From contig NZ_LR735018.1 of the NCBI RefSeq assembly GCF_900009265.2, positions 1-59,844 of the forward strand: a stretch of 59,844 bases of DNA, written 5' to 3'. Positions within the stretch are counted from its first letter, which is position 1; the number at the start of each line of letters is the position of its first letter. The DNA comes from Planktothrix paucivesiculata PCC 9631. Its GTDB lineage: Bacteria; Cyanobacteriota; Cyanobacteriia; Cyanobacteriales; Microcoleaceae. A program made the translations under genes and the position numbers. The notes under the pieces were generated by a model. It saw only the letters and a program-made list of their open reading frames with translations. It did not search any database and was not told the DNA's origin. Shown here in pieces: positions 1 through 59,844 of this stretch.

Positions 1-72
1 GTAATGGGTAATGGGTAATGGGTAATGGGTAATGGGTAATGGGTAATGGGTAATGGGTAATGGGTAATGGGT
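1..72. repeat. TAATGGG heptamer short tandem repeat array
   Basis: About ten head-to-tail copies of the 7-base unit TAATGGG run from the left window edge, so the true left boundary is not visible. Arrays of this kind (STRR) are typical of filamentous cyanobacteria. The same unit recurs near 14.1 kb and, in complement, near 14.5 kb. Confidence 0.95.
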
Positions 73-144
73 AACACCGGATAATATTTCTGGCTGTTTG
101 ATATCGGTATTAAAATTTTACAATCTGTTTAGGATTGCTATATA
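73..144. repeat. Right-half remnant of a MITE-like element
   Basis: This stretch resembles the right half of the element at 39666-39807. Both contain a 'TTTCTGG-like' block, then GTATTAAAAT, and both end in GGATTGCTATAT. The left half is absent here and is replaced by the heptamer array. The call is by eye alignment only. Confidence 0.5.
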
Positions 145-278
145 ATCCCATAAAAAAACTAGGGTTCAAAATAGCCAAAAACGGGATAAACCACCGCCTT
201 GAACCTAGCAATATTAATCTCGATACATTCTTCAAAATTGGAAGTTTCACAAAAAACGTATGTTTCCTTTTCGTCAGA

Positions 279-339
279 AAGGACACCGGCGACTGGCCGT
301 GTTTCGTCTCGGTGTCCTTAACTGGTTCGCTCCTCACAC
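279..339 (+). other. Strong stem-loop followed by a CU-rich motif, possible small RNA or leader
   Basis: A perfect 10-bp inverted repeat (AAGGACACCG at 279-288, CGGTGTCCTT at 310-319) encloses a 21-base loop. Ten bases further on, GCTCCTCACAC (329-339) matches 10 of 11 positions of the ACUCCUCACAC motif of the cyanobacterial small RNA Yfr1. A run of nine T follows near 388-396. No coding gene is credible between 145 and 557, so this region is either a leader of the gene starting at 558 or an independent RNA. Weakly supported: the second Yfr1 hairpin is not obvious. Confidence 0.2.
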
Positions 340-557
340 GCTTGTTACTCTATCCAAACCCGATCACATTTGTCAACACCTAAAATATTTTTTTTTCTAA
401 TTTCAGGGTTTTAGGTCGTAAAATCAGGGTTTCGGGCTGATGGATTCTGATTTGAGCTTAGTAAAATTGACCCCGATTGCGTAACGGTATCAAAGTCCAC
501 AAAAACTTAGTATAGAAATTGAGACAATATCGGGTTGATTGAGTAACCAATAATTCA

Positions 558-3242
558 GTGATTGATATTCTCTGGCTGCTGGTCTGTTCGGGCTTAGTCT
601 TTCTGATGCAGCCCGGATTTATGTGCTTAGAATCGGGTTTGACCCGTTCTAAGAATAGTATTAATGTTGCCGTCAAAAATTTTGCCGACTTTGGGATTTC
701 CGTGGCCCTGTTTTGGGCTTTTGGCTATGCCATTATGTTTAGCAGAGCGGCCATGGGCGGGATTGACCTCCAGGCTTTCTTTTTTGATACCACCTCGAAT
801 CCGGGGCAAGCCGCATTTTTTCTGTTTGAAGCTATGTTTTGTAGTACCGCCACAACAATCGTTTCAGGGGCATCGGCGGAACGGATGAAGTTTGGAGCTT
901 ATTTATTAGTCGCGGCTTTAACCTCTGGGATAATTTACCCCGTTTTTGGTCATTGGGCCTGGAATGGGATTGAAACCAACCATTTAATCGGGTGGTTAGG
1001 AAAAATTGGGTTTGTGGACTTTGCCGGGTCTACCATCGTTCATAGTATTGGCGGATGGGTTTCTCTGGCGGTTCTGTTGGTCATTGGCCCCCGGTTGGGG
1101 CGTTTTACCCCGGATAAATCCCCCCAACCGATGCGTGGCTCTAACCTTCAGTTATCGGTATTGGGGGCGATGTTGTTGTGGTTAGGGTGGTTAGGGTTTA
1201 ACGGGGGCAGTTATTTACATTTAGATATTCGAGTCGCCACGGTGATTGTCAATACCATCCTGGCCGGGACGGCGGGAATGTTGGTCGGGGCGGTCTTAGG
1301 GTGGATATTACATCGCCGACCGGAGGTGGAACTGATTATTAATGGTTCCTTGGCGGGTTTAGTGGCTATTACCGCATCTTCCCATGTGATTTCGACTCCC
1401 ATGGCTCCCTTAATTGGCGGCGTGGGTGCGGCCGTCATGGTGTTAGTGTCTGTGACCTTGCAACGGTGGCGCATTGATGATGCCGTTGATGCGATTGCGG
1501 TTCATGCGGGGGGTGGAGTCTGGGGAACCCTCGCCGTGGGTCTGTTTGGAAATATCCATCTCCTGAATACTGGGTTATCCCGCGGCGAACAATTGCTGGT
1601 TCAAGTTTTGGGGATTGGAGTTTCTTTTATTTGGGGATTTGGCTTAACTTGGTTGATTCTATCGATTATCAATCATTATTTCCCGTTACGGGTTTCTCTG
1701 GAGGCAGAAACAACGGGGTTAAATATTTCTGAACATGGAGCCAAAACCGAAATTTATGATTTATTTGAAGTCATGGAATATCAAGCCCGTACCCAGGACT
1801 TTAAACGACGGGTTCCCCAAAATCAATTTACCGAAGTTGGTCAAATTGGTTGTCGGTATAACCAAGTGATGGAAGCCTTAGAAGATTCCTTAAACCAAAC
1901 CGAGGCAATTATTGAAAATGCCACGGATGCCATGATTACCTTTAGTAACCCATCGGGAGAAATTTTAAGGACTAATCCTAGTGCGGAAGCTATATTTGGC
2001 TATTCAGCCGAGGAATTAGTCGGAACCTCGATATTACATTTATTGGACTGGCCCACTTCCCAGATTCAAGAGCAGAAAACCTTATTGGAAAAATGCCTAT
2101 TACAAGGACGTCAAGAAATTGTGGGTCGTCGGGCGAATGGCTCTTGTTTTCCCCTCGAAGCCACGATTAATCAAGCTAAACTCGGCTATCAATCGTTTTA
2201 CCTGGGAACCTTCCGGGATTTATCTGCCCATAAACGAGCCGAAGAAGCCCTACAACAAGCCGAAGAACGGTTAAAAACTTCTTTGGAGTTAAAGCGCAAA
2301 AATGACCAACTCAAACACGCCCTGAAAGAACTTAAACACACTCAAATTCAACTGATTCAAAGCGAAAAAATGTCGAGTTTAGGTCAGTTAGTGGCGGGAA
2401 TTGCCCATGAGATTAATAATCCGGTTAATTTTGTTTATGGTAATTTGATTCACGCTACTAATTATACTCGGGATGTGCTGAATTTATTAGATATTTATCA
2501 AAAAGAATATACTAATCCTAGTGTGAAAATTCAGCAAGAGATTGAATCTGTTGATTTAGAATTTCTCAAGGAAGATTTTCCCAAAATTGTCGAATCAATG
2601 CAAGTCGGGGCTGACCGGATTCGGGATATTGTGCGTTCATTACGAACCTTTTCTCGCCATGATGAAGCCGAATTAAAACAAGTGAGCCTTCATGATGGAT
2701 TAGAAAGTACCTTAATGATTCTGAAAAACAAACTGAAACCCCAGGGGAAATTAACCGGAATTGAAGTAATTAAGGAATATGGGAATATTCCCTTAATTGA
2801 ATGCTATCCGGGGCCACTGAATCAGGTATTTATGAATCTGATTAGTAATGCCATTGATGCCCTCCATGATTCGATGATGCAGGATAAGTTTTCTCTGATA
2901 TCCTGTGATAAGTCTAAGATTCAACCTCAAATTTTGATTAGAACTCTATCGATTAATAACCAACGAATTATTGTCGAAATTGCCGATAATGGTTTGGGGA
3001 TTCCTAAAGAGATTCGGTCTAAGCTATTTGACCCATTTTTTACCACTAAACCCGTCGGCAAAGGCACAGGTTTAGGATTATCAATTAGCTATCAAATTAT
3101 TGTTGAACACCATAAAGGTCGAATCTGGTGCGAGTCAGAAGTGGGAGAATACACTAAATTTTTGATCGAAATTCCGGTCAAACAAATCCTGGAGTCTAAG
3201 GTTCACAAAACCAGTGAACAGCTTTTGACCATTGACAGTTGA
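558..3242 (+). CDS. Ammonium channel fused to PAS and histidine kinase (Amt5-like sensor)
   Basis: A membrane ammonium sensor-transducer of 894 residues. Residues 1-385 form an Amt/Rh channel: TM1 begins at once without a signal peptide, and the conserved pore residues are present (Asp154, His162 and His316 as the twin-His pair, and the WLGFNGGS segment at 211-218). A PAS domain follows (about 446-560), then a coiled coil, an H-box with His617 in [10 protein letters not shown], and an HATPase with N-box (about 755-768), DNGLGIP and GTGLGLS. The family precedent is Ks-Amt5 of Kuenenia, where ammonium binding controls a fused kinase. GTG is chosen as the start because an in-frame stop lies at 540-542 and no ATG precedes TM1. 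No response regulator is adjacent, so its partner is unknown. A conventional amt gene follows on the same strand. Architecture is certain; function is inferred from the family. Confidence 0.93.
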
Positions 3243-3280
3243 CCCACAACTGAACTTTGCCTCATAATCCAAAACCACTC

Positions 3281-3310
3281 AAATTTCTGTATTAAGCAAT
3301 ACAGAAATTT
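3281..3310. promoter_or_regulatory. Perfect palindrome with NtcA-type GTA-N8-TAC core
   Basis: Two perfect 13-bp arms (AAATTTCTGTATT at 3281-3293, AATACAGAAATTT at 3298-3310) surround a 4-base centre. The core at 3289-3302 reads GTA-TTAAGCAA-TAC, the consensus for the nitrogen regulator NtcA. A TAN3T -10 element at the usual 22-23 base spacing is not clear; the nearest TAATCT at 3317-3322 is too close. It could instead act as a hairpin at the 3' end of the upstream kinase transcript, though no T-run follows. It lies about 190 bp upstream of the amt start. Confidence 0.5.
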
Positions 3311-3498
3311 GGTTAATAATCTATCAAAAATTGTTAGCACTTTAGCTAAAGATTCAACATTAGCCTGATGGACAATCTCTCTGAGATAACGTTGAACGTA
3401 AAACACAAAAAACTCTGATTAATCTTTAGCCGATTTTTCATACCTCAATAGATGTGTGCAATTGGTTTCTTCTACGAATATCGATTCATAAACCCAAC

Positions 3499-4992
3499 AT
3501 GATGTTTATCTCGAAAAAAACAGCCTATTCAGGAAACCGACAACACAGAAATGTGAGTCGTTTGACCGCTAAAATTAATACGGCAATTTCAAAATTACAG
3601 CATTCTCGATGGCTGTCTCCGACTTGGTTAGCCTGTATTCCCCTAACAGCGATTATTGTTGGAGTTTGGAGTCTTGCAGCCGTTGCTCAAACCGATGCTC
3701 CCCCCTTGACTGCTGAAATGGTTCAGGGCTATTTAAACATTGCCTGGGTTTTAATCGCCTCAATTCTGGTGATTTTTATGAATGCGGGTTTCTGTATGTT
3801 AGAAACGGGCTTCTGTCGCCAGAAAAATGCTGTTAACGTTTTGTCAAAAAACTTAATTGTATTTGCCTTAGCCACCCTAATTTTTTGGAGTTTTGGATTC
3901 TCCTTTATGTTTGGGGGAGAGAACCCTTGGATTGGCGGAGGCGGTTATTTCCTGACGGGACAGCCAGAAACCTACGGTTTATCGCCCTTTCCGGCGGGAT
4001 TACCTGTTTCTCTCTATTTCTTGTTCCAAGTTGCCTTCGCTGGAACCGCAGCCACGATTGTGTCGGGAGCAGTTGCCGAACGCATTGAATTTATTGCCTT
4101 TTTACTCTTTAGTTTACTGTTGGTGGGGATTGCCTACCCAATTACAGGTCACTGGATTTGGGATGCTTCGGGCTGGTTAGCTCAAGCAGGATTCAAGGAT
4201 TTTGCCGGGACAACTGCCGTTCACTCCGTTGGCGGTTGGGCAGCATTAATGGGTGCTGCTTTCCTAGGGCCCCGTTTGGGTCGATATGGAGCCGATGGAC
4301 AATCTCGCGCGATTCCAGGTCACAACATGAGTATCGCCACCCTGGGATGTTTAATTCTGTGGGTATGCTGGTTTGGCTTTAACCCCGGTTCCACCTTAGC
4401 TGCTAATGAACTAGTTCCTTACATCGCTGTCACCACCAACTTAGCGGCTGCCGCCGGAGCCATCACTGCCACGGCCACCTCCTGGTTGAAGGATGGTAAA
4501 CCCGATTTATCCATGATTATTAACGGGGTTTTAGCCGGTTTAGTGTCAATTACCGCCAGTTGTGATTCCGTTAGCTACCTCAGCGCTGTAATTATTGGGG
4601 CGATTGCTGGGGTGATAGTGGTCTATTCCGTGGGTTTCTTTGACAGCATCAAAATTGATGACCCCGTGGGTGCTACTTCTGTTCACTTGGTTTGTGGGAT
4701 TTTTGGAACCTTAGCCGCGGGCATTTTCGGCGGTGCTAATTTGGGTATCCAAATCCTGGGTATTCTTGCCGTTGGCGGATTTACCGTCGCTCTGAGTACG
4801 ATTTTCTGGTTAGCCCTAAAAGCCACTGTCGGCTTACGGGTGCATCCAGAACAAGAATTTGAAGGACTAGACATTGCCGAACACGGTATGGAAGCCTACG
4901 CCGGATTCCTCAAGGATGAAGTGGGCCCAGGATTAGGCAGTTCTGGTTCTAGCTTTCCCTCCGAAGGCAGTACCTTCAAAAGTCGTTACTAA
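3499..4992 (+). CDS. amt: Ammonium transporter (Amt1 type)
   Basis: A conventional Amt/MEP/Rh ammonium channel in the cytoplasmic membrane. After a hydrophobic N-terminal leader ending in SLAAVAQ come eleven or so membrane segments. They carry the family landmarks: [37 protein letters not shown] with the first pore His, WFGFNPGS, and [15 protein letters not shown] with the second pore His. The gene is about 500 residues, normal for cyanobacteria. The open frame extends up to a GTG at 3454, but ATG at 3499 starts just before the leader peptide and is preferred; neither has a clear Shine-Dalgarno. It follows the Amt-kinase fusion by about 250 bp, and the palindrome at 3281-3310 could place it under NtcA control. 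Confidence 0.95.
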
Positions 4993-5016
4993 TATTTCAG
5001 GTATTAGTGGCGATTA

Positions 5017-5074
5017 GGGAGCATCCGGTGCTCCCCCGACTCCTTCCCTGGCTTCTCCTAGCTGGGGATTTTTT
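5017..5074 (+). terminator. Terminator region after amt
   Basis: A perfect 7-bp stem, GGGAGCA (5017-5023) and TGCTCCC (5029-5035) with a 5-base loop, is followed by a second imperfect C/G-rich stem ending in a T-run at 5069-5074. It lies 25 bases after the amt stop. Confidence 0.7.
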
Positions 5075-5131
5075 GTAGATTGGAAGAAACCAAGGTTAAA
5101 TATTAAATGAACAGGTTAGGTTGAGTTAGTC

Positions 5132-5995
5132 TTGTTTAAGCAGCATTGGAATCCAGTGTTTATTCGCTCGAAAACAATTCCGTATTGGGCTTGGGTATCC
5201 TTAATCGGCAATGGATTACTCTTGTTTATCATTTTGGGATTGATGATGCACAGACAATCTATTTCCGATGCCACCGCTGTATCGGCCACGGATGGGGTTC
5301 AAACCTATCAGTTACCCCCTCCAGAATCGGCGTTGACAGGTGTTCCCCGTCATCGTTGGACTTATGAACAATGGGTGGAACAGTTGAGGCGCGAAGCTAA
5401 TGCCGTTGCCAGCAACCCCCCAGAACGTTTAAGTATTTTAGCGGGAGATTCCTTAAGTTTGTGGTTTCCGACGGAACTTTTACCCCAGGAAAGAACTTGG
5501 TTAAATCAAGGTATTTCTGGGGAAACTTCCACGGGATTATTAAAGCGGGTTAAATTATTTGATATCACTCAACCGGAAACTATTTTTGTCATGATTGGCA
5601 TTAATGATTTAATTCGGGGCATAGATGATAGTACATTATTAAATAATTATCGAGAAATTATTAGGGATTTACGTTGGGTACATCCCGATGCTCAAATTGT
5701 GGTGCAATCTATTCTTCCCCATAGTGACAAACATTCTAACTGGGAAGGACGGGAAAACCTGTTAAAAATTCCCAATCAACGCATTCGTCACTTAAATCAA
5801 GAGTTAAAATTTATTGCCCAGGAAGAAGGGGCTTATTTTTTTAATTTACATTCCCTATTTACCGATGCAGATGGCAATTTAAGACCGGAATTAAGCACCG
5901 ATGGTTTACATCTAAATCAACAAGGTTATTTAGTTTGGAGTTCTGCCTTAAAAATTTATAGTCAAATTGCCCTAGAACAATCTTCTAACCCGTGA
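5132..5995 (+). CDS. SGNH/GDSL-family hydrolase with N-terminal membrane anchor
   Basis: A lipase/esterase-type hydrolase. One membrane segment (about residues 19-38) tethers a catalytic domain. Family blocks are clear: GDSL at 105-108 (nucleophile Ser107), Gly in NQGISGE (about 127-130), GIND at 156-159, and the DGLH block with Asp257 and His260. The substrate cannot be told from sequence. The frame begins with TTG at 5132; an in-frame GTG at 5153 is an equally good start, while the first ATG would cut into the membrane segment. Its stop lies 4 bases before hpxO, so it is probably cotranscribed with the urate-degradation genes. No role in purine breakdown is known to me for this family. Confidence 0.85.
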   Translation: MFKQHWNPVFIRSKTIPYWAWVSLIGNGLLLFIILGLMMHRQSISDATAVSATDGVQTYQLPPPESALTGVPRHRWTYEQWVEQLRREANAVASNPPERLSILAGDSLSLWFPTELLPQERTWLNQGISGETSTGLLKRVKLFDITQPETIFVMIGINDLIRGIDDSTLLNNYREIIRDLRWVHPDAQIVVQSILPHSDKHSNWEGRENLLKIPNQRIRHLNQELKFIAQEEGAYFFNLHSLFTDADGNLRPELSTDGLHLNQQGYLVWSSALKIYSQIALEQSSNP

Positions 5996-5999
5996 AATT

Positions 6000-7166
6000 A
6001 TGAATCATCTAAAAATTATTATTATCGGTGCAGGAATTGGCGGCTTAACCACGGGTTTAGCCCTAAAACGCGCAGGATATACCGTAGAAATCTATGAAAA
6101 AACTAGCGAAATTCGTCCCGCCGGAGCAGGAATTTCTATTTGGTCAAATGGGGTTAAAGTTCTCAATAGTTTAGGTTTAGGGGATGAAATTGCTAAAATT
6201 GGCGGACAGATGGACAAGATAGAATATCGCAGTCATACCAATGAATTATACAATCAAATTAATCTCCATCCTATGACCCAAACCGTGGGACAGCGACCCT
6301 ATCCCGTGTCTCGAACGGAATTACAATCCCTGCTTTTAAATGCTTTTAAGAATACTGAAACAGTTAAACTTAATGCTCAATGTATTGGAGTTGAACAGGA
6401 TAGCCAGGGTGTTACCGCCTATTTTGCTAATGGATATCAAACCCGAGGCGACCTATTAATTGCCGCCGATGGAATTCATTCTCAATTGCGCGATTATGTG
6501 GTGGGTCATCTGGTAGAATTGCGTTATGCCGATTATGTTAATTGGAATGGTTTAATTGAAATTAATCCCGATTTAGGAGATAAAAATACTTGGGTTATTT
6601 ATGTAGGAGAAAGTAAACGAGCCTCGATGATGCCCATAGGAAATAATCGATTTTATTATTTCTTTGGTTGTCCGATGGAAAGGGGAACAATTGTTGAACC
6701 CGAGCATCGTCAACGGGAGTTAAAATCAATTTTTGCCCAATGGCCGTCTCCCGTTCAATATTTAATTGAAAATCTCAAGCCCCAGGAATCTAACCGTTTA
6801 GATATTCATGATTTAGACCCCTTAAAAACAATCGTTAAAGGTCGAGTTGCATTGTTAGGAGATGCCGCCCATGCTTCCACCCCAACCCTCGGACAAGGCG
6901 GCTGTCAAGCCATGGAAGATGCAGAAATATTATCTCGATTTCTATTAACTACTAATTTAGGAGTAGAATATGCTTTAAAACGATATGAAGCCGAACGAAA
7001 AGAACGGACTTCAACCCTAGTTCTCAAAGCCCGAAAACGAGCCGATATAATTTATGGAAAAGACCCCCATTTAACCCAACAATGGTATCAACAACTCCAA
7101 CAAGAAACCGAACAGGATGTTACCCAAGCTCTATCTAAAACCATCCTAGGCGGCCCCTTTCACTAA
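6000..7166 (+). CDS. hpxO: FAD-dependent urate hydroxylase
   Basis: A flavoprotein monooxygenase of 388 residues that should convert urate to 5-hydroxyisourate using NAD(P)H and oxygen, replacing uricase. The dinucleotide-binding motif GAGIGGL is at 10-16. The second FAD motif GDAAHASTP (287-295) leads into LGQGGCQAMEDA, the form typical of HpxO. GESKR at 203-207 matches the segment holding the catalytic Arg of Klebsiella HpxO. The assignment is strengthened by the two next genes, which encode the following two steps. Some family members hydroxylate other aromatics, so urate specificity rests on motif plus context. Confidence 0.88.
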   Translation: MNHLKIIIIGAGIGGLTTGLALKRAGYTVEIYEKTSEIRPAGAGISIWSNGVKVLNSLGLGDEIAKIGGQMDKIEYRSHTNELYNQINLHPMTQTVGQRPYPVSRTELQSLLLNAFKNTETVKLNAQCIGVEQDSQGVTAYFANGYQTRGDLLIAADGIHSQLRDYVVGHLVELRYADYVNWNGLIEINPDLGDKNTWVIYVGESKRASMMPIGNNRFYYFFGCPMERGTIVEPEHRQRELKSIFAQWPSPVQYLIENLKPQESNRLDIHDLDPLKTIVKGRVALLGDAAHASTPTLGQGGCQAMEDAEILSRFLLTTNLGVEYALKRYEAERKERTSTLVLKARKRADIIYGKDPHLTQQWYQQLQQETEQDVTQALSKTILGGPFH

Positions 7167-7170
7167 ATGC

Positions 7171-7224
7171 CCATTACCCATTCGTAATTCGTAATTCGTA
7201 ATTCGTAATTACCCATTACCTACT
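7171..7224. repeat. TTCGTAA heptamer array inside the urate operon
   Basis: CCCATTA-type units flank about four TTCGTAA units between hpxO and the HIU hydrolase gene. The array fills nearly all of the 81-bp gap within an otherwise tight operon. Confidence 0.85.
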
Positions 7225-7247
7225 ATCCTTTTAACCCTTAACTTTCT

Positions 7248-7610
7248 ATGGTTGGTAAACTCACAACCCATGTATTAGAGACCGCCCAAGGTCGTCCAGT
7301 TGCCAATTTAAAAATTGAATTATGGGAAATTGACACCGAAACAGGAGAAAGAATCCTCCTCAAAACTGCTATTACAAATAAGGATGGTAGAACCGATATC
7401 CCCCTATTAACAGAAACCGAATTAAAGCAGGGAATTTATGAATTAGTCTTTGCCGTTGGGGACTATTTTAAAACCCAATATGAATCCCTAGATTATCCCT
7501 TATTTTTAGATAATATTCCCATTCGATTTGGCATTGCTAACCCCACCGTTGCCTATCACGTTCCCCTATTAGTTTCTCCCTGGTCTTATAGTACCTATCG
7601 AGGCAGTTAA
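7248..7610 (+). CDS. uraH: 5-hydroxyisourate hydrolase (transthyretin-like)
   Basis: Hydrolyses 5-hydroxyisourate to OHCU, the second step of urate degradation. The 120-residue protein has every family hallmark: KLTTHVLETAQGRP at the N-terminus with His8, Arg48 in GRTDIP, His104 in AYHVPLL, and the diagnostic C-terminal YRGS (117-120). No signal peptide, so cytoplasmic. It follows hpxO across a heptamer array and is separated from the next gene by only 5 bases, consistent with one transcript. Confidence 0.96.
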   Translation: MVGKLTTHVLETAQGRPVANLKIELWEIDTETGERILLKTAITNKDGRTDIPLLTETELKQGIYELVFAVGDYFKTQYESLDYPLFLDNIPIRFGIANPTVAYHVPLLVSPWSYSTYRGS

Positions 7611-7615
7611 ACATC

Positions 7616-8116
7616 ATGCAAACCTATTCCTTGTCCCAAATTAATCAAATGACTCAAGCGGAATTTATCGCGGCATTAAGCGAAATTTTTGAAGCGTCTC
7701 CTTGGGTAGCAGAACAAGCGGAATTAAAACGACCCTTTGAGACTATAGAAATATTATATCAAACAATGGTTGCCGTCGTTAAAAATAGTAATTCACAACA
7801 ACAATTAGCCTTAATTCGCGCCCATCCCGACTTAGGAAGTAAAGCAAAAATGGCGGAATCTTCGGTAAAAGAACAAGCTGGAGTTGGGTTAGACCGTCTA
7901 ACATCTGCTGAATATGAACACTTTCATCAACTCAACCAAACCTATAAAGATAAATTCGGGTTTCCTTTTATTATTGCCGTTAAAAATCAGACCAAAACCA
8001 GTATTTTAGCGGCGTTTGAACAACGGTTAAATCATTCAAAAGAGCAGGAAAAAATAACCGCCCTAGAAGAAATTTATAAAATCGCCCAATTTCGTCTTTA
8101 TGAAAAAACAGTTTAA
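7616..8116 (+). CDS. uraD: OHCU decarboxylase
   Basis: Decarboxylates OHCU to S-allantoin, the third step of urate degradation. The 166-residue length is normal. The catalytic region IRAHPDLGSKAKM (His70), the SAEYEHFHQLN stretch and FGFPFIIAVK match the family. The stop codon lies inside the 20-bp direct repeat (8112-8131) that bounds the downstream toxin-antitoxin cassette, so the insertion happened exactly at the gene's end and left the protein intact. No allantoinase is present in the window. Confidence 0.95.
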   Translation: MQTYSLSQINQMTQAEFIAALSEIFEASPWVAEQAELKRPFETIEILYQTMVAVVKNSNSQQQLALIRAHPDLGSKAKMAESSVKEQAGVGLDRLTSAEYEHFHQLNQTYKDKFGFPFIIAVKNQTKTSILAAFEQRLNHSKEQEKITALEEIYKIAQFRLYEKTV

Positions 8117-8251
8117 ATACACAACAGCTTAGTCTATGAGTTTGCAGAGCAACCCAATTTGCTGCTCAAAGAGTTAGGTCATCGCCATTCCAGAAAGACA
8201 GGCGTGTTGGTGAGTGTCACTATTCACCGGGTGCTTCACTTCAATACTTAA
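8117..8251 (+). other. Short reading frame, probable gene remnant
   Basis: An open frame directly after the uraD stop encodes about 44 residues including VYEFAEQPNLLLKELGHRHS and ends with HRVLHFNT. It has no ATG and no recognised family. The even, codon-like composition suggests a fragment of a former gene captured in the cassette. Confidence 0.25.
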
Positions 8252-8383
8252 AGATACGCTATAATCGCTTAATCAGACACAATTTTAGTTAAAAAGTATC
8301 ATGATGATTGCTAATATTTTTTTGGTAGTTATTCTGATTACTTTAGACTTCCCAAAATAAACAATTAAAATCTCACCCAAAAT

Positions 8384-8635
8384 ATGAAAGGAATCCAATT
8401 TATTGTCGATGAAAATGGGGAAAAAACCGCCGTTGTGATTGATTTAAAAGAATGGGGAAATTTATGGCAACAATTCTCCGAAATTCTGTTGAAAAATTTT
8501 TCCAGTAAAGAAGATTGGTTACATCAACCCCAGATGGAAGAAAAACTAGATCAAGCCTTAGAATGGAATTGTAATCATCAACCTCAAATTTCGGATTTAG
8601 AAGATTTAGAAACACAATTAAATGATTATGAATAA
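8384..8635 (+). CDS. Type II antitoxin, Phd/RelB-like
   Basis: An 83-residue acidic protein. Its N-terminus (IQFIVDENGEKTAVVIDLKE) is the usual strand-rich opening of small cyanobacterial antitoxins of the Phd/YefM or RelB group. The C-terminal half is rich in Asp and Glu (SDLEDLETQLNDYE), as expected for a toxin-neutralising tail. The 3' end overlaps the next gene by 14 bases, typical of antitoxin-toxin coupling. Presumed to bind its own promoter with the toxin; no operator was identified. Confidence 0.75.
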   Translation: MKGIQFIVDENGEKTAVVIDLKEWGNLWQQFSEILLKNFSSKEDWLHQPQMEEKLDQALEWNCNHQPQISDLEDLETQLNDYE

Positions 8636-8927
8636 AGTGTTACTAGACTTAAATAATCCTGTTTTTCAACAAGATTTATTTGCTTTACCAAAACCAGAAT
8701 CCCTGGCTGTCTTAAAAACCTTAAAAAAGATTTCTCAATTAACTTGGCAACAATTGTATGAAGATCAGGGATTAAAATGGGAATTAATTTACTCAAAACA
8801 AGGAAAAATAGGAGAAAAATTATACAGTTTTAGAATTACCCAAAAATGCCGAGGTGTTGCAACTAGAGAGACAGATTATCTGAGAATATTATCCATACAT
8901 TACGATCATGATTCAGCTTATCAATAG
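8622..8927 (+). CDS. Type II toxin, RelE/ParE-like
   Basis: A 101-residue protein whose middle and C-terminal parts fit the RelE-type fold: a Lys/Trp-rich helix (LKWELIYSKQGKIGEK), then LYSFRITQKCRGVATR and LRILSIHYDHDSAY. Members are ribosome-associated RNases or related inhibitors. ATG codons at 8622 and 8628 both fit; both overlap the antitoxin gene. Assignment rests on pattern and gene pairing rather than a decisive motif. Confidence 0.7.
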   Translation: MIMNKVLLDLNNPVFQQDLFALPKPESLAVLKTLKKISQLTWQQLYEDQGLKWELIYSKQGKIGEKLYSFRITQKCRGVATRETDYLRILSIHYDHDSAYQ

Positions 8928-8967
8928 CAAAAACTCGAAGATTACCATTAAAATAGTAGAGTATGTA

Positions 8968-9090
8968 ATGGAGAATTTAGAGATTAGTCAAAAACAATTT
9001 GCCTAAATTTTAGCGGCGTCTAATCAAATAGTTGATGAGATGATTCAAGGCAAACAACCAATTACAGTTGATTTACCTATTAGAAAATGA
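8968..9090 (+). pseudogene. HTH antitoxin-like frame broken by an in-frame stop
   Basis: Codons from ATG 8968 read MENLEISQKQFA, then TAA (9004-9006), then ILAASNQIVDEMIQGKQPIT and a second stop at 9088-9090. With the stop read through, this resembles an XRE-type helix-turn-helix core. A single base change would restore it. It sits downstream of the toxin inside the repeat-bounded cassette. Confidence 0.5.
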
Positions 9091-9193
9091 GATGGGTTGT
9101 TTCTTTTGATAAACCTATATACAATTTTGAACCTCCAATACCTTTGATCGATTTAAATACACAACAGCTTACCAACCTAAAAACCCCTCACTG

Positions 9194-10519
9194 ATGACTA
9201 ACTTAAAACTATTTCGCTCCTCATTTTTAGACTTTATTAATGACCCATTTTATGAATCCGAAGAAACCAGCGTTCGTTATTTTGCCGATGGATTATTGGT
9301 GGTAGAATCTGGAATTATTATAGACTTCGATGATTATAACATTTTAAAAGAAAAATATCAAGGGTTTACAATTACTCATTATCCTGATTTATTAATATTA
9401 CCAGGATTTATTGATACCCATATTCATTTCCCCCAAACCGAAATGATAGCCTCCTATGGAGAACAACTCTTAGAATGGTTAAATCAATATACCTTTCCCA
9501 CAGAACGTAAATTTAGCAGTAAAGAATATGCTCAACAAATCGCTGCATTTTTCCTAGATGAATTACTCAAAAATGGAACCACAACCGCCTTAGTTTTTGC
9601 CACGGTTTTTCCTCAGTCCGTTGATGCTTTCTTTGAAGAAGCCTATCGCCGAAATTTACGGATGATTTCGGGTAAAGTGATGATGGATAGTCATGCACCG
9701 GATTATTTAAAAGACACTCCCGAAACCTCCTATCAAGACAGCAAAAGATTAATCCAAACTTGGCATAAAAAAGGACGTTTACTCTATGCTATTACGCCTC
9801 GTTTTGCCATAACTTCTAGTCCTGAACAGTTAAAAATAGCGGGGAAATTATTAATAGAATTTCCCGATGTTTATTTACAAACCCATCTTTCAGAAAATCT
9901 CAAAGAAGTTGAATTAGTCGCCGAACTTTTCCCAGAATTTCCTAATTATTTAGGGGTTTATGACCAAGCGGGTTTAGTCGGAGAACGTTCAATTTTTGCC
10001 CATAGTATTCATTTAACAGAAGCTGAATTTCAACGGTTATCAGAGGCTAAATCAGCGATCGCATTTTGCCCCACTTCTAATTTATTCCTCGGAAGTGGAC
10101 TGTTTAAACTCCATCAAGCCAAGTCTAAAACCCATCCTATTAAAGTCGGTTTAGGGACTGATATTGGAGCCGGAACCAGTTTTTCCCTCCTGCAAACCGC
10201 CAAGGTCGCCTACAAAGTTGCTCAACTACAAAATCAAATTCTCTCGCCTTTTCAATCCTTATTTTTAGCCACATTAGGAGGAGCAAAAACCTTACAATTA
10301 GAGGATAAAATCGGTAATTTTGACATCGGTAAAGAAGCGGATTTTATTGTTTTAGACTATAATTCTACACCCTTAATAAAATTCAGAAATCAACAAATTT
10401 CTGAAACACAAACCCGGTCAAAAATTGCCGAAACCGTCTTTAGTTTAATCATATTAGGCGATGACCGAGCCATTCAAGCCACCTATATTATGGGAGAGAG
10501 GGCATATTCAAAAGAATAG
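9194..10519 (+). CDS. guaD: Guanine deaminase
   Basis: A zinc-dependent amidohydrolase that converts guanine to xanthine and ammonia. The 441-residue protein carries the guanine-deaminase form of the metal site, PGFIDTHIHFPQTEMIASYG, with His76 and His78. His231 (LQTHLSE), His270/273 (FAHSIHL) and Asp323 (GLGTDIGAG) complete the site. Cytoplasmic. It lies downstream of hpxO-uraH-uraD on the same strand, although no xanthine dehydrogenase is present in the window to link guanine to urate. The toxin-antitoxin cassette now separates it from uraD. Confidence 0.96.
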   Translation: MTNLKLFRSSFLDFINDPFYESEETSVRYFADGLLVVESGIIIDFDDYNILKEKYQGFTITHYPDLLILPGFIDTHIHFPQTEMIASYGEQLLEWLNQYTFPTERKFSSKEYAQQIAAFFLDELLKNGTTTALVFATVFPQSVDAFFEEAYRRNLRMISGKVMMDSHAPDYLKDTPETSYQDSKRLIQTWHKKGRLLYAITPRFAITSSPEQLKIAGKLLIEFPDVYLQTHLSENLKEVELVAELFPEFPNYLGVYDQAGLVGERSIFAHSIHLTEAEFQRLSEAKSAIAFCPTSNLFLGSGLFKLHQAKSKTHPIKVGLGTDIGAGTSFSLLQTAKVAYKVAQLQNQILSPFQSLFLATLGGAKTLQLEDKIGNFDIGKEADFIVLDYNSTPLIKFRNQQISETQTRSKIAETVFSLIILGDDRAIQATYIMGERAYSKE

Positions 10520-10554
10520 GATAAAATAAAATCAATAGACTGACAAATCCTAAT

Positions 10555-11214
10555 ATGAATCCTATCGCTATTGTTACGACTCCCGGTGATACCCTGAATG
10601 TGCGTTCTACTCCTAACGGTGAAATTGTTGATATTTTGAACGATGGAGCCCAGGTTGAAATTAGTGGAGATTCTGTTAATATTGAGAATGAAATTTGGAC
10701 ATCCATTGGGATAAATCGTTGGGTGTCTGCGAAATACTTAATGCTTATTGATGCCGAAATTTTAGCCATTCCCGGCGCTAAAATTATATCCACACAAACC
10801 GAGGAACAAATCGGAGGCGGTTTACAAGTTTACCAAACTAAGTTAATTGATCATAAAGGTATAATTATTAATACCGTGCGCTGTGTTTCGGGTCGTATTG
10901 GTCAACAAATTCCCTCGGATAAATCGGGTTCTCAAACCCCTTTACCCTTTGGGATTTATACCTTTGATTCTCCGGGTATCGTGGAAGATGCACCCGGAGA
11001 ATTTGGCGGAGTTTGGTCAGCAATTACACCGACTTTTCCAACAGAAAGAGTCGGGTTAGGCGTACATTATGATCCCTCGGCTTTGTTATATGTTTCTGAA
11101 ACGGGAACATCGGGATGTTTAGCCACGCCAACTATAGAAGAACGAGAGATAATGACAAGCTTTATTCTCGAATATCAACCCACCCATTTAATTGTCAAGA
11201 AACCACAAAGTTAA
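10555..11214 (+). CDS. SH3-domain protein with L,D-transpeptidase-like catalytic region
   Basis: A 219-residue protein. Residues about 5-65 form a bacterial SH3 domain (TPGDTLNVRSTPNGEIVDIL and WVSAKYL). The C-terminal half looks like a YkuD L,D-transpeptidase domain: a histidine in GLGVHYDP about 20 residues before ETGTSGCLATP, which matches the catalytic H...SxGC pattern. Such enzymes cross-link peptidoglycan, but no signal peptide is visible, so export is unexplained. It starts 35 bp after guaD and its stop overlaps the stop of the convergent Ycf51-like gene by 4 bp. Confidence 0.7.
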   Translation: MNPIAIVTTPGDTLNVRSTPNGEIVDILNDGAQVEISGDSVNIENEIWTSIGINRWVSAKYLMLIDAEILAIPGAKIISTQTEEQIGGGLQVYQTKLIDHKGIIINTVRCVSGRIGQQIPSDKSGSQTPLPFGIYTFDSPGIVEDAPGEFGGVWSAITPTFPTERVGLGVHYDPSALLYVSETGTSGCLATPTIEEREIMTSFILEYQPTHLIVKKPQS

Positions 11215-11738
11215 GATTGAAATTGTTTTAAACGGGCTAAATTTTTCTCGGATATCTGAATATCTAAGTTTTCGTTTTCTTGTTCAGATACAGAACGTTT
11301 AACTTGACCTAAATAGAGAGGTTGAGAGAGATTTTTATCGGGGTGAACCAGAGTTCTGACGCGAATTAAAAGCGGTGCTTGAAATTTCCCCCCCCGTCCA
11401 GAAGAATATAAATCCGAGGCGGCTTGACGTAAAGTGGCGTCTAATTCAGTTTTCGTAATATTAGGCGCAACCGCAATTACAATCTGTCTACTACCATCAT
11501 CAAATACCCGACTATAGCGCGCCGCCCCAGGAACTTGAACATGATGAAATAAACCCAAACTTAGACCAAAAACTCCACCCGTTAAAACTCCTGTAAAGGC
11601 TGTAATTCCAACTAACCTAAACCGAATGCCCCATTTAAAAATAAATGAGAATATGGTAATGATAGCCAGAACTAAAGTAGCAATTCCGATCCATTTAGCA
11701 AAATTTAGCAATTCTGCGGTTGAGAATGAGAAGTCCAT
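11211..11738 (-). CDS. Ycf51-like membrane protein
   Basis: A 175-residue protein with two N-terminal membrane segments (about residues 14-34 and 41-62) enclosing IFKWGIRFRLVG, then a soluble domain of about 110 residues. The pattern fits the Ycf51/DUF2518 family, conserved in cyanobacteria and some plastids and of unknown function. Start ATG lies at the right end, with a long AT-rich leader before it. Family name is from memory of the pattern, not a search. Confidence 0.65.
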   Translation of the reverse strand: MDFSFSTAELLNFAKWIGIATLVLAIITIFSFIFKWGIRFRLVGITAFTGVLTGGVFGLSLGLFHHVQVPGAARYSRVFDDGSRQIVIAVAPNITKTELDATLRQAASDLYSSGRGGKFQAPLLIRVRTLVHPDKNLSQPLYLGQVKRSVSEQENENLDIQISEKNLARLKQFQS

Positions 11739-11878
11739 AACAGATAGGAAAGAAACAACATCTAAACTTATAGCTTAATCTTAAAAGGGTGACTTTGCAT
11801 ATTAATATTGACTATCATTAACCCTCAAATAACGTTAGGGGTTAGATCTCTAAACTTTCTTGAGGGTTTTACTTAGAA

Positions 11879-12661
11879 TTAGACTTTCGGAGGAAGTGGG
11901 GGTTTTTGTGTAGGTGGAACACTCAAATTTTGAACAAATGGTAATAAATCCGAGGGAAGCACCACAATCGTTGTTGTATTATTTTCTACCCCAATTTCCG
12001 AGAGCATTTGTAACCGTCTTAACTCCAGGGCGGCGGGATTTGCCATAATTAATTGAGAGGCTTCTGCTAACTTAATTGAGGCTTCCTGTTCCGCTTCTGC
12101 TTTAATTAAACGGGAGCGTTTTTCTCGCACGGCTTCGGCTACTTTTGCCATAGCTCGTTGCATAGAGGTGGGAATTTCCACATCCTTCATTTCCACTGCT
12201 TCAATGACAATTCCCCAAGGTTCTGTCATCTCATCTACAAGTTCTTGAATTTTCTGATTAATTTTATCTCGATTTTGTAAAACATCATCCAAAATATTCT
12301 GACCAATCACATTTCGCAGGGTTGTTAAGGCGGCTTGATACACTGCTTTTTCATAACTTTCTACCTTAACAATTGCCTTAGTAGGATCAACTAAACGGTA
12401 ATAAAGAACAGCATTCACTCGAATGGTTACACTATCAGATGTGATGGTTTCTTGCGGTTCAATATCAACGGTTTTGGTTCTAACATCCACTTGAACTTTT
12501 TGATCAATGGCGGGAATAATCCAATATAAACCCGGCCCTTTAATGGCTTGAATTCGTCCTAATCTAAAAATAACTCCCCGTTGATATTCCCGATCTAATT
12601 TAAACCCACTAATGGTTAAATAAGCCAGTACAATAAAGAAAGAGCCAAAGACATAATTCAT
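11879..12661 (-). CDS. Stomatin/slipin-type SPFH protein
   Basis: A 260-residue membrane-anchored scaffold protein. One N-terminal hydrophobic segment precedes an SPFH/band-7 domain: EYQRGVIFRLGR, GPGLYWIIPAID, ITSDSVTIRVNAVLYYRL and GQNILDDVL, with the long charged helix REKRSRLIKAEAEQEASI typical of slipins. These proteins oligomerise at membranes and often partner with NfeD proteases, but no NfeD gene lies next to it here. It is divergent from the acyltransferase gene. Confidence 0.92.
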   Translation of the reverse strand: MNYVFGSFFIVLAYLTISGFKLDREYQRGVIFRLGRIQAIKGPGLYWIIPAIDQKVQVDVRTKTVDIEPQETITSDSVTIRVNAVLYYRLVDPTKAIVKVESYEKAVYQAALTTLRNVIGQNILDDVLQNRDKINQKIQELVDEMTEPWGIVIEAVEMKDVEIPTSMQRAMAKVAEAVREKRSRLIKAEAEQEASIKLAEASQLIMANPAALELRRLQMLSEIGVENNTTTIVVLPSDLLPFVQNLSVPPTQKPPLPPKV

Positions 12662-12815
12662 GATTTTTTGATCTCCAATCCTAACTCCATTATAAATAGT
12701 GCTATAAGTTAAGCCTAATTTCTTAATATTATTTTATGATTAGGGGAGTTAATTTTTATGATATGATTTTCCATCGGTTTGATCATTTTTGGGGGAATCC
12801 CAAATTAAAAATTTT

Positions 12816-14084
12816 ATGAATCCTTTGTCCTCAGAATCATCACCTGCTGTTTCCAACTCCGTTGATGCTTTATTAAGCCTGCGAGGAATTGCCTGTTTAG
12901 TCGTTGTATTATTCCATTGTAGTATTTCACGGGAATTAATTGTTTATCCCCCCTATGATTTTTCTTGGTTACTATTAGGAGATGGGATTGTTGCCGTCTG
13001 GATATTTTTTGCCCTTTCAGGATATTTAATGGGGAAAGCCTTTTATACCTATCGATATTTACCCACGGTATCGGGATATAAAGCGTTTTTTATGAATCGC
13101 GTTTTAAGGATTTGTCCTCTTTATTACTTTTCCGTATTAATTACGGCTATTTTTGTTTATCCTGAAATTTTAAAAGCGGAAAAATGGTTTGAATTATTCA
13201 GAATTCTAACTTTTACCTATACCTTTCCTTTGCCTTTATCGCCCAATCATCCAGATTTTAATTTTAATCCAGTGATTTGGTCATTATCAACGGAAGTTCA
13301 ATTTTATCTGATTGTCCCGTTTTTATATACCGCGCTTCGACCGATTTTGGTTAATCGGACTAAAATTTTAATCACCGCCCTAGTCATTATTGGGATTACA
13401 TCAATCTGTCGAGGTTTTTCCCTACTATTCTTTCCCCATCATACCTCTCTTATCCTCAGTTTAGATGTATTTCTATCCGGTTTTTTACTGAATGCTTGGT
13501 TTCAGTGTAAACCCCGGAAAAATACGCAACCTTCAATTTTCCTTCCCCTGAAGAAACAGTTTAAAAACTTCATCTCTTTAAAAGCTATGGCAATTTTTGT
13601 CATGGTCGGTTTATACCTACTTTCAGCCTATCATGGCTACCATCAAGAATTATGGAATCTCGCAACTCGTCCGGCTACATTAATGCAGAGAAGTCTATTT
13701 ATTACGCCCTTTAGTTATTATGTTATGCCCGTAATCACTGGAATTTGTACAACATTTTTTATCTATGCTTTTGAACGTAATGGTCAGTATAATAATGGAG
13801 TTAAAAATAAAAAGCTATCCTTTGAAACCTGTCTGGAAAATCCAGCTAGGGTCTTGGAAATTATGGGGGTATTATCCTATGGAATTTATTTATGGCATTA
13901 CCATATAATTCAAAATATAGCCCCTATTGTTCAAGTTACTGACCCCTTAACCACGTTTTTTCATAAACTTTCCGTGGTTTTGGTTTTATCTATTATTTTA
14001 TCGGCTGTTACTTATTCTTTAGTGGAAGTTCCCTATGCAAAACGAAAAAAATATAATTCTTCAGTGGAAAGAGGAAATGAGTAA
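12816..14084 (+). CDS. Acyltransferase family 3 membrane protein (OafA-like)
   Basis: An integral membrane O-acyltransferase that probably modifies a surface glycan. The opening SLRGIACLVVVLFHCS has the catalytic-type His, and FFALSGYLMGKAF and VIWSLSTEVQFYLIVPF are family signatures. About ten membrane segments follow. ATG 12816 is preferred over the in-frame TTG at 12789, which adds nine residues with no support. The stop codon lies inside the first unit of a TAATGGG array. The acceptor substrate is unknown. Confidence 0.9.
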   Translation: MNPLSSESSPAVSNSVDALLSLRGIACLVVVLFHCSISRELIVYPPYDFSWLLLGDGIVAVWIFFALSGYLMGKAFYTYRYLPTVSGYKAFFMNRVLRICPLYYFSVLITAIFVYPEILKAEKWFELFRILTFTYTFPLPLSPNHPDFNFNPVIWSLSTEVQFYLIVPFLYTALRPILVNRTKILITALVIIGITSICRGFSLLFFPHHTSLILSLDVFLSGFLLNAWFQCKPRKNTQPSIFLPLKKQFKNFISLKAMAIFVMVGLYLLSAYHGYHQELWNLATRPATLMQRSLFITPFSYYVMPVITGICTTFFIYAFERNGQYNNGVKNKKLSFETCLENPARVLEIMGVLSYGIYLWHYHIIQNIAPIVQVTDPLTTFFHKLSVVLVLSIILSAVTYSLVEVPYAKRKKYNSSVERGNE

Positions 14085-14116
14085 TGGGTAATGGGTAATG
14101 GGGAATGGGTAATGGT
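14081..14116. repeat. TAATGGG heptamer array, left of a four-helix-bundle gene
   Basis: Four to five units, the first supplying the stop codon of the acyltransferase gene. The complementary units appear at 14505-14568 on the far side of the next gene, so the two arrays form a long imperfect inverted repeat. Confidence 0.9.
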
Positions 14117-14138
14117 TTATTATTGGTGATTTTTGATT

Positions 14139-14504
14139 ATGTATGATAATGATGTTAACATTCAAGAAAGAACAGAAAATTTTGCGATTCGGGTAATAAA
14201 GGCTTATGGCGAATTGAGTAAAAGAAATTTTGATGATGCAGGAAAAGTATTAGCCAAACAATTTTTAAAAAGTGGTACAAGTATTGGTGCAAATTGTGCT
14301 GAAGCCAAATATGCTCAATCAACAAATGATTTTATTTCCAAATATTCCATTGCCCTAAAAGAAGCGTCAGAAACCCAATATTGGATTAAGATAATGATTA
14401 AATCTGATTTAGTTTCCCAACAAAGTTTTTCCAAAATGGAAGAAGAAATAATCACAATCATCAAAATACTAACATCCATAATCAACAAACTAAAATCCAA
14501 CTAA
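14139..14504 (+). CDS. Four-helix-bundle protein (23S rRNA IVS / Avd-like family)
   Basis: A 121-residue helical protein. LSKRNFDDAGKVLAKQFLKS, GTSIGANCAEAKYAQS and ALKEASETQYWIKIM are hallmarks of the family first seen in 23S rRNA intervening sequences and related to the Avd accessory protein of diversity-generating retroelements. Function is unknown; no rRNA or retroelement parts are nearby. ATG 14139 is chosen over TTG 14133. The gene is enclosed by heptamer arrays in opposite orientation, which suggests it may have arrived with them. Confidence 0.85.
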   Translation: MYDNDVNIQERTENFAIRVIKAYGELSKRNFDDAGKVLAKQFLKSGTSIGANCAEAKYAQSTNDFISKYSIALKEASETQYWIKIMIKSDLVSQQSFSKMEEEIITIIKILTSIINKLKSN

Positions 14505-14568
14505 ACCCATTACCCATTATCCTAAACCCATTACCCATTACCTATTACCTATTACCTATTACCCATTT
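14505..14568. repeat. CCCATTA/CCTATTA heptamer array, right of the four-helix-bundle gene
   Basis: About eight units, mainly CCCATTA and CCTATTA, fill the gap between the four-helix-bundle stop and the larC stop and touch both genes. They are the reverse complement of the array at 14081-14116. Confidence 0.9.
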
Positions 14569-15828
14569 TTAAGGTAAACCATACCAACTTTGTAACGCTA
14601 ATCGATGGACTTCTAACCAACTGACTTTATACTGTTTAGCGAGTTTGGCACAGTCTTCATATTCCGGTTGAACATTAGTGATTTTTTTCCCCGAAAAACC
14701 AACTTTCACTCGGACTGCACCATATTGGGTTTCAACTGTTTGAATATCCCGTTTCAAAATACTACGATTTTGTAGGGTATGACGAATGCCTAAAGTTGTG
14801 GTTTCTCGAAATAATATGGCTTCGCAGGTTTGATGATGTTCAGGGTGACAAATAACCGTTAATAATACTCCTAAACGGGATTTTTTCATAGTAATCGGTT
14901 GGCTAAAAACATCAATAGCCCCCGCTTGAAATAACAATTCAAAAGTATAAGCAATCACTTGAGGACTTAAATCATCAATCTGAGTTTGTAGTACAGAAAT
15001 AGTTTCGGCAATCGTTTGAATTTCTGTATTAACTGTTGAAAAAATATCAGAATCCAGAGATTGATGTTGTTCGCCCACCCATAGTCTTAAAATATTAGGA
15101 ATCGGTAAATCCCTAGAACCTGCACCTAATCCAATGGTTTGAATAGATAAAGCCGGGGGTTCCCCAAAACTTTGAGCCAAAGTTACCGCAATTGCCGCCC
15201 CGGTTGGTGTCACTAATTCCCGTTCAATCCCATTACTATAAACTGGAACTTTCCCCATTTGAAATAACTTTAAAACCGCCGGAGCCGGCACAGGTAATTG
15301 ACCATGGGCTGCCCAAACTGTTCCTCCGCCCGTGGGTAATGTCGAACAATAAAATTGTTCAATATTTAACCAATCTAAACCCAAACAAGTCCCGACAATA
15401 TCAACAATTGCATCCGTCGCCCCAACTTCATGAAAATGCACTTCTTCAACGGTCATACCATGAACATCCGCTTCCGCTTGGGCTAACTTGCGAAAAATAG
15501 CTAAACTCCAAATTTCCACCTGTTGAGGCAATTTAGCTTGTAGAATAATGGCTTCAATTTGTGATAAATGCCGGGTAGCACTAGAATGATGATCATGTTT
15601 ATGATCATGATCATCAGAGTTTTGTTGAGTTAAATTAACAGAAACTTTTGTGGCTAACTGCCCTTGACGACGAACAGGTTCGGATTTTAACTCATATTCC
15701 GCGCCAATTCCCAGTAACTGCAACTTTTCTTTTAAATAATCCATAGGAACACCCGCGTGGACTAGGGCTCCCAGACACATATCGCCAGAAATTCCTGTCG
15801 GACATTGAAAATAAGCAATCTTAGCCAT
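14569..15828 (-). CDS. larC: Nickel pincer cofactor biosynthesis protein LarC
   Basis: A 419-residue LarC (DUF111) protein, which in lactic bacteria inserts nickel into the pincer cofactor of lactate racemase. Family features are the opening CPTGISGDMCLGALVHAG, EEVHFHEVGATDAIVDIVG, LPTGGGTVWAAHG and ELVTPTGAAIAVTLA. A His-rich loop, HDHKHDHH at 74-81, suggests metal handling. Unlike Lactobacillus, where a programmed frameshift joins two parts, this gene is one continuous frame. LarA, LarB and LarE are not in the window, so its role here is open. It diverges from yrdC with about 60 bp between start codons. Confidence 0.93.
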   Translation of the reverse strand: MAKIAYFQCPTGISGDMCLGALVHAGVPMDYLKEKLQLLGIGAEYELKSEPVRRQGQLATKVSVNLTQQNSDDHDHKHDHHSSATRHLSQIEAIILQAKLPQQVEIWSLAIFRKLAQAEADVHGMTVEEVHFHEVGATDAIVDIVGTCLGLDWLNIEQFYCSTLPTGGGTVWAAHGQLPVPAPAVLKLFQMGKVPVYSNGIERELVTPTGAAIAVTLAQSFGEPPALSIQTIGLGAGSRDLPIPNILRLWVGEQHQSLDSDIFSTVNTEIQTIAETISVLQTQIDDLSPQVIAYTFELLFQAGAIDVFSQPITMKKSRLGVLLTVICHPEHHQTCEAILFRETTTLGIRHTLQNRSILKRDIQTVETQYGAVRVKVGFSGKKITNVQPEYEDCAKLAKQYKVSWLEVHRLALQSWYGLP

Positions 15829-15890
15829 AATTTGTCGTTAGTCTGCTAGTCTTAAAATAAAATTTGTTTTCTAAAATACAACATATTACC

Positions 15891-16556
15891 ATGGCAATTC
15901 TATACGAAATTCACCCCCAAAACCCCCAAGAACGCATCCTGGAAAAAATCAAAGACGACCTCAAAGATGGGGCGGTGATGCTGTATCCGACCGATACGGT
16001 CTATGCTATTGGTTGTGATTTAACCGTTAAGTCAGCCATTGAACGAGTCCGACGCATCAAACAACTATCCAATGATAAACCCCTAACTTTTCTGTGTTCT
16101 TCCCTATCCAATATTACCGATTATGCAATTGTAAGTGACTCCGCTTATCGTTTAATTAAAAGATTAGTCCCAGGAACATACACTTTCTTATTACCCGCGA
16201 CTAAATTAGTTCCTAAATTAGTCATGTCTCCTAAACGTAAAACCACCGGTATTCGTGTCCCGAATCATCAAGGTTGTTTGTCCATTCTTAAAACTTTAGG
16301 CAATCCTATTATTTCAACTTCTGCCCATATTACCACAGAAGAAGAAGGTCAAGCCCCGATTGCTTTACCCATAGAACATCAAGTTGATAAAGCCAGATTG
16401 TATGATAGTTTAAGCAAGTTAGTCGATATTATTGTGGATGATACCTCAGACCCAGGATATCATGTTTCAACCATTATTGATTTAACAACTGATCAACCTG
16501 TAATTATTAGAAAAGGTCAAGGCTGGCAAGAAGTAGAAGAATGGTTTGAAGAATAA
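15891..16556 (+). CDS. L-threonylcarbamoyladenylate synthase (YrdC/Sua5 family)
   Basis: Makes the threonylcarbamoyl-AMP used for t6A modification of ANN-reading tRNAs. The 221-residue protein has the YrdC pattern: LYPTDTVYAIGCDL, KQLSNDKPLTFLC, LVPGTYTFLLPA and the TTGIRVP phosphate-binding segment, then a short tail without the C-terminal Sua5 domain. ATG 15891 is chosen; the frame extends to a TTG at 15864 but that adds no conserved residues. Diverges from larC. Confidence 0.92.
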   Translation: MAILYEIHPQNPQERILEKIKDDLKDGAVMLYPTDTVYAIGCDLTVKSAIERVRRIKQLSNDKPLTFLCSSLSNITDYAIVSDSAYRLIKRLVPGTYTFLLPATKLVPKLVMSPKRKTTGIRVPNHQGCLSILKTLGNPIISTSAHITTEEEGQAPIALPIEHQVDKARLYDSLSKLVDIIVDDTSDPGYHVSTIIDLTTDQPVIIRKGQGWQEVEEWFEE

Positions 16557-16591
16557 CTATAGCTATAGTAATCCTATTTAAGCTTGTTGAT

Positions 16592-16618
16592 GAACAGGGA
16601 ACAGGGAACAGGGAACAG
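16592..16618. repeat. GGGAACA heptamer array
   Basis: Three to four GGGAACA units lie downstream of the YrdC gene. Just before it, TATAGTAATCCTATTT (about 16565-16580) resembles the left end of the MITE-like element at 39666. Confidence 0.8.
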
Positions 16619-16663
16619 ATCAAAAATCCTCTTTTTAAGGAGGATTTAGATGATTTTATTTTC

Positions 16664-16966
16664 TTATAAATTATAACGTTTTTCTAACCAAATTCTAATT
16701 TCCTGCTCTGTATCAAAGCGGGCTTTATAACCCGTAACTGGATCATAAATCTGCCAAATCATATTGCCGTCAGCGTCTTTTTTTTGCCAGATTTTAGGTT
16801 CAGTTGGTGAGGCGAAGGCATTCATAAATATTGCCGTAATACTTTTGAGACTGTGAATAATATTTTGCCCCAGACTTAACCCTTTATCCTGATAACTGGG
16901 CAATACAGGAAAAGATGTGTGCAGCGTTGCTAATGATGAACTTCTGGTCATTTTCATCCGATTCAC
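16664..16966 (-). CDS. Conserved-looking hypothetical protein
   Basis: A 100-residue protein not assigned to a named family. The C-terminal half has a compact, folded-looking segment (KIWQKKDADGNMIWQIYDPV, then GYKARFDTEQEIRIWLEKRY), while the N-terminal 50 residues are basic and low in structure. No membrane segment or signal peptide. Codon use matches the neighbours. Its upstream region (16967-17160) holds small inverted repeats around a CTCAC/GTGAG pair but no firm promoter. Confidence 0.6.
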   Translation of the reverse strand: MNRMKMTRSSSLATLHTSFPVLPSYQDKGLSLGQNIIHSLKSITAIFMNAFASPTEPKIWQKKDADGNMIWQIYDPVTGYKARFDTEQEIRIWLEKRYNL

Positions 16967-17162
16967 CTCACTAAAAATCGATGGTGAGTTATCCCGAAAT
17001 TAAACAAATACCGATGACAAACCGGGGTGTTTGGTTTCAGTACACCTCACCCGAAAAAACCTGATTTTGTCCGGTTCAATCCTTGCTTAATTCCCACTTG
17101 GGAAAACTAATCTTGTTCTATTCCTATTCTTGCGGTTTCTCTCTCACCCGTACAGATGCAGT

Positions 17163-17209
17163 TATACTAAATTGTAACCATAACAGTTTGATTGAACTGA
17201 ACTGTTATG
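17163..17209 (+). promoter_or_regulatory. Probable promoter and operator of the MocR-type gene
   Basis: TATACT (17163-17168) is a good -10 box. Just downstream is a perfect inverted repeat, CATAACAGTT (17179-17188) and AACTGTTATG (17200-17209), with an 11-base spacer. The right arm contains the ATG at 17207. Placement over the expected transcription start fits autorepression by the encoded regulator, and argues that translation begins later, at 17249. Confidence 0.55.
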
Positions 17210-17248
17210 CTAGTTCTCACCCTCAACTGTTACCCCCCGACCAACCCC

Positions 17249-18694
17249 ATGAAAGTTAGACCCCTGGAAACGGAAAATGGTACAAACCTCTATGAACAGG
17301 TAGCCCATAGAATAGAGGGCTTAATTAACGAAGGCACTTTGCAGGTGGGCGATCGCATTCCCTCCGTGCGAAAAATGCACCAACAGATGAACGTGAGTAT
17401 TTCTACGGTCTTAGAAGCCTATCGTTTATTAGAAGATCGGGGACTAATTGCCGTGCGTCCCCAGTCCGGTTATTTTGTCCGTCCAGGCTTGCTATCCCAT
17501 CGAGAGGAACCCAACCCCTCCGCCCCGCCCCACCGAGCCCTAAAGGTTGATACCTCTCTCGCTGTGCGGATTAATCGCACCCTGCGGGAACCGAATATCA
17601 TTAAACTAGGCGCGGCGGTGGCCGATCCGTCCCTGCTTCCCCTGGCTACCCTAAACCGTTTGATCGGACAAACCTTGAGAAATGACCCGGAGCGCTGCCA
17701 TTCCTATGATGTCCTACCCGGTTGTGAACCCCTGCGGCATGAAGTCGCCCGTCGGTTAATGGAAGCCGGATGTTCGATCACACCGGATCAGATTTTGATT
17801 ACCAACGGCACTACCGAAGCCCTGTATTTATCCTTACGAGCGATCACCAAACCTGGAGATACTGTGGCTATTGAATCCCCCTCCTATTATGGATTATTAG
17901 AAGTCATAGCCTCACTGAATTTACGCGCCTTAGAATTACCGACCCATCCCCGGGAGGGACTCTGTTTAGACACCTTAGAAACAGCCCTAAAAAAAGGCTC
18001 AATTGCCGCTTGTGCCTTGGTTTCTAATTTTAGTAATCCTTTAGGCACTTGTATGAGTGATTTACATAAAAAACAATTAGTAACTGTCCTAGAAAAATAT
18101 AATATTCCTTTAGTAGAAGATGATGTTTATGGGGATTTATGTTTTCAAGGAAATCGCCCCAAAGCTATTAAAGCCTTTGATCAAAAAGGATTAGTTTTAT
18201 ATTGTGCTTCCTGTAGTAAAACCCTATCCCCAGGATTACGGGTCGGTTGGTTAGTAGCGGGACAATATCAAACTCAAGTCGAACAATTAAAACTATTTAC
18301 TAATATGGCTACGGCGACGGTAAATCAGTTAGCGATCGCGGCTTTTTTATCTAATGGTGGCTATGAAAGACATTTGCGCCAATTAAGGCGAGCTTATTAT
18401 GAACAGGTGATGCGAATGACCCAGGCAATTTGTGATTATTTTCCCCCAGAAACTAAGGTTTCTCGCCCTTCTGGTGGTCATGTATTGTGGCTAGAATTGC
18501 CCGCTCATTTTGACGCTTTAGAATTATATGAACAAGCCTATCAACATCAAATTAGTATTGCTCCGGGTTCGATGTTTTCGGCATCGGTCGCCTATCAAAA
18601 CTGTTTTCGCTTAAATTGTGGTTTACCTTGGTCAGATCAACTGGATCAAGCGATGAAAATTTTGGGGAATTTAATCAAAAACATTAATCATTAA
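17249..18694 (+). CDS. MocR/PdxR-type regulator (GntR HTH plus aminotransferase domain)
   Basis: A transcription regulator with an N-terminal GntR winged helix (LYEQVAHRIEGLI, VGDRIPSVRKMHQQMNVS, YRLLEDRGLIAVRPQSGYFV) and a C-terminal fold-type I aminotransferase domain. The PLP lysine is in CASCSKTLSPGLRVGW, and the family segments ITNGTTEALYLSLRAI and SNFSNPLG are present. MocR proteins usually sense PLP or an amino compound and control an adjacent gene; here no linked metabolic gene is obvious, so autoregulation is the simplest reading. An upstream ATG at 17207 gives 14 more residues but lies in the palindrome, so 17249 is preferred. Confidence 0.88.
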   Translation: MKVRPLETENGTNLYEQVAHRIEGLINEGTLQVGDRIPSVRKMHQQMNVSISTVLEAYRLLEDRGLIAVRPQSGYFVRPGLLSHREEPNPSAPPHRALKVDTSLAVRINRTLREPNIIKLGAAVADPSLLPLATLNRLIGQTLRNDPERCHSYDVLPGCEPLRHEVARRLMEAGCSITPDQILITNGTTEALYLSLRAITKPGDTVAIESPSYYGLLEVIASLNLRALELPTHPREGLCLDTLETALKKGSIAACALVSNFSNPLGTCMSDLHKKQLVTVLEKYNIPLVEDDVYGDLCFQGNRPKAIKAFDQKGLVLYCASCSKTLSPGLRVGWLVAGQYQTQVEQLKLFTNMATATVNQLAIAAFLSNGGYERHLRQLRRAYYEQVMRMTQAICDYFPPETKVSRPSGGHVLWLELPAHFDALELYEQAYQHQISIAPGSMFSASVAYQNCFRLNCGLPWSDQLDQAMKILGNLIKNINH

Positions 18695-18723
18695 TCAGAA
18701 TCGGGTGGTCAATAACTATTCCG

Positions 18724-18768
18724 AATTCGTAATTCGTAATTCGTAATTCGTAATTACCCATTCCCCAT
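18724..18768. repeat. TTCGTAA heptamer array
   Basis: About four TTCGTAA units followed by CCCATTC/CCCCATT-like units fill the gap between the convergent MocR and GGDEF genes, the same unit order as in the urate operon array at 7171-7224. Confidence 0.85.
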
Positions 18769-19758
18769 TTATTTAATGGTTTTTGGTGCAACCTGAACCT
18801 GGTCACGCCCTTGAAATTTTGCCTTGTACATGGCTTTATCTGCGGTACTAATTAACTCTTGTAAATAGTCTTGATCTCCAGGGATAGCACAAGCAACACC
18901 GGAACTATTAGTAACAAAAGAACTAATCGGCGATGAATCATGATGAATTTGCAGAGAACGGATTTGAATTTGGATTTCCTGGGCAATTTTTTCAGCACTT
19001 TCTATATCGACTCGAGGTAAAATAACAGCAAATTCCTCGCCACCATAACGAGCCACTAAATAGGTTTCAGTTTTCCTAACTCTTTTAACAGCAGTTTCAA
19101 TAGCATTAGCAATTCTTTGTAAGCAATAATCCCCGGCTAAATGACCGTAGGTATCATTATAAAACTTGAAATAATCCACATCACATAAAATCATGGAAAG
19201 ATAGTCGCCTTCACAGGATTGCCATTGTTCTTGTAAATAGGTATAAAACTGACGGCGGTTTGCCACTTGAGTCAGATCATCCAGGGAGGCTAAACGCTTG
19301 AGTTGTTGATTTTCAGCTTGTAATTTGATCAGTAATTCTTGTTGAACTTTAAGTTGTTTTTTGAGAGTATTAATAGTAGTATCTGGCAATGGTTTGTCCT
19401 CTAAATTACTCAAATTTATCAATGGATTTAAAGTATTCATGGTTGTTGCTAAAGACGGGAGGTTAGAATTGTTAATAGCAGAATAATGATTCATCCAGAG
19501 TAAAGGAACATTTTGAGTAAATTTTGCTTGTTTTAATTTTTGATGCGTTTCTTGAGGATTGGCTTTATTGGGATCACAGGGAATCAAAATCAGATCAGGA
19601 TTACTATATTCAGCATGAAAAATAGCACTTTCTGGATCGGGAGAAATGACAAAATTTAAGTTAAGTTGATTTAATAGGTTAACAAATGCTGTAAAATTGA
19701 ATGAGTTGGTTTCCTCAATGACAATAATAATATAGGGTTTTAAGAGACGGTGATTCAT
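18769..19758 (-). CDS. Diguanylate cyclase with degenerate receiver domain
   Basis: A c-di-GMP-making enzyme of about 329 residues. The N-terminal 120 residues have the size and fold pattern of a response-regulator receiver, but the acidic pocket and phospho-acceptor Asp motif are not intact. A coiled coil leads to a GGDEF domain: DDLTQVANRRQF, MILCDVDYFKFYNDTYGHLAGD and the active GGEEF in [14 protein letters not shown]. The RxxD inhibitory site is replaced by TETY. An ATG at 19758 is chosen; the frame reaches 19794. Upstream lies a CRP-like site at 19944-19959. Confidence 0.9.
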   Translation of the reverse strand: MNHRLLKPYIIIVIEETNSFNFTAFVNLLNQLNLNFVISPDPESAIFHAEYSNPDLILIPCDPNKANPQETHQKLKQAKFTQNVPLLWMNHYSAINNSNLPSLATTMNTLNPLINLSNLEDKPLPDTTINTLKKQLKVQQELLIKLQAENQQLKRLASLDDLTQVANRRQFYTYLQEQWQSCEGDYLSMILCDVDYFKFYNDTYGHLAGDYCLQRIANAIETAVKRVRKTETYLVARYGGEEFAVILPRVDIESAEKIAQEIQIQIRSLQIHHDSSPISSFVTNSSGVACAIPGDQDYLQELISTADKAMYKAKFQGRDQVQVAPKTIK

Positions 19759-19943
19759 GATTGGTATGCAACCTGGGAAATTTAAGTTCAGCATTTTGAC
19801 CTAATTAATGACATCGAACTGACTGAAGTATCTAATGTTTGGTTTCGACTAGCAGTGATAGAGCTTGGATAAACCTGTGATAGTTTAAAACCTTTAATGT
19901 GACGACCAGGTAAGATCAAATATGACTGATATCACAAATTATT

Positions 19944-19959
19944 AGTGACGTAGATCACA
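19944..19959. promoter_or_regulatory. CRP-family binding site candidate
   Basis: AGTGA-CGTAGA-TCACA differs from the TGTGA-N6-TCACA consensus of cAMP receptor proteins (SYCRP1 in cyanobacteria) at one base. It lies in a 380-bp divergent region, about 185 bp from both the GGDEF gene and the MAPEG gene. A nearby extra half-site ATCACAAA is at 19930-19937. Confidence 0.4.
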
Positions 19960-20139
19960 AACAAGCAAGGGGCGGGTGGCAAAAACCACAGTATCAAAGT
20001 CTCCCCGGTTAGGGGAATTGAGGGGTGGAGGCTAAATTTTTGATCACAAACTTGTGTGACCTCTCTCTCACCCCCTAGGTTGGGAGTCGGGTGTAGGATA
20101 GAAAAGGTTGATGTACTGAATCAAAGAAAATAGGTGTCT

Positions 20140-20529
20140 ATGTCAATTTGGCCGAGTTTAGTTACAATTTGTGCCTTAGTGCTGTATTTGGTCGTAACGA
20201 TTAATGTCGGACGAGCCCGAATCAAATACAAAATTATGCCCCCGGAAATGACCGGAGACGAGAATTTTGAGCGCGTGGTACGAGTCCAACAAAATACCCT
20301 AGAACAATTAGTTTTATTTCTTCCGGCTCTGTGGCTGTTTTCCCAATGGGTCAACCCGATTTGGGCTGGGGGTTTAGGGGGGGTTTGGATCATCGGACGA
20401 ATTTTATTTGCTTGGGGATATTACCAAGCCGCCGAAAAACGAACTTTAGGATTTGCGATCGGTTCTTTAGTTAGTTTTACCCTATTGGGTGGTGCTATAG
20501 TTGGAGTGATTCTTTCGCTTAAGTCGTAA
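20140..20529 (+). CDS. MAPEG-family membrane protein
   Basis: A 129-residue protein with four membrane segments and the MAPEG signature ENFERVVRVQQNTLEQLVLFLPAL. Family members include glutathione transferases and lipid-peroxide enzymes; bacterial members are mostly uncharacterised. ATG 20140 is chosen, two codons after a GTG at 20134. The 20530-20575 gap to the next small gene is short, so cotranscription is likely. Confidence 0.88.
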   Translation: MSIWPSLVTICALVLYLVVTINVGRARIKYKIMPPEMTGDENFERVVRVQQNTLEQLVLFLPALWLFSQWVNPIWAGGLGGVWIIGRILFAWGYYQAAEKRTLGFAIGSLVSFTLLGGAIVGVILSLKS

Positions 20530-20575
20530 AATTACCCCTGGTTTCAACGTTCTGTAATGCTTGGTTTTAAATCCG

Positions 20576-20803
20576 ATGGCAACAACACTTTTACCTTTAG
20601 AAAAAAACCTGAATCTGCATACCCTGGAAATTCAACTGTTGCAATCAGCTTTATCACAAGCTGAAACAGTGGGTGAACTCACGGCTTTGATTATTAATCA
20701 TACCCATTTTGAGATTATGCAGGCCTTTGAACAACTTTCCTCTCCTGAGCAACAGCGAGTACAGGAACTTTGGGAAGTCGAAATTTCTGACCGTTGGAAA
20801 TAA
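20576..20803 (+). CDS. Small hypothetical protein
   Basis: A 75-residue, helix-rich acidic protein with two amphipathic stretches (LEIQLLQSALSQAETVGEL and FEIMQAFEQLSSPEQQRVQE). No family recognised. It lies between the MAPEG gene and the polysaccharide-type membrane protein, 13 bp before the latter. Codon use is like its neighbours, and the tight spacing supports a real gene. ATG 20576 is preferred to TTG 20561. Confidence 0.6.
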   Translation: MATTLLPLEKNLNLHTLEIQLLQSALSQAETVGELTALIINHTHFEIMQAFEQLSSPEQQRVQELWEVEISDRWK

Positions 20804-20816
20804 CTATTAGATCCTA

Positions 20817-22424
20817 ATGTCTAACTTCCACAGCCCCCCCCCAAAATCCCCACTTCAGGGTCAGGATCAGCCTGAATTTAACGAAATCGATCCTGTTATG
20901 GAAAGTGAGACTCTGCCCCCCACGAGATCGGATTTTCTGCGGTTTTTGGGCGTGATTAGTGCTGTAGGATTGTTAGTCGGACTGCTACTATTTGCCAATG
21001 GGTTGAGTGTAATTACGATTACCCTCATTACATTGGCACTGATGATTATGGCGCTCTGTTGGCGCTATCCCCGCCCAGGACTATGGGCTTTTTTAATTTA
21101 TTTACCCTTTGCGGGGACAATTTCCTATTGGGTGGGTAACGATCATTTCCTTTTTCATTTAGCCAAAGATGGGCTATATATTCCGGCTTTAATCGGTTTG
21201 GTGATGGAATTAAGAAAAAAAAAGTTACCCCTGATTAATCCCCCCCAACTTAAAATTCCCCTATTAATTTTATTTATAATTGCGATCGTTACCTTAATTG
21301 CTGTTAATGGTGTCCTACAAAAACACGCCACCCCCGATAATCAACCCTTTGCCGTAGGACTCTTTGGCTTAAAAGTTTTAATGGGATATATTCCCCTGAT
21401 CATCTGTGGTTATTATCTGATTCGCCATCGTCAAGATCTGGAATTTTTTACTCGGTTACAAGTGATTTTAATCTTAATTTGCTGCATCTTAGGATTAATT
21501 CAATTTGGATTAGTTGTCACCGGATACTGTCCTGATAATACGGGTTTACCCGAACATTTATTATTGAGGGCAAATATACAGCGAAAATGTTTCGTAGGAG
21601 GGGCTTTAGGATATTTACCCGCAGAAAATTTTATTCGTTTACCTGGAACCTTTGTGGCTCCTTGGCATTGGGCTTGGTTTTTAGTTTCCAGCACGTTTTT
21701 CTGTTTTGCTACGGCCTTTAGTGATCCTAAATTACGCTGGCGTTTAATGGGCTTATTTTCCCTGGCTTTAGTCATACTGAATGCCATTGTTTCCGGTCAA
21801 AGAACGGCCCTTTTAGCCTCTCCCTCGATTGTGATTTTACTGCTAGTTGCCACCAGTCACATTTCCCGAATTAAGCGGCTTGTAGTGATTGTTTTGGGGA
21901 TGGTTATTTTTGTCGTGGGAACCTGGATTATCGCACCCCAAGTCATGACCGAACGAGTCGATAACTTTATTGGACGTTGGAATGCCGATCCTCCGGTGGT
22001 GTTTTTAACTAAGCAAACTAACTTTAGTTTGGAAGCCCATCGAGGCTTTTTAGGCAATGGTTTAGGGCAAGCCACAACTTCAGCCCGAGCCTTAGGAAAA
22101 ACTCGATTAATTGAAGCCTACTATCCTAAATTGTTCTATGAAATTGGGCCATTTGGAGTAGCTGCTTTCCTGTTCTTAGTAACTAATATTACGGTTTTAG
22201 GGTTTAAATCCTATCATCAATTACAGGATCATAGTCTGTGGGGCTATGGAATTATTTTCTGGATTTTTATTGTTCTAATTAGCTATAATCCCTACTGGTA
22301 TCCTCTGGATACCGATCCAGTGGCGGTATATTATTGGTTTTTAGCGGGTGTACTTTTCAAATTACCTGATATTCAAAAGCAAGAGCAGAAAAAAGATCTC
22401 CCAGAAGGAGCTATTCCTAGTTAA
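20817..22424 (+). CDS. O-antigen ligase/polymerase-like membrane protein (HpsL-like)
   Basis: A 535-residue polytopic protein: a proline-rich cytoplasmic N-terminus of about 40 residues, then some eleven membrane segments. The conserved part is the outer loop and following segments, with LPGTFVAPWHWAWFL, VSGQRTALLASPS and LEAHRGFLGNGLGQATT, as in Wzy/WaaL-type proteins. Length and sequence pattern suggest the cyanobacterial HpsL group linked to hormogonium polysaccharide; that name is from memory. No other polysaccharide genes are adjacent. Confidence 0.75.
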   Translation: MSNFHSPPPKSPLQGQDQPEFNEIDPVMESETLPPTRSDFLRFLGVISAVGLLVGLLLFANGLSVITITLITLALMIMALCWRYPRPGLWAFLIYLPFAGTISYWVGNDHFLFHLAKDGLYIPALIGLVMELRKKKLPLINPPQLKIPLLILFIIAIVTLIAVNGVLQKHATPDNQPFAVGLFGLKVLMGYIPLIICGYYLIRHRQDLEFFTRLQVILILICCILGLIQFGLVVTGYCPDNTGLPEHLLLRANIQRKCFVGGALGYLPAENFIRLPGTFVAPWHWAWFLVSSTFFCFATAFSDPKLRWRLMGLFSLALVILNAIVSGQRTALLASPSIVILLLVATSHISRIKRLVVIVLGMVIFVVGTWIIAPQVMTERVDNFIGRWNADPPVVFLTKQTNFSLEAHRGFLGNGLGQATTSARALGKTRLIEAYYPKLFYEIGPFGVAAFLFLVTNITVLGFKSYHQLQDHSLWGYGIIFWIFIVLISYNPYWYPLDTDPVAVYYWFLAGVLFKLPDIQKQEQKKDLPEGAIPS

Positions 22425-22478
22425 TATTGTTTTTATCAACCCTTACACAAATGTTAATCTAAACGCACCTCAACGGGC

Positions 22479-22508
22479 TTGAGTCAAGTAGCAAAAAAAT
22501 GTTATGAT
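22479..22508 (+). promoter_or_regulatory. Promoter candidate upstream of the REC-GGDEF-EAL gene
   Basis: TTGAGT (22479-22484) and TATGAT (22503-22508) are separated by 18 bases. It would give a leader of about 250 bases. The rest of 22425-22761 shows no gene or clear repeat. Confidence 0.4.
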
Positions 22509-22761
22509 TATAAATTGTATTTGATACGAAGGATTATCAGAAAAAATGAGCTTTGGGATGTGGATTATTTCGAGGATCAAAGTAACCGAGTTTAAAACCT
22601 CGACAATAAATAGGATTGAGACTGTTCAGTTTTGTGAAATACCATAACTACTCGAGAAATTTCACCCCATAGCCACAAGAAAAATCAACAGGGGTCTTCA
22701 TCCCAACCTGTAGTGATTGAGCTATGCCTTAAATCCATAACCTATCCAATCTGATTCCCAA

Positions 22762-24558
22762 ATGAATGATTACAACCTTAATCCCACAAAAACTGAAGAC
22801 ATTCTCATCGTTGATGATACCCCAGATAACCTGCATTTATTGTCCCGAATGCTCACCCGTCAGGGATACAATGTTCGTAAAGCCTTGAGTGGGCCCATGG
22901 CTTTAATGGCGGCTCAAACCGTTGCTCCCGACTTAATTCTCCTAGATATTATGATGCCGGAGATGGATGGTTACGAGGTTTGCCAACACTTAAAAGCCGA
23001 TGCTAAAACCGCAGAAATTCCGATTATTTTTTTGAGTGCTTTAGATGATGTTCTCGATAAAGTTAAAGGTTTTCAAGTCGGAGGCGTGGACTATATTACT
23101 AAACCTTTTCAGTTTGAAGAAGTCTTAATCCGAGTTCAAAATCAGTTAGCTTTACGAGCAGCAGAATTGGAAATCCGGGTCTTGAATGAGGAACTGGAAG
23201 TCCGGGTGAAACAACGCACTCAGGAACTAGAAGCAGCCAACACTAAACTATTAGCAATGGCACTGCATGATTCCTTGACGGGTTTACCCAATCGGGCTTT
23301 ATTGATGACGGATTTACACCGATCTATTCATTTAGCTAAAGCTAATTCTAGTTATCAGTTTGCGGTGTTATTTTTAGATTGCGATCGCTTTAAAGTCGTG
23401 AATGATTCCTTGGGTCATTTAGTCGGGGATGAACTGTTAGTTTTAATTGCTCACCGTCTTGGCTGTTATGTTAAACCTCAAAATACATTAGCCCGTTTGG
23501 GGGGTGATGAATTTGCCATTTTATTAACAGAAATTCCTGATTTTCATTCGGTAATCACACTATCGGATCAGATTTTACAGTGTTTTTCTCAACCCTTTAA
23601 CTTAGAACGACACGAGATTTTTATTAATGCGAGTATTGGCATTGTCGTCGGCAATTGTGACTATAACGAACCGGAACATTTACTCCGAGATGCAGATACG
23701 GCGATGTATCGAGCCAAAGCCCTAGGAAAAGGACAATATCATCTGTTTGATCCGGTGATGCACACCGCGGCTTTAGAGCGATTACAGTTAGAAACGGATT
23801 TACGTCGTGGGATTGAACAACAGGAATTAGTGGTTCATTATCAACCGATTGTCTGTTTAAATAGTGGCAAAATTTCCGGGTTTGAAGCCTTAGTTAGATG
23901 GCGCCATCCCCAACGAGGATTAGTACCACCAAATCTATTTATTCCCATTGCTGAAGAAACGGGTTTAATTACCGCCATTGGCTATTGGGTTTTATCAGAA
24001 TCTTGTCATCAACTGCGGGCTTGGCAAAAACAAGATTTAATTGATCCCCATTTATTTGTGAGTGTTAATTTATCAGTAAAACAGTTTGCTCAACCCAATT
24101 TATTAGAACAAATTGATCAAGTTTTAGTAGATAGTCAACTCAATCCCGACTGTTTAAAACTAGAAATTACCGAAAGTGCAATTATGGACAATCATCAGGA
24201 CGTTGCTACTATTCTCAAAGAACTGAGAAAACGCCGTATTCTCATCAGTATTGATGATTTTGGTACGGGATATTCTTCTTTGAGTTATCTGCATTCTTTT
24301 CCAGTGGATACCCTGAAAATTGATAAATCCTTTGTGCAAAGACTGAACCTAGAATCGGAAAATATTGGCTTAATTCCTGTGATTATTAGTTTAGCTAAAA
24401 CCATGAATATGAATGTGGTTGCTGAGGGAATTGAACTACCCGAACAGTTACAAATACTCCGAGAATTAAATTGTGGATTAGGTCAGGGATATTTATTTGC
24501 CAAACCCCTACCTGGAGAAGAATTGATTAAGTTTTTGTCCTCAACTCCCCAGTGGTGA
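22762..24558 (+). CDS. Response regulator with GGDEF and EAL domains
   Basis: A c-di-GMP turnover protein of 598 residues. The receiver domain is intact (DD pocket in LIVDDTPDN, Asp62 in LLDIMMPEMDG, Lys in ITKPF). A coiled coil leads to a GGDEF domain with GGDEF at 247-251 but no RxxD inhibitory site (KPQN there). The EAL domain from about residue 350 keeps its metal and catalytic residues: EALVRW, NLSVKQ, EITES, IDDFGTGYSSL, LKIDKSF, VVAEGIE and GQGYLFAKPL. So both synthesis and breakdown are possible. It is followed after 3 bp by a second receiver-GGDEF gene; the pair is one transcription unit. No kinase is adjacent. Confidence 0.96.
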   Translation: MNDYNLNPTKTEDILIVDDTPDNLHLLSRMLTRQGYNVRKALSGPMALMAAQTVAPDLILLDIMMPEMDGYEVCQHLKADAKTAEIPIIFLSALDDVLDKVKGFQVGGVDYITKPFQFEEVLIRVQNQLALRAAELEIRVLNEELEVRVKQRTQELEAANTKLLAMALHDSLTGLPNRALLMTDLHRSIHLAKANSSYQFAVLFLDCDRFKVVNDSLGHLVGDELLVLIAHRLGCYVKPQNTLARLGGDEFAILLTEIPDFHSVITLSDQILQCFSQPFNLERHEIFINASIGIVVGNCDYNEPEHLLRDADTAMYRAKALGKGQYHLFDPVMHTAALERLQLETDLRRGIEQQELVVHYQPIVCLNSGKISGFEALVRWRHPQRGLVPPNLFIPIAEETGLITAIGYWVLSESCHQLRAWQKQDLIDPHLFVSVNLSVKQFAQPNLLEQIDQVLVDSQLNPDCLKLEITESAIMDNHQDVATILKELRKRRILISIDDFGTGYSSLSYLHSFPVDTLKIDKSFVQRLNLESENIGLIPVIISLAKTMNMNVVAEGIELPEQLQILRELNCGLGQGYLFAKPLPGEELIKFLSSTPQW

Positions 24559-24561
24559 ACT

Positions 24562-25611
24562 ATGAATCAAGATAGCATTGGTTCTCATCATAATCTGCTG
24601 ATTGTTGATGATGAACCGGATAATATTCGAGTTTTATCAGCCTTATTAAGTCAACAGGGATATTATGTTCGCAAATCCTTAAATGCCCAAATGGCACTAA
24701 TAGCAATTGAGAGTATAAAACCGGATTTAATTTTATTAGATATTCGGATGCCGGGTGTGAATGGATATGAGTTATGTCGTCGGCTAAAATCCAATTTAGA
24801 AACCCATGATATTCCGATAATTTTTATTAGTGCACTGAATCAAGTTGAAGATATTATCCAAGCATTTTCTGCTGGAGGAATAGATTATATTACTAAACCG
24901 TTTAAAGTTGATGAAGTTTTAGCTCGGGTTAAAAATCAGTTAACTATTTGTGATTTAAAAAAGAAACTTATTGAACAAAATCAACAACTGTTACAACAAA
25001 ATAGTCAATTAGAAGAAGAAGTCAGAATTCGTCAACAGGCAGAAGAAAGTTTACAAACAGTTAATCGTCAATTACAAAATTTAGCGTCCTATGATAGTTT
25101 AACCACCCTGGCTAATCGTCGTCATTTTGATGAATATTTTGCTGAAACCTGGAAACAAATGATGCAGGAACAAAAACCCCTTTGTCTGCTATTATGTGAC
25201 TTAGATTGTTTTAAAAATTACAATGACAATTACGGACATCCCGCCGGAGATATTTGTCTAAAATTAGTCGCCCAAGCCCTAGATCGATCAGTCAGTCATA
25301 ATCAGGATTTAGTGGCTCGTTATGGTGGGGAAGAATTCGCGGTTATTCTACCGAATACGGATTTAGAAGGGGCGCTTAAAGTGGCTCAAACTATCCATCA
25401 GGAAGTACAACGGCTAAAAATTGATCATAACTATTCCACGGTTAATTCTATTGTTACTGTCAGCATTGGGATTTCCTATCAAATTCCCCAACCAGATACA
25501 TCCCCAGAACAGTTATTAAAAATTGCTGATCAAGCCCTTTATGAAGCCAAACAAAAAGGTCGAAATCAATATTGTGTTAGAGTTGAATTAAAAAATAAAG
25601 ACTACCTTTAA
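24562..25611 (+). CDS. Response regulator diguanylate cyclase (REC-GGDEF)
   Basis: A PleD-like diguanylate cyclase of 349 residues. The receiver has DDEPDN and the phospho-acceptor Asp60 in LLDIRMPGVNG. A long Gln-rich coiled coil (about 130-170) connects to a GGDEF domain with SYDSLTTLANRRHFDEY, LLLCDLDCFKNYNDNYGHPA and an active GGEEF. The inhibitory RxxD is replaced by HNQD. The gene starts 3 bp after the REC-GGDEF-EAL gene. Its last 24 bp overlap the convergent recombinase-like gene. Confidence 0.96.
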   Translation: MNQDSIGSHHNLLIVDDEPDNIRVLSALLSQQGYYVRKSLNAQMALIAIESIKPDLILLDIRMPGVNGYELCRRLKSNLETHDIPIIFISALNQVEDIIQAFSAGGIDYITKPFKVDEVLARVKNQLTICDLKKKLIEQNQQLLQQNSQLEEEVRIRQQAEESLQTVNRQLQNLASYDSLTTLANRRHFDEYFAETWKQMMQEQKPLCLLLCDLDCFKNYNDNYGHPAGDICLKLVAQALDRSVSHNQDLVARYGGEEFAVILPNTDLEGALKVAQTIHQEVQRLKIDHNYSTVNSIVTVSIGISYQIPQPDTSPEQLLKIADQALYEAKQKGRNQYCVRVELKNKDYL

Positions 25612-26883
25612 CTCCCAATTATCTCCATCTCTAATAATCTCAATTGTTTTAATAAATTCTCTAAAATAAAACCTGCGTTCGGTTTCTGATAAATCTAACC
25701 AAAACTGCGAAATACAAACCGCCTGTGCCGTTTCTTTTAAATTAACTGGAGGAAGTTCCGCTAACTTTCCTTGTAACTGAGAAATCTCTATCCGCAGTTT
25801 ATAACGTCTTAACTCTGCTGTTTCTAAATCTAATATCCCAGAAGTTAATAAATCGGTAATTTGTAATAAAATCTCTTGTTTTTGATTAATTTCTTGAATA
25901 ATACCATGTTTAACTATTTGTAAATCCGGTAAATTTAAACCTGAAACCGCTTGAGGTAAATCTTGACAAATGCGTTCAATTGTCAACTCTAATCCCCTTT
26001 GATAAGATAGGGCTTTACACTTAGGATTTTTCGGACAATTTATCGGACGTAAATATAAATATTCTCTGTCTTTCCGATAGGTCGTAACCCGGGAAACAGT
26101 CATTAAAGATTGACATTCTCCACAGATTACTAAACCCGCTAAAGAACGCGGTGCACTGGCTGTGCGAGGAGGAAGGCGTTGATTTCTCCGTAATAATCGA
26201 TCCACCTGGGCGGCTTCATCCCGGGAAATAATTGGAATATGGGTATTAGAAATAATTTCCCCATTTTTATATTCTAAATCTCCTCGATAAACCGGATTAG
26301 TTAACCATCTTCTTCCGGTAGTTACTGATATTTTTTTCCCATAACGTTTTTCCAAATACCGCACCGCACCGCGCAAAGATCCATAAATTAAAAACCGATC
26401 AAAAAACTCTTTAACAATCGGTGAAACACTCCGATCTAAAATATAACGGTCTTTTCCCCGTCGATATCCATAGGGTGCTTTTCCAGGGGGAGGTAGGGCT
26501 TTAATTCTGTTTTTAGCGTGTCCCGTGAGAATCCGGCGACTACGTTGGCGAGTTTGAATTTCCAGAAATAATTGAATTAAATCATATCGATTAATTGCAC
26601 CCACAGATGTGTTAAAATCGGACTCAATGGCAATAATATTAATTTGGAAAGATTCTAATTTTTGTAAGCGATCGCTCACTTCTAAAACCGAATTTCCTAA
26701 CTCCTCTAACCGTCGAATTAATAAATAGTCCGGTGGTTCTAAATCACAATCTTTTAACAATTGTTCGAGTTCCTGTCTTTCTCCTAAATCTTGATAAACC
26801 CGATCCACTTCCCAACCCCAAATCATCCGATCAGGAGGCTGTTCAAACAGAGGATCAGTATAGCAATAGGCGATAATTTTCAT
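25588..26883 (-). CDS. Serine-recombinase-family protein lacking the catalytic serine
   Basis: A 431-residue protein built like a large serine recombinase: a resolvase-like N-terminal domain (1-125), a recombinase domain (PPPGKAPYGYRRGKDRYIL, RRWLTNPVYRGDLEYKNGE), a zinc ribbon (CGECQSL and CPKNPKC) and a C-terminal coiled coil. The N-terminal strand that normally reads YxRVST carries Y-C-Y-T-D at 5-9, so the nucleophile Ser and nearby Arg are missing, although the RRLEELG helix (57-63) that holds other active-site Arg residues remains. It is probably a domesticated DNA-binding paralogue, not a mobile enzyme. It overlaps the upstream VOC gene by 4 bp (translational coupling). Confidence 0.85.
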   Translation of the reverse strand: MKIIAYCYTDPLFEQPPDRMIWGWEVDRVYQDLGERQELEQLLKDCDLEPPDYLLIRRLEELGNSVLEVSDRLQKLESFQINIIAIESDFNTSVGAINRYDLIQLFLEIQTRQRSRRILTGHAKNRIKALPPPGKAPYGYRRGKDRYILDRSVSPIVKEFFDRFLIYGSLRGAVRYLEKRYGKKISVTTGRRWLTNPVYRGDLEYKNGEIISNTHIPIISRDEAAQVDRLLRRNQRLPPRTASAPRSLAGLVICGECQSLMTVSRVTTYRKDREYLYLRPINCPKNPKCKALSYQRGLELTIERICQDLPQAVSGLNLPDLQIVKHGIIQEINQKQEILLQITDLLTSGILDLETAELRRYKLRIEISQLQGKLAELPPVNLKETAQAVCISQFWLDLSETERRFYFREFIKTIEIIRDGDNWELKVVFIF

Positions 26884-27242
26884 GCTTCATTTAATTCTAT
26901 AATATTCCCATCAGGATCTTTTGTAAATAACGCAGCCCGACCGGAAGCACTCATTTGAATCGAACAATTATGACTGACTAGCTGTTGTTTTGCAGCTTCC
27001 AAACTATCAACAGAAAAAGCTAAATGTCGATTTCTTCCCCATTTCTGATGATTAACTTGATCATTAATTAGAGTTTCCGCTTGAATTAAATGAATTTGAA
27101 ACTCACCGATTTGATACCAAATCCCCGGAAAATTTAACGGACGTTCAACCTTTTCTAAGCCTAAAATTTCACCATAAAATTTTTCTGACTGTTCTAAATC
27201 AGAAACCAAAATTGCCGTATGAAGATATTGATTAATTTGCAT
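26880..27242 (-). CDS. VOC (glyoxalase/bleomycin-resistance) superfamily protein
   Basis: A 120-residue single-domain metalloprotein of the vicinal-oxygen-chelate fold: YLHTAILVSDLEQSEKFYGE, LGLEKVERPLNFPGIWYQIG, HLAFSVDSLEAAK and the final FTKDPDGNIIELNE with the metal Glu. His and Glu ligands are in the usual places. Substrate unknown. The start at 27242 is preferred; the frame could extend ten residues into DNA that includes the end of a repeat element. It is translationally coupled to the recombinase-like gene. Confidence 0.9.
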   Translation of the reverse strand: MQINQYLHTAILVSDLEQSEKFYGEILGLEKVERPLNFPGIWYQIGEFQIHLIQAETLINDQVNHQKWGRNRHLAFSVDSLEAAKQQLVSHNCSIQMSASGRAALFTKDPDGNIIELNEA

Positions 27243-27263
27243 AATATACAAAAACATAATAAT

Positions 27264-27312
27264 ATATAGCAATCCTATTTGAGTTGTGTTGAAAATTCCT
27301 GATCAAAAAGGA
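27264..27312. repeat. Left-half remnant of a MITE-like element
   Basis: ATATAGCAATCCTATTTGAG and the following GTTGTGTTGAAAATTC match the left half of the element at 39666-39807. The right half is missing. It lies just upstream of the VOC gene. Confidence 0.55.
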
Positions 27313-27427
27313 ATACTTCGACTTCGCTCAGTAACAAGGGAATAGAGAATTAAGTTAGAGTTTAAATCCCAAAATTTTGACAAAATGGGTGAATAGATTT
27401 TAAAGGTGGGCCTTACCCACCCTGGTT

Positions 27428-28225
27428 TTAATTTTTAAACATTAAACTGGCATTAGTGGCGCTGACATACTCCAAGACTTTTTGCTGAAGATCACTTTCA
27501 ATTTCTTGTTGACTCACCGGTTGAGGATAAAATGAAAGAATATCTGCAATTTCTTTCACATAGAAAGATAGCCGTTGAATATGCTTAGGTGTAATCTTAG
27601 TATCGGGATTTAATTCTAATACTTCTGGGGCAGTTTGTACAGGTTTAACGGCTAATTTATCTTCCTCTCTAACACAGGTTCCCCCATCACAATCAATGTG
27701 TAATTCACGTTGATAATGGTTAGGAATTGCCCAGCCCCTTTGTCCGGCGTGTTCATGACCTAAACGTTCATTTTCGATATATTCACTCGCGGATTCATAA
27801 CGGTGTTCATGCCAATAGGGAATGGTAAAATAACCAAAGGATTTGCGGTATTCTTCCGAATCTACTAACTCCGAAACAAAAGCTCCCACACCTCGGCGAA
27901 CTAAAATATCATCCCATTTTTGAATTTCTTCATTATTTCTCGGTGCCCGTCCTAAAAAATGTTTACAGGCATTTTCAATGAACTTCATATTCGAGCTATT
28001 CTCATAAAAATGCTCTAAATAAACGGAACGAACCGCCAGGCTTTTTAAAAAATGGCGAATTCCAATTTTTCCCTTGATAAAATCTTTCTCTAAATCCGTT
28101 AGTTGTTTTCTTTCAGACTCATAGAGTTGACGTTCTATCACTTGTTGATAAATCTGTTTTAAAACAAACTCTCGTTCCTCTGGGGAAGCGTCATGACGAG
28201 TTGTAACCGGTTGAGTTAGGGACAT
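27428..28225 (-). CDS. Phycobilisome linker-domain protein
   Basis: A 265-residue protein with a rod-linker domain (about 15-150): FVLKQIYQQVIERQLYESER, GKIGIRHFLKSLAVRSVYLE, ACKHFLGRAPRNNEEI and SELVDSEEYRKSFG. Linkers hold phycobiliprotein discs together in the light-harvesting antenna. The remaining 115 residues have no known linker extension; they include IDCDGGTCVREEDKL and an acidic helical tail. It is not next to cpc, apc or pec genes, but follows a phycobiliprotein-like gene by 113 bp on the same strand. It probably forms a specialised complex with that partner. Confidence 0.82.
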   Translation of the reverse strand: MSLTQPVTTRHDASPEEREFVLKQIYQQVIERQLYESERKQLTDLEKDFIKGKIGIRHFLKSLAVRSVYLEHFYENSSNMKFIENACKHFLGRAPRNNEEIQKWDDILVRRGVGAFVSELVDSEEYRKSFGYFTIPYWHEHRYESASEYIENERLGHEHAGQRGWAIPNHYQRELHIDCDGGTCVREEDKLAVKPVQTAPEVLELNPDTKITPKHIQRLSFYVKEIADILSFYPQPVSQQEIESDLQQKVLEYVSATNASLMFKN

Positions 28226-28338
28226 AAATTAAACTCCTATGTGCATCAGTATTCCAAGTTAATTTGGAGTGATCTACAATAAAATGAGCAGTAGCTTGAA
28301 ATTAAATAACACCCTGATAGCGCAAACAAAAATTTGGA

Positions 28339-28845
28339 TTAAACTCCACTTCTTTGAACATTAGCGAGGAGTTTAGGGGGCGTGTCTAAAACTTCTAAAA
28401 TAATGTCCATATAGGGCTTTAATAATTGATTACACACACTGGGTAATTGTTCTTGTAAGCTTTCTTTAAGATAAGTATAGGCTTGCAGACATTGGGTGTT
28501 TTTTTCATGGGCAGCCAAAATATTAGCTAACCACAACATTAAAGATTCCTTAAAAAAGTGAGGGTCATCGCGTAACAAAGCCACGGACATCAAACACATC
28601 GTCATCGACATATCATACACACAGCGTTTTGAATGCTTTTGCATAATTTCGGGATGGGACAGCATGAATTTCTTCAAAGTTTGTTTGATTAAACCGGCGG
28701 ATTTTACCCGCAGGACTTCATAGGTTTTGGTGCGAGCATTCAAGGTCTGAACATACTGATGCAGGGGCTTGAGTTCTGCATTGGTCAAATATCGCCCGTC
28801 ACATTGGAGAATTAAGTCATCCCAGGTTGAATTAATGGTCGGCAT
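28339..28845 (-). CDS. Phycobiliprotein-like protein
   Basis: A 168-residue all-helical protein of the phycobilisome (globin-fold) family. The bilin region reads KRCVYDMSM, with Cys75 in the place of the usual Cys84 and Asp78 three residues later, so chromophore attachment remains possible. Overall it is distant from ApcA/B and CpcA/B. GAGGAAAG lies 4-11 bases upstream of ATG and is a good ribosome site. It is the first gene of a pair with the linker-domain gene. Family assignment is by pattern and context. Confidence 0.65.
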   Translation of the reverse strand: MPTINSTWDDLILQCDGRYLTNAELKPLHQYVQTLNARTKTYEVLRVKSAGLIKQTLKKFMLSHPEIMQKHSKRCVYDMSMTMCLMSVALLRDDPHFFKESLMLWLANILAAHEKNTQCLQAYTYLKESLQEQLPSVCNQLLKPYMDIILEVLDTPPKLLANVQRSGV

Positions 28846-29234
28846 TTTACTTTCCTCTGTATAGCCAGAATCCTATCTTCTAATTTGATACAAAATTAAA
28901 TACAAGTCAAGAAAAAGAAGTAATTTTTAATATAAACTAAATAATTATTTTATTCTTACAACAGTAATTCTGCCAACAATATTTCTGGACAGATGATCCT
29001 GCGTTCACTTTTGTCAAGTGCCAAAAAACGATCCTTTGATCAGCTTATCCTCGCCCCACCCAGGGGGGAAATCACGCTATGGTAGAAATTATAGTTGAAA
29101 CACGAGAGTTGCAGGGCTTGATCCGATGATCACATCATCGCCAGATTCCAGAATACACCAAGACTCAGACTCAAACTGTGATCCGGTTCTCAGGCTCCCT
29201 TAACTGATTAATAGTCAATCTTTAATTAAATACA
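28846..29234. other. Intergenic region between phycobiliprotein-like gene and ftsH
   Basis: 389 bp without a credible gene between divergent units. AT-rich on the left; a G/C-rich patch (CCCCACCCAGGGGGG, about 29055) is near the middle and TATAGT at about 29089-29094 could be a -10 for the ftsH unit. No repeat family member was recognised. Confidence 0.35.
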
Positions 29235-31133
29235 ATGAGTGTAAAAGACAAACCTAAATTTCCCCGTAATCTTCCCATCGGAAGTATTTTATTTTGGTTA
29301 GGAATTATCTTTTTAATTGCCAACCTAACTTTACCCGGATTATTCGGGCCACAAATTCCTCAAGTTCCCTATAGTTTATTCATTGAACAAGTCGAAGATG
29401 GGCAGGTTTCCCAAGTCTATCTCAGCCAGGATCAAATCCGCTATTTAGTCAAAGGAGAACAGGAAGAAGCCGGACAAATCCTATCAACTACCCCAATTTT
29501 TGATATGGATTTACCCAAACGTTTAGAAGCCAAGGGAGTTGAATTTGCCGCCGCTCCTCCCCCTCGGAATACTTGGTTTTCTAGTTTACTCGGTTGGGTA
29601 ATTCCCCCCTTAATTTTTGTCGGAATTTGGGTCGCCGTCGGACAATTTATGCAAAGTCGCGCCGGCGGTTTGGGTGGGCCACAAGGAGCTCTTTCTATTA
29701 GTAAGAGTAAAGCCAAGGTTTATGTCGAAAATGAAGCCACTAAAGTCACGTTTCAAGATGTAGCCGGGGTAGAAGAAGCCAAAACCGAATTAGAAGAAGT
29801 GGTGGAATTCTTAAAGACTCCCCAACGATTTTTACAAATAGGAGCCCGAATTCCTAAAGGGGTGTTATTAGTCGGCCCTCCAGGAACAGGAAAAACCCTA
29901 TTAGCTAAAGCCGTAGCCGGAGAAGCCGGAGTCCCATTCTTTAGCATTTCTGGTTCTGAATTCGTGGAATTGTTCGTCGGTGCCGGGGCGGCGCGGGTGC
30001 GAGATTTATTTGAACAAGCCAAAAAGAAAGCCCCTTGTATTATCTTTATTGACGAATTAGATGCCATTGGAAAATCCCGTTCTAGTGGTGGAATGTATGG
30101 GGGAAATGATGAACGAGAACAAACCCTAAACCAGTTATTAACCGAGATGGATGGGTTTGCCGCCGGACAAGCCACGGTGATTGTTTTAGCTGCTACCAAC
30201 CGCCCGGAAACTTTAGACCCGGCCTTATTGCGTCCCGGTCGATTTGATCGCCAAGTTTTAGTTGATCGCCCTGATTTATCCGGCCGTTTAATGATCCTAG
30301 AAATCTATGCTAAAAAAGTTAAGATAGGGCCCGATGTAGAGTTAAAAGCGATCGCTACTCGTACCCCTGGTTTTGCTGGCGCAGATTTAGCTAATATAGT
30401 TAATGAAGCTGCCTTATTAGCTGCTAGAAATAAACGGGAAACTGTGAGTCAAGCCGACTTTGCCGAAGCCATTGAACGGGTGATTGCTGGGTTAGAAAAA
30501 AAATCCCGTGTTCTTAACGAAAAAGAGAAGAAAATTGTCGCCTATCATGAAGTCGGTCATGCCATTGTGGGATCGGTAGTTTCCGGTCAAAATAAAGTTG
30601 CTAAAATCTCGATTGTGCCACGGGGAATGGCAGCTTTAGGATATACTTTACAACTGCCTACTGAAGACCGTTTCTTACTCAGTGAAGAAGAAATTAAAGC
30701 CGAAATTGCCACCTTATTAGGGGGACGTTCGGCGGAAGAAGTGGTGTTTGGAAGTATTACCACCGGGGCAACAAACGACCTGCAACGGGCAACGGATTTA
30801 GCTGAACGCATGGTCACCAGTTATGGGATGAGTAAAGTATTGGGGCCCTTGGCCTATGAAAAGGGTCAACAAAATAACTTCCTGGGTGATAATATGATGA
30901 TGAATCCTCGCCGTTATGTCAGTGATGAAACTGCAAAAGCCATTGATGATGAGGTGAAACAATTAGTTGAAGATGCCCATGAAATTGCCCTAGATATTCT
31001 CAACCAAAATAAGGATTTAATGGAGCAAATTGCCCAAAAAATCTTAGAAACAGAAGTGATTGAAGGAGAAAATCTGCAACACTTGTTAAATCAAGTTAAA
31101 TATCAGGCTAATGTTGCCACGGCGATCGCATAA
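29235..31133 (+). CDS. ftsH: ATP-dependent zinc metalloprotease FtsH, first tandem copy
   Basis: A membrane-bound AAA protease that degrades damaged membrane proteins such as photosystem II subunits. Two membrane segments (about 15-37 and 118-138) enclose an extracytoplasmic domain. The AAA module has Walker A GPPGTGKT (214-221), Walker [10 protein letters not shown] (about 269-277) and the second region of homology ending RPGRFDRQ. The zinc site is HEVGH at 438-442. Length 632 is normal. It is followed 224 bp later by a close paralogue; cyanobacterial FtsH proteins form hetero-hexamers, so the two may assemble together. Confidence 0.97.
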
Positions 31134-31140
31134 TTAATCT

Positions 31141-31335
31141 ATCCCCCCCTCGTTCCCTGGTTCCACCAGGGAATGACAATCAGAGGCTCTGCCTCCCTCT
31201 GACCATGCTATTCTATCTGGAGAATGAATGGTGGCAGGGTGGCTCTGGGAGAATTTTTAATGGTGGCAGAGCCACCTTTAGGGCATTTCTAGGTAGAACC
31301 TAGAAACGAGGTTACGAGGTTAACGAGGTTAATGA
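31141..31335. repeat. Dispersed intergenic repeats with hairpins between the ftsH genes
   Basis: The gap contains TTCCCTGG/CCAGGGAA arms (about 31152-31172), a pair around GAGGCTCTGCCTC, a second copy of GGCAGAGCCACC-like text, CTAGGT/ACCTAG, and three ACGAGGTTA units at the right. This type of short inverted repeat is common between cyanobacterial genes. One or more of the stems may act as a terminator of the first ftsH. Confidence 0.6.
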
Positions 31336-31357
31336 GAGTAAATCGAAACCAAATTTT

Positions 31358-33211
31358 ATGAGTATTAAAAAAAGACCTAAATTACCCAGTTCTCAAAAAA
31401 TTGCCCAATTTTTATTAATTGCAGCCGGGGTAATCTTAATTGGAAATTGGTTATTACCTCAACTGACTCGCCCTCGTTTTCCTAAAGTTCCTTATAGTTT
31501 TTTTATTCAACAAGTAGAATCGGGTAAAGTCGCTGAAGTTTTAGTTAGAGAAAATGAAATTCTGTTCAAAATTAAATCGGAAAATCAACAACCGGAAACA
31601 ATTTTATCCACAACCCCAATTTTTGATTTAGAACTTCCCAAACGCTTAGAAGCTAAAGGCGTTGCATTTGGAGCCTCTCCTCCTCCTCAACAAAATTGGG
31701 TGAATGTGATCTTAAATTGGGTGATTCCGCCTTTAATTTTAGTAATCGCGTTTCAATATTTCATGAAACGAGATCCCCAAGGGGCATTATCCATTAATAA
31801 AAGTAAAGCCAAGGTTTTTGTTAAAGGTGAAACCGATAATATTACCTTTGCCGATGTGGCGGGAGTTGATGAAGCTAAAACCGAATTAGCCGAAATTGTT
31901 GATTTCCTGAAAAGTCCCCAAAGATTTACCGAAATTGGGGCAAAAATTCCTAAAGGCGTGTTATTAGTTGGCCCCCCAGGAACCGGAAAAACCCTATTAG
32001 GAAAAGCCGTAGCTGGAGAAGCGGGAGTTCCCTTTTTTAGTATATCAGGTTCAGAATTTATAGAATTATTTGTCGGAACCGGGGCCGCCCGGGTGCGCGA
32101 TTTATTTGAACAGGCGAAAAAGAAAGCCCCCTGTATTATTTTTATTGATGAATTAGATGCTATTGGTAAGTCCAGAAGTAGTGGAAGTTTCCAAAGTGGC
32201 AGTAACGACGAGCGAGAACAAACCCTGAATCAATTATTAACTGAAATGGATGGGTTTGGGGTCGGAGATGCCACGGTAATTGTCTTAGCTGCCACCAACC
32301 GCCCCGAATCTTTAGACGCGGCATTATTACGCCCAGGACGCTTTGATAGACAGGTCTTAGTCGATAGACCAGATTTAGCTGGACGCAAAGCCGTATTAGA
32401 AATTTATGCTAAAAAAGTTAAATTAGAAGATAATGTTGATTTACACACCGTTGCGACCAGAACTCCGGGTTTTGGCGGCGCAGAATTAGCTAATTTAGTT
32501 AATGAAGCTGCCCTATTAGCCGCTAGAAATCAACGAAAATCCGTCAGACAAGAGGATTTTTATGAAGCCATTGAAAGGGTCGTTGCCGGGTTAGAAAAAC
32601 GCAGTCGCGTGTTAAATGAAAAAGAGAAAAAAATTGTCGCCTATCATGAAGTGGGTCATGCCATTGTGGGGGCATTAATGCCCGGCGGCGGAAAGGTGAC
32701 TAAAATTTCCATTGTGCCACGGGGAATGTCAGCTTTAGGATATACCCTGAGAATGCCAACCGAAGACCGTTTTTTAATGGATGAAATCGAATTTCGCGAA
32801 CAAATTGCCATGCTATTAGGGGGACGGTCAGCCGAAGAATTAGTCTTTGGAAATGTGACTAATGGTGCTTCAGATGACCTGCAACGGGCAACAGAATTAG
32901 CTGAAAGAATGGTACTAAATTATGGCATGAGTAAAGCCTTGGGGCCCTTAGCCTATGAAAGACCTAAACAGAATAATTTTTTGGGCAATTCGGAGGCTAA
33001 TATTCGCCGTCCCATGAGTGAAAAAACCGCAGAAGCCATTGATGATGAGGTCAAGGATATTGTTAATAATGCTCATCAAAAAGCCTTAGCAATTTTGAAT
33101 TATAACCGAGACCTATTAACGGAAATTTCTCAAAAAGTATTAGAAACAGAAGTCATAGAAGGGGATGAATTACAACAATTGTTAGAGCAGGTTAAACCTG
33201 TATCTCGATAA
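31358..33211 (+). CDS. ftsH: ATP-dependent zinc metalloprotease FtsH, second tandem copy
   Basis: A 617-residue paralogue of the preceding gene, with the same order: two membrane segments, AAA domain ([30 protein letters not shown]) and HEVGH zinc site. It differs mainly in the N-terminal membrane part and in the loop after the second segment, where a Gly-rich stretch of the first copy is missing. Walker A has LGKAVAGE in place of LAKAVAGE. The tandem arrangement points to a local duplication, and the coding sequences have diverged well beyond the level of gene conversion. Confidence 0.97.
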
Positions 33212-33294
33212 TTGATATGGGATATATAGCAGTCGTCAGGGCACTTAGGACATAGACTGATCCTAAAACCGTGGGCAAAGAACTCTTTTCCTGT

Positions 33295-33320
33295 CTGTTC
33301 CCTGTTCCCTATTCCCTGCT
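33295..33320. repeat. TGTTCCC/TATTCCC heptamer array
   Basis: Three to four units of the GGGAACA/GGGAATA family in complement, with two isolated further copies up to 33358. Located between convergent genes. Confidence 0.75.
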
Positions 33321-33376
33321 ATAACATTAATTTTTCTGTTCCTAATTCTGTTCCCTGTGGTTATACTTATTGAGAT

Positions 33377-34243
33377 TTACTGTATTTTTAAATCAACCTG
33401 TTTCCCAATCATGCTCAAGAACTTTGTTCCGTAGTGCTGAATTTCTAAAAAATTTGCCTGTTGAGGAATGGATTTGTAGATTAAAAAATTTTTCATAATT
33501 CCTAAAGTAGCCGCACTTTCTAAGGGGCCAACAAAATCGGTATCCCGATCCAGAAAATTCCGTTGACTGCTCCAATAATTCATTTGATTGGCATTTAAAA
33601 AATAGCACCCGGAATGGGGGTTTAAGGTGCGACGAAATACCATTGGTACTCCCATAATCTTACTCTTAAGTTCCGAGCGATTGCTAATATTTTGATACTG
33701 GGCTGTTGCTTTAGGTGCTAAATCCCCATCAATATAAACTTTATAAGAAAGGCCATCGGTAGAAAGTTCATAACGATTCGGTTGTAATAAACAGCGATCG
33801 CCCGCTTCCTTGGTAAACCAATATAATTTCACAAAAAACCAAGGATCATGAATAATTAAATCATCTTCTAAAAAACAATAATAATCATACTTACCTAAAC
33901 CATCTCGCAATACGGCTTGACACTCAAACCCTAACAACATGGGTTCAACTTGTGTGGGATAATGTTGATAAAAATGAGTGGGGATAGGAAGGTTTTCTAA
34001 TAAATGATAATTTTGAGTTGTACAAATTACAATATCAAGATCGTTAGCCAGAGGATTGTTAACGGGAACAGCTAATCGTTGATTAATATTAATAATAGTT
34101 TGGGATTTACTAAAAAGTTGATGTAAAGCTGCCAGACTTTGACTTAATGCAGCCAAACGAGGCTGAGGATCTCGGCGTTGAGAATCATATAGACTATTTT
34201 TTTCTGGTTTAAAGCAATGAGCAATTGTAATTAAGATTCGCAT
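33377..34243 (-). CDS. Putative glycosyltransferase-like protein
   Basis: A 288-residue soluble protein. It opens with a strand-loop segment MRILITIAHCFKP, and the centre has YDYYCFLEDDLIIHDPWFF, an acidic EDD motif like the nucleotide-sugar/metal motif of GT-A glycosyltransferases. A later HSGCYFLNANQMNYW and DFVGPLESAATLGIM fit an acceptor side. No family name is certain. It is near the RTX genes but separated by a hairpin, so no functional link is claimed. Confidence 0.55.
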   Translation of the reverse strand: MRILITIAHCFKPEKNSLYDSQRRDPQPRLAALSQSLAALHQLFSKSQTIININQRLAVPVNNPLANDLDIVICTTQNYHLLENLPIPTHFYQHYPTQVEPMLLGFECQAVLRDGLGKYDYYCFLEDDLIIHDPWFFVKLYWFTKEAGDRCLLQPNRYELSTDGLSYKVYIDGDLAPKATAQYQNISNRSELKSKIMGVPMVFRRTLNPHSGCYFLNANQMNYWSSQRNFLDRDTDFVGPLESAATLGIMKNFLIYKSIPQQANFLEIQHYGTKFLSMIGKQVDLKIQ

Positions 34244-34309
34244 TCTTGATCTTCGCCTACTTTAATATGCCACAATCAGGATTAGGCTCGTTTTGTTTAA
34301 AGAATAAGT

Positions 34310-34341
34310 TCCTACTGTCCCTTTAGCCAGAGACAGTAGGA
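34310..34341. terminator. Hairpin after the RTX gene
   Basis: Perfect 10-bp arms TCCTACTGTC (34310-34319) and GACAGTAGGA (34332-34341) with a 12-base loop, 90 bp beyond the RTX stop. No strong T-run on either strand, so terminator or transcript-end stabiliser. Confidence 0.5.
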
Positions 34342-34430
34342 GATGAACAGAACGAATGTGAAATTAGCTCAGTGCATTTGAGTATCAGAGTGTGTGTATC
34401 CAGTTGGCGCTAGATATACACGCTCATTTT

Positions 34431-35684
34431 TTAGATAGACGTCAGAAAATCAGACGCATCAAACGCACCTGGGTTGACGCCAGCCACAAAGGCAATTTGT
34501 TCAGATAGATTAGGAGTAACTCCTTCAGTCACAACGTAAATGCGAGTTCCTGTCACATTAATTCCCGCACTATTAGTAATGGTGGTGGTCTGGAACCCTA
34601 GCTGCTCAAATTGAAGAACCTCAAGCACGAAGAAATCAGTTCCATTCTGGAAATCAGTGATCCAGTCGCCAACAGGAGGAGCGATAATGGGCTCACCTGG
34701 AGTAATGGGTTCGGGTACAAATTCGGTGTAAAGCAGTTGGAAGTAATCGCTGCCAGCCCCGCCTGTCAAGGTATCGCGGACAGTTTGGGTTTCTGCATCT
34801 TCGCCACCAAAGATAAAATCCATGTCAGCACCACCAATAACCCGATCAACCCCTGCACCACCATCGAGGAAGTCATCGCCAGTGCCACCATTGATGGTAT
34901 CGTTGCCTGCGAGAGTGACATCGACACCGAGATCGCCATAGATGGTATCGTTGCCATCCAGTCCCAAGAGGTTGTCAGCGCCCTCACCACCATCAATATA
35001 GTCACCTTCAACACCACCTGTGATGTTTTCTAAGCCAGCACCACCTAGGAGAGTGCTAGACCCAGCACCGCCATCGAGGATATCATTACCATCCCCACCA
35101 TCCAGGATATCCAAACCGTCACCGCCAAACAGGTAGTCATTCCCTACATAGCCATAGAGTTTGTCATCGCCCTCGCCACCGTCGAGGGTATCGTTACCGC
35201 CGAAAATGGTGTCGTTAGCTTCGCCGAAAATGGTATCATTGCCCTCTGCACCCACGAGGGAGTCAGCACCACCGGCAGCGAAACCAAGGTCATCGTCCCC
35301 ATACAAAACGTCATTATAGAAACTACCAATAACCTTGTCATTCCCAGCGCCACCCAGTGCGGTATCGTCCAAACCGCCATATACCCAGTCGGCACCCCCA
35401 CCGCCATCCAGGACATCTTTGCCGTCGTTGATATCAGTAGCGTTTGTCCCGCCAAAGAGGGTGTCATTGCCGGCTTCACCAGAGAGTACGTCTTCCCCGG
35501 CCTCCCCAAAAAGTCTGTCAGCGCCATCGCCCCCAGAAAGGGTGTCTTTATCGTTCCCGCCTCGGAGTAAGTCATTACCGCCCAAACCGGATAGTTCGTC
35601 GTCACCCCCATAGCCGCGCAGTGTGTCCGCATTATTTGTACCTGTGAGGGTATCCTTGTCTTCTGTTCCGTTTCTGATTGCCAT
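34431..35684 (-). CDS. RTX calcium-binding repeat protein
   Basis: A 417-residue acidic protein made almost wholly of glycine-rich nonapeptide repeats (GGxGxDxLx type), for example [20 protein letters not shown], from residue 8 to about 305. They form calcium-binding beta-rolls. The last 110 residues lack repeats and contain [16 protein letters not shown], a common end module of secreted RTX proteins. No N-terminal signal; type I secretion with a C-terminal signal is expected, but no transporter gene is in the window. A 258-bp leader separates it from a second RTX gene on the same strand. Confidence 0.92.
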
Positions 35685-35943
35685 GATTGACTCCTTTTTT
35701 TTATTCGTTAATTAAAATTGCTGTTGGTTAAGCTCAAGATGATTAATGGAATAAACATCCGGCGATGGGTTGGTTCTTTTTGTTAATCTCCTGATCCTTT
35801 CCCCTCCCCCACATTTAGGAGGGTGTCCAAGACATGGATAGGAGCAATAAAAAGTTAGCCATGGAAGTAGACTCCCTGTATTTTTATCGAGGTGATCGAT
35901 GGGAATTCCTTTTTCAGAATCAAATTATTTCGCCTAATTCGAT

Positions 35944-37524
35944 TTAGGAGAACATAAAGGTCGTGTCGGGTGAATTAATAATGTTGCTGCTGACGTCGGC
36001 TTGGGTAAAGGTGGTATTTCCTAACACCACTAAAATTTGACCAGTTCCAAACCCGGTGTTGCCCGAAATGCCATCTCCGACTCGGAATTGAGTATTGCCA
36101 TTCACAACACGCACATCAATATCTTCAATATCAGTAAAGGAAAGGAAATCTTTTCCAGTTCCGCTTCCAGTGATAAATCCGGTAATATTATCTCGACCAT
36201 CGCCACTGCGGTAGATGATGGTATCGCTACCGGCACCCCCAGTAATGGAGTCATTTCCCGTCCCGCCTAGTAATGTGTCATTACCGCCACTGCCATTCAG
36301 GATGTCATCGCCTGCACCCCCGTCCATATAATCATTTCCTCCCAGTCCGGTGAGGTTATCATTGCCTTCCAAACCGAAGATATTATCTTTCTCACCTGTC
36401 CCGGTTATCGAATCAGCAAGGGAAGTTCCTAAGCTCAGACCAATGGCATCCACAGCGATCGCACCACTGAGATCCGCGCCGACCCAAGTAGCTCCTGTGA
36501 AGTCAACTTTGGACAGGTCAGCATTATTGAGTTTGGCGTTGGTGAAATTTGCTCCGAGGGCAATTCCATCAACTAATGTGACCCCTGTTAAGTCAGCCCC
36601 GGTAAAGTTAGCATTCTCAAAGTTGCCTTTAGAAAAGCCAGCATTTTTTAAATTAGCATTCGTAAAATTAGCCCCAATGGCAACTCCGTTAATAAATAAC
36701 CCTTCTGCATCGGCTTGGGTGAAGTTAGCCTCACTCAAATCGGTATCAATAAATCTCGCACCTGTTAGGGTTGTCAGTGTGTTACCCGAAGGGCTAAAAT
36801 CACTCCCGGTTAAAATGGCATCATCGATCATGAAGTTGGTTAAATCTGCACCCCGAAACTTGATATTTGCCATTTGTCCGGGTTCGAGTGGGGCGTCACT
36901 GACGTTAACATCACTGAAATTAGCCCGGTCAAAGATAGTATTTTGCCAGGTTATATCGGTAAAGTTGGTTAGCCGAAAATCAGCACCTGTGGCGTTCACA
37001 TTGATCAATAGGGTCGCTTCTAAGCTTGCCCCTTGCAAATTAGCATTGACTAAGGTGGCATTGGTTAAGTCAGATGCTTTTAAATTAGCGTCGGATAAAT
37101 CAGCCCCGGTAAAGTTGGCTGCTGTCAAGTTAGGTCGCTCGGATTGTTCGCCACTGATATTCGCTTTGTGCAGATTAGCATTGGTCAGGTTGGCGTTGGA
37201 TAAATTGATCAATTTTGTGTTGATCAACGACATATTGGCTTGTCTAAGATCCGCACCACTAAGATTTACATTTTCTAATGTTGCTAGGGATAAATTGACG
37301 GCACTAAAGTTAGCATTAGGGGCAAAGATTGCTTGACTGGCGTTAACACCAATCCAAGAAGATTCGGAAAAATTAGTTCCTCGGAGTTGGGTGCGAGTTC
37401 CTGAACTATTAGGGTCGAATCGGACATTTTCCAGTCGAGCTTTGAAAAAAGTGGAACCGTTGAGATTTTGACCTCGGAAGTTGTTTCCGACTAAGTTTTG
37501 TTCTGCAAAGTTTAAGGCGGTCAT
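35944..37524 (-). CDS. Pentapeptide-repeat protein fused to RTX C-terminus
   Basis: A 526-residue two-part protein. Residues about 3-375 are A(D/N)LxX pentapeptide repeats (such as LSNANLTNANLHKANISG and ANFTGADLSDANLKASDL), expected to make a right-handed four-sided helix. Residues about 380-455 are RTX nonapeptides (GLEGNDNLTGLGGNDYMDGG), followed by an RTX end module with DGRDNITGFI and FLSFTDIEDIDV. The fusion suggests a secreted, calcium-stabilised rod. No signal peptide; type I export is likely. Function unknown. Confidence 0.9.
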   Translation of the reverse strand: MTALNFAEQNLVGNNFRGQNLNGSTFFKARLENVRFDPNSSGTRTQLRGTNFSESSWIGVNASQAIFAPNANFSAVNLSLATLENVNLSGADLRQANMSLINTKLINLSNANLTNANLHKANISGEQSERPNLTAANFTGADLSDANLKASDLTNATLVNANLQGASLEATLLINVNATGADFRLTNFTDITWQNTIFDRANFSDVNVSDAPLEPGQMANIKFRGADLTNFMIDDAILTGSDFSPSGNTLTTLTGARFIDTDLSEANFTQADAEGLFINGVAIGANFTNANLKNAGFSKGNFENANFTGADLTGVTLVDGIALGANFTNAKLNNADLSKVDFTGATWVGADLSGAIAVDAIGLSLGTSLADSITGTGEKDNIFGLEGNDNLTGLGGNDYMDGGAGDDILNGSGGNDTLLGGTGNDSITGGAGSDTIIYRSGDGRDNITGFITGSGTGKDFLSFTDIEDIDVRVVNGNTQFRVGDGISGNTGFGTGQILVVLGNTTFTQADVSSNIINSPDTTFMFS

Positions 37525-38278
37525 AGATGCAAGTCTCCAAGAAAGTTTAAGGAATTGAGAAATATTTGAAACTCAGCTTTAACGTTTTCGGTTAAAGAAT
37601 GAGTGGGGTTAAGTTTTTAGGACAAGTAATCGCTATTGAGTAACGTTGCTTGTTCAAAGTTAGTGACTCTTAAAGCTGTTTCAACACATTAGACATTATT
37701 AAGTTAAGCCTTGAAAAATGTTGATCCATTGAGGCTTAGATCACTATAGTCATTGGCTGTAAGTCATTGCTCTCTCAATTTGAATGTAAGCATTTTGAAG
37801 GATTCTCCTTTAAAATTTTTGCAAAAAAAATGGGTGCATAAAATTGGCATAAAGCAAAAATTTGCGTGCACCAACAAACAAAATGGTATTAATTAAAACC
37901 AGTAATTATCACTCAGTAGAGATTGTCTTCTGAGCTAACTTAAAATTATAAGAAAATTCTCATGTTGTCAAACTTGCCATCAAACTATCCGGATGATTTT
38001 ACAGAACTTTTACAAAAATGCTGGGTTAAGGTTTAATTAAGACCCTTAATTTATCCGTACAAGTATACAGCCACAGAATTTTATATCAAACCGATATAAA
38101 ATATATATCAAACCGATATAAAATATATCAAACTGATACAAAATTTTGAATAACTCATAATCATAAATCACTCGGAAACTAAAGCACAGCAAGGAGCAAA
38201 TCTTAAAACCTCGGCGCGGATTCCTATATATCCCTCTTTTGTCACTCTCCGAATTAAGCTAGTAGTAAATCAACTAAT
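37525..38278. other. Long non-coding AT-rich region
   Basis: 754 bp with no credible gene. An imperfect inverted repeat with AAATTTTTGC/GCAAAAATTT arms and GGTGCA/TGCACC blocks spans about 37817-37872. Three iteron-like repeats lie at 38082-38143. The left part is the leader of the pentapeptide-RTX gene. The right part merges with a mobile-element zone. Confidence 0.6.
38082..38143. repeat. Three iteron-like repeats with internal dyad
   Basis: Units of 20 bases start at 38082, 38104 and 38124, each close to TATATCAAACCGATATAAAA. Each contains TATATC and GATATA (third copy GATACA) as an inverted pair around a 5-base centre, like a protein-binding operator in triplicate. No gene directly follows. 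Confidence 0.75.
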
Positions 38279-38500
38279 TTATCCAGAAGAATAAAAGGGT
38301 TTAAATTCATTCATTATACCAATGAGTTGATTGAATCCCAGCAACAAATCGGAGTTAGGAAAAATATCTAACCAGGGATAAATCAATCCCAATAGTAACA
38401 GAGGTTGGACAATTAAGCGCAGATTATTTAGAGCATTCTTCCATCCACTTTTCTGATTCCATTGTTGATGATTGGAAAACTTAACAGAATTGCTTTCCTG
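38279..38500 (-). pseudogene. Transposase C-terminal fragment cut by an IS insertion
   Basis: The frame ends with NNLRLIVQPLLLLGLIYPWL and GFNQLIGIMNEF, a C-terminus of the kind found in IS4-type transposases. The IS630-like element begins at the next bases. Reading across the junction to the minus strand beyond 39451 adds VKTESFFI before a stop, so the old gene was already decayed or truncated. No matching N-terminal part was found. Confidence 0.6.
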
Positions 38501-38502
38501 TA

Positions 38503-39449
38503 AGTAGGTGGTCATAAATAGAGTTAAAATCAGAAATGAATAAATATCAGAGGAATAGTCATGCCACTCAGGTTAAGAATTCAACTAACAGAAGAAGAAA
38601 AACAAGAGCTACTAACTCTGTATCAGCAAGAGAAAGTTCCGAAAAGAACAAGGCAGAGAATAGATATATTAATGTTTAGTGATGGAGCGCACTAAGCGCA
38701 GAAAGAATTAGAAAAATCTTAAAAAAAAAAGACTGGCGCTGGAAAAGAACAAAAGCCAGTTTAAAGAAAAAACAGAATCCCGAAAAAACAGCGAGCAAGA
38801 AAAGAGATTTGGAGACGTTAAAGCGTTATGAAGAAGAGGGTTTGGTCAGATTAAAATATTTAGATGAGGCAGGTTTTTGTTTATGGAGTCCTGTGAGTTA
38901 CACCTATGTAAAAAAGGGGAAGCAGAAACAAATAAACCAGACGAAAAAGCGAGGAAAAAGATTGAATGTAATTGGAGTATTAGAAAAAGGAAAAAGTTTT
39001 GAGTACGGTTTAAGTTTGTCAGGAATTACAAGTGAGAATTACATAAAATTTATAGATTGGCAAGCGGAAAAAGCTGAAAAGCATTTTCAAAATACTCGAC
39101 AAATTACCGTACTGATTCAAGACAACTATAGCGTCCATAAAAGTCAAAAAATACAAGAAAAAGAAAGGGAGTGGCAAGACAAAAAATTAGAATTTTTTTT
39201 CCTGTCTGCTTATAGCCCTGAATTAAATGAAATCGAACCAGAATGGCATCAATTAAAAACTCATGAACTGGCGGGAAGAATGTTTGAAGATGAATATGAT
39301 TTGAGCCAAGCTGTGATTCAAGCCATTGAAGATAGAAACGAAAGAAATGATTGTACCTGCGATCGCTTGCGATTTAATTCCCTGAGTAACTCTCAAGAAT
39401 TATCCTAAACAATTTTTTCTATTGTTGACTTTATTTATGACCACCTACT
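38503..39449 (+). mobile_element. IS630-like insertion sequence with TA target duplication
   Basis: Terminal inverted repeats begin AGTAGGTGGTCATAAATA on both ends (38503-38520 and the complement of 39432-39449), perfect over 18 bp and similar for a few more. The element is 947 bp and is flanked by TA at 38501-38502 and 39450-39451, the target duplication of the IS630/Tc1 group. The transposase is defective. Confidence 0.9.
38561..39408 (+). pseudogene. Defective IS630-family transposase
   Basis: The N-terminal part (MPLRLRIQLTEEEKQELLTL to FSDGAH, stop at 38693-38695) and the C-terminal part ([20 protein letters not shown] onward) are in different frames. Most of the helix-turn-helix region expected between them is missing, as if an internal deletion of some 80-90 codons had joined the two. 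The catalytic DDE residues survive in [20 protein letters not shown] and [12 protein letters not shown]. It cannot make a normal transposase. Confidence 0.88.
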
Positions 39450-39665
39450 TATATAAAAAAACTTTCAGTTTTTACCTATCTATCTTGTTTATATTAAAAA
39501 ATACAACTCAAGTGAATAATGAGATAATTCTAATAACTAAAATCAAAATTAAATATATATATTTCAGAAATTCAGATTGGATTTTGTTAGCTTTTTGTTT
39601 TCTCTGTATAGGTTTCACTCTTAAGATAAATCTTAAATATAAATTCTGCCAGAGCGAATTTTTTG

Positions 39666-39807
39666 ATATAGTAATCCTATTTGAGTTGTGTTCAAAATTC
39701 TTGAGCAAAACGGAACAAGGAACGCCGGATCTGGGGCAATACTTCTGGTTGTTTCTATCAGTATTAAAATGTTATAACCTCCGTCTCGAAGGCGCGGATT
39801 GCTATAT
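39666..39807. mobile_element. MITE-like element, 142 bp
   Basis: Ends ATATAGTAATCC and GGATTGCTATAT form 12-bp terminal inverted repeats with one mismatch. No coding capacity. Half copies occur at 73-144 (right half) and 27264-27312 (left half). No parental transposase with these ends is present in the window. Confidence 0.6.
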
Positions 39808-40113
39808 GTCGCTGACAGAAGTGTTTATTTTTTATAAAGGCTGATACTAGGAATTGGGAAACCACTGCTGTAACCACTGTTCCACTAATTATGATAAATT
39901 CTGCCGTGATTGTATTTTCAGCAATTTCATCTTGACTTTCCGATGGATGTATTTATTTTGGAGCCATAATCAATAAATCTAATAGACTTTTACAACAATA
40001 TTATTGTTTAAATCCCTAAATTAAAAACGGCTGATAAAATTGCTAACTCTTTACCCAAATCACCAAAACAATACGCTACAATCAGGGATTTAGCACCATT
40101 GACTAGACTTGCC

Positions 40114-41301
40114 ATGCCTCAAACCGCCTCAACCCAGAATCTAATATCGACTTCGGTTGTGAGTTTAAATATTGCCCCAGCCCAAGTTTTACGCGGCAAT
40201 AACGCCTTAACACAAGCAGGAGAGGCGATCGCAGGTTTTGGTCAACGTCCCTTAATCATTGGGGGCGATCGCTCCTTACCCCTCACCCTCCAAGCTCTAC
40301 AACCAATTTTAGAACGTCATCAACTCCAATATTCTCAAGTGTCCTATGGGGTTGACTGTAGCGAAACTAGCTTAACCACCCTACGTCAAGCCGTCACCAA
40401 CCATAAAGCAGATTTTATTATTGGGACGGGGGGCGGAAAAGCCCTGGATGCGGCTAAACTTATCGCCCATCAATGCCATCTCCCCATCGTTACCATTCCC
40501 ACTTCTGGGGCGACCTGCGCCGCTTGGACAGCCCTTTCTAACGTTTATTCCGAGGATGGGGCGTTTTTATATGATGTCAGTTTAGCCCGTTGTCCCGATT
40601 TATTGATTTTGGACTATAACTTAATTCAAACCGCCCCCCAACGGATGTTAGTAGCGGGTATTGGAGATGCGATCGCGAAATGGTATGAAGCCTCGGTCAG
40701 TAGTGGGAATTCCGAGCAAACCTTCATGATCGCTGCGGTACAACAGGCGCGAGTTCTGCGAGATATATTATTACAAAAATCCTTAACCGCGTTACAAGAC
40801 AACGGTGGCGAAACTTGGCGGGAAGTTGTCGATGCAACGGTATTACTCGCCGGAGTTATTGGTGGCATTGGGGGCGCTCAATGTCGCACGGTGGCGGCCC
40901 ATGCCGTTCATAATGGTTTAACCCATGTTGCGGCTAGTCATGGGACTTTACACGGGGAAAAAGTCGCCTTTGGGATTTTAGTACAACTGCGTTTAGAAGA
41001 AATGGTACAGGGCAACCAACTCGCAGCCACTGCTAGACAACAATTATTAAAGTTTTACACCGATTTAGGTTTACCCCAAACCCTGAATGATTTGGGGATG
41101 GGGGAAATCACCTTAGCTGAACTGGGAAAAGCTGCCGAAGTTGCTTGTAATGAGCGTTCTGATATTCACCGTTTACCCTTTAAAGTGGTTCCCGAACAGT
41201 TAATGGCGGCCATGGTATCAACAACTTCCCCAGGGGAATTACGAATTACCAATTACGAATTACGAGTGGGGAACACCAAAGACTCTTACCCAGAGTCGTA
41301 G
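40114..41301 (+). CDS. Iron-containing alcohol dehydrogenase family protein (GldA-like)
   Basis: An NAD-linked dehydrogenase of the glycerol/glycerol-phosphate dehydrogenase group, about 395 residues. IIGTGGGKALDAAKL binds the cofactor; the metal ligands are Asp in AGIGDAIAKWYE and the histidines of AHAVHNGLTH and GTLHGEK. The true substrate is unknown; the family includes glycerol and hydroxy-acid enzymes. ATG 40114 is used rather than TTG 40099. Unusually, the last 20 residues (from about ELRITNYELRVGN) are encoded by TTCGTAA-type heptamers, so the C-terminus has been replaced or extended by a repeat array. Confidence 0.85.
   Translation: MPQTASTQNLISTSVVSLNIAPAQVLRGNNALTQAGEAIAGFGQRPLIIGGDRSLPLTLQALQPILERHQLQYSQVSYGVDCSETSLTTLRQAVTNHKADFIIGTGGGKALDAAKLIAHQCHLPIVTIPTSGATCAAWTALSNVYSEDGAFLYDVSLARCPDLLILDYNLIQTAPQRMLVAGIGDAIAKWYEASVSSGNSEQTFMIAAVQQARVLRDILLQKSLTALQDNGGETWREVVDATVLLAGVIGGIGGAQCRTVAAHAVHNGLTHVAASHGTLHGEKVAFGILVQLRLEEMVQGNQLAATARQQLLKFYTDLGLPQTLNDLGMGEITLAELGKAAEVACNERSDIHRLPFKVVPEQLMAAMVSTTSPGELRITNYELRVGNTKDSYPES
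41236..41267. repeat. Heptamer repeat inside a coding region
   Basis: Four units near AATTACGA/AATTACCA, in complement to the TTCGTAA arrays elsewhere, lie in frame at the 3' end of the GldA-like gene. Confidence 0.85.
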
Positions 41302-41487
41302 ACAAACTGCGATATCAGAATTAAGAATTGAGAAGGGAAGAAAAAAAGCAGACCCGATCAGGGGAAAATAAAGAATCACCGATTAGGGTTAGAGATTGAA
41401 TTATTCTGTTTCATTGTCAAAACCTTAAATCAGAATCGATTTTTTTCTTCTACTGAACACATTAGTTTTAACCTCACACATCGACCA

Positions 41488-42675
41488 ATGACATTAGATT
41501 GGATTAGCCCTGCTGACCGAATACAAGCCTTACCTCCTTATGTTTTTGCCCGTTTAGATGAATTGAAAGCCAACGCCCGTCAACAGGGCTTAGATTTAAT
41601 TGATTTAGGCATGGGAAATCCCGATGGCGCCACCCCTCAACCGATTGTTGAAGCCGCAATTCAAGCATTAAGAAATCCGGCGAATCATGGCTATCCACCC
41701 TTTGAAGGAACGGCTAATTTTAGACTAGCAATTACTAATTGGTATCACCGTCGTTATGGTGTTTCCCTTGACCCCAATGGAGAAGCCTTACCCCTATTAG
41801 GGTCAAAGGAAGGATTAGGTCATTTAGCTTTAGCTTATATTAATCCGGGGGATTTAGTGTTAGTTCCGAGTCCTTCCTATCCCGTGCATTTTCGCGGGCC
41901 AATTATTGCCGGGGGAAAGGTTCATTCTATTATTTTGAAACCGGAAAATAACTGGTTAATTGATTTAGGTTCGATTCCTGATTCTGTGGCTGAACAAGCT
42001 AAAATTCTCTATTTTAATTATCCCAGTAATCCCACGGGTGCAACCGCCCCCAGGGAATTTTTTGAAGAAATTGTTGCCTTTGCCCATAAATATCAAATTC
42101 TGCTGGTTCACGATTTATGTTATGCCGAATTAGCCTTTGACGGTTATCAACCTACCAGTTTATTAGAAATTCCTGGGGGAAAGGAAATTGGGGTGGAATT
42201 CCACACTATGTCTAAAACCTATAATATGGCAGGTTGGCGAGTGGGATTTGCGGTGGGAAATTCTAAGGTTTTACAGGGGTTAAGAACCTTAAAAACTAAT
42301 TTAGATTATGGGGTATTTTCGGCGTTACAAGCGGCCGCAGAAACGGCTTTAAGTTTACCGGATTCTTACCTCAAAGAAGTACAGGAACGCTATTGTACCC
42401 GGCGAGATTTTTTAATTAAAGGGTTAGCAGAATTGGGTTGGAATGTGCCTAAAACCTTAGCTACAATGTATTTATGGGTTCCCTGTCCTCCGGGGATGAA
42501 TTCCACGGATTTTGCCCTCACGGTTTTACAACAAACGGGTGTAGTTTTTACCCCTGGAAATGCCTTTGGTATGGGTGGAGAAGGCTATTTTAGAATTAGT
42601 TTAATTGCAGATTGCGATCGCTTGGGAGAAGCCTTAAACCGCCTAAAAGATGCTAATATTCGGTATCAACCCTAA
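41488..42675 (+). CDS. Aspartate/LL-diaminopimelate-type aminotransferase
   Basis: A fold-type I PLP aminotransferase of 395 residues. Key segments are DLGMGNPDGATP near the N-terminus, SPSYPVHFRGPI, FNYPSNPTGATAP, VHDLCYAELAFDG and the PLP lysine in TMSKTYNMAGWRVGF, with the carboxylate-binding Arg in GYFRISLI. The pattern matches the cyanobacterial group annotated as LL-diaminopimelate aminotransferase or alanine/aspartate transaminases. Exact substrate is unsettled. The neighbours give no pathway context. Confidence 0.9.
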   Translation: MTLDWISPADRIQALPPYVFARLDELKANARQQGLDLIDLGMGNPDGATPQPIVEAAIQALRNPANHGYPPFEGTANFRLAITNWYHRRYGVSLDPNGEALPLLGSKEGLGHLALAYINPGDLVLVPSPSYPVHFRGPIIAGGKVHSIILKPENNWLIDLGSIPDSVAEQAKILYFNYPSNPTGATAPREFFEEIVAFAHKYQILLVHDLCYAELAFDGYQPTSLLEIPGGKEIGVEFHTMSKTYNMAGWRVGFAVGNSKVLQGLRTLKTNLDYGVFSALQAAAETALSLPDSYLKEVQERYCTRRDFLIKGLAELGWNVPKTLATMYLWVPCPPGMNSTDFALTVLQQTGVVFTPGNAFGMGGEGYFRISLIADCDRLGEALNRLKDANIRYQP

Positions 42676-42689
42676 TCCGTTGTTAAGCT

Positions 42690-42748
42690 GTTGTTGTGCT
42701 GTTGTTGGGCTTTAGCCGCTCTTTCAAGAAGTGCTGAAGCACAACAAC
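42690..42748. repeat. Dispersed inverted repeat
   Basis: Arms GTTGTTGTGCT (42690-42700) and AGCACAACAAC (42738-42748) are perfect 11-bp complements. It may terminate the aminotransferase transcript. Confidence 0.65.
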
Positions 42749-42783
42749 GGGGACTTTATTAATATTATGAATAATTATTGAAT

Positions 42784-43968
42784 ATGGATCATCAAAACAA
42801 TTTGAATTTATGTGATTTTATTGCTCAAAAAATTAAGGATAATCCTCAAAATAGAATTACTTTTGCTGATTATATGAACTGGGTTTTATATCACCCAGAA
42901 TATGGATATTATAGCATTAATAAGCCCAAATTGGGCGCGGAAGGAGATTTTGTTACTTCTCCCTATTTAGGGTCAGACTTTGGGGAAATGTTAGCAGAAC
43001 AATTTTTCCAAATGTGGGAAATTTTGGATTGTCCTAACGCCTTTACTTTGGTAGAAATGGGGGCGGGACAGGGAATATTAGCCAGCGATATTCTGTTATA
43101 TTTACAAAAAAAATATCCTGAATTTTTTAAAAGGTTAAATTATATTATTATCGAAAAATCTAACTTCCTCAAAGCTCAACAACAACACCAACTCAAAAAA
43201 ACTCTCTCCGATGCAATATCAATTCAATGGTGTAACCTAGAGGATATTCCCAATAATCAGATCATCGGTTGTTTTTTCTCTAATGAATTAGTAGATGCTT
43301 TTCCCGTCCATCAAATTGTTGTTCAAAACAAACAACTTCAAGAAATTTATATTACCTTAGATGCAGAGGTTAAATTTAAAGAAATTATTGCTGAAGTTTC
43401 TACAGAAAAAATTACAGAATATTTTAAATTAATCGATATTGATTTATGCTCTAATCTTTATCCAGAAGGATATCGAACTGAGGTTAATTTAGTCGCCCTA
43501 GACTGGATCAAAACCCTAGCCACTAAACTGAATCAAGGTTTTATTCTAACAATTGATTATGGTTACACCGCCCAAAGATATTACCTTCCCAGTCGCAAAG
43601 AAGGAACTCTACAATGTTATTATCAACATAGTCATCATAACGATCCCTATCTGAATATTGGTCGCCAAGATATTACCGCCCATGTTAACTTTACCGCCTT
43701 AGAACGGTATGGGAAAGACTGGGGAATTGATGCGGTTGGGTTTACACAACAGGCTTTATTTTTAATGGCTTTAGGGTTAGGTGATCGCATCGCCGCGCTC
43801 TCCCAACCTTCAAACTATTCTATTTCGGAAGTATTACAACGACGAGAATGCTTACACTCTTTAATTGATCCGATGGGTTTAGGCAACTTTGGTGTCCTTC
43901 TACAATCCAAAGGCTTAAGTCCCTCTCAACCACAAATTCCCCTTAAAGGCTTGAGTTTTCCCATTTAA
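42784..43968 (+). CDS. SAM-dependent methyltransferase, MidA/NDUFAF7 family
   Basis: A 394-residue class I methyltransferase. ITFADYMNWVLYHPEYGYYS, GDFVTSPYLGSDFGEMLAEQ, LVEMGAGQGILASDIL (SAM site), FFSNELVDAFPVHQIV and LTIDYGYTAQRYY are diagnostic of the family. Mitochondrial NDUFAF7 methylates an arginine of complex I; in cyanobacteria a role in NDH-1 assembly is plausible but unproven. ATG 42784 is chosen over TTG 42778. Confidence 0.93.
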   Translation: MDHQNNLNLCDFIAQKIKDNPQNRITFADYMNWVLYHPEYGYYSINKPKLGAEGDFVTSPYLGSDFGEMLAEQFFQMWEILDCPNAFTLVEMGAGQGILASDILLYLQKKYPEFFKRLNYIIIEKSNFLKAQQQHQLKKTLSDAISIQWCNLEDIPNNQIIGCFFSNELVDAFPVHQIVVQNKQLQEIYITLDAEVKFKEIIAEVSTEKITEYFKLIDIDLCSNLYPEGYRTEVNLVALDWIKTLATKLNQGFILTIDYGYTAQRYYLPSRKEGTLQCYYQHSHHNDPYLNIGRQDITAHVNFTALERYGKDWGIDAVGFTQQALFLMALGLGDRIAALSQPSNYSISEVLQRRECLHSLIDPMGLGNFGVLLQSKGLSPSQPQIPLKGLSFPI

Positions 43969-44019
43969 GACCTCAAAAAAGCTCCCACGGTCAAAAACTT
44001 GATGCTGATCTTCATTTTT

Positions 44020-44049
44020 TTGCGGATATTGCAGGGGATTAAGTATAAT
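44020..44049 (+). promoter_or_regulatory. Promoter candidate upstream of the PEP-CTERM gene
   Basis: TTGCGG (44020-44025), 18 bases, then a consensus TATAAT (44044-44049). It leaves a leader of over 300 bases in a 414-bp non-coding region (43969-44382) where nothing else was recognised except the ribosome site before 44383. Confidence 0.45.
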
Positions 44050-44382
44050 TTAGTGCCTACATACGGAGAGGTTTGTACGGAATATTGTGATCGCACTCAC
44101 AACTTTTATCTTCAAACCTTCATGTTTATTAGAAGTAGATATAAAGTCCACACATCCTATAGAAAGGTTTTTTGAGCTAATTTCATCATCCCTTTATATT
44201 TGTACCGACCCACTGTAAACCTTCTGTAAAAATAACCAATATTTGCCAAAACCTATAGACAACCCCAAACCGATTGCGTAATATTGGTAACAAGGTAGAA
44301 CAAGGAAATCAAGAACCGCACAGTTCAAGACCCTTGTTTCTACCCAAGCGCCAGACCAAAATATGAAAAGGATGAGGCTGAG

Positions 44383-45030
44383 ATGAACACCACACTATCT
44401 AAAATTATCGGTTCCACTTTACTCGCCACCGGAGTCGCCGTTTCCCTAGTCGCAGCCCCAACACAAGCAGCGACCCTAGGAAAAGACCTCTGTAGCACCA
44501 GTAATATCTCATTAGGTGGAGTCAACTCTACCGCTTGTAAGGGTTCTTTTACAGGAAACGATACAGGATCAGGGAATCCTTTACTGACTGAACTCAACGC
44601 CGGTTTATTTACCACTGAATTTAATAGTAATCAAACAGTAAGTTGGTCAGACGGCGGTAAGTCGGAAGCAGGTCAAACAGGACTGTTTGGTTTTAATGCA
44701 GACTATGATTCTTCTAAAGGGGATTGGGGTTTCACCACAACACCACCAACATTCAACACATTTGTAGTCAGTTTGAAAAGCAGCACCACCTACAGTGCTT
44801 ATCTGTTCAAAGATTATGATTGGTCTAAAGGTTTAAATGGAGTATTCGACACCGTTGGTGTTTCGGCTAATAAGGGTAAAGGTCGGGCTTTGTCCCATGC
44901 TTCCTTGTTTGTTGCTAACGTCACCACCGTTACTCCTCCTCCCGTTGAAGTTCCCGAACCCGCCACACTCGTTGGTTTAGGTTTAGCCTTCGGTGGAATG
45001 CTGGCTTCCCGTCGTCGTCAATCTCACTAG
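44383..45030 (+). CDS. PEP-CTERM sorting-domain protein
   Basis: A secreted 215-residue protein. A signal peptide (about 1-29, cut after PTQAA) leads to a Ser/Thr/Gly-rich domain of unknown function. The C-terminus is PEPATLVGLGLAFGG, a membrane stretch, and RRRQSH, the signal processed by exosortase for surface anchoring. Two pairs of cysteines are possible from CSTSN and ACKGS. A GAGG ribosome site precedes ATG. No exosortase gene is in the window. Confidence 0.92.
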   Translation: MNTTLSKIIGSTLLATGVAVSLVAAPTQAATLGKDLCSTSNISLGGVNSTACKGSFTGNDTGSGNPLLTELNAGLFTTEFNSNQTVSWSDGGKSEAGQTGLFGFNADYDSSKGDWGFTTTPPTFNTFVVSLKSSTTYSAYLFKDYDWSKGLNGVFDTVGVSANKGKGRALSHASLFVANVTTVTPPPVEVPEPATLVGLGLAFGGMLASRRRQSH

Positions 45031-45131
45031 GAAAGCGATGATTAAGTTAATCGTCCCAAACTCCTTAGAAATGACGTTAATATCTGTCTCACACTGTTGA
45101 GACCCTCAGCCTTTATCTCATCTTACTTAAT

Positions 45132-45163
45132 AGTAGCGGTACTCATCATGCCGCTACTTTATT
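45132..45163 (+). terminator. Terminator after the PEP-CTERM gene
   Basis: Perfect 8-bp arms AGTAGCGG (45132-45139) and CCGCTACT (45151-45158), then TTATT. The rest of 45031-45362 shows no gene. Confidence 0.75.
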
Positions 45164-45362
45164 GTTAAAATCAATAACTTTAAGTTAGGCTGTAATTAAA
45201 CAATTGAATCCATTGTTAAAATTAGATTTAAGGGTGCATTAATCTATTTATAAGGGTATAAAAAATAAAGTTATAACTCAGGTAGAATGTTAATCTCCCT
45301 GAGTTTTTTAACAGTTAGCGATCGCTTTTTCTTCCTAATTCTTTCCGTTGCAGTATTCCCTA

Positions 45363-46376
45363 CTATCTAACAAATTGAGGCATAATTTCCGCCGCCGTGA
45401 ATAAACCGTGAATCCCTCGACGATGCAGTTGAATTCCTGCTTTTAAATAACCGAAAGCTGGCCCACAAACATTAGCCGCCATACTGGTTTCATCCCCTAA
45501 AGTAAAGGTATGGGTTGAAACTTTCCCTTCAAAGGTTCGGCCTGTAATTTGAACATTTGTACTTAAAGGTTTTTTGGGGTTGCGAGTATCTACAATTCCA
45601 CCGACAGTAACGCGATCTCGTGAACAAATACCCGCCAACTCTAACATAATATCATCGGCGTGTTCCATATTTTCCAAGGTCAGTAACCCGCCAGTTTCTG
45701 CTAATAAAGCTTCTATTTCTGCATCGGTCATCGCCCTAGCCTGTTCAATCGTATATCCGGGTAAATGACCAATATCCTCTCGAATGGTAGCGCGATAGGC
45801 TTCCCAATTAGCAATCCCGACTCCAAAGGTAATTTTAACGCTGTGAATTTCCGTATAACTTTGGGCGGCGAGGGAAGCGGCGGCGGTTAATAACCCGGGG
45901 GTAGCCCCACATCCGGTCATATAGGTAATTCCGGCGGCTTGTAACTCATCTTTGAGTTCTAATAATAATTCCACGGCGCTGGTGCGTTTAATCGCATCGA
46001 CTAAGACCCCTCGCCATCCCAACCGAATAAAGGTTTTAGCCACACTAGCCATAAAATCATTAGGTAAATTCGGCAAAGCCAGAAAATACCCCTCAACCCC
46101 TGGGGCTGTTTTCACTAATTCTTCAATACTGTTATTACTCAAAACCCCATGGGGTTCTAAATATCCCACCGACCCTTGAGATTGATAGATCTCAATACAG
46201 CGATTCGGGTTCAGTCCGTCCGCATCATAAGCATAACCCTTTTGATCGGCCACAGCTACCCACTGCATTTGCTGTTTTGGGGCTAAAACCCTTGTTGCTG
46301 CCTGTCCTAGCCCGCCAAATCCTAAAATTCCTACCCGAATCGGAGACAAACCCGTATTAACCATTACTGGACTCAT
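45363..46376 (-). CDS. Saccharopine dehydrogenase-like NAD(P)-binding protein
   Basis: A 337-residue cytoplasmic protein with an N-terminal Rossmann motif, [14 protein letters not shown] (about 13-26), then [12 protein letters not shown] and [31 protein letters not shown] and [16 protein letters not shown] are typical of a cyanobacterial group annotated as saccharopine-dehydrogenase-like. The natural reaction is not known to me. The first ATG of the frame is used. Downstream and upstream gaps carry heptamers and a HIP1 octamer. Confidence 0.8.
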
Positions 46377-46415
46377 TGAATCTGATTGAATTTAGACAAT
46401 TCTCCATTATATAGC

Positions 46416-46440
46416 AGGGAACAGGGAACAGGGAATACCG
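46416..46440. repeat. GGGAACA heptamer array
   Basis: Three GGGAACA/GGGAATA units lie between two minus-strand genes, next to a TATATAGCA motif. Confidence 0.8.
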
Positions 46441-46458
46441 GAACACCGGAATAGGGTT

Positions 46459-47064
46459 TTAATTTTCAGTGTCCCCAGACGCTGGGGGAGATGGCTCAGA
46501 AGTGGGACTAGAATTGGTTTCTGGTAATACTTCATCCTTCGTTGGTTCAGCTTCAGGAGCGGCCGGAGGCACTGTTACGTTAACATTGGGAGCGGGTTGG
46601 GGAGCCGCCGAAGGAACTGTTACATTAACATCGGGAGCCGGTTGGGGAGCTACAGGGGGAACTGTTACGTTAACATTGGGAGCGGGTTGGGGAGCCACAG
46701 GGGGAACTGTTACGTTAACATTGGGCTTAGGTTCGGGCACTTGTACGGGAACAGGGACAACTTGAGTTCGATTTTTCTCAATAATCACCGTATCTCGCCC
46801 TGGGGCTTGGGTTTTGGGGGGATTAGATTCCGATTGTCCTGGCCCTACGGTTGGGGCTTTGGAAGCATCGGGTTTAAATAAAGTCGGCCAAACTAAAGAA
46901 CCAATTCCTAGTGATAATAATACGGCAACTCCTATACCAATTAATGTACCCCAAGCGGTCTCATTATTGACTTTAGCTCTTTCATTTTGACGAATAGATT
47001 CATCCCTTACGGGGTCAGGATTCTCCCGATTAGAATGGGGTTGATTTCGAGGTTGATTATTCAT
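46459..47064 (-). CDS. Single-pass membrane protein with proline-rich 15-residue repeats
   Basis: A 201-residue protein of unknown function. A charged, Asn/Arg-rich N-terminus (1-38) is cytoplasmic, one membrane segment (about 41-62) follows, and the outer part is Pro/Val-rich. It contains four tandem 15-residue units near PNVNVTVPPVAPQPA, encoded by 45-bp DNA repeats at about 46570-46730, and an acidic end. Such a rod could span the cell wall. Repeat number may vary between strains. It is divergent from the ureE gene. Confidence 0.75.
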   Translation of the reverse strand: MNNQPRNQPHSNRENPDPVRDESIRQNERAKVNNETAWGTLIGIGVAVLLSLGIGSLVWPTLFKPDASKAPTVGPGQSESNPPKTQAPGRDTVIIEKNRTQVVPVPVQVPEPKPNVNVTVPPVAPQPAPNVNVTVPPVAPQPAPDVNVTVPSAAPQPAPNVNVTVPPAAPEAEPTKDEVLPETNSSPTSEPSPPASGDTEN

Positions 47065-47183
47065 AGGTTTTTCCCAAGGTTCATCTCAATTAAAAACGAA
47101 TTGATTTAGATGAGATTGTCCTAATTAATGTACCTAAAATCCTGGCTTAAATTCATCTATCTGAAGGCATATTACCTGCAATT

Positions 47184-47621
47184 ATGATTATTTTTACGCA
47201 ATTAGTTTTAGAGAAAGAGAATCAACAAGTTACAGTTCATCTCGCTCTAACCGCAGAACAACGGACAAAAACCCGTCAATATATTGAAACTTTAGAGGGT
47301 GAAACCTATTATCTTCGTCTTCCCAGGGGAATAATTTTAAAGGCGGGGGATTTATTAACCTCTGATGCTCAAGATATTTGGGCGAAAGTTGTTGCTAAAC
47401 CTGAACCTATTATTACGGTCAGGGCTAACCATTCCCTCGATTTATTAAAAGCGGCTTATCACTTAGGAAATCGTCATGTTCAGTTAGAAATTACCGCCGA
47501 CTATTTACGATTTTCCCCCGATCCTGTATTATCTTCAATGTTAGTGCATCAAGGATTAACAATTCAAGAAGAAATTGCTCCTTTTTATCCTGAACGGGGA
47601 GCTTATGGACATGATCATTAA
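47184..47621 (+). CDS. ureE: Urease accessory protein UreE (nickel metallochaperone)
   Basis: Delivers nickel to the urease active site. The 145-residue protein has the UreE N-terminal domain ([17 protein letters not shown]) and the C-terminal metal domain with [25 protein letters not shown] and [10 protein letters not shown]. The short HDH tail is minimal compared with the long His tails of other UreE proteins. First gene of the ureE-F-G-D-A set. Confidence 0.95.
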
Positions 47622-47622
47622 T

Positions 47623-47646
47623 AATTACGAATTACGAATTACGAAT
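47623..47646. repeat. Heptamer array between ureE and ureF
   Basis: Three AATTACG units occupy the whole 26-bp spacer between ureE and ureF and run up to the ureF ATG. Confidence 0.85.
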
Positions 47647-47647
47647 A

Positions 47648-48337
47648 ATGATTTTAAATTTATTACAACTTTCAAGTCCGGCTTTACCCTTGGGTGCTTA
47701 TAGTTATTCTGAAGGTTTAGAAACCTTAGTGGAAACTCAAGTTATTACTGATCATTCTAGTTTATTACAGTGGTTAATTCAAGACTTGAATTATGGCGCA
47801 ATTCGGTTAGAAGCTGCCTTAATGGTTCGGGCTTATCGCTGTGTGATTAATCAAGATTATAACCAATTTAATTATTGGAATCAATGGTCAACGGCGGCGA
47901 AAGAAACGGCAGAATTGCGCCAACAAAGTTGGCAGATGGGGAACACTTTAATCCAGCTTTTAGTTAATTTGGAAAAGGTAAAAAAAACAGATTTAGAGTT
48001 ACCTCCTCTGAAAGATTGGACGGAAAAAGTGGGCAAACCTTGTAATTATGCGATCGCATTTGGACTAGGTGCAGTATATTGGGATCTTGATCTCAAAAAT
48101 GCCCTACTGGGATATCTCTATAGTTGGGCGACTAATTTAATTAATGCTGGGGTAAAACTAATTCCCTTGGGTCAAACTATGGGTCAAACTTTACTCTTAC
48201 AATTACACCCGGAAATAGAATCAACAGCTACAGCTATTTTACAATTAGAAGATGAGGATTTAGTGAGTTGTAATTGGGGGTTAGCCTTAGCAAGTATGGC
48301 CCATGAAACCCAATATAGTCGATTATTTAGAAGTTAA
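47648..48337 (+). CDS. ureF: Urease accessory protein UreF
   Basis: Part of the UreD-UreF-UreG complex that activates urease. The 229-residue helical protein has the family pattern: [19 protein letters not shown] at the N-terminus, [39 protein letters not shown] and [10 protein letters not shown]. Its ATG follows the heptamer array directly, so the ribosome-binding region is repeat DNA. Confidence 0.95.
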
Positions 48338-48387
48338 TTATATCAATTTATGGTATAATTAATTTAGATAGTTTTTCTCTTAATTTT

Positions 48388-48987
48388 ATGTCTGGTTTAA
48401 GAATTGGAATTGCCGGGCCAGTGGGTTCAGGAAAAACAGCCTTAGTTGATGTTTTGTGTAAGCAAATGCGAACCTCCTATCAATTAGCGGTAGTTACGAA
48501 CGATATTTATACTCAAGAAGATGCTCAATTTTTGGTTAATTCCCAAGCCTTAGAAAGCGATCGTATTTTAGGAGTAGAAACCGGAGGTTGTCCCCATACA
48601 GCTATTAGAGAAGATGCCTCTTTAAACTTAGCGGCCATTGAACAATTAGAAACCAAATTCAATAATTTAGATCTGTTATTTGTAGAAAGTGGTGGGGATA
48701 ATTTAGCGGCAACCTTTAGCCCGGAATTAGTGGATATTACGATTTATGTTATTGATGTAGCCGCCGGAGATAAAATTCCCCGCAAAGGTGGGCCAGGAAT
48801 TACCAAATCCGATTTATTAGTGATTAATAAAATTGACCTCGCGCCCTTAGTCGGTGCAGATTTAGGAATTATGGAAAGGGACGCGAAAAAAATGCGAGGA
48901 AACAAACCCTTTGTATTTACCAATTTAAAAACCCAACAAGGATTAGATGCTATCATTAAATTTATTAAGTCTCACTTAATCCCGTAG
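48388..48987 (+). CDS. ureG: Urease accessory GTPase UreG
   Basis: GTPase that drives nickel insertion. P-loop GPVGSGKT at 10-17, the CPH nickel-binding motif in [38 protein letters not shown] and the NKIDLAP specificity motif are all present; length 199 is normal. The stop codon TAG is contributed by a dispersed repeat (CCCGTAG at 48981-48987), giving a C-terminus ending LIP. Confidence 0.97.
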
Positions 48988-49124
48988 TAAGCCCTTCAGG
49001 GCTGTCTTAATTCCTTAGAGTTAATAGTAAAAACTAACATTAATAACGATATCCCGTAGTAAGCCCTTTAGGGCTGTATTAATTCCCTAGAGTTAATAGT
49101 AAAAACTAACATTAATAACGATGT
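48981..49124. repeat. Two 72-bp tandem repeats between ureG and ureD
   Basis: Two near-identical units start at 48981 and 49053, each with CCCGTAGTAAGCCC, an AGCCCT/AGGGCT stem and AGTTAATAGTAAAAACTAAC. An inverted relative (AAGCCCGGTCGGGCTTACTA) is at about 49157-49176. The family recurs at 56966-57066. Confidence 0.9.
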
Positions 49125-49184
49125 ATAATTATTGGTTTAGCAATGATAAAAACTTGAAGAAGCCCGGTCGGGCTTACTACTTTT

Positions 49185-50033
49185 ATGAAAAATTTAGAAA
49201 TCAATGCCTCCCAATGGCAAGGAATATTGGAGTTAGATTATCAAAAAATTAACAATTCTACTCAGTTAGTTAAAGCTTATAGTCAAGCTCCATTAAAAAT
49301 TCAACGTTCTTTTTATCCCGAAGGTCAGGAGATCTGCCATAGTATTATATTACATACGGCCGGAGGAATGGTCGGGGGCGATCGCCTCTGCCAAACTATT
49401 AATTTACAACCCACAACCCAAGTAGTATTAACCACTCCCGCAGCTAGTAAAATTTATCGAAGTTCGGGAGAAACGGCTCACAATATTATTAATATTGAAG
49501 TCCAAAAACAAGCCTATTTAGAGTTTATTCCCAGGGAAGTAATTATCTTTAATGGAGCTATTTTTAGTCAAAATCTCCGAGTTAATTTAGCTCCTGACGC
49601 TTGTTATTTGGGATGGGAAATTACCCGATTTGGACGCACAGCGAGGGGAGAAATATTCAATCAAGGACAGTGGAAATCCTGTACAGAAATCTGGCAAAAT
49701 GGCTGTCCGGTTTGGATTGATCGACAGGGGTTTATAGCCAATGAAGAAATATTGAATAGTCCCCATGGTTTGGCAGGACAACCTGTAATTGCCACCTTAA
49801 CTTGGGTGGGACAATCTGTTTCTGAAGATGTTATTAATAGTATCAGACAATTGTGGTCAGAGCGAGAAACTTCTAGTCAAGCTGGAGTGACCCAATTAAT
49901 ATCAGGATTACTCTGTCGCTATCGAGGAAATTCGACCCAAGAGGTGATACACTGGTTTACGGATGTTTGGCAGTTGCTCCGTCAAAATTATACGGGAAAA
50001 TCAATTGTCAAACCTCGCGTCTGGCAACTTTAA
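49185..50033 (+). CDS. ureD: Urease accessory protein UreD/UreH
   Basis: Scaffold that binds apo-urease and receives UreF and UreG. The 282-residue protein has the family segments SYSQAPLKIQRSFYPEG-like start, HTAGGMVGGDRL, TPAASKIYRS, YLEFIPREVIIFNGAIFSQ, and GWEITRFGRTARGE. It is separated from ureG by a 197-bp repeat-filled gap, so it may have its own promoter, and is 27 bp upstream of ureA. Confidence 0.95.
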   Translation: MKNLEINASQWQGILELDYQKINNSTQLVKAYSQAPLKIQRSFYPEGQEICHSIILHTAGGMVGGDRLCQTINLQPTTQVVLTTPAASKIYRSSGETAHNIINIEVQKQAYLEFIPREVIIFNGAIFSQNLRVNLAPDACYLGWEITRFGRTARGEIFNQGQWKSCTEIWQNGCPVWIDRQGFIANEEILNSPHGLAGQPVIATLTWVGQSVSEDVINSIRQLWSERETSSQAGVTQLISGLLCRYRGNSTQEVIHWFTDVWQLLRQNYTGKSIVKPRVWQL

Positions 50034-50060
50034 TGGCTTAAAAATTATTAAGATAAATCT

Positions 50061-50366
50061 ATGCAATTATCCCCGCAAGAAAAAGATAAGTTATTAATTT
50101 TTACGGCTGCTTTATTAGCAGAAAGAAGGAAAGCAAAAGGACTAAAATTAAACTATCCTGAAGCCGTTGCTTATATTACTGCTGCTATTTTAGAGGGGGC
50201 TAGGGAAGGACGAACAGTTTCGGAATTAATGAGTTATGGAAAAACAATTTTAAGGCGGGAAGATGTGATGGAGGGGATTCCTGAAATGATTCATGACGTA
50301 CAGGTAGAAGCCACTTTTCCCGATGGAACAAAATTAGTTACTGTTCATGATCCTATCGGTAATTAG
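50061..50366 (+). CDS. ureA: Urease gamma subunit
   Basis: The 101-residue structural gamma subunit of bacterial urease: [57 protein letters not shown] and [24 protein letters not shown] (in parts) match throughout. The beta (ureB) and catalytic alpha (ureC) genes that usually follow are absent: the next 110 bp hold a dispersed repeat, then an oppositely oriented protease gene. Confidence 0.96.
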
Positions 50367-50391
50367 TAATCATTCATCTTTAACATGACGT

Positions 50392-50439
50392 AGAGACGCG
50401 CCAATAGCCTACGGCATCGCTGCGCTCGGGCACGTCTCT
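50392..50439. repeat. Dispersed inverted repeat after ureA
   Basis: Arms AGAGACGCGCC (50392-50402) and GGCACGTCTCT (50429-50439), with one mismatch, enclose CAATAGCCTACGGCATCGCT and more. This is a widespread cyanobacterial repeat type and may act as a terminator. It sits exactly where ureB would be expected. Confidence 0.75.
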
Positions 50440-50483
50440 ATTTATACAGTTGATTTAGATTTGCTATATCAACTGATTAGTGA

Positions 50484-51764
50484 TTACTGATTAATGGGGA
50501 TAGCTGCGGTTTTCACGTCTAAATTCAGGGGTTGACCTTGACGTTTAATTTGCATTTTTAACTGACTTCCTACCGTTACATTCTCAACAATTTGTTGGAT
50601 TTCATCGGCTTTTGTGACGGGGTTATTATCCACTTGAATAATCACATCTCCGGCGCGTAATCCTGATTGATGGGCGGGTGAATTAGGCATAACGCGGGCA
50701 ATCAAAACTCCTTGATCTTCATTCACACTAATCGGACTATTTGGATCTTGATTTAAACTTTCTTTGACTTCAGGAGAAAGCGTGACCATTTGAATTCCTA
50801 AATAGGGATGTTCGACTTTTCCTGTGGTGGAAATTTGATCGGCAATGCGTTGAACTTGATTAATCGGAATAGCAAATCCTAAGCCCTGAGCGCCTTGAAT
50901 AATTGCGGTATTCATCCCAATTACCTCACCGTTTTGATTGAGTAACGGCCCACCGGAATTACCCGGATTAATAGCGGCATCGGTTTGAATAAAACTGACT
51001 CGTTTATCGGGAATACCAACTTCACTTCCCGAACGACCTGTGGCACTAATAATACCTACAGTGACGGTATTATCTAATCCTAATGGGTTGCCAATGGCGA
51101 TCGCTAATTCCCCCGGTTGTAAAGTCTCAGAATTACCAATAGTTAAAGTCGGTAAATTATCCGCTTGAATTTGAATCACAGCAACATCTGTTACCGGGTC
51201 AGCCCCAATTACTTTTCCTTCAAATTGACGACCATCTTTTAAGACAACCGATACTTTTGTTGCCCCATCAACAACGTGAGCATTAGTAATAATTCGACCA
51301 TTGGAATTAACAATAAATCCTGACCCCGAACCCCGAACAATTTCCTGTTTAGGAGTATTGGGCATTTGGGAACCAAAGAAACGTTCAAAAAGGGGATCAT
51401 TAAACTGTTGGGGAATCTGATTTTCAATAGTTTTGGTCGCGTTAATTCGGACAACGGCTGGCCCAAAACGCTGTACCACGGAAGCCACGAGGTCGGGAGT
51501 GGCAATTGTCCCCGGGTTGGCACTGACCGGAGCCCCAAGGGCGGTCGGAGGTACGGGGGATGTCACCGTCGCGGGGGTGGGTTGAGGGCGTTGGAGTTGA
51601 GGTAGAATAGACATCCCGGCAATTCCTGCCCCTACTCCTAATAAAACTAAAGATAAGGAAGTTAAAGATTGGGTTCTCGGATGTTGAGTCGGACGGGGTG
51701 TTTGCGTCCATTCTAAACGGGGGGATTCTACGGAAGAATTTAAAGCATCAAAATCAGATTTCAT
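50484..51764 (-). CDS. HtrA/DegP-type serine protease (HhoA/HhoB/HtrA group)
   Basis: An envelope quality-control protease of 426 residues. One membrane anchor (about 36-54), a Pro-rich linker, a trypsin-like domain with catalytic His163 (ITNAHVVDGA), Asp193 (DPVTDVAVIQI) and Ser270 (NPGNSGGPLL), then one PDZ domain (GVLIARVMPNSPAHQSGLRA and onward). Cyanobacteria have three such paralogues; which one this is cannot be told. The 317-bp upstream region (51765-52087) shows no gene. Confidence 0.95.
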   Translation of the reverse strand: MKSDFDALNSSVESPRLEWTQTPRPTQHPRTQSLTSLSLVLLGVGAGIAGMSILPQLQRPQPTPATVTSPVPPTALGAPVSANPGTIATPDLVASVVQRFGPAVVRINATKTIENQIPQQFNDPLFERFFGSQMPNTPKQEIVRGSGSGFIVNSNGRIITNAHVVDGATKVSVVLKDGRQFEGKVIGADPVTDVAVIQIQADNLPTLTIGNSETLQPGELAIAIGNPLGLDNTVTVGIISATGRSGSEVGIPDKRVSFIQTDAAINPGNSGGPLLNQNGEVIGMNTAIIQGAQGLGFAIPINQVQRIADQISTTGKVEHPYLGIQMVTLSPEVKESLNQDPNSPISVNEDQGVLIARVMPNSPAHQSGLRAGDVIIQVDNNPVTKADEIQQIVENVTVGSQLKMQIKRQGQPLNLDVKTAAIPINQ

Positions 51765-52087
51765 ATTAATACCTCTATTTATAAGGATTTAAGGGGTTGT
51801 TCGGTGTTTTGCCCCGATATTCTTTAAGTTACAGGTTGAATATGACATTACTGTGGCAAAGGTATGACACCCAGATGAAGATTTTAGTATTAAGCAGAAT
51901 TAAGTAATTTTACGGATTGTCAGTTTAATTGATCACAATCAGAAGCATCATTTTGTTAATAAACGGTGTAGAATTATGATAAAATAAACTCAATAACTGA
52001 TGATCAAATTTTTTGATTTTTTAAATCCTTAAAATTTAGATACTAATTCGTTCATAATTAATTTTAAACTTTCCCCCAATATTGATA

Positions 52088-53122
52088 ATGATTGATTTTG
52101 CAAATTCAGAATCTCCCTTGGGAAGCATTTTATTAGTAGATGATAAACCTGATAATTTAAGACTATTATCTACAATGTTAACAGAACATCAATATGAAGT
52201 TAGGCGGGTGACAAAAGGGGTGATGGCATTAAAAACAGCTAAAGCAGCACCCCCGGATTTAATTCTTCTGGATATTAAGTTACCCGATATTGACGGATAT
52301 CAAGTCTGTGAATCCCTCAAATCCGATCAGATTACGGCGGAAATTCCGATTATTTTTATTAGTGCTTTAGATAATGTTTTAGATAAAGTTAAAGCCTTTA
52401 GTGTGGGAGGAGTTGATTATATTACTAAGCCTTTTCAGGTGGAAGAAGTATTAGTCAGAGTTAAAAATCACTTAACTTTACGAACTCAACATCAACTTTT
52501 ACTGGCACAAAATGAAAGGTTACAACAGGAAATTCAAGCTCGCAAAGTAATTGAAGCAGCTTTGCAAAAATCTCAACTGGAACTACAGAAACTCAACCAA
52601 GAATTAGATCGGTTAGCCCATTTAGATGGATTGACTCAAACAGCTAACCGACGGCAATTTGATTACTATTTACAGCAGGAATGGCAGCGACTCAGTTCTG
52701 AACAAAATCCCTTATCCTTGATTATGTGTGACGTCGATTATTTTAAGTCCTATAATGATACCTATGGTCACCAAGCGGGGGATGATTGTTTACGAGCGAT
52801 CGCCCAAGCAATTAGTCAAGCCATGAGCAGTTATTCCGGTTTAGTTGCTCGTTATGGGGGAGAAGAATTTGGGATTATTTTACCTCAAACCCAAGGATCA
52901 GAAGCCCATAAAATTGCCGAAAAAATCCAACAGGAAGTGGAAAATTTACAACTGGTTCATGCCGGATCTAAAGCCAGTTCTTATATTACTTTAAGTTTAG
53001 GTATAACCTCTCTGATTCCTTGCCTAGATTCTAGTCCATTCCTATTGATTGAATTAGCAGATCGCGCTCTCTATCAAGCCAAAAAACAGGGGCGAAATTG
53101 TATTATTACATTACTTAAATAA
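52088..53122 (+). CDS. Response regulator diguanylate cyclase (REC-GGDEF)
   Basis: A PleD-like c-di-GMP synthase of 344 residues. Receiver: LVDDKPDN, phospho-acceptor in [14 protein letters not shown], and Lys in YITKPFQ. Coiled coil about 130-175. GGDEF domain: [37 protein letters not shown] and active GGEEF, with no RxxD inhibitory site (YSG in that region). ATG 52088 is used; TTG 52082 is in frame. Its stop is 4 bp before the large hybrid kinase, which is its most likely phosphodonor. It is close in sequence to the receiver-GGDEF protein at 24562. Confidence 0.96.
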
Positions 53123-53126
53123 AGCC

Positions 53127-56100
53127 ATGTCTGAAAATCTACCCATTTCCCTAAATACAGCCACCCAAGAACAATTGATTGAGGAAGTTATCAGTCTACG
53201 AAAACAAGTCCTACAACTGGAGCAAATCAAGAGTACAGAACCCTATCAAGTGGCGCAACAAAAAGCTTTGTTTGCGGTGATTAGTAAAATTAGGGAATCT
53301 TTAGATTTAGATAGTATTTTTAAGTCTACTGCCACGGAAGTTCGTCAACTTTTAAATGCTGATCGCGTTGGGATGTATAGGTTTGACTCCGATTCTAAAT
53401 ATGAATGGGGAGAATTTGTTTCTGAGGATGTTTTGCCCGATTTTCGTCCGGCGTTATCCGCCAAAATTAGAGATCATTGTTTTGGGGAACATTATATTAA
53501 CTATTATCTTCATGGCAAAATTTGGAAATCTAATGATATTTATGACTCAAAATTACCCCGTTGTTATGTACAGGTATTATCCCAATTTCAGATTAGGGCT
53601 AATCTAGTTGCACCCTTGCTTAAAGGGAAGGACTTATGGGGATTACTCTGCATTCATCAATGTTCTGGCCCTCGAGAATGGCACGAGTCAGAAATAGAAT
53701 TTGTCCGCCAAATTGCCACCCATTTAGGAATAGCTTTACAACACGCTGAATTTGTTAAACAGTTACAAATGCAGTCAGAATATTTAACCCAAGCGGTTAA
53801 TCAAGCAGTTGAACGAGAAATAGCCGTGGCTGCAATTATCAATAAAATTCGTCAATCCCTCCAACTGAATACGATTTTTACCACCACAACCCAAGAAGTG
53901 TGTCAACTTTTAAAAGCGGATCGAGTGGTGATTTATCGATTTAATTCTGATTGGACTGGAGAATTTTTAGTGGAATCGAAAACAGAAGAATGGAAATCTT
54001 TAATTGAAGAACAACAGTATGATCCACAATTTAAACGCAATGTGAGTGAATGTAGTGTCAAATACTTAGCTAATCTTTCCAGCAGTGATAGTTATTTACA
54101 GGAAACTCAAGGAGGAAACTTCACCCGAGGCGAAGTATTTAGGGTTTGTAATGATATTTATAAAGCCAATTTTTCCCCCTGCTATATTGAAATATTAGAG
54201 AAGTATGAAGCTAAAGCCTATGCGATTATTGCGATTTATCAAGGGAAAAATTTATGGGGTTTATTGGCAGCTTATCAAAATCAAAGCCCTCGACATTGGC
54301 AAAAATCAGAAATTAATTTTTTAATTCAAATTGGTGGACAATTAGGTGTAGCCATTCAACAGGCGGAATTACTCGCCCTAGCGGAACAGCAAAAACGAGA
54401 TTTAGAAACCATATTAGCAGCAGAACTCCATCGTCAATCGGAAAGTTTAATTCAAGAAGCAGAACGAGAAATAGCCTTAGCTCAAGTGATTGATAAAATT
54501 CGCCGGACTTTGGATATTAATACTATTTTTGAAACGGCGACGGCGGAAGTTCGTCAACTCTTAAATGCGGATCGAGTGGCGGTGTTTAAATTTAAACCCC
54601 ATTCCAATTGGAATCAAGGAAAATTTGTCTCAGAAAATGTTTTATCTAGCTTTTGTTCTCTCTTAGAAACTCATATAGAAGATCACTGTTTTGGAGAAAA
54701 ATTTGCTCAGAATTATCCCCTGGGTCATGTTCAGGTTTTACCTAATATTCATCAGGCAGGATTAACAGATTGTTATGTACAGATTTTAGCTCAATTTGAA
54801 ATTCAGGCTAATTTAGTTGTAGCCTTACTCAAAGGCGATGAATTATGGGGATTATTATGTATTCATCAATGTTCAGAACCCCGTCAATGGCAAAAAAAAG
54901 AAATTGAATTTGTACAGAAAATTGCTATACAATTAGGGGTAGCATTACAACAGGCAGAACTCCTCAGTCAAGCTCAAAAACGTTCAGAAGAACAGGCAAA
55001 AGTTGCCGAACAGGAAAGAGCTTTAGCAAGGGTTATTGACCGAATTCGTCAAACCTTAGATATTGATACTATCTTTAGTTCCACCACCCAAGAAGTTCGC
55101 CAAATTCTTCAATGTGATCGGGTTGTTGTCTATCATTTTATCTCAGAGTGTCTGGGAGAATTTATCTTTGAATCTAAGCTTTCTGGGGGAATTCCTTTAG
55201 CAGAAGCTGAACATCAAAACCTCTGGTTAGATACCCATTTAAAATACCCCACAATTAATCAATATCAAAACCATGAACCTTTAATTATTGATGATATTTT
55301 AAATATTTCTTTGTCTGAGTCTACTCTCAGGATTTTAGAGGGATTTCAGATTCGTGCGTATATCTTAGTTCCGGTTTTTGTGGGGGAAATTCTCTGGGGA
55401 TTATTAGGAGCTTATCAACATAGTAATTCTCGTCATTGGGCTTTACGAGAAGTGAGTCTTTTAACCCAAGTTGCTAATCAGTTGGGGGTTGCTATTCAGC
55501 AGGCTAAACTTTTAGCTCAACTGCAAGAAGCTAAAGAAACCGCCGATGCCGCTAACCGGGCTAAAAGTGAATTTTTAGCGAATATGAGTCATGAATTAAG
55601 AACACCTTTGAATGCGATTTTAGGCTTTACCCAAATTTTAGCTAAACATCACCAATTGAGCTCTATACAACGGGAATTTTTGGGAATTATTGAACGTAGT
55701 GGAGAACATTTACTCGATTTAATTAATGATGTTTTAGAAATGTCAAAAATTGAAGCGGGACGACTCACCTTAAAAGAAACGACTTGTGATCTTTATCATT
55801 TATTGAATAGTTTGGAAGAAATGCTGGAATTAAAAGCAGAAACGAAAGGATTAAATTTAATTTTTGAACGAGATCAAACCGTAACTCGATATTTAAAATT
55901 AGATGAAAGTAAACTTCGTCAAGTTCTGATTAACTTACTGGGAAACGCGCTCAAATTTACTGAATTTGGGTCTGTGATTCTGCGGGTTAAACAAGAAATA
56001 AAAAGATTATCAACTGAAAAATCCGTGACTATTACCTTTGAAGTAGAGGATACTGGCCCCGGTATTGCCGCCGAAGAAATTGATTTATTATTTGAAGCCT

Positions 56101-56972
56101 TTGGGCAAACGGAAACGGGTAGAAAATCCAAGGAAGGGACGGGGTTAGGTTTACCCATCAGCCAACAATTTGTACAAATGATGGGAGGAAATATTACCGT
56201 TAATAGTATTTTAGGAAAAGGAACAATCGTGAGATTTTTTGTTCAAGCGAGTTTAGCAAAAGGCGAGGATATTCAACCCCAAACACCTAAAAAATCCGTG
56301 ATTCGTTTAGCCCCAGGACAACCCAACTATCGAATTTTAGTAGTGGAAGATGCGATCGAAAATCGTCAAGTGTTGGTGCAATTATTATCGATGACGGGGT
56401 TTGAAGTTCAAGAAGCGGTTAATGGTCAAGAAGCGATTGAATTGTGGTCAAGTTGGCAACCCCATTTAATTTGGATGGATATGCGAATGCCGGTGATGGG
56501 TGGAATGGAAGCAACTCGGCGGATTCGAGACTATTCCCAGAAGGAAAATTCCCCGATTATTATTGCATTAACTGCCAATGCCTTTGAAGAAGAACGCGCC
56601 CAAGTTTTACAGGCTGGATGTGATGATTTTGTGAGTAAACCCTTCCGAGATTATATTATTTTTGAAAAAATGGCAACTTATTTAGGATTAGAATATGAAT
56701 ATGCCGACTCCGATGATTCAGGAAGTTCAACGGCTAATCTACAGGGAATATCCGACCCTTCTAACCTAAGCCTAGATTCCTTAGTATTAATGCCTCCAAC
56801 TTGGATTCAGGAATTTCATGAAGCGGTACTTTGTACCAAAGAAAAACGGATTTTTGAGTTAATTGAGCAAATCCCTGAACCCTATTCAGCTTTAGCGTTT
56901 GCCCTGACAAAATTAGCCAATGAATTTCAATTTGATCAAATTTTAGCAGTGACAGAAACCCTGATCCCGTAG
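53127..56972 (+). CDS. Hybrid histidine kinase with four cyanobacteriochrome-like GAF domains
   Basis: A 1281-residue soluble sensor kinase. Four GAF domains (about 45-210, 235-415, 450-612, 635-795) are followed by HisKA (His822 in [11 protein letters not shown]), HATPase ([16 protein letters not shown]) and a receiver (phospho-acceptor Asp1118 in [10 protein letters not shown], Lys1171), then about 100 residues of unassigned tail. GAF1 and GAF3 carry DHCF with Cys118 and Cys521, exactly 28 residues before Cys146 and Cys549, as in the DXCF cyanobacteriochromes. GAF2 looks like the red/green type ([10 protein letters not shown]) with Cys352. All three have Tyr after the chromophore Cys, where His is usual. 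GAF4 has no Cys. So bilin binding is possible but not proven. Cotranscribed with the upstream REC-GGDEF gene. The stop TAG comes from a dispersed repeat. Confidence 0.93.
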
Positions 56973-57066
56973 TAAGCCCGACCGGGCTTCTTGATTCCGT
57001 AGTAAGCCCTTCAGGGCTTCTTTCCTATCTCTAAATATCATAAGAGAGTCCTAAAGGACTTACTAC
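56966..57066. repeat. Dispersed repeats of the GTAGTAAGCCC family
   Basis: Two direct copies (CCCGTAGTAAGCCCGACCGG at 56967 on and CCGTAGTAAGCCCTTCAGGG at about 56997) and an inverted copy ending CTTACTACGG fill the gap between the kinase and the SpoIID gene. They can fold into stems. Same family as at 48981-49176. Confidence 0.9.
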
Positions 57067-57068
57067 GG

Positions 57069-58220
57069 TTAACGAACATCAATTTTTGCTAAAGCCGTAT
57101 TCCGATAATAGTGGGCTAGAATCTGTTGATAACCGTATCCACCCCGCGCTAAGTTATAGGCTCCCCATTGACTCAAGCCCACCCCATGACCAAAACCGCG
57201 ACCCGTGACTTGAAAACTGGTGGTTCCACTTTTGCGACTGACTTGAAATCGGGTGCTGCGAAGTCCCAGGACTGAGGCGATATCATCCCCACTCATCACC
57301 CGCGTTCCTTTGTCCCCAACCACTTTCATCGCTAAAATACTGCCATAGGCCGAAGTCCGTTGGGGGGTCATCGTCGTAACATTCCCGACACCGGAAATCC
57401 GTTTGCTTAAATCCGCTTGTGAGAAGGTTTTTGTCCATTCAAACACCGGAGTTCCTTGGTCAAAGTCAGGGACTCCCCGTAAATAGGGTAAGGGTTCATT
57501 CCAAACATCCTCAACATTTTCGGTATGTCCCCCAGAAGCAGAATGAAATGCTGCCAAAATAGCTTGACCGTTATGGGTTAAAACCTGTCCCCGGGTGGCA
57601 TTCACTGCTGACTGGGTTCCTGTAGATTCAGTAATTAACCCTTTATAGACTTGCCAATTTTGATCATCTCCGACATCAAACACCCCATTACTGCGTTGAC
57701 GTTTGTAGAGGGCGTAGGTTCTAGCCGCCACTGCCTGAGCTTTCAGGGCTTCCTGGGGCCATCCGCCGTCCATTTCTGCCCCTAAAACACTATAGAGATA
57801 TTGCTCTAAATCGACATAATTAACCGCAGTCAAACCGCCATTCCGAGGTACTAATAAGACCCGTCCTCGATACCAGGCATTAGCTATCCAAACATTACCG
57901 CCATTGCTGGGGTCAATCCAGAGTTGGGAGCCTTGCCAGTTGCCCAGGGCGACCTGTCCCGATTTCGCCTGGGCGACACCGCCCCCCATCGCCACCAACT
58001 CGCCCAGGGCTTTACCATTGCCGTCTCGAACAACTGCCTTAGTGGTGCTACCGACTTTAACTTGATTTGCACCGTCTTCGATGGCGACTCGCAATAATAG
58101 TTGGGCTTGGGCTGGGGCAACTATACACAACCAAATCAGCAACGTTGTCCAGCCATAGCGTTTGAAACGTTGTACGGAGTTAGTAAAAATATTCTGGGGT
58201 TGGGTTAAGGAACAAACCAT
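57069..58220 (-). CDS. SpoIID/LytB-domain protein, probable lytic transglycosylase
   Basis: A secreted 383-residue protein. Signal peptide ends near APAQAQ (about residue 39). The SpoIID/LytB domain is clear: YVDLEQYLYSVLGAEMDGGW, EALKAQAVAARTYALYKR, FHSASGGHTENVEDVWNEPL and GRGFGHGVGLSQWGAYNLA. SpoIID cleaves glycan strands of peptidoglycan lacking stem peptides. In cyanobacteria the role is likely in cell-wall remodelling. The start used gives 20 residues before the hydrophobic core. Confidence 0.92.
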   Translation of the reverse strand: MVCSLTQPQNIFTNSVQRFKRYGWTTLLIWLCIVAPAQAQLLLRVAIEDGANQVKVGSTTKAVVRDGNGKALGELVAMGGGVAQAKSGQVALGNWQGSQLWIDPSNGGNVWIANAWYRGRVLLVPRNGGLTAVNYVDLEQYLYSVLGAEMDGGWPQEALKAQAVAARTYALYKRQRSNGVFDVGDDQNWQVYKGLITESTGTQSAVNATRGQVLTHNGQAILAAFHSASGGHTENVEDVWNEPLPYLRGVPDFDQGTPVFEWTKTFSQADLSKRISGVGNVTTMTPQRTSAYGSILAMKVVGDKGTRVMSGDDIASVLGLRSTRFQVSRKSGTTSFQVTGRGFGHGVGLSQWGAYNLARGGYGYQQILAHYYRNTALAKIDVR

Positions 58221-58265
58221 AATCTCGATCAGATCCAGCAGGATTAATTTATCATATATAGCGCT

Positions 58266-58350
58266 AGGGAACAGGGAACAGGGAATAGGGAATAGGGAAT
58301 AGGGAATAGGGAATAGGGAATAGGGAATAGGGAATAGGAAATAGGGAATA
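58266..58350. repeat. GGGAACA/GGGAATA heptamer array
   Basis: About twelve units: two GGGAACA, then a run of GGGAATA with one GGAAATA variant. The longest heptamer array in the window, between two minus-strand genes. Confidence 0.95.
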
Positions 58351-58430
58351 CCGCAGAAAAAGAGTTAGCCCTCTGGGTTTGAGTATCAGGTTATGTCCTA
58401 ATAGCCGGCGCGACTGCTATACCTTCGGCT

Positions 58431-59844
58431 TTAGAAAACAGAGGTAGTAAAGCTACTAAACGTCAGTAAGTTGGGGTCAAGGTTATTCAGAGTTGCTAAA
58501 ATTTGACCATTAATCAGAAGTTGAGTTGAACCATTGACGGCCGTTAGGGTCAGTTGTTCAAGAATCAGACCCCCATCTAGGACAATCATATCCTCGCCGA
58601 TGGTAAAGTCGTTGATGATATCGGGGCCAAATCCTGCCACCAGAACAAAGCGGTCATTCCCTTCGCCTCCGGTTAGGATATCTGCGCCTTCAGCCCCGAC
58701 TAAGATATCATTGCCTTGACCTCCGTTAAGAATATCGTTGCCTTCTCCGCCATCGAGGGTATCGTCACCTTGATCACCCCAAACCAAATCATTGCCTTCG
58801 TTTCCATCCAGAAGGTCGCTGGCTTTTCCGCCATAAATAAGATCGCTGCCAGAGTTACCAGAGATAGTATCGTTCTGTTGGTTACCCAAGAGAAGATCAT
58901 CTCCTTCGTTTCCTTCTATTATGTCGGCTCCGAGGTTGCCGAAGATTAAATCATCTTTGTTACCTCCTTTAATTGATTCATCTCCTTGACCTCCATAGAG
59001 TTGATCCTCTCCATCTCCTCCATGAATCAGATCGTCTCCCGGGTTGCCGTTAATCCAGTCATTTCCCGTATTGCCAGTAATAATATCGTTACCCAGGTTG
59101 CCATAGAGTTCATCCTCTCCGTCCCCTCCGGCGATTTGGTCGTTTTCCTTGCCTCCGAGGACAGTATCGTTACCATTACCCCCATCAATGAAGTCATCCC
59201 CTTGATTACCGTTGATGTAGTCGTCCCCTTCTCCTGTTTCGATATTGTCGCTGCCTGCTAAACCAAAGATGATGTCAGCTTCTACCGCACCTAAGATATC
59301 ATCCTCTCCATTACTGGCAACCTTTGATTCGGAGATGGCATTAGCTTCTAAGCTCTTAAATACGATATTTTTAATGAAATTAGTGGGGTCATAAATATCA
59401 TAATTAAGATCTTTTAAAAAACTAAAAGACATCAACCCAGGAGTCTGTTTTTCTCTGGGTATAGGCGTGGGTTTAACTGTTGGTTCGGGCGTGGGTTCAA
59501 CTGTTGGTTCGGCAGTGGGTTCGACTGTTAGTTCGGGCGTGGGTTCAACGCTGGGTTCCGGTGTCGGTTCAAATGTTGGTTCAACTGTTAGTTCGGGAGT
59601 TGGTTCAACACTGGGTTGCGGTGTAGATTCAACTGTTAGTTCCGGCGTGGGTTCAACGCTGGGTTGCGGTGTAGATTCAACGCTGGGTTTCGGTGTAGAT
59701 TCAACTGTTAGTTCCGGCGTGGGTTCAACGCTGGGTTGCGGTGTTGGTTCAACTGTTGGTTTGGCAGTGGGTTCAACGCTGGGTTGCGGTGTTGGTTCAA
59801 CTGTTGGTTTGGCAGTGGGTTCAACGCTGGGTTGCGGTGTTGGT
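58431..59844 (-). CDS. RTX protein with Pro-Thr-Glu repeat stalk, truncated at the window edge
   Basis: The minus-strand frame is open from the stop at 58431 to the right edge, so the 5' end lies outside. An ATG at about 59430 is internal: the frame continues upstream with no stop as PTP(E/Q)PSVEPT-like repeats (59455-59844), each about 8-10 residues, forming a low-complexity stalk. Then come about 60 residues and a block of RTX nonapeptides (GLAGSDNIETGEGDDYINGN to GGEGNDRF). The end module FGPDIINDFTIGEDMIVLDG is typical of secreted RTX proteins. Third RTX gene in the window. Type I secretion is likely; no partner gene is seen. Confidence 0.9.
   Translation of the reverse strand, partial: PTPQPSVEPTAKPTVEPTPQPSVEPTAKPTVEPTPQPSVEPTPELTVESTPKPSVESTPQPSVEPTPELTVESTPQPSVEPTPELTVEPTFEPTPEPSVEPTPELTVEPTAEPTVEPTPEPTVKPTPIPREKQTPGLMSFSFLKDLNYDIYDPTNFIKNIVFKSLEANAISESKVASNGEDDILGAVEADIIFGLAGSDNIETGEGDDYINGNQGDDFIDGGNGNDTVLGGKENDQIAGGDGEDELYGNLGNDIITGNTGNDWINGNPGDDLIHGGDGEDQLYGGQGDESIKGGNKDDLIFGNLGADIIEGNEGDDLLLGNQQNDTISGNSGSDLIYGGKASDLLDGNEGNDLVWGDQGDDTLDGGEGNDILNGGQGNDILVGAEGADILTGGEGNDRFVLVAGFGPDIINDFTIGEDMIVLDGGLILEQLTLTAVNGSTQLLINGQILATLNNLDPNLLTFSSFTTSVF

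Follow-up and report, generated by a model that had tools for sequence, protein, structure and literature searches.

A predicted near-UV/blue versus teal/green cyanobacteriochrome hybrid kinase encoded beside a REC-GGDEF protein in Planktothrix paucivesiculata

Control of c-di-GMP by cyanobacteriochromes (CBCRs) is known mostly from fused, one-protein enzymes. SesA, SesB and SesC of Thermosynechococcus, which respond to blue versus teal/green light, are described in the available part of the source as single proteins combining photosensory and c-di-GMP domains, without a phosphotransfer step (PMC9090330). In Anabaena PCC 7120, according to the accessible portion of that report, one characterised operon encodes CdgK, a hybrid kinase with sensory domains, and CdgS, a c-di-GMP-making REC-GGDEF protein (PMC9927289). 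On the photosensory side, NpR1597 of Nostoc punctiforme contains a teal-DXCF domain (g1) and a near-UV/blue insert-Cys domain (g2) (PMC5240096), and TePixJ, by its PDB name a chemotaxis-type receptor, is one of the DXCF CBCRs.

The locus described here, from Planktothrix paucivesiculata PCC 9631 (NZ_LR735018.1), lies in a window, that is the whole stretch of DNA analysed, of 59,844 nucleotides, and consists of a REC-GGDEF gene followed after a 4-bp gap by a hybrid kinase gene, both on the forward strand. A recheck of the ORFs returned the gene order and gap given in the preliminary description, and a domain search agreed with its domain content: four GAF domains, HisKA, HATPase_c and REC in the kinase, and REC and GGDEF in the upstream gene product.

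52088..53122, forward strand: REC-GGDEF response regulator, 344 aa counted from the ATG at 52088
53127..56972, forward strand: hybrid histidine kinase, 1281 aa, GAF1-GAF2-GAF3-GAF4-HisKA-HATPase_c-REC-C-terminal tail
53262..53762, forward strand: GAF1, DXCF type, Cys118 (53478-53480) and Cys146-Tyr147 (Cys 53562-53564)
53820..54386, forward strand: GAF2, insert-Cys type, Cys309 in CSVK (54051-54053) and Cys352-Tyr353 (Cys 54180-54182)
54429..54980, forward strand: GAF3, DXCF type, Cys521 (54687-54689) and Cys549-Tyr550 (Cys 54771-54773)
55002..55541, forward strand: GAF4, red/green-like (WLDTHL), Ser at the canonical Cys position (SEST)
55560..56246, forward strand: HisKA (SHELRTP, residues 812-878) and HATPase_c (residues 926-1040)
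56334..56654, forward strand: C-terminal receiver (MDMRMP, ALTANA, SKPF), residues 1070-1176

A TTG at 52082 is an alternative start for the first gene. The two-component and diguanylate cyclase motifs (HisKA, HATPase, REC Asp and GG(D/E)EF) are all intact; the REC-GGDEF protein has LLDIK and TKPF in its receiver and a GGEEF active site, and inspection of the protein by eye gave no trace of an RxxD inhibitory site at its usual place. A Pfam search found no Hpt match in the kinase, leaving it without this element of a CdgK-type phosphorelay, and 11 Hpt matches elsewhere in the genome. As far as the available text on CdgK goes, that protein differs from the present kinase in being membrane-anchored, with a CHASE domain, five PAS domains, one GAF domain, two receivers and an Hpt domain, and its gene stands first in the operon, whereas here the REC-GGDEF gene comes first (PMC9927289).

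All four GAF domains matched solved CBCR structures (E = 1.4e-38, 2.1e-51, 1.3e-46 and 8.9e-47 for GAF1 to GAF4), more than would be expected by chance. In GAF1 and GAF3, CBCR homology is accompanied by a second Cys within DHCF and a canonical Cys 28 residues further on, as in TePixJ and other DXCF CBCRs, although the attachment motif here is Cys-Tyr (CY). The position and spacing had been noted earlier and were borne out; however, the same spacing was found in 192 of 193 surveyed DXCF domains and is therefore a property of the class, not the special sign of a TePixJ-type sensor for which it had been taken. Both domains retain the beta2 Phe and the helix Phe, residues which have been tied to the teal-DXCF photocycle (PMC5240096). 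The fold is also shared with TePixJ, judged from the one domain modelled, GAF1 (mean pLDDT 81), which aligned with CBCR chains with query-length TM scores of 0.72-0.85, those for TePixJ being 0.73-0.77.

GAF2 had been taken for a red/green domain, a candidate assignment which its sequence contradicts. The red/green (XRG) motif is WXDXXL with a conserved Trp (PMC11284453), and GAF2 has Ser in place of the Trp (SSDSYL); insert-Cys domains are defined by a second Cys in a CXXK/R motif within an insert loop, along with a DXCF site bearing Asp and Tyr (PMC5240096). GAF2 fits this description: Cys309 lies in CSVK within some 20 inserted residues, and the DXCF site reads DSYL. The assignment as red/green was thus rejected, despite the closest solved structure to GAF2 being the red/green NpR6012g4, which is not dual-Cys. 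A Cys lies 36-57 residues ahead of the canonical one in 49 of 50 long relatives with CY, and 41 of the 50 fit CXXK/R. Mbr3854g4 (UG1), Mbl3738g2 (UG2) and NpF2164g3 (VO1) likewise combine the insert CXXK/R Cys with an Asp and a Tyr in the DXCF position, and UG1 has the beta2 Phe and helix Tyr in common with GAF2; VO1 differs in its Cys-His (CH) motif, so CY is not found in every insert-Cys domain (PMC5240096).

NpR1597 was compared through its likely orthologue (locus L210 in genome G628, a near relative of Nostoc punctiforme as judged by a 99% match), which resembles the kinase in that an insert-Cys domain comes after a DXCF domain and both carry CY. Its insert-Cys domain is 62% identical to GAF2, with 43 residues between the insert and canonical Cys in both, and its insert Cys is residue 298, the number published for UB1 (PMC5240096). 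However, by eye it lacks the second DXCF domain and the C-terminal receiver. With GAF2 of the insert-Cys type and GAF1 and GAF3 of the DXCF type, the three putative bilin domains look to be dual-Cys, near-UV/blue domains.

The red/green motif sits instead in GAF4, whose closest solved structure is again NpR6012g4. Its loss of the canonical Cys, which had been noted before, was confirmed as a change to Ser in all six of the closest copies, so GAF4 is probably not covalently chromophorylated.

The six closest copies (the window gene, L031, L032, L033, L002 and G075, the last as L036/L003) all keep the Cys pair of GAF1, the Cys pair of GAF3 and the CY of GAF2, and the GAF2 insert Cys is kept in the five copies in which the insert was examined. 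In four comparisons dN/dS in the GAF domains was 0.055-0.26 (0.095-0.26 for GAF1-3), and GAF4, having lost its attachment site, is nevertheless under constraint too. Given these ratios and the cysteines conserved in the copies seen, degeneration of the GAF domains appears unlikely, and the multi-chromophore photoreceptor proposed earlier is supported at the level of sequence, through CBCR homology and fold, conserved cysteines and purifying selection. The same-genus copy in G075 is split into two frames. Two other genomes of the genus, G126 and G190, seem to lack the kinase; their best matches (E = 2.4e-148 and 1.8e-149) are at the level of a generic hybrid kinase, so the gene would not be universal in Planktothrix.

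Tyr follows the canonical Cys in GAF1, GAF2 and GAF3, as the preliminary description stated, but the motif is not an undescribed one. In the available parts of the sources, a "CY motif" is named in the natural NpF2164g5 and was also engineered (PMC9378818), and miRFP670nano carries H87Y adjoining its attachment Cys86 (PMC6336887). In a sample biased by similarity, CY was present in 45 of 193 DXCF domains; among non-DXCF domains it was present in 50 of the 65 that are 182 aa or longer and in 4 of the 104 shorter ones. The signature is thus already described and fairly common, and the parts of the kinase are of known kinds.

A single origin of CY in the Planktothrix GAF1 and GAF3 was rejected (AU p = 8e-12), which indicates that the Tyr was gained separately in the two domains. 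There was no sign of a long GAF1-GAF3 gene conversion over the 55 codons around the site (70% nucleotide identity); as the four codons for Cys-Tyr-Val-Gln are identical, a tiny conversion tract may have been involved. Beyond the six copies, the nearest full-length relative (L004, in G061) also has CY in GAF1, which may be sister to the GAF1 of the six (AU p = 0.34), and this weakens a gain limited to Planktothrix. Among 1231 tests, Ala 16 residues after the Cys was found in 13 of 24 clusters with CY and 6 of 79 with CH (p = 3e-6), and for the beta2 Phe the corresponding counts were 12 of 24 and 72 of 79; only five independent pairs lay on supported branches, too few for a sign test to reach 0.05, and no covariation with CY is claimed.

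The observed domain order, cysteines, conservation and gene pairing are best explained, in our view and with some reserve, by a multi-GAF CBCR hybrid kinase that senses near-UV/blue versus teal/green light and controls c-di-GMP via the adjacent REC-GGDEF protein. The three dual-Cys domains, in the order DXCF, insert-Cys, DXCF, would each attach phycocyanobilin at the canonical Cys, possibly with isomerisation to phycoviolobilin in the DXCF domains, and the second Cys would add reversibly to C10 of the bilin, so that absorption in the dark state lies in the near-UV to blue. On illumination the bilin would flip and the second bond break, giving teal/green-absorbing products; GAF4 would act as a coupling domain, and the combined state of the GAF domains would set HisKA activity and, by passage of phosphate to the REC-GGDEF protein, change c-di-GMP. 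Bilin binding, light sensing, phosphotransfer and the direction of the response are predictions from sequence, as is c-di-GMP control itself, and the colours are assigned from motifs. Against this, none of the GAF domains has a dual-Cys protein as its closest solved structure; that of GAF1 and GAF3 is the dual sensor kinase 6oap, with DQYF at the DXCF site.

The output is the first point of doubt. The earlier proposal that the REC-GGDEF protein is the ready output stood as regards the gene pair, as the neighbour lies directly upstream in all six closest copies and also in two other genera (G374 and G339) in the same order and strand. Transfer to it is uncertain, since no Hpt was matched in the kinase, and the kinase's own receiver, whose motifs are present, may be the sole target. 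It is accordingly conceivable, if doubtful, that the kinase acts on this receiver or on another regulator and that its neighbour serves a different kinase: of the 36 related frames preceded by 900 bp or more of sequence, 29 had no REC-GGDEF gene upstream (the 29 include one fragment of the gene that is split in G075). The conserved pairing argues the other way.

A second point is the behaviour of CY itself, which could give an unusually stable dark or photoproduct state in all three domains, and hence a slow, latching or fluence-counting switch and not a fast colour switch; we regard this as unlikely. In the accessible part of PMC9378818, changing CH to CY in SPI1085g3 C448S raised BV binding and fluorescence and gave slow dark reversion of the photoproduct, and no photoconversion was detected in NpF2164g5 or miRFP670nano, so photoactivity could be poor in CY domains. 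The separate origins of the Tyr in GAF1 and GAF3 also suit such a switch. However, although these proteins share with GAF1-3 a Tyr right after the attachment Cys, they are red/green or NpR3784-derived, not DXCF or insert-Cys, and the data come from single-Cys domains, partly with BV; moreover, C448S_CY still photoconverts and has a Po state according to the same text. The NpR1597 orthologue has CY in both g1 and g2, for which teal-DXCF and near-UV/blue photocycles are listed in NpR1597, so CY need not stop a dual-Cys photocycle. Less likely again would be that the lineage converted all three domains to CY to make a latching, fluence-integrating near-UV/blue receptor controlling c-di-GMP via a separate regulator; the group of GAF2 is CY throughout the sample. 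If true, this would be a natural dual-Cys use of a substitution that engineers chose to lock single-Cys domains. That the GAF domains have degenerated and respond to a small molecule or to redox state instead of light, for which the Cys-less GAF4, the Tyr in place of the usual His, the split G075 copy and pockets whose thiols could be redox-sensitive might be cited, is highly improbable beside the retained cysteines and low dN/dS of GAF1-3 and the bilin binding of CY domains in the accessible text of PMC9378818.

With a conserved CBCR kinase next to a diguanylate cyclase that is a protein of its own, Planktothrix would provide a two-component route to the control of c-di-GMP as well. Tyr after the attachment Cys has been treated as an exception in red/green CBCRs, and the survey suggests that it is common in dual-Cys CBCRs, so that its photochemical role could be tested by comparing natural CH and CY versions of one domain.

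The putative photoreceptor and its neighbour were read as two open reading frames in the window, with domains assigned by domain search:

52088-53119, forward strand: REC-GGDEF protein, a receiver plus GGDEF
53127-56969, forward strand: hybrid kinase of 1281 aa, with four GAF domains, HisKA, HATPase_c and a receiver

As the preliminary description had it, only 4 bp separate the stop of the first from the start of the second, and motifs of the kinase, both receivers and GGEEF were found by sequence inspection. Each of the four GAF domains matches solved cyanobacteriochrome (CBCR) structures (E values of 1.4e-38 to 2.1e-51), the best being dual sensor kinase 6oap, which has DQYF at the DXCF site, for GAF1 and GAF3, and red/green NpR6012g4 for GAF2 and GAF4; thus similarity alone does not fix the GAF type, and it is the motifs that do so. 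GAF1 (Cys118, Cys146-Tyr147) and GAF3 (Cys521, Cys549-Tyr550) are DXCF domains. GAF4 has indeed lost its cysteine, with Ser at the attachment site, and keeps WLDTHL; excerpts of PMC11284453 give WXDXXL as a motif of red/green CBCRs. When a predicted model of GAF1 (12 rows; mean pLDDT 81, pTM 0.81) was compared with known structures, CBCR chains ranked first (6ob8 best, TM 0.85; TePixJ 0.73-0.77). By simple count for the window against four relatives (L031, L032, L033 and L002, the last identical in sequence to L034), dN/dS was 0.095-0.16 for GAF1, 0.12-0.14 for GAF2, 0.10-0.26 for GAF3 and 0.055-0.17 for GAF4, a range which argues against the suggestion of a degenerate relative; a further relative, L004, was too distant to give a value. 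Judged from its sequence, the kinase is intact and belongs to a known kind of CBCR hybrid kinase.

GAF2 had been taken for the red/green type. In insert-Cys CBCRs, according to the part of PMC5240096 available, the second Cys lies in a poorly conserved CXXR/K of the insertion loop, and the DXCF site has Asp and Tyr; GAF2 carries CSVK in its insert and DSYL at that site, motifs which identify it instead as an insert-Cys domain. Genome G628, holding a sequence 99% identical to that of the NpR6012g4 structure, encodes at L210 a DXCF domain and then an insert-Cys domain, both with Tyr directly after the canonical Cys (CY). Since the L210 insert Cys is residue 298 from the first Met, as published for UB1 (NpR1597g2), L210 is very likely the NpR1597 orthologue; the distance from its insert Cys to the canonical Cys is 43 residues, the same as in GAF2 (309 to 352). 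GAF2 has F and Y at the beta2 and helix sites, as do UG1 (excerpts of PMC5240096) and, by eye, the insert-Cys domain of L210, so that near-UV/blue and near-UV/green photocycles are both possible. GAF1 and GAF3 keep Phe at both sites, a pair linked in the same excerpts to the teal-DXCF photocycle; it may point that way, but is weak evidence for colour because 128/140 CH (His after the Cys) and 29/45 CY DXCF domains of our survey have both.

That survey started from 164 loci with 436 raw GAF matches; 362 were unique domains 140 aa or longer and were retained, the remaining 74 being shorter or repeats. In this sample, biased to relatives of the window kinase and of GAF1, the 193 DXCF domains comprised 141 CH, 45 CY and 7 other, with CY in 24 of 109 clusters (75% identity); 12 of the 45 come from the six closest kinase copies, as their GAF1 or GAF3. 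The 28-residue spacing from the DXCF to the canonical Cys, present in GAF1 and GAF3 as described, is no special sign, since 192 of the 193 share it. Long non-DXCF domains (at least 182 aa, n=65) were mostly CY (50, with 13 CH and 2 other), compared with only 4 of 104 shorter ones; 12 of these 13 CH domains are phytochrome-like and one resembles JSC1_58120g3 (by eye). Within the long CY group, 41 of 50 contain CXXK/R and 49 carry a further Cys at a distance of 36-57 residues ahead of the canonical one; in 36 domains this distance is 43. A rule that insert-Cys domains are CY is spoken against by the CH motif mentioned for insert-Cys NpF2164g3 (excerpts of PMC5240096). Far from being undescribed, the Cys-Tyr motif is common and already known: in the parts available, PMC9378818 recognises a CY motif in the natural domain NpF2164g5 and also introduces it by design, H87Y of miRFP670nano stacks on the bilin (PMC6336887), and a primer of PMC7504144, as translated by us, codes for the CY of NpF2164g5.

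For 192 DXCF domains (185 labelled CY or CH), a tree that excluded the Tyr/His column required 14 changes between CY and CH, at least five on supported branches. GAF1 of the six closest copies falls within a clade that is otherwise CH (15/21 rows CH, support 94). A careful tree restricted to 39 of these rows, hand-picked in the neighbourhood of GAF1 and GAF3, puts the six GAF1 domains in one clade and the six GAF3 domains in another; a single clade of all 12 was rejected (AU p = 8e-12). The L004 kinase is 56% identical to the window kinase over its full length and has a CY GAF1, which, added to the tree, may be sister to that of the six copies (AU p = 0.34), so that the change may predate the genus. 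Seven of the 22 frames that combine an insert-Cys with at least two DXCF domains have CY in every one of these domains; five of the seven belong to the closest copies and two do not.

Among named sources, the kinase copies closest to that of the window come from an Oscillatoriales metagenome assembly (97%), Planktothrix sp. UBA8402 (91%) and Planktothrix sp. PCC 11201 (90%), by which the window is probably Planktothrix-like. Same-genus genomes G140 and G075 also hold the kinase; in G126 and G190 the best matches reached only E about 1e-148, a level typical of many hybrid kinases, and the gene thus appears patchy within the genus. The G075 kinase (L003, L036, L164) is in two frames, GAF1 separate from the rest, through mutation or assembly error. 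A close REC-GGDEF homologue lies directly upstream in 6/6 closest copies, and one is so placed in G374 and G339, whose kinases likewise have DXCF and insert-Cys domains. The latter loci (L043 and L128) keep the order but come from another family; each has CH in its first DXCF domain, and they differ in the last one seen, which has CY at one locus and CH at the other. Insert-Cys domains occur in 49 frames, 13 of which have less than 900 bp of upstream sequence; in the remaining 36, REC-GGDEF was upstream in seven and missing in 29, the 29 including the second fragment of the broken G075 gene. The diguanylate cyclase is a conserved neighbour of this kinase. Other genes of the window are:

47184-50366, forward strand: urease genes ureE, ureF, ureG, ureD, ureA, upstream of the pair (ureF, ureG named by eye)
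50484-51764, reverse strand: HtrA-like protease (Trypsin_2 + PDZ; named by eye), between urease cluster and pair
58431-59843, reverse strand: RTX calcium-binding repeat protein, 12 repeat stretches

The gene after ureA is on the opposite strand and is not ureC; the genome's single urease alpha match lies on a different contig (C160), which means that the urease genes are split. A Pro/Thr/Glu/Val-rich repeat precedes the RTX protein in frame and runs past the window end.

Pairs of this sort can work, as Anabaena CdgK-CdgS, a working kinase/REC-GGDEF pair, demonstrates; its authors concluded that phosphorylation raises cyclase activity (excerpts of PMC9927289). However, CdgK uses an Hpt domain, which the window kinase lacks; 11 Hpt matches occur elsewhere in the genome. 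The pair is undescribed in what was available of the literature found on Planktothrix with cyanobacteriochrome or c-di-GMP, most subscription journals lying outside that search. We infer bilin binding, the colours and phosphotransfer, and somewhat favour a dual-Cys kinase that senses near-UV/blue light and passes phosphate to the REC-GGDEF protein, changing c-di-GMP; the patchiness of the gene slightly lowers our confidence. Two points are of interest: near-UV/blue light may act on c-di-GMP through a two-component route, and Tyr was gained repeatedly and in parallel in dual-Cys domains.
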